Of a stretch of DNA of 10,378 nt, positions 1-10,378 are shown piece by piece; positions within the stretch are counted from its first letter, which is position 1; each line of letters starts with the position of its first letter. The stretch is from the NCBI GenBank assembly GCA_002385675.1, contig DGDY01000023.1:1-10378 (forward strand), in the 5' to 3' direction. Origin of the DNA: Anaerolineales bacterium UBA3940 (lineage in GTDB: Bacteria > Chloroflexota > Anaerolineae > Aggregatilineales > UBA3940). The notes under the pieces were generated by a model. That model was not told where the DNA came from. It did not search any database and saw only the letters and a program-made list of their open reading frames with translations. The translations under genes were made by a program, and so were the position numbers.

Positions 1-19
1 AGATGTGTATAAGAGACAG
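1..19 (+). other. Tn5/Nextera mosaic-end adapter (sequencing artefact)
   Basis: The first 19 bases are exactly AGATGTGTATAAGAGACAG, the Tn5 mosaic end used in transposase-based library preparation. It is not native sequence. Native DNA begins at about base 20. Because the window starts exactly with the adapter, this is a contig end, and nothing can be said about what lies to the left in the genome. Confidence 0.97.
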
Positions 20-72
20 GTCATGGACGGCGATTGAATGAGGAATGCCCCCTCCCCGGGGGCAAGGTGTGC

Positions 73-143
73 CTGGGAGAGGGGCGCTGAGTGACATATC
101 TTCCCCTCTCCCAGCGACCGCGGGTCGCGACCGGGAGAGGGGG
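73..143. repeat. Intergenic C/G-rich palindromic repeat with two competing hairpins
   Basis: The block CCCCTCTCCC (103-112) can pair with either of two arms. On the left it pairs with GGGAGAGGGG (75-84), and with flanking bases this gives a perfect 12-bp stem 73-84/103-114. On the right it pairs with GGGAGAGGGG (133-142), enclosing an inner hairpin GCGACC-GCG-GGTCGC (114-128). The two folds exclude each other. The element lies just beyond the stop codon of the minus-strand flavin reductase gene, so it would be transcribed at that gene's 3' end and could act as a terminator or mRNA-stabilising structure, although no U-tract follows. The GCGACC/GGTCGC core recurs near 5750-5766, which suggests a dispersed repeat family. 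Confidence 0.7.
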
Positions 144-162
144 CTAGGGGGTGAGGGTAACT

Positions 163-675
163 CTAATCATCCTCCGCCAGGGCGCGGTACTCGCCCCGGA
201 AGAACAGCAGCGGCCTGGCGTTGTCGTCTGCACGGTAGACGTGCGTGACCTCGCCCAGCACGATCCAGTGATCCCCGCCCTCATAGACCTCGTAGCGGCG
301 GCAGCCGACAGCGCCGATCGCGCCTGCCAGGAGCGGGCCGCCCTCCCACTGCACGAACTCGAAGGCCGGTGGCGGGATCTCGTCATTCCAAAAACCGGCG
401 AAATAGTTGGAAAGCGCCTCCTGCGTCTCGGAGAGGAAGCTCAGCGTGAAGCCCGGCGCTTCCAGCAATGGCCGGCTGATATTTGCCTCTTTGCCCACAC
501 ACACAAGGATAAGCGTTGGTTCCAGTGAAACCGAGGTGACGGCGTTGGCCGTCATCCCGATGATCTCGTCGTCGTCCGTAGCAACAGCCAGCACGGTGAC
601 GCCTGTCGCGAAGAGGCCCATCGTGCGCCGGAACTCTCGCGTGTCGACAGTGGTGTATTGCTTGGTGCCACTCAT
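163..675 (-). CDS. Flavin reductase-like, FMN-binding domain protein
   Basis: This 170-residue protein belongs to the flavin reductase-like family (HpaC/RutF/Fre-type split-barrel FMN proteins). Members usually use NAD(P)H to reduce FMN or FAD and hand it to a partner monooxygenase. Family signs are the N-terminal segment FRRTMGLFATGVTVLA (residues 15-30), the FMN-contacting stretch GMTANAVTSVSLEPTLILVCV (40-60, split here as GMTANAVTSV and SLEPTLILVCV), and the late GDHWIVLGEVTHV segment (133-145). The length is normal for a stand-alone reductase. The ATG is preceded by AAGGA about ten bases upstream. The gene is transcribed away from the aldehyde dehydrogenase. A TACAAT -10-like hexamer lies at 739-734 on the minus strand, with no good -35. 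No flavin monooxygenase is visible in the window, so the partner is unknown. An alternative is an FMN-binding enzyme with its own substrate. Family assignment is secure; exact role is not. Confidence 0.9.
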   Translation of the reverse strand: MSGTKQYTTVDTREFRRTMGLFATGVTVLAVATDDDEIIGMTANAVTSVSLEPTLILVCVGKEANISRPLLEAPGFTLSFLSETQEALSNYFAGFWNDEIPPPAFEFVQWEGGPLLAGAIGAVGCRRYEVYEGGDHWIVLGEVTHVYRADDNARPLLFFRGEYRALAEDD

Positions 676-733
676 GCGTGGGTCATCCTTCCCAGTGACT
701 CACGGGCCTGCGCCCGCGGGTGAACTCTCACAG

Positions 734-793
734 ATTGTAACGCGTGCGGTCGTTTACTTCCCGCGTGCTACGGGGCCGATCCTGATCTATAAT
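734..793. promoter_or_regulatory. Divergent promoter region (putative -10 elements on both strands)
   Basis: The 250-bp space between the divergent flavin reductase and aldehyde dehydrogenase genes holds a perfect TATAAT on the plus strand at 788-793 and TACAAT on the minus strand at 739-734. Neither has a convincing TTGACA-like -35 at 16-18 bp. If the plus-strand hexamer is used, the dehydrogenase mRNA has a leader of about 125 bases. The assignment rests on -10 matches and gene orientation only. Confidence 0.4.
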
Positions 794-925
794 AAGACTG
801 TGCCGGACCATTATGCCCGCCGCCCACCCTTGCGTGCCGGGCTGTACCTGCGGTTTCCCAAAGAAACGACGATGTTTTTCCTCGGTTAGCAGTTCAGTCA
901 ACCATCCACCAGTTAGGAGAAAAGA

Positions 926-2500
926 ATGGCTGAAAAGTTTAAGATTACGTACACCACGATGTCTGTGGACGACGTGGAGCTTCATCAGGCGTTCGACGAG
1001 GCCGTCGAGCGGGTGAAGCAGATGAAAGGCCGGACCTTCCCGATGCTCATCAATGGGCGCGAGGTCGAGGCAGAGGAAACGTTCGCCGTTATCAACCCTG
1101 CGGATACACGCGAGACGCTCGTCTACTTCCAGAAGGGCACGGCAGAACACGCACGCGAAGCCATCGCTGCGGCAAAGGCGGCCTTCCCGGCATGGTCCGC
1201 CACCCCGTATGAGGAGCGCTGCCAGCTTGTCGAGCGCGTCGCCGACATGATCACCGACAACCTGATGGATCTGTCGGCGATGATGATCATGGAGATGGGC
1301 AAGAACCGCGTAGAGGCGATGGGCGACGTGCAGGAGTCGGCAGACCTGCTGCGCTACTACGCCTTCCAGATGCGTGAAAACAAGGGGTTCGTCCGCGAGA
1401 TGAACTCCTTTGGTGAGACGGACGTCAACATCAGCGTACTCAAGCCGTACGGCGTGTGGGCGGTTATCTCGCCATTCAACTTCCCGCTGGCGCTAGCCGC
1501 CGGGCCGGTCGCGGCGGCGCTGGTCACCGGCAACACGGTCGTGCTGAAGCCCTCGTCCGACGCGCCGTGGACGGCCTACGAGCTGGTCCGCTACTTCATG
1601 GAAGCGGGCCTGCCGGAGGGCGCGATCAACTTCGTCACCGGGTCGGGCCGCACCGTCGGCAACGAACTGGTGGTGAACAAGGACGTGGACGGCATCACCT
1701 TCACCGGCTCGTATGACGTCGGCTTCCATCAGGTATACCGCAACTTCGCAACCGAGTACCCCAAGCCGGTTGTCGTGGAGATGGGCGGCAAGAACCCGAC
1801 CATCGTCTCGAAGAAGGCAAACCTTGACAACGCCGCGCTGGGCGTGGTGCGCTCGGCCTTCGGGATGGGCGGGCAGAAGTGCTCGGCGTGCTCGCGTGTG
1901 TACGTTGAGGCTGAGGTGTACGACGAGTTCCTCGGCAAGCTCCTCGCGAAGACCGAGGAGATCGTCAAGATTGGTAACCCGCTCGACAAGCACACCTTCC
2001 TCGGCCCCCTCGTCAACGAGAACGCCTACAACGACTACAAGCGCTTCATGGAGAAGGCTCGCCAGGATGGCGAGGTGCTGTACGGTGGCAATGTCTGCAC
2101 TGACGGCGACTTCCAGTACGGCTACTTCGTTGAGCCTGCTATCATCACCGGGCTTCCGCACGACCACGAACTGGTGCAGCAGGAGCTGTTCGTCCCGATC
2201 CTCTTCGTGAAGAAGGTTGACAGCCTGGAGCAGGCGATGAAAGAGGCCAACGACGTGCAGTACGGCCTGACGGCGGGCTTCTTCAGCGAGGATGAGGATG
2301 AGATCCAGTGGTTCCTGGACAACATCCAGGCAGGCACGATCTACGTCAACCGGAAGGCCGGCGCGACGACGGGCGCATGGCCCGGGTTCCAGCCGTTCGG
2401 TGGCTGGAAGAGCAGCGGCTCGTCCGGCAGGAACATCGGCGGCTACTGGACGCTGCTCAACTACATGCGCGAGCAGAGCCAGACCGTCATCCGCGAGTAA
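926..2500 (+). CDS. NAD(P)-dependent aldehyde dehydrogenase, P5C dehydrogenase-like
   Basis: This 524-residue aldehyde dehydrogenase superfamily enzyme oxidises an aldehyde to a carboxylate in the cytoplasm. Overall it resembles the RocA/PutA-type L-glutamate gamma-semialdehyde (pyrroline-5-carboxylate) dehydrogenases, including the roughly 40-residue N-terminal extension and the INGREV start of the core. Catalytic residues are all present: Asn185 in SPFNFP (oxyanion hole), Lys208 in LKPS (cofactor), Glu285 in EMGGKN (general base) and nucleophile Cys319 in GQKCSA. Two departures are visible. The usual E-x-F-G-P cofactor motif reads ELFVP (420-424). The loop between YVNRK and QPFGG (478-488) is about three residues longer than in the Bacillus and Thermus P5C dehydrogenases I recall, so the substrate may differ. 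The start is well supported by AGGAG six bases before the ATG. A perfect hairpin follows, and then the CoA-transferase genes, which suggests a semialdehyde whose acid product is passed to CoA activation (inference). Confidence 0.9.
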   Translation: MAEKFKITYTTMSVDDVELHQAFDEAVERVKQMKGRTFPMLINGREVEAEETFAVINPADTRETLVYFQKGTAEHAREAIAAAKAAFPAWSATPYEERCQLVERVADMITDNLMDLSAMMIMEMGKNRVEAMGDVQESADLLRYYAFQMRENKGFVREMNSFGETDVNISVLKPYGVWAVISPFNFPLALAAGPVAAALVTGNTVVLKPSSDAPWTAYELVRYFMEAGLPEGAINFVTGSGRTVGNELVVNKDVDGITFTGSYDVGFHQVYRNFATEYPKPVVVEMGGKNPTIVSKKANLDNAALGVVRSAFGMGGQKCSACSRVYVEAEVYDEFLGKLLAKTEEIVKIGNPLDKHTFLGPLVNENAYNDYKRFMEKARQDGEVLYGGNVCTDGDFQYGYFVEPAIITGLPHDHELVQQELFVPILFVKKVDSLEQAMKEANDVQYGLTAGFFSEDEDEIQWFLDNIQAGTIYVNRKAGATTGAWPGFQPFGGWKSSGSSGRNIGGYWTLLNYMREQSQTVIRE

Positions 2501-2518
2501 CCTCACTCATGATACTCC

Positions 2519-2546
2519 TGAGGGGCACGGTCAACCGTGCCCCTCA
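2519..2546 (+). terminator. Perfect 12-bp intercistronic hairpin
   Basis: TGAGGGGCACGG (2519-2530), loop TCAA, and CCGTGCCCCTCA (2535-2546) form a perfect 12-bp stem in the 67-bp gap between the aldehyde dehydrogenase stop and the CoA-transferase GTG start. No U-run follows. It could be a non-canonical or partial terminator, or an RNA processing or stability element that sets the ratio of dehydrogenase to CoA-transferase. Confidence 0.65.
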
Positions 2547-2567
2547 CACCCATCTAGAGAGAGCCCC

Positions 2568-3488
2568 GTGACAGATAAGCGCCTAACGATGAAAGAGGCC
2601 ATCGCGGAGTATGTCCACGATGGCGATTCGGTTGCGATTGAGGGCTTCACGGCCTTCATCTGCTTTGCCGCCGGGCATGAAATTATCCGCCAGGGGCGGC
2701 GCGACCTCACGCTCATCCGCATGACGCCCGACCTGATCTATGACCAGATGATCGCGGCGGGCGTCGCATCCAAGCTCGTGTTCAGCTATCTCGGCAACCC
2801 TGGCGTTGGCTCGCTGCACTGCATCCGCCGCGCCATCGAGAAGGGCGTGCCACGCCCGCTTGAGATCGAAGAGTACTCGCACTATGGGATGGTCGGGCGC
2901 TACACTGCTGGTGCGCTGAAGCTGCCTTTCTTCCCGCTGCGCAGCTACACCGGCTCCGACATCCCCGGCGCCAGCGGCGATATCCGCTGGGTGGACAGCC
3001 CGTATGAGGATGGCAAGCGCATCGCCGTTGTCCCGCCGCTCAACCCCGATGTCGCCATTGTGCATGCCCAGCGCGCCGACATGAGCGGCAACACGCAGCT
3101 CTGGGGCCTGCTCGGCATGCAGAAGGAGGTCGCCTTTGCGGCGAAGAAGGTGATCGTTGTGGTCGAGGAGATCGTCGATGAAGCGGTCATCCGCTCCGAC
3201 CCGAGCCGGACGCTGATCCCCGGCCTGATCGTCGATGCGGTGGTGCATGAGCCCTATGGCGCACATCCGTCCTACGTGCAGGGCTTCTACGACCGCGACA
3301 ACGAGTTCTACCTGAGCTGGGACAAGATCTCCCGCGATGAGGAGCGGGTCAAGGCGTGGCTGGACGAGTGGGTCTACGGCGTCGAGGACCGCGCCGCCTA
3401 CCTGGAAAAACTCGGCGCGGAGACGCTTGAACGGCTGAAACCCGGCCCCGCTCCGGCGTCGCCGGTAGACTACGGAGCGTATGCATGA
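2568..3488 (+). CDS. CoA-transferase subunit A (glutaconate CoA-transferase GctA type)
   Basis: This is the alpha subunit (306 residues) of a class I (family I) CoA-transferase, which moves CoA from a donor thioester to an organic acid. It matches the glutaconate CoA-transferase A pattern throughout: MKEAIAEYVHDGD near the N-terminus (8-20), VAIEGFTAF (22-30), DVAIVHAQRADMSGN (161-175), IPGLIVDAVVHEPYGAHPS (217-235) and EWVYGVEDRAAYLEKLG (267-283). The length fits GctA-like rather than the shorter SCOT/PcaI-like subunits. The reading frame stays open far upstream into the dehydrogenase gene, but family similarity begins only here. The GTG at 2568 follows a purine-rich GAGAGAG; an ATG at 2589 is possible but has no ribosome binding site and would trim conserved sequence. 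It overlaps the B-subunit start by ATGA. Related fold members include 3-oxoadipate CoA-transferases and the IpdAB hydrolases, so the substrate is open. Confidence 0.88.
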   Translation: MTDKRLTMKEAIAEYVHDGDSVAIEGFTAFICFAAGHEIIRQGRRDLTLIRMTPDLIYDQMIAAGVASKLVFSYLGNPGVGSLHCIRRAIEKGVPRPLEIEEYSHYGMVGRYTAGALKLPFFPLRSYTGSDIPGASGDIRWVDSPYEDGKRIAVVPPLNPDVAIVHAQRADMSGNTQLWGLLGMQKEVAFAAKKVIVVVEEIVDEAVIRSDPSRTLIPGLIVDAVVHEPYGAHPSYVQGFYDRDNEFYLSWDKISRDEERVKAWLDEWVYGVEDRAAYLEKLGAETLERLKPGPAPASPVDYGAYA

Positions 3489-4255
3489 TGCACAACGACG
3501 TCACCCCTTCTGAGATGATGATCGTGTCGGCGGCGCGGGCGATGGCGGGCGTGCGCACGGTGTTCGTTGGCGTCGGCCTGCCGAACATCGCCTGCAACCT
3601 CGCCCGGCACACCGTCGCGCCCTCGCTGGAGCTGATCTACGAGTCGGGCGTGTACGGCGCGCAGCCCGCCCGCTTGCCGCTCTCCATCGGCGACCCAACG
3701 CTGGTGACACACGCCACATCCGTCATGCCGATGGCCGACCTGTTCGGCCTGTATCTGCAGGGCGGGCTGGTCGAGGTGGCGCTGCTCGGCGGCGCGCAGA
3801 TCGACCGCTACGGCAACCTCAACACGACGGTGATCGGCGAGTACGGCAGCCCGAAAGTCCGGCTGCCGGGCAGCGGCGGCGCGTGCGAGATCGCTATCAA
3901 CGCCCAGCGGGTCTTTATCATCATGCGGCTGAGCAAGAGGTCGTTCGTCTCCAGACTGGATTTCCTGACCAGCCCGGGCCATCTGACCGGTGGGAATGCG
4001 CGCCGCGAGGCGGGTTACCCCGGCGCCGGGCCGGAGCTTGTCATCACCGACAAGGCGATCCTGAACTTCGACAACGACGACCGTGAGATGCAGCTTGTCT
4101 CGCTGCACCCCGGCGTTACGCTGGAGGAGGTGCAGGAGGAGGTCGGCTGGGATCTGCGCCGGGCCCCCGAAGTGGTCGAGACGCCCTTGCCGACGGATGA
4201 AGAACTGCGCCTGATGCGCGAGGTGCTCGACCCGGCGGGCCTGTACCGGAAGTGA
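3485..4255 (+). CDS. CoA-transferase subunit B (glutaconate CoA-transferase GctB type)
   Basis: This is the beta subunit (256 residues) that forms the active CoA-transferase with the preceding gene product. The catalytic glutamate of this family is present: Glu53 in LIYESGVYG aligns with the VESG glutamate of glutaconate CoA-transferase B, which forms the glutamyl-CoA thioester. Other family segments are VGVGLPNIA (28-36), LLGGAQIDRYGNLN (100-113), the glycine-rich GSGGAC (129-134), LTSPGHLTGG (161-170) and GPELVITDKAILNFD (182-196). Length is normal. The start codon lies in the ATGA overlap with subunit A, with GGAG seven bases upstream, so translation is probably coupled. A second ATG immediately follows. 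Retention of Glu53 supports a transferase. Glutaconate, glutarate, 3-oxoadipate or another dicarboxylate are candidate acceptors, but the sequence does not choose between them. Confidence 0.88.
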   Translation: MMHNDVTPSEMMIVSAARAMAGVRTVFVGVGLPNIACNLARHTVAPSLELIYESGVYGAQPARLPLSIGDPTLVTHATSVMPMADLFGLYLQGGLVEVALLGGAQIDRYGNLNTTVIGEYGSPKVRLPGSGGACEIAINAQRVFIIMRLSKRSFVSRLDFLTSPGHLTGGNARREAGYPGAGPELVITDKAILNFDNDDREMQLVSLHPGVTLEEVQEEVGWDLRRAPEVVETPLPTDEELRLMREVLDPAGLYRK

Positions 4256-4261
4256 GATCAT

Positions 4262-4289
4262 GGCGGAGGGGTGCCAGCGCCCCTCCGCA
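4262..4289 (+). terminator. GC-rich hairpin after the CoA-transferase genes
   Basis: GCGGAGGGG (4263-4271) and CCCCTCCGC (4280-4288) form a perfect 9-bp stem, extendable inward by a G-T wobble and one G-C pair, starting eight bases after the subunit B stop codon. No T-run follows. Its position at the end of the gene pair suggests a terminator or 3'-end stabiliser. Confidence 0.6.
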
Positions 4290-4312
4290 CCCACTCCATG
4301 TGGGAATTGCCG

Positions 4313-4356
4313 GTTCTAAGAATGCTCTAAGGTCGCTCTAATGGCGATCTAATGCC
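4313..4356 (+). promoter_or_regulatory. Four 11-bp direct repeats (G-N-TCTAA), OmpR/PhoB-like operator
   Basis: TCTAA occurs at 4315, 4326, 4337 and 4348, an exact 11-bp period. A G stands two bases before each copy. The four units are GTTCTAAGAAT, GCTCTAAGGTC, GCTCTAATGGC and GATCTAATGCC, invariant at 6 of 11 positions. On the other strand they read as a seven-base box ending TTAGA followed by four variable bases. Seven-base boxes with four-base spacers are the known layout of Pho boxes and other OmpR/PhoB-family response-regulator sites, where dimers bind in tandem on one face of DNA. Twelve bases downstream lies TACAGT (4365-4370), a possible -10, which would put the repeats over the -35 as in activator-dependent promoters. 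A second AT-rich candidate is TATATA at 4391-4396. The array ends 81 bases before the M50 protease start. The regulator itself is not in the window. Confidence 0.7.
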
Positions 4357-4437
4357 CGGACGGCTACAGTCAAAGTGACTGTCACGTATGTATATACGAG
4401 GCAGAACCACAACTATGAGGTACGTAAAGGGCTTCGT

Positions 4438-5580
4438 ATGAGAACTGGTGGGAAGAGCATTCCCCTTGGGCGCATCTTCGGTATCCCGATTGGGCTGGAT
4501 TATTCCTGGTTCCTGATCTTCGCTTTACTGGTCTGGTCGCTGAGCACAAACTATTACCCGGCGCGCTTTGGCAACTGGGCGGAGGGTCTGTACTGGGGCG
4601 TGGGCGTGCTCACGGCGGTACTGCTGTTCGTCAGCGTGCTGCTGCATGAGCTGGGGCACGCCGTTGCGGCGCTGGCGTTTCGCATCCCGGTGCGGCGCAT
4701 CCGCCTGCTGTTCTTCGGCGGCGTGGCGGAGCTTGGCGACGAAGCGCCTCATGCCGGTGGGGAGTTCCTCGTCGCGATTGCCGGCCCGGCGGTGAGCCTG
4801 CTCATCGCTATCGTGCTCGGCTTTGGCTGGCTCGGGATGACGCTGGTGAGCGCTCCGGAGCCGGTTATCGCGCTGGTCGGCTATCTGGCGTTCATCAACC
4901 TCATCCTGGCCGTGTTTAACATGCTTCCCGGCTTCCCGCTTGACGGCGGGCGCGTGCTGCGCGCCGTGCTGTGGGGCCTCACCGGGAACCTCAGCCGTGC
5001 CACGCGCATCGCTGCCAGTATCGGGCGGATCCTCGCGTTCGGCTTTATTGGCTTCGGCATCCTCCAGATTTTGACCGGCAGCCTGGCGAACGGCCTGTGG
5101 TCGGGGTTCATCGGCATGTTCCTGCAGGGCGCGGCGAGCGCAGAGGTGCAGGCACAGCAGATACGCGATATGCTGGCCGGGCGCACAGTGGGGCAGGTCA
5201 TGCGGCGTAGCTATGCGACCCTCCCCGCCGATGTGACGGTGCAGCAGGTTCTTGACGCGCACATCCTGGGGTTTGGCAACCGCTCCTTCGTGGTTACCAG
5301 CAACGGCGAGGTGGTCGGCATACTGACGCTGGAGAACGTGCAGCGCGTGCCTATTGAGAAGCGGTGGAGTACGAGCGTCGCGCAGGCGATGACGCCGCTC
5401 AACCGCACCGAGCCTATCACCCCGGACACCGGCCTGTGGGATGCGCTGCGGCAGATGGAGCTTGAACAACTCGGGCAGGTTCCGGTGGTGGAGAACGGCG
5501 AGATCATGGGGTTGCTGCGCCGTGATGACGTGTTCGCCTTCCTGTATGACCTGCGCCGGTTCGGTGCGCGCTATGCGTAG
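4438..5580 (+). CDS. Site-2 protease family (M50) metalloprotease with tandem CBS domains
   Basis: This 380-residue membrane-embedded zinc metalloprotease cuts substrates within or near the membrane, as in regulated intramembrane proteolysis. The zinc motif HELGH (70-74) lies in a hydrophobic segment, and the third zinc ligand is Asp169 in NMLPGFPLDGGR. Hydrophobic segments run at about 22-38, 54-79, 110-135, 143-163 and 195-213. Two CBS domains follow, at roughly 250-305 and 315-368; such domains commonly bind adenine nucleotides and could gate activity. The frame is open from a GTG at 4375, but the ATG at 4438 is preferred because AAAGG lies seven bases upstream and the M50/CBS family usually starts near the sequence IPLGRIFGIPIGLDYSW. 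It is alone between a hairpin and a long non-coding stretch and has the four-repeat operator upstream, which suggests stress- or signal-dependent expression. The substrate, perhaps an anti-sigma factor, is unknown. Confidence 0.9.
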   Translation: MRTGGKSIPLGRIFGIPIGLDYSWFLIFALLVWSLSTNYYPARFGNWAEGLYWGVGVLTAVLLFVSVLLHELGHAVAALAFRIPVRRIRLLFFGGVAELGDEAPHAGGEFLVAIAGPAVSLLIAIVLGFGWLGMTLVSAPEPVIALVGYLAFINLILAVFNMLPGFPLDGGRVLRAVLWGLTGNLSRATRIAASIGRILAFGFIGFGILQILTGSLANGLWSGFIGMFLQGAASAEVQAQQIRDMLAGRTVGQVMRRSYATLPADVTVQQVLDAHILGFGNRSFVVTSNGEVVGILTLENVQRVPIEKRWSTSVAQAMTPLNRTEPITPDTGLWDALRQMELEQLGQVPVVENGEIMGLLRRDDVFAFLYDLRRFGARYA

Positions 5581-5615
5581 CCTGTGCGCGGCACAGAGCG
5601 CGGATACTGGTAATC

Positions 5616-5885
5616 CGAACCCCCTCCGTCCGATGGCCGCTTTGCGGCCTACGACCACCTCCCCTTGCAGGGCTGGCGATACGACGCTTTTGCCTAGTTG
5701 ATTGCGACCGGCTAACGTCGAACCCCCTCCTGTCCCGCAGCCTGCGGCTGCGACCCTCCGGGTCGCTGGTGGGGGGTCCAGCGGTAGCCGCCACACACGG
5801 ATCCTCACACGGCGAAGGGGATGGGCTGATTAATGCGCCTTTTACAAAACCGTCGTATCCTCAGATTGCAAGGGGAGGGGTTCCG
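5616..5885. repeat. Possible MITE/REP-like palindromic element
   Basis: CGAACCCCCTCC occurs twice in direct orientation (5616-5627 and 5719-5730), each time followed by a strong hairpin: GGCCGC-TTT-GCGGCC (5635-5649) and CGCAGCC-TGC-GGCTGCG (5736-5752). A third hairpin, GCGACCC-TCC-GGGTCGC (5750-5766), and an outer pairing ACCCCC/GGGGGT (5722-5727/5772-5777) give the second unit a branched fold. An exact 12-bp inverted repeat links CCTCCCCTTGCA (5658-5669) with TGCAAGGGGAGG (5867-5878), and GGAGGGGTTCCG (5874-5885, approximate) mirrors the left end imperfectly. The boundaries are therefore tentative. No transposase gene or target duplication is seen. Confidence 0.5.
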
Positions 5886-5945
5886 CCATGCACTTAACTG
5901 TTCTACCAATCCTTAGCATGAGCTGGCCTCTAGCGGCCAAACCCT

Positions 5946-5974
5946 AACACTCCCGCAGGCCCTGCGGGAGTGTT
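5946..5974. terminator. Perfect 14-bp inverted repeat, probable terminator
   Basis: AACACTCCCGCAGG (5946-5959) is the exact reverse complement of CCTGCGGGAGTGTT (5961-5974), with one base between; in RNA the top pairs would open to form the loop. It is followed on the plus strand by GTTATA, mildly U-rich. It sits upstream of the HAD operon and could end transcription entering from the left, or be a palindromic protein-binding site. Confidence 0.55.
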
Positions 5975-6054
5975 GTTATAGTGGTAGGATTGCAGGTGAA
6001 GGTGTATTGTTTGCATGTACGACGGCAACTGCTGAAGCGAAGCGAAGGAAGTGT

Positions 6055-6729
6055 ATGATTCGCGCCCTCATCTTTGACTTTGACGGACTGATCCTCGATA
6101 CTGAGAAACCTGACTACGATATCTGGTGTGACATCTACCGCGAGTACGGGTGTGAACTGCCGCTTGACCGCTACCTCAACATCATCGGCACGAGCCTGGA
6201 ACAGGCCGGGTTCGTGCCGTTTGAGCATCTGGTGGAGTTGACAGGGCTGGACCTCGACCGCGCCGAGGTAGAAGGGCGCGCACATGCCGGGCGGCTGGCG
6301 CTCATCGACGCGCAGCCGGTACTGCCGGGCGTCGAGGCGCACATCCAGGAGGCGCGGGCGCGCGGCCTGAAGCTGGCCGTGGCGTCGAGTTCGCCTCTGG
6401 CCTGGGTGGAGCGCCATCTGCGCCGGGTCGGGCTGTTCGACTGCTTTGACGCGATTATCACGAGTGACGACGTTGAGCGTGTTAAGCCTGCGCCGGACCT
6501 GTTTGAAGCGGCGCTTGCAGCGCTCGGGGTTGCGCCGGAAGAAGCAATCGTTTATGAAGACTCGGCGCATGGTATCGAGGCGGCCCGTGCCGCCGGGATC
6601 TACGCGGTGGCAGTGCCGAACTTCCTGACCCGCCATGTGGACCTCAGCCGCGCGAACGTGCAGATAAGCTCGCTTGCGGACGTAACCCTGGGTGATCTAC
6701 TCTCAGGGATAACCAACGGGAAGAGGTAA
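6055..6729 (+). CDS. HAD-superfamily hydrolase, beta-phosphoglucomutase-like (phosphatase)
   Basis: This 224-residue HAD hydrolase of the PGMB/phosphoglycolate phosphatase-like group with a helical C1 cap removes or transfers phosphate through an aspartyl-phosphate in the cytoplasm. Motif I is DFDGLILDTE (8-17), with nucleophile Asp8 and acid/base Asp10. The motif II serine is in VASSSP (109-114), the motif III lysine is Lys144 in VKPAPDLF, and motif IV is YEDSAHGIEAA (167-177), with Glu168 and Asp169 for magnesium. The cap occupies about residues 17-85. The frame extends upstream to a TTG at 6007, but the ATG at 6055 with AAGGAA four bases before it starts right at the first beta strand and is preferred. 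It is the first gene of a tight run, and the next gene starts one base after its stop. The substrate cannot be read from sequence; sugar phosphates are likely in this group. Confidence 0.9.
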   Translation: MIRALIFDFDGLILDTEKPDYDIWCDIYREYGCELPLDRYLNIIGTSLEQAGFVPFEHLVELTGLDLDRAEVEGRAHAGRLALIDAQPVLPGVEAHIQEARARGLKLAVASSSPLAWVERHLRRVGLFDCFDAIITSDDVERVKPAPDLFEAALAALGVAPEEAIVYEDSAHGIEAARAAGIYAVAVPNFLTRHVDLSRANVQISSLADVTLGDLLSGITNGKR

Positions 6730-6730
6730 C

Positions 6731-7036
6731 ATGCACCATCACGGCTCGCACCATTCGATGGAACACGCCTATCACGGGACGTCGTTCTACGACCCCCGCT
6801 TTCAGGACGAGCACTTCGTCGGTTGGGTGGGCTTCAGCGTGCTTGCCCCCGCGTTGCTCCTCGCCGGGGCGGCGCTGCTGTGGCGGGCATTCGACGGGCG
6901 GCGGGTAGGCGAGCCGCCGCTGCGCTGGGGGATCATCGGCTTCGCCGGGCTCAGTGCAGTGGCGACCGGGGTCGCCTTCATCGCCGAAGCCGCGCGCAAC
7001 CGGCAATTATATCAGCACCACATAAGGGGAGAGTAA
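6731..7036 (+). CDS. Small His-rich membrane protein with two predicted helices (unknown function)
   Basis: I do not recognise a family for this 101-residue protein. The first 15 residues contain seven histidines (MHHHGSHHSMEHAYH), followed by an acidic and aromatic stretch and two hydrophobic segments, about 30-51 and 66-88, separated by a short charged loop with RRVGE and R65. The tail ends with another HH pair (YQHHIRG). This looks like a small integral membrane hairpin with both ends on the same side. The His clusters could bind a transition metal, but that is inference. The ATG is one base after the HAD stop, and GGAAGAGG just upstream is a fitting ribosome binding site, so translation is probably coupled to the HAD gene. 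It lies nine bases before the thiolase. Codon use and GC content look like those of its neighbours, which supports it as a real gene. Confidence 0.75.
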   Translation: MHHHGSHHSMEHAYHGTSFYDPRFQDEHFVGWVGFSVLAPALLLAGAALLWRAFDGRRVGEPPLRWGIIGFAGLSAVATGVAFIAEAARNRQLYQHHIRGE

Positions 7037-7045
7037 AGCAGCATC

Positions 7046-8296
7046 ATGCGTGACGTGGTTATTATCGATGCCGTTCGCACACCGGTCGGCAAGCACGGCG
7101 GGACGCTGGCTGCCGTCCGCGCAGACGACCTCGCCGCGATCCCGATCCGGGCGCTGCTGGAGCGTACCGGCATCGACCGGTACGAGGTCGAAGAAGTTTA
7201 CATGGGCTGCGCCAACCAGGCGGGCGAGGACAATCGCAACGTGGCCCGGATGGCGCTCCTGCTGGCGGGGCTGCCGCAGCGCGTCGCCGGGGTGACGTTC
7301 AACCGGCTGTGCGCCTCCGGGCTGACGGCGATCAATGCGGCGGCGCGGGCGATTGCCCTCGGTGAGGGTGATGTGTACATTGCGGGCGGTGTGGAAAACA
7401 TGAGCCGCGCGCCGTACTCCATGCCAAAGTCGCCGCGTGGCTGGCCCGTTGGCCACCAGACCGTCTACGATACGACGCTCGGCTGGCGCTACCCGAACCC
7501 CGCGCTGGAGGCGATGTTCCCGCTGGAGTCGATGGGCGAGACGGCGGAGAATATCTACGAGGAGATGCCGCACCTCGACCGCGAGCTTCAGGATGCCTTT
7601 GCGCTGGAGAGCCACCGCCGGGCGGTCGAGGCGATCCGCACGGGCCGCTTCAAGGACGAGATTGTGCCGGTGGAGATCCCTCAGCGCCGGGGCGACCCGA
7701 TCATCTTTGACACCGACGAACACCCGCGCTATCGCCGCGACGAGAACGGCGAGATCGTGCTGGACACCAGCATGGAGGCGCTTGCCCGGCTCAAGCCAGC
7801 TTTCCGTCCGGGGGGCACGGTGACGGCGGGCAACTCCAGCGGCCTCAACGACGGCGCGGCGGCGGTGCTGCTCATGGCCGCCGAAAAGGCCGAGCAGCTT
7901 GGCCTGCGCCCGATTGCGCGGTGGGTCGCCAGCGCGGCGGCAGGCGTGGACCCGCGCACGATGGGCCTCGGCCCGGTGCCTGCTACGCAGAAGGTGCTCC
8001 AGCGCGCGGGCGACCTGTCGATTGGCGACATCGACCTGATCGAGTTGAACGAGGCTTTCGCGGTGCAGGCGCTCGCCGTGATGGAGCTTGCCGGGTTCCG
8101 CCCGGAGCTGACGAACGTCAACGGCGGGGCGATTGCGCTCGGCCATCCGCTCGGCTGCTCCGGCGCGCGCATCTTCACGACGCTGGTGCATGAGATGAAG
8201 CGTCGCAAGGCGGCGGGTGAGGACATCCAGTACGGCCTCGCAACCCTGTGCGTCGGCGTTGGGCAGGGTGAGGCCACCATCGTCGAGGCGCTGTAA
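7046..8296 (+). CDS. Thiolase, 3-oxoadipyl-CoA thiolase (PcaF/PaaJ)-like
   Basis: This 416-residue degradative thiolase splits a 3-oxoacyl-CoA with free CoA to give acetyl-CoA and a shortened acyl-CoA. Catalytic residues are all seen: Cys89 in NRLCASG (acyl acceptor), Asn335 in NEAF, His367 in GHPLG and Cys402 in LCVGVGQG. Two segments point to the PcaF/PaaJ branch, which makes succinyl-CoA plus acetyl-CoA from 3-oxoadipyl-Co[20 protein letters not shown] (54-72) and [11 protein letters not shown] (142-152), close to the DTTIGWRF of known PcaF. About ten extra residues ([10 protein letters not shown], 228-237) stand between DEH and the LDTSMEAL segment. A more general acetyl-CoA acetyltransferase remains possible. 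The start is the only suitable ATG; GGGGAG lies about 14 bases upstream, a little far. It is third in the five-gene run, nine bases after the membrane protein. Confidence 0.88.
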
Positions 8297-8308
8297 AGGC
8301 CGCCTGCC

Positions 8309-9007
8309 GTGGCACGCGACCCGCACATCGGCACTCTGGGTGAGAACTCGCTGCACGCGGCGCTGAAAGCCGCCATCGCGCAGCCGGGGGATCGGTTCGA
8401 GGTGCCGGTGGATGGTTACGTGATCGACATCGTGCGCGGCGACCAGTTGATCGAGATCCAGACAGCTAACTTCGCGGCGATGAAGCGCAAGCTGGCGAAG
8501 CTGACCCGCAAGCACCGGGTGCATCTCGTCCACCCCATCGCCGCCGAAAAGTGGATCGTCAAATACGGCCCGGACGGCGAAACCTGGCTGGACCGCCGCC
8601 GCTCGCCGAGGCACGGCACGGTCTTCGACGTGTTCCGCGAGCTGGTCAGCTTCCCCCACCTCCTGAGGGATGGCAGCCTCACGCTCGAAGTGCTGCTGAC
8701 GCATGAGGAGGAGATCCGCGTTAACGACGGCAGGGGAAGCTGGCGGCGGCAGGGGTGGAGCATCGCCGACCGGGTGCTTGTAGACATATTGGAGCGGTAC
8801 CCGCTTGCCGGGCCTGCGGACTTCCGCGCCCTGCTGCCCGCCGATCTGCCCGAGGTGTTCACCACGCGTGACCTCGCCGACCGGCTGGGAGAGAGCATCA
8901 ACCTGATGGGCAAAATGGCCTACTGCCTGCGCGAGATGGGCGTCATCGAGCACGTGGGCAGCCGGGGCCGCTCCTACCTTTACACCTGTGGAAATGGGTC
9001 TGCCTGA
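8309..9007 (+). CDS. Conserved-looking unknown protein: nuclease-like N-terminus and winged-helix C-terminus
   Basis: I do not recognise a named family for these 232 residues. The N-terminal part reads like a restriction-endonuclease fold: Glu12 in [11 protein letters not shown], then VDGYVIDIV (34-42) with Asp40, and [10 protein letters not shown] (46-55) with Glu49 and Gln51, then a basic helix [13 protein letters not shown] (58-70). This D-x(8)-E-x-Q arrangement resembles PD-(D/E)xK nucleases with Gln in place of Lys; catalysis is unproven. The C-terminal part, [20 protein letters not shown] then [19 protein letters not shown] (184-225), looks like a winged helix-turn-helix. The GTG start has AAAGG nine bases before it and leaves 12 bases after the thiolase stop; no closer ATG preserves the N-terminal motif. 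It could be a DNA-binding regulator or a repair or defence-type nuclease. Its place between thiolase and aminotransferase genes is unexplained. Confidence 0.8.
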
Positions 9008-9020
9008 TAAGGAGTGGGCT

Positions 9021-10364
9021 GTGTCGTCAGCGTCCAATGACTCGGGCGAGAAAGAGCGCTCGCACGTTTTTTACCGGGAGCACCACCGTCGAAAACCGGT
9101 GATCTCGCATGGTAAGGGCATTTATCTGTGGGATACCGAGGGGAAGCGCTACATCGACGCCTCCGGCGGCGCGGTAGTCGTCAACGTTGGGCATGGCGTC
9201 GAGGAGATTGCCGACGCGATCCGGCAGCAGGCGGCAGAAGTGGCGTACGCGCACGCCTCGATGTTCACAAGCCGGGCGCTTGAAGAGCTTTCTGACCGGC
9301 TTGCCGAGCGCCTCCCGCTTCCCGACGCTCGCCTGTACTATCTGTCGTCCGGCTCGGAAGCGGTCGAGGCGGCTATGAAGTTCGCGCGGCAGGTGCAGAT
9401 CGCGCGCGGGTACCCCGATCGCTACAAGGTGATCGGGCGATGGCGCTCCTATCACGGCGCGACGCTCGGCGCGCTGGGGGTGATGGGCAAGCCGTCGATG
9501 CGCCAGACGTACGAGCCGATGTTTACCGATATGCCGCGCATCGAGCCGGTGTACTGCTTCCGCTGCCCGTACAACCTGGAGTATCCGTCCTGTGGCCTGC
9601 GCTGCGCCGACGCGCTGGAGGACGAAATCCTACGGCACGGGCCGGAGCAGGTGGCGGCGTTCATCGCGGAGCCGATTGGCGGGGCTACGATCGGCGCGGT
9701 TGTGCCGCCGGATGAGTACTGGCCGCGCGTGCGGGAGATCTGCGATAAATATGATGTGCTGCTGATCGCCGACGAAGTGATGACCGGCATGGGGCGCGTT
9801 GGGCGCTGGTTTGCGATAGAGGAGTGGGGCGTCACGCCCGACATCATCACGCTGGCAAAGGGTATATCGGGCGGATATCTCCCACTCAGCGCGATGGCTG
9901 CACGCGGGGATCTCGTCGAACTGGTGTGGAGTAAGCTCGGAGACTTCAATCATGGCGGGACGTTCAGCCACCAGCCGGTGGCGGCGATGGCAGGGCTGGC
10001 GACGCTCCGTTATCTGGAGCAGCATCGTCTGATCGAGCGTGCGCGGGAGATCGGGGAGGTGCTCGGGCGGAAGCTCCACCGGGCATTTGACGATCATCCG
10101 CACGTTGGCGATGTTCGCGGGCGCGGGCTGATGTGGGCGATTGAACTCGTTGCCGACCGGAGGACGAACGACCCGTTCCCCCGGTCGCACAGGCTGTATG
10201 CCCGTGTCGCCAGCAAGGCGTTTGATGACGGGCTCATCGTGTATGCAATGGGCGGCTGCGCGGATGGTCGGCTGGGGGATCATGTGATGATCTCGCCGCC
10301 GCTCGTCGTGCAGGAAGCAGAGCTTGACGAGATCATTGCGAAGCTGCGCGTGGCAGTTGATGCA
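9021..10364 (+). CDS. Class III PLP-dependent aminotransferase (3' end cut by contig end)
   Basis: About 448 residues are present with no stop codon before the adapter, and family members are about this long, so only a few C-terminal residues are missing. The enzyme is a fold-type I, class III (omega) aminotransferase, which moves an amino group from an omega- or other amino compound to a keto acid. Signs are the phosphate-binding SSGSEA (109-114), YHGATLGALG (144-153), EPIGG (217-221), Asp251 in LIADEVMTGMGRVG (248-261), which contacts the PLP ring nitrogen, the PLP lysine Lys280 in TLAKGISGGYLP, and GGTFSHQP (312-319). Four cysteines are spaced C-x2-C-x8-C-x3-C (179, 182, 191, 195). The GTG start has AAGGAG six bases upstream and follows the previous stop by 13 bases. 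Substrate is not determinable; beta-alanine, GABA-like, diamine or aminohexanoate-like amines are options. Confidence 0.9.
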
Positions 10365-10378
10365 TCTTATACACATCT
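10365..10378 (-). other. Partial Tn5/Nextera mosaic end (sequencing artefact)
   Basis: The last 14 bases, TCTTATACACATCT, equal the end of the reverse-complemented mosaic end. The five bases before them do not match the rest of the adapter, so the copy is partial. It interrupts the aminotransferase reading frame, and the residues it would encode (SYTH) are not native. Confidence 0.93.

Follow-up and report, generated by a model that had tools for sequence, protein, structure and literature searches.

A four-unit 11-bp operator upstream of an M50-CBS protease gene probably belongs to a heat-shock regulon of Chloroflexota

Results

The window, by which we mean the whole 10,378-nucleotide stretch analysed here (Anaerolineales bacterium UBA3940, contig DGDY01000023.1, positions 1 to 10,378), carries on its forward strand a gene for a site-2 (M50) intramembrane protease with CBS domains (4438..5580, 380 aa; Pfam PF02163 and PF00571), whose ATG start at 4438 was placed by comparison with homologues. 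The upstream gene on the same strand encodes a CoA-transferase subunit (3485..4255; PF01144), and just past its stop codon (4255) a repeat search found a GC-rich inverted repeat with 12-nt arms and a 2-nt loop (4263..4288, forward strand). This repeat is a possible transcription barrier between the upstream genes and the protease promoter; terminator prediction called no terminator-like site for it. Between the stop codon and inverted repeat on one side and the protease gene on the other lies the array of short repeats with which this report is concerned.

Pfam recognised an aldehyde dehydrogenase, two CoA-transferase subunits and a flavin reductase in the surroundings (926-4255 and 7046-8296), to which a thiolase can be added by eye. 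The protease gene looks as if it were embedded in a degradative gene cluster, so that a promoter of its own would distinguish it from the surrounding genes. A 232-residue ORF further downstream (8309-9007) has no Pfam match at E 0.001. Matches to the CoA-transferase that carried an organism name were all from Chloroflexota (6/6), and those to the protease were from Chloroflexota in six cases of nine and acidobacterial in three; the closest protease orthologues are 87% and 69% identical, and none of the 301 Chloroflexota genomes searched has an aldehyde dehydrogenase more than 58% identical to that of the window.

The array (4313..4356, forward strand) consists of four tandem 11-bp units, as seen both by direct reading and with a cross-genome profile. 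The core TCTAA stands at 4315-4319, 4326-4330, 4337-4341 and 4348-4352, that is, with a period of exactly 11 bp, just as the original prediction had it, and the units read, in order, TCTAAGA, TCTAAGG, TCTAATG and TCTAATG. A four-unit pattern allowing up to three mismatches matched the window once and none of 200 dinucleotide-preserving shuffles, and a seven-position unit profile, built from 14 arrays of other genomes with the window excluded, scored the array at 33.7, while 60 base-composition shuffles of the upstream region concerned scored -2.0 at most. A general repeat search of the window did not report the four-unit array. The spacers separating the TCTAA cores differ from each other, and the array is thus no recent or simple duplication; it is genuine and non-random. 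Two bases ahead of each core the window has a G (4313, 4324, 4335 and 4346), as had been noted; its supposed invariance is confined to the window, however, for in other genomes this column varies. What is conserved in other genomes is TCTAA-pyrimidine-purine, and window units 1 and 2 (TCTAAG) are unusual in deviating from it at position 6.

The search of related genomes for repeats at 11-bp spacing that the original prediction had proposed proved productive. Within one Chloroflexota class, the GTDB class to which the Anaerolineae genome G024 belongs, 72 of 249 genomes carry four-unit arrays when up to two mismatches are allowed, and 175 array places were found as opposed to 20 for a reversed-pattern control, a background that itself consists partly of 11-bp microsatellites or of true arrays in another register. 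Among 24 Chloroflexota genomes with relatives of the M50-CBS protease, a three-unit pattern with one mismatch gave 20 places in eight genomes, compared with 7 for the control; many of these matches proved to be four-unit arrays that have a -10-like hexamer behind them at a fixed distance. One such match, L080, lies before an M50-CBS gene. An exact three-unit search of 400 genomes of the phylum, by comparison, yielded ten genomes, each with a single place, and the reversed control gave 7 matches (4 forward and 3 reverse), so that exact matches to three units do not discriminate by themselves: two of the ten places, one before an Hsp20 gene (L116) and one beside a kinase/response regulator operon of the type described below (L119), clearly belong, and the rest mostly do not. 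Finally, a relaxed pattern applied to 26 seemingly array-free genomes gave four matches and none for its control; three lie before Hsp20 genes (two of them in sister-like genomes) and one before ClpB. The window array is therefore one copy of a widespread operator.

We read 129 distinct arrays, drawn from the listed part of the 175 places, from the other pattern searches, from fetched stretches and from one locus of the response regulator introduced below, with the reversed-pattern control loci (L321-L340) excluded. The next gene was taken as the longest same-strand ORF starting within 450 bp and was labelled by BLASTP to clusters, the representatives of which were scanned in part with Pfam; some next genes labelled "other" may be wrong ORFs. 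By their seventh unit base the arrays fall into two types, 103 of the window type, which has a purine there in most units and reads TCTAAYR as a rule, and 26 of a second type. In 77 of the 103 window-type arrays the next gene encodes a chaperone: Hsp20 in 39, DnaK in 20, ClpB in 10, GrpE in 3, GroES in 2, Hsp90 in 1, and in 2 a protein that we call CbpM-like (a Pfam MerR_2 protein, taken as a chaperone partner). Proteases follow another six, namely M50-CBS in three (window included), zinc peptidase PF04298 in two and an HtrA-type trypsin-PDZ protein in one; the remaining next genes are two NEW3-domain proteins and 15 others, and three arrays have no ORF. Representatives of these labels were confirmed by Pfam. 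Of the last 20 stretches fetched, which were picked before the next gene was known (three because the response regulator lay on the same contig), 18 had Hsp20, DnaK or GrpE next, and none of the 20 reversed-pattern control matches, from ten genomes, had Hsp20, DnaK, ClpB, GrpE or GroES downstream. The arrays are thus associated with chaperone and protease genes, and we regard the step from the array to a heat-shock regulon as well supported. The first reading of the window had the layout right and fell short in gene scope, having seen a single gene of what appears to be a regulon.

Second-type arrays read TCTAACY as a rule and share the 11-bp period. Their next genes are response regulators or kinases (8 of 26), glycosyltransferases (3), two chaperones, and others, and the TCTAACY type is probably the site of a related or paralogous regulator. 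The loci at which it was noted (L202, L205, L207, L211, L175, L204, L169, L192, L139, L172 and L195, in genomes G456, G431, G427, G477 and G568) include arrays before response regulators or hybrid kinases, glycosyltransferases and a UbiD-like gene named by eye.

Several further observations were made at individual loci. Two control matches (L326 and L329) consist of TTAATCT-like repeats at 11 bp, both before HtrA-like genes that are 37-39% identical to the one at L190; they may represent a further operator variant. A six-unit array (L161, G424:C22) precedes a gene for a NACHT/HEAT-repeat protein (by Pfam), which would be unusual in a chaperone regulon. In several genomes a gene for a small cysteine-rich protein (...GGPC.CDY...) follows the array and comes before dnaK or a zinc peptidase (L298:3117-3389, L376:2466-2765 and L096); the L298 protein had no NCBIfam match.

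The operator had originally been read as one controlling the intramembrane protease; the preponderance of chaperone genes downstream of the window-type arrays speaks against its being particular to that gene. The protease genes themselves bear on the same point. We scanned 75 M50-CBS genes, that is, the window gene and 74 relatives at 38-52% identity (six of 80 loci were excluded because the match lay close to the locus start), with a profile built without the window, and found the array at two, L080 and the window; six further M50 places that were scanned had none. The operator is hence not a property of the M50-CBS family as such. It had been suggested that absence of the repeats before orthologous proteases of close relatives would speak against the proposal, and on this the outcome is mixed, with L080 and the window positive and the other 73 negative. 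We rejected a protease-specific regulator, as most window-type arrays stand before chaperone genes and most of the M50-CBS genes scanned have no array. It might also be argued that the tandem repeat of the window arose by chance or mutation and has nothing to do with the regulon, given that of the 74 other M50-CBS genes scanned only one carries an array and that the first two window units depart from the conserved unit at position 6. We consider this extremely improbable in view of the shuffling results, the differing unit spacers and the presence of a -10 element near its expected place (see below). Moreover, window-type arrays also precede M50-CBS genes at L080 (G024) and L183 (G432), and a true four-unit array precedes a more distant M50-like protease gene at L330 (G435), a locus that had turned up among the reversed-pattern control matches because the array was read there in a different register. 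The 11-bp, PhoB-type operator in place of a -35 element that was first described for the window thus recurs with the same architecture before other M50-CBS genes.

The probable -10 element of the window, TACAGT (4365..4370, forward strand), starts 12 bp past the last core, and no sigma-70 -35/-10 pair was found between 4200 and 4500. Among the 129 arrays a TANNNT hexamer starts exactly 11 bp past the last core in 84 and 12 bp past it in 5, window included, whereas each of the remaining offsets between 0 and 16 accounts for 0-9 arrays. The activator-like layout first recognised from TACAGT is thereby supported, with the window in the minor class of spacing, and most arrays of the second type share the usual distance (-10 at 11 bp in 18 of 26). 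The fixed position of TANNNT at 11 bp means that the last units occupy the place of the -35 element. Two traits of OmpR/PhoB-type sites are therefore found here, head-to-tail repeats at 10-11 bp and repeats that replace or overlap the -35 at a fixed distance from the -10, and five or six units, present in 12 of the 129 arrays, are as expected for head-to-tail oligomers. From this layout we infer an activator that would replace the -35 element and recruit sigma.

This promoter geometry is also what we would hold against a repressor. Bacterial chaperone genes are often controlled by repressors (HrcA, HspR, CtsR), and the repeats could in principle be a repressor operator, released on heat shock in the manner of CtsR or HspR. 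The heat-shock systems HrcA/CIRCE, HspR/HAIR, sigma-32 and CtsR have the same target genes, and they use repressor inverted repeats, heptad repeats or a sigma factor. Sites resembling the CIRCE consensus (TTAGCACTC-N9-GAGTGCTAA) with at most four mismatches occurred in 2 of the 103 window-type regions (one perfect; none in shuffles), and HAIR-like sites with at most three mismatches occurred in 3 of the 103 (two in shuffles), so that, unlike in HrcA and HspR systems, CIRCE and HAIR are nearly absent at array promoters. The one perfect CIRCE, an HrcA site, accompanies the 11-bp array at a groES promoter (L184, G432); it can be counted in favor of a repressor, and it suggests combined activation and HrcA repression at this gene. 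Yet an activator would account for the fixed distance to the -10 element and for the absence of a -35/-10 pair from the window, and repressor models are accordingly disfavored; we rate them as unlikely.

A candidate for such an activator emerged from clustering of the Trans_reg_C proteins of six small array genomes, namely a strongly conserved response regulator that we call RR-A. With E <= 1e-85 as the cut-off, RR-A occurs in 60 of the 72 array genomes, all of which were tested, and in 36 of the 59 array-free genomes tested out of 177 (Fisher p = 0.005; the two subsets taken singly gave p = 0.20, which is not significant, and p = 0.02), values that are uncorrected for draft-genome gaps and kinship. 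The co-occurrence with a response regulator that was to be looked for is thus borne out in that RR-A is commoner in array genomes, but it is loose, for 12 of the 72 array genomes are without RR-A and 36 of the 59 array-free ones have it. Among the former are the array-rich genome G477 and also G478, with no clear RR-A. A further genome, G455, has one weak array and no RR-A. We rejected the co-occurrence as proof on account of this looseness. The DNA-binding region of RR-A looks alike in genomes with and without arrays, and of the nine array-free genomes in that comparison three (G430, G299 and G231) carry weak arrays.

More telling than co-occurrence is the position of the RR-A gene. In four genomes (G443, G467, G437 and G010) no more than 3 kb separates it from an array before dnaK, where 0.2 would be expected by a rough estimate, and in two others (G023 and G201) the array has a small cysteine-rich gene on one side and a divergent kinase/RR-A operon on the other. 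RR-A adjoins arrays in these six genomes and in several genomes is encoded beside a histidine kinase, those of G023 and G467 being WalK/PnpS-like by NCBIfam; since G443 and G467 look like sister genomes, the linkage amounts to four or five independent cases.

The nearest solved relative of RR-A is KdpE. In none of the best 25 NCBIfam families shown, PhoB and KdpE included, does RR-A reach the cut-off; the best score is that for RpaB (222 bits against a cut-off of 330), and PhoB reaches 206 against 296. RR-A is thus no equivalog of PhoB, KdpE, RpaB or MtrA by NCBIfam cut-off. These scores also weigh against the idea that the array serves a phosphate (Pho) or potassium (Kdp) regulator for which chaperones are secondary targets, an idea to which the resemblance of core and spacing to Pho and Kdp half-sites, and the relationship of RR-A to KdpE, lend some appeal. 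Of the labelled next genes of the 129 arrays, none was recognised as serving phosphate or potassium transport (24 next genes, those called "other", are only partly identified), and it is on account of the target genes that we set the phosphate reading low; a Pho or Kdp regulator strikes us as very unlikely. An OmpR/PhoB-family response regulator probably binds the operator, to judge from the layout of the repeats and the linkage to RR-A; the step from the array to a response regulator is likely, and RR-A, as a candidate only, is the leading and best single one for the activator.

Discussion

Few systems of heat-shock gene control are known in bacteria, and most of them rely on repressors or on a dedicated sigma factor. 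The operator described here finds its closest structural parallels elsewhere. Excerpts of the work on E. coli describe the PHO box as two 11-nt direct repeat units (PMC4415409) and PhoB sites as overlapping the -35 element (PMC3348028), both of which are likenesses to the array; the array differs in its TCTAAYR-like core (CTGTCAT in the PHO box), in having four to six units, and in its targets, which are chaperones and proteases and not phosphate genes. The KdpE site, in the portion of PMC3264566 available, is made up of two 6-bp repeats with a 5-bp gap and shares the 11-bp period, and KdpE is, as mentioned, the nearest solved relative of RR-A, whereas its operator has AT-rich half-sites (TTTATA/TTTACA) in only two units and belongs to a potassium pump operon.

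A third parallel is provided by the SARPs. Their boxes, including those of AfsR, are described in part of PMC10936776 as direct repeats 11 bp apart, the last of them 8 bp from the -10, through which the protein adapts sigma region 4. A SARP/BTAD-type activator bound to the heat-shock operator in place of a response regulator would thus account for the geometry equally well (PMC10936776, in the part available), and of the 12 array genomes tested 10 indeed have BTAD matches, which are strong in 8 (G478 and G007 among them). However, SARPs are antibiotic regulators of actinomycetes, and in four of these twelve array genomes, drafts all, BTAD is missing (G023 and G201) or matched weakly and partially (G453 and G440); four BTAD loci that we examined (L341-L344) had no array. 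Such an activator therefore seems to us distinctly unlikely, and an OmpR/PhoB-family response regulator remains the reading that we prefer.

As to the control of chaperone genes by response regulators, two cases deserve comparison. Cyanobacterial Rre1 belongs to the NarL/FixJ family, not the OmpR family, and we know of no four-unit 11-bp operator for it. Excerpts of PMC9321951 report that the two-component system to which it belongs, Hik34/Hik2-Rre1, activates heat-induced chaperone genes. In Myxococcus, according to excerpts of PMC9040617, the orphan response regulator MXAN_4468 acts on the groEL genes and adjoins a chaperone gene that it controls, much as RR-A adjoins arrays, but it is a negative regulator acting via HrcA. 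Tandem response-regulator operators are hence already known, and chaperone activation by a response regulator has a precedent in Rre1 (PMC9321951, as excerpted). Among the matches listed in a search of the open-licence literature there was no description of the present motif or of such a Chloroflexota heat-shock regulon, nor of M50-CBS proteases linked to such a regulon.

We consider it quite probable that the array acts as the operator in a heat-shock (proteostasis) regulon and that its binding protein is an OmpR/PhoB-family response regulator. The array itself, its distance to the -10 element and its link with chaperone and protease genes are matters of observation; what we infer, from gene content, promoter layout and gene position, is that it serves activation, that heat is the signal, that the binding protein is of the response-regulator family and that this protein is RR-A. 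In the mechanism that we envisage, winged-helix activators would bind in tandem, one monomer per 11-bp unit and all on a single face of the helix, so that four units would accommodate two dimers. Bound at the -35 position, they would recruit the sigma factor to the -10 element 11-12 bp past the last core and thereby switch on Hsp20, DnaK/GrpE, ClpB, GroES and Hsp90 along with a few proteases, the M50-CBS protease of the window among them. Such joint induction would allow misfolded soluble and membrane proteins to be handled at once. The activator would most likely be an OmpR/PhoB-family response regulator, for which RR-A is the best single candidate.

A more specific version of this scheme can be offered tentatively, as one that could well turn out otherwise. 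In Anaerolineae and related Chloroflexota, a dedicated histidine kinase together with the OmpR-type RR-A might activate dnaK, grpE, groES, clpB, hsp20, htpG and the membrane and zinc proteases through operators of four to six units that replace the -35 element, with no heat-shock sigma factor involved, and the sister TCTAACY operator might serve another regulon.

Collectively, these findings suggest that in many Chloroflexota heat-shock genes are turned on by a tandem-repeat activator and not only by the lifting of a repressor. If this is true, it would add a further, activator-based circuit to the known means of heat-shock control, with a class-wide operator that ties the major chaperones to an M50-CBS protease. 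It would also give the M50-CBS protease of the window a physiological role, in proteostasis, and would provide a sharply defined motif that can be tested in an understudied phylum.
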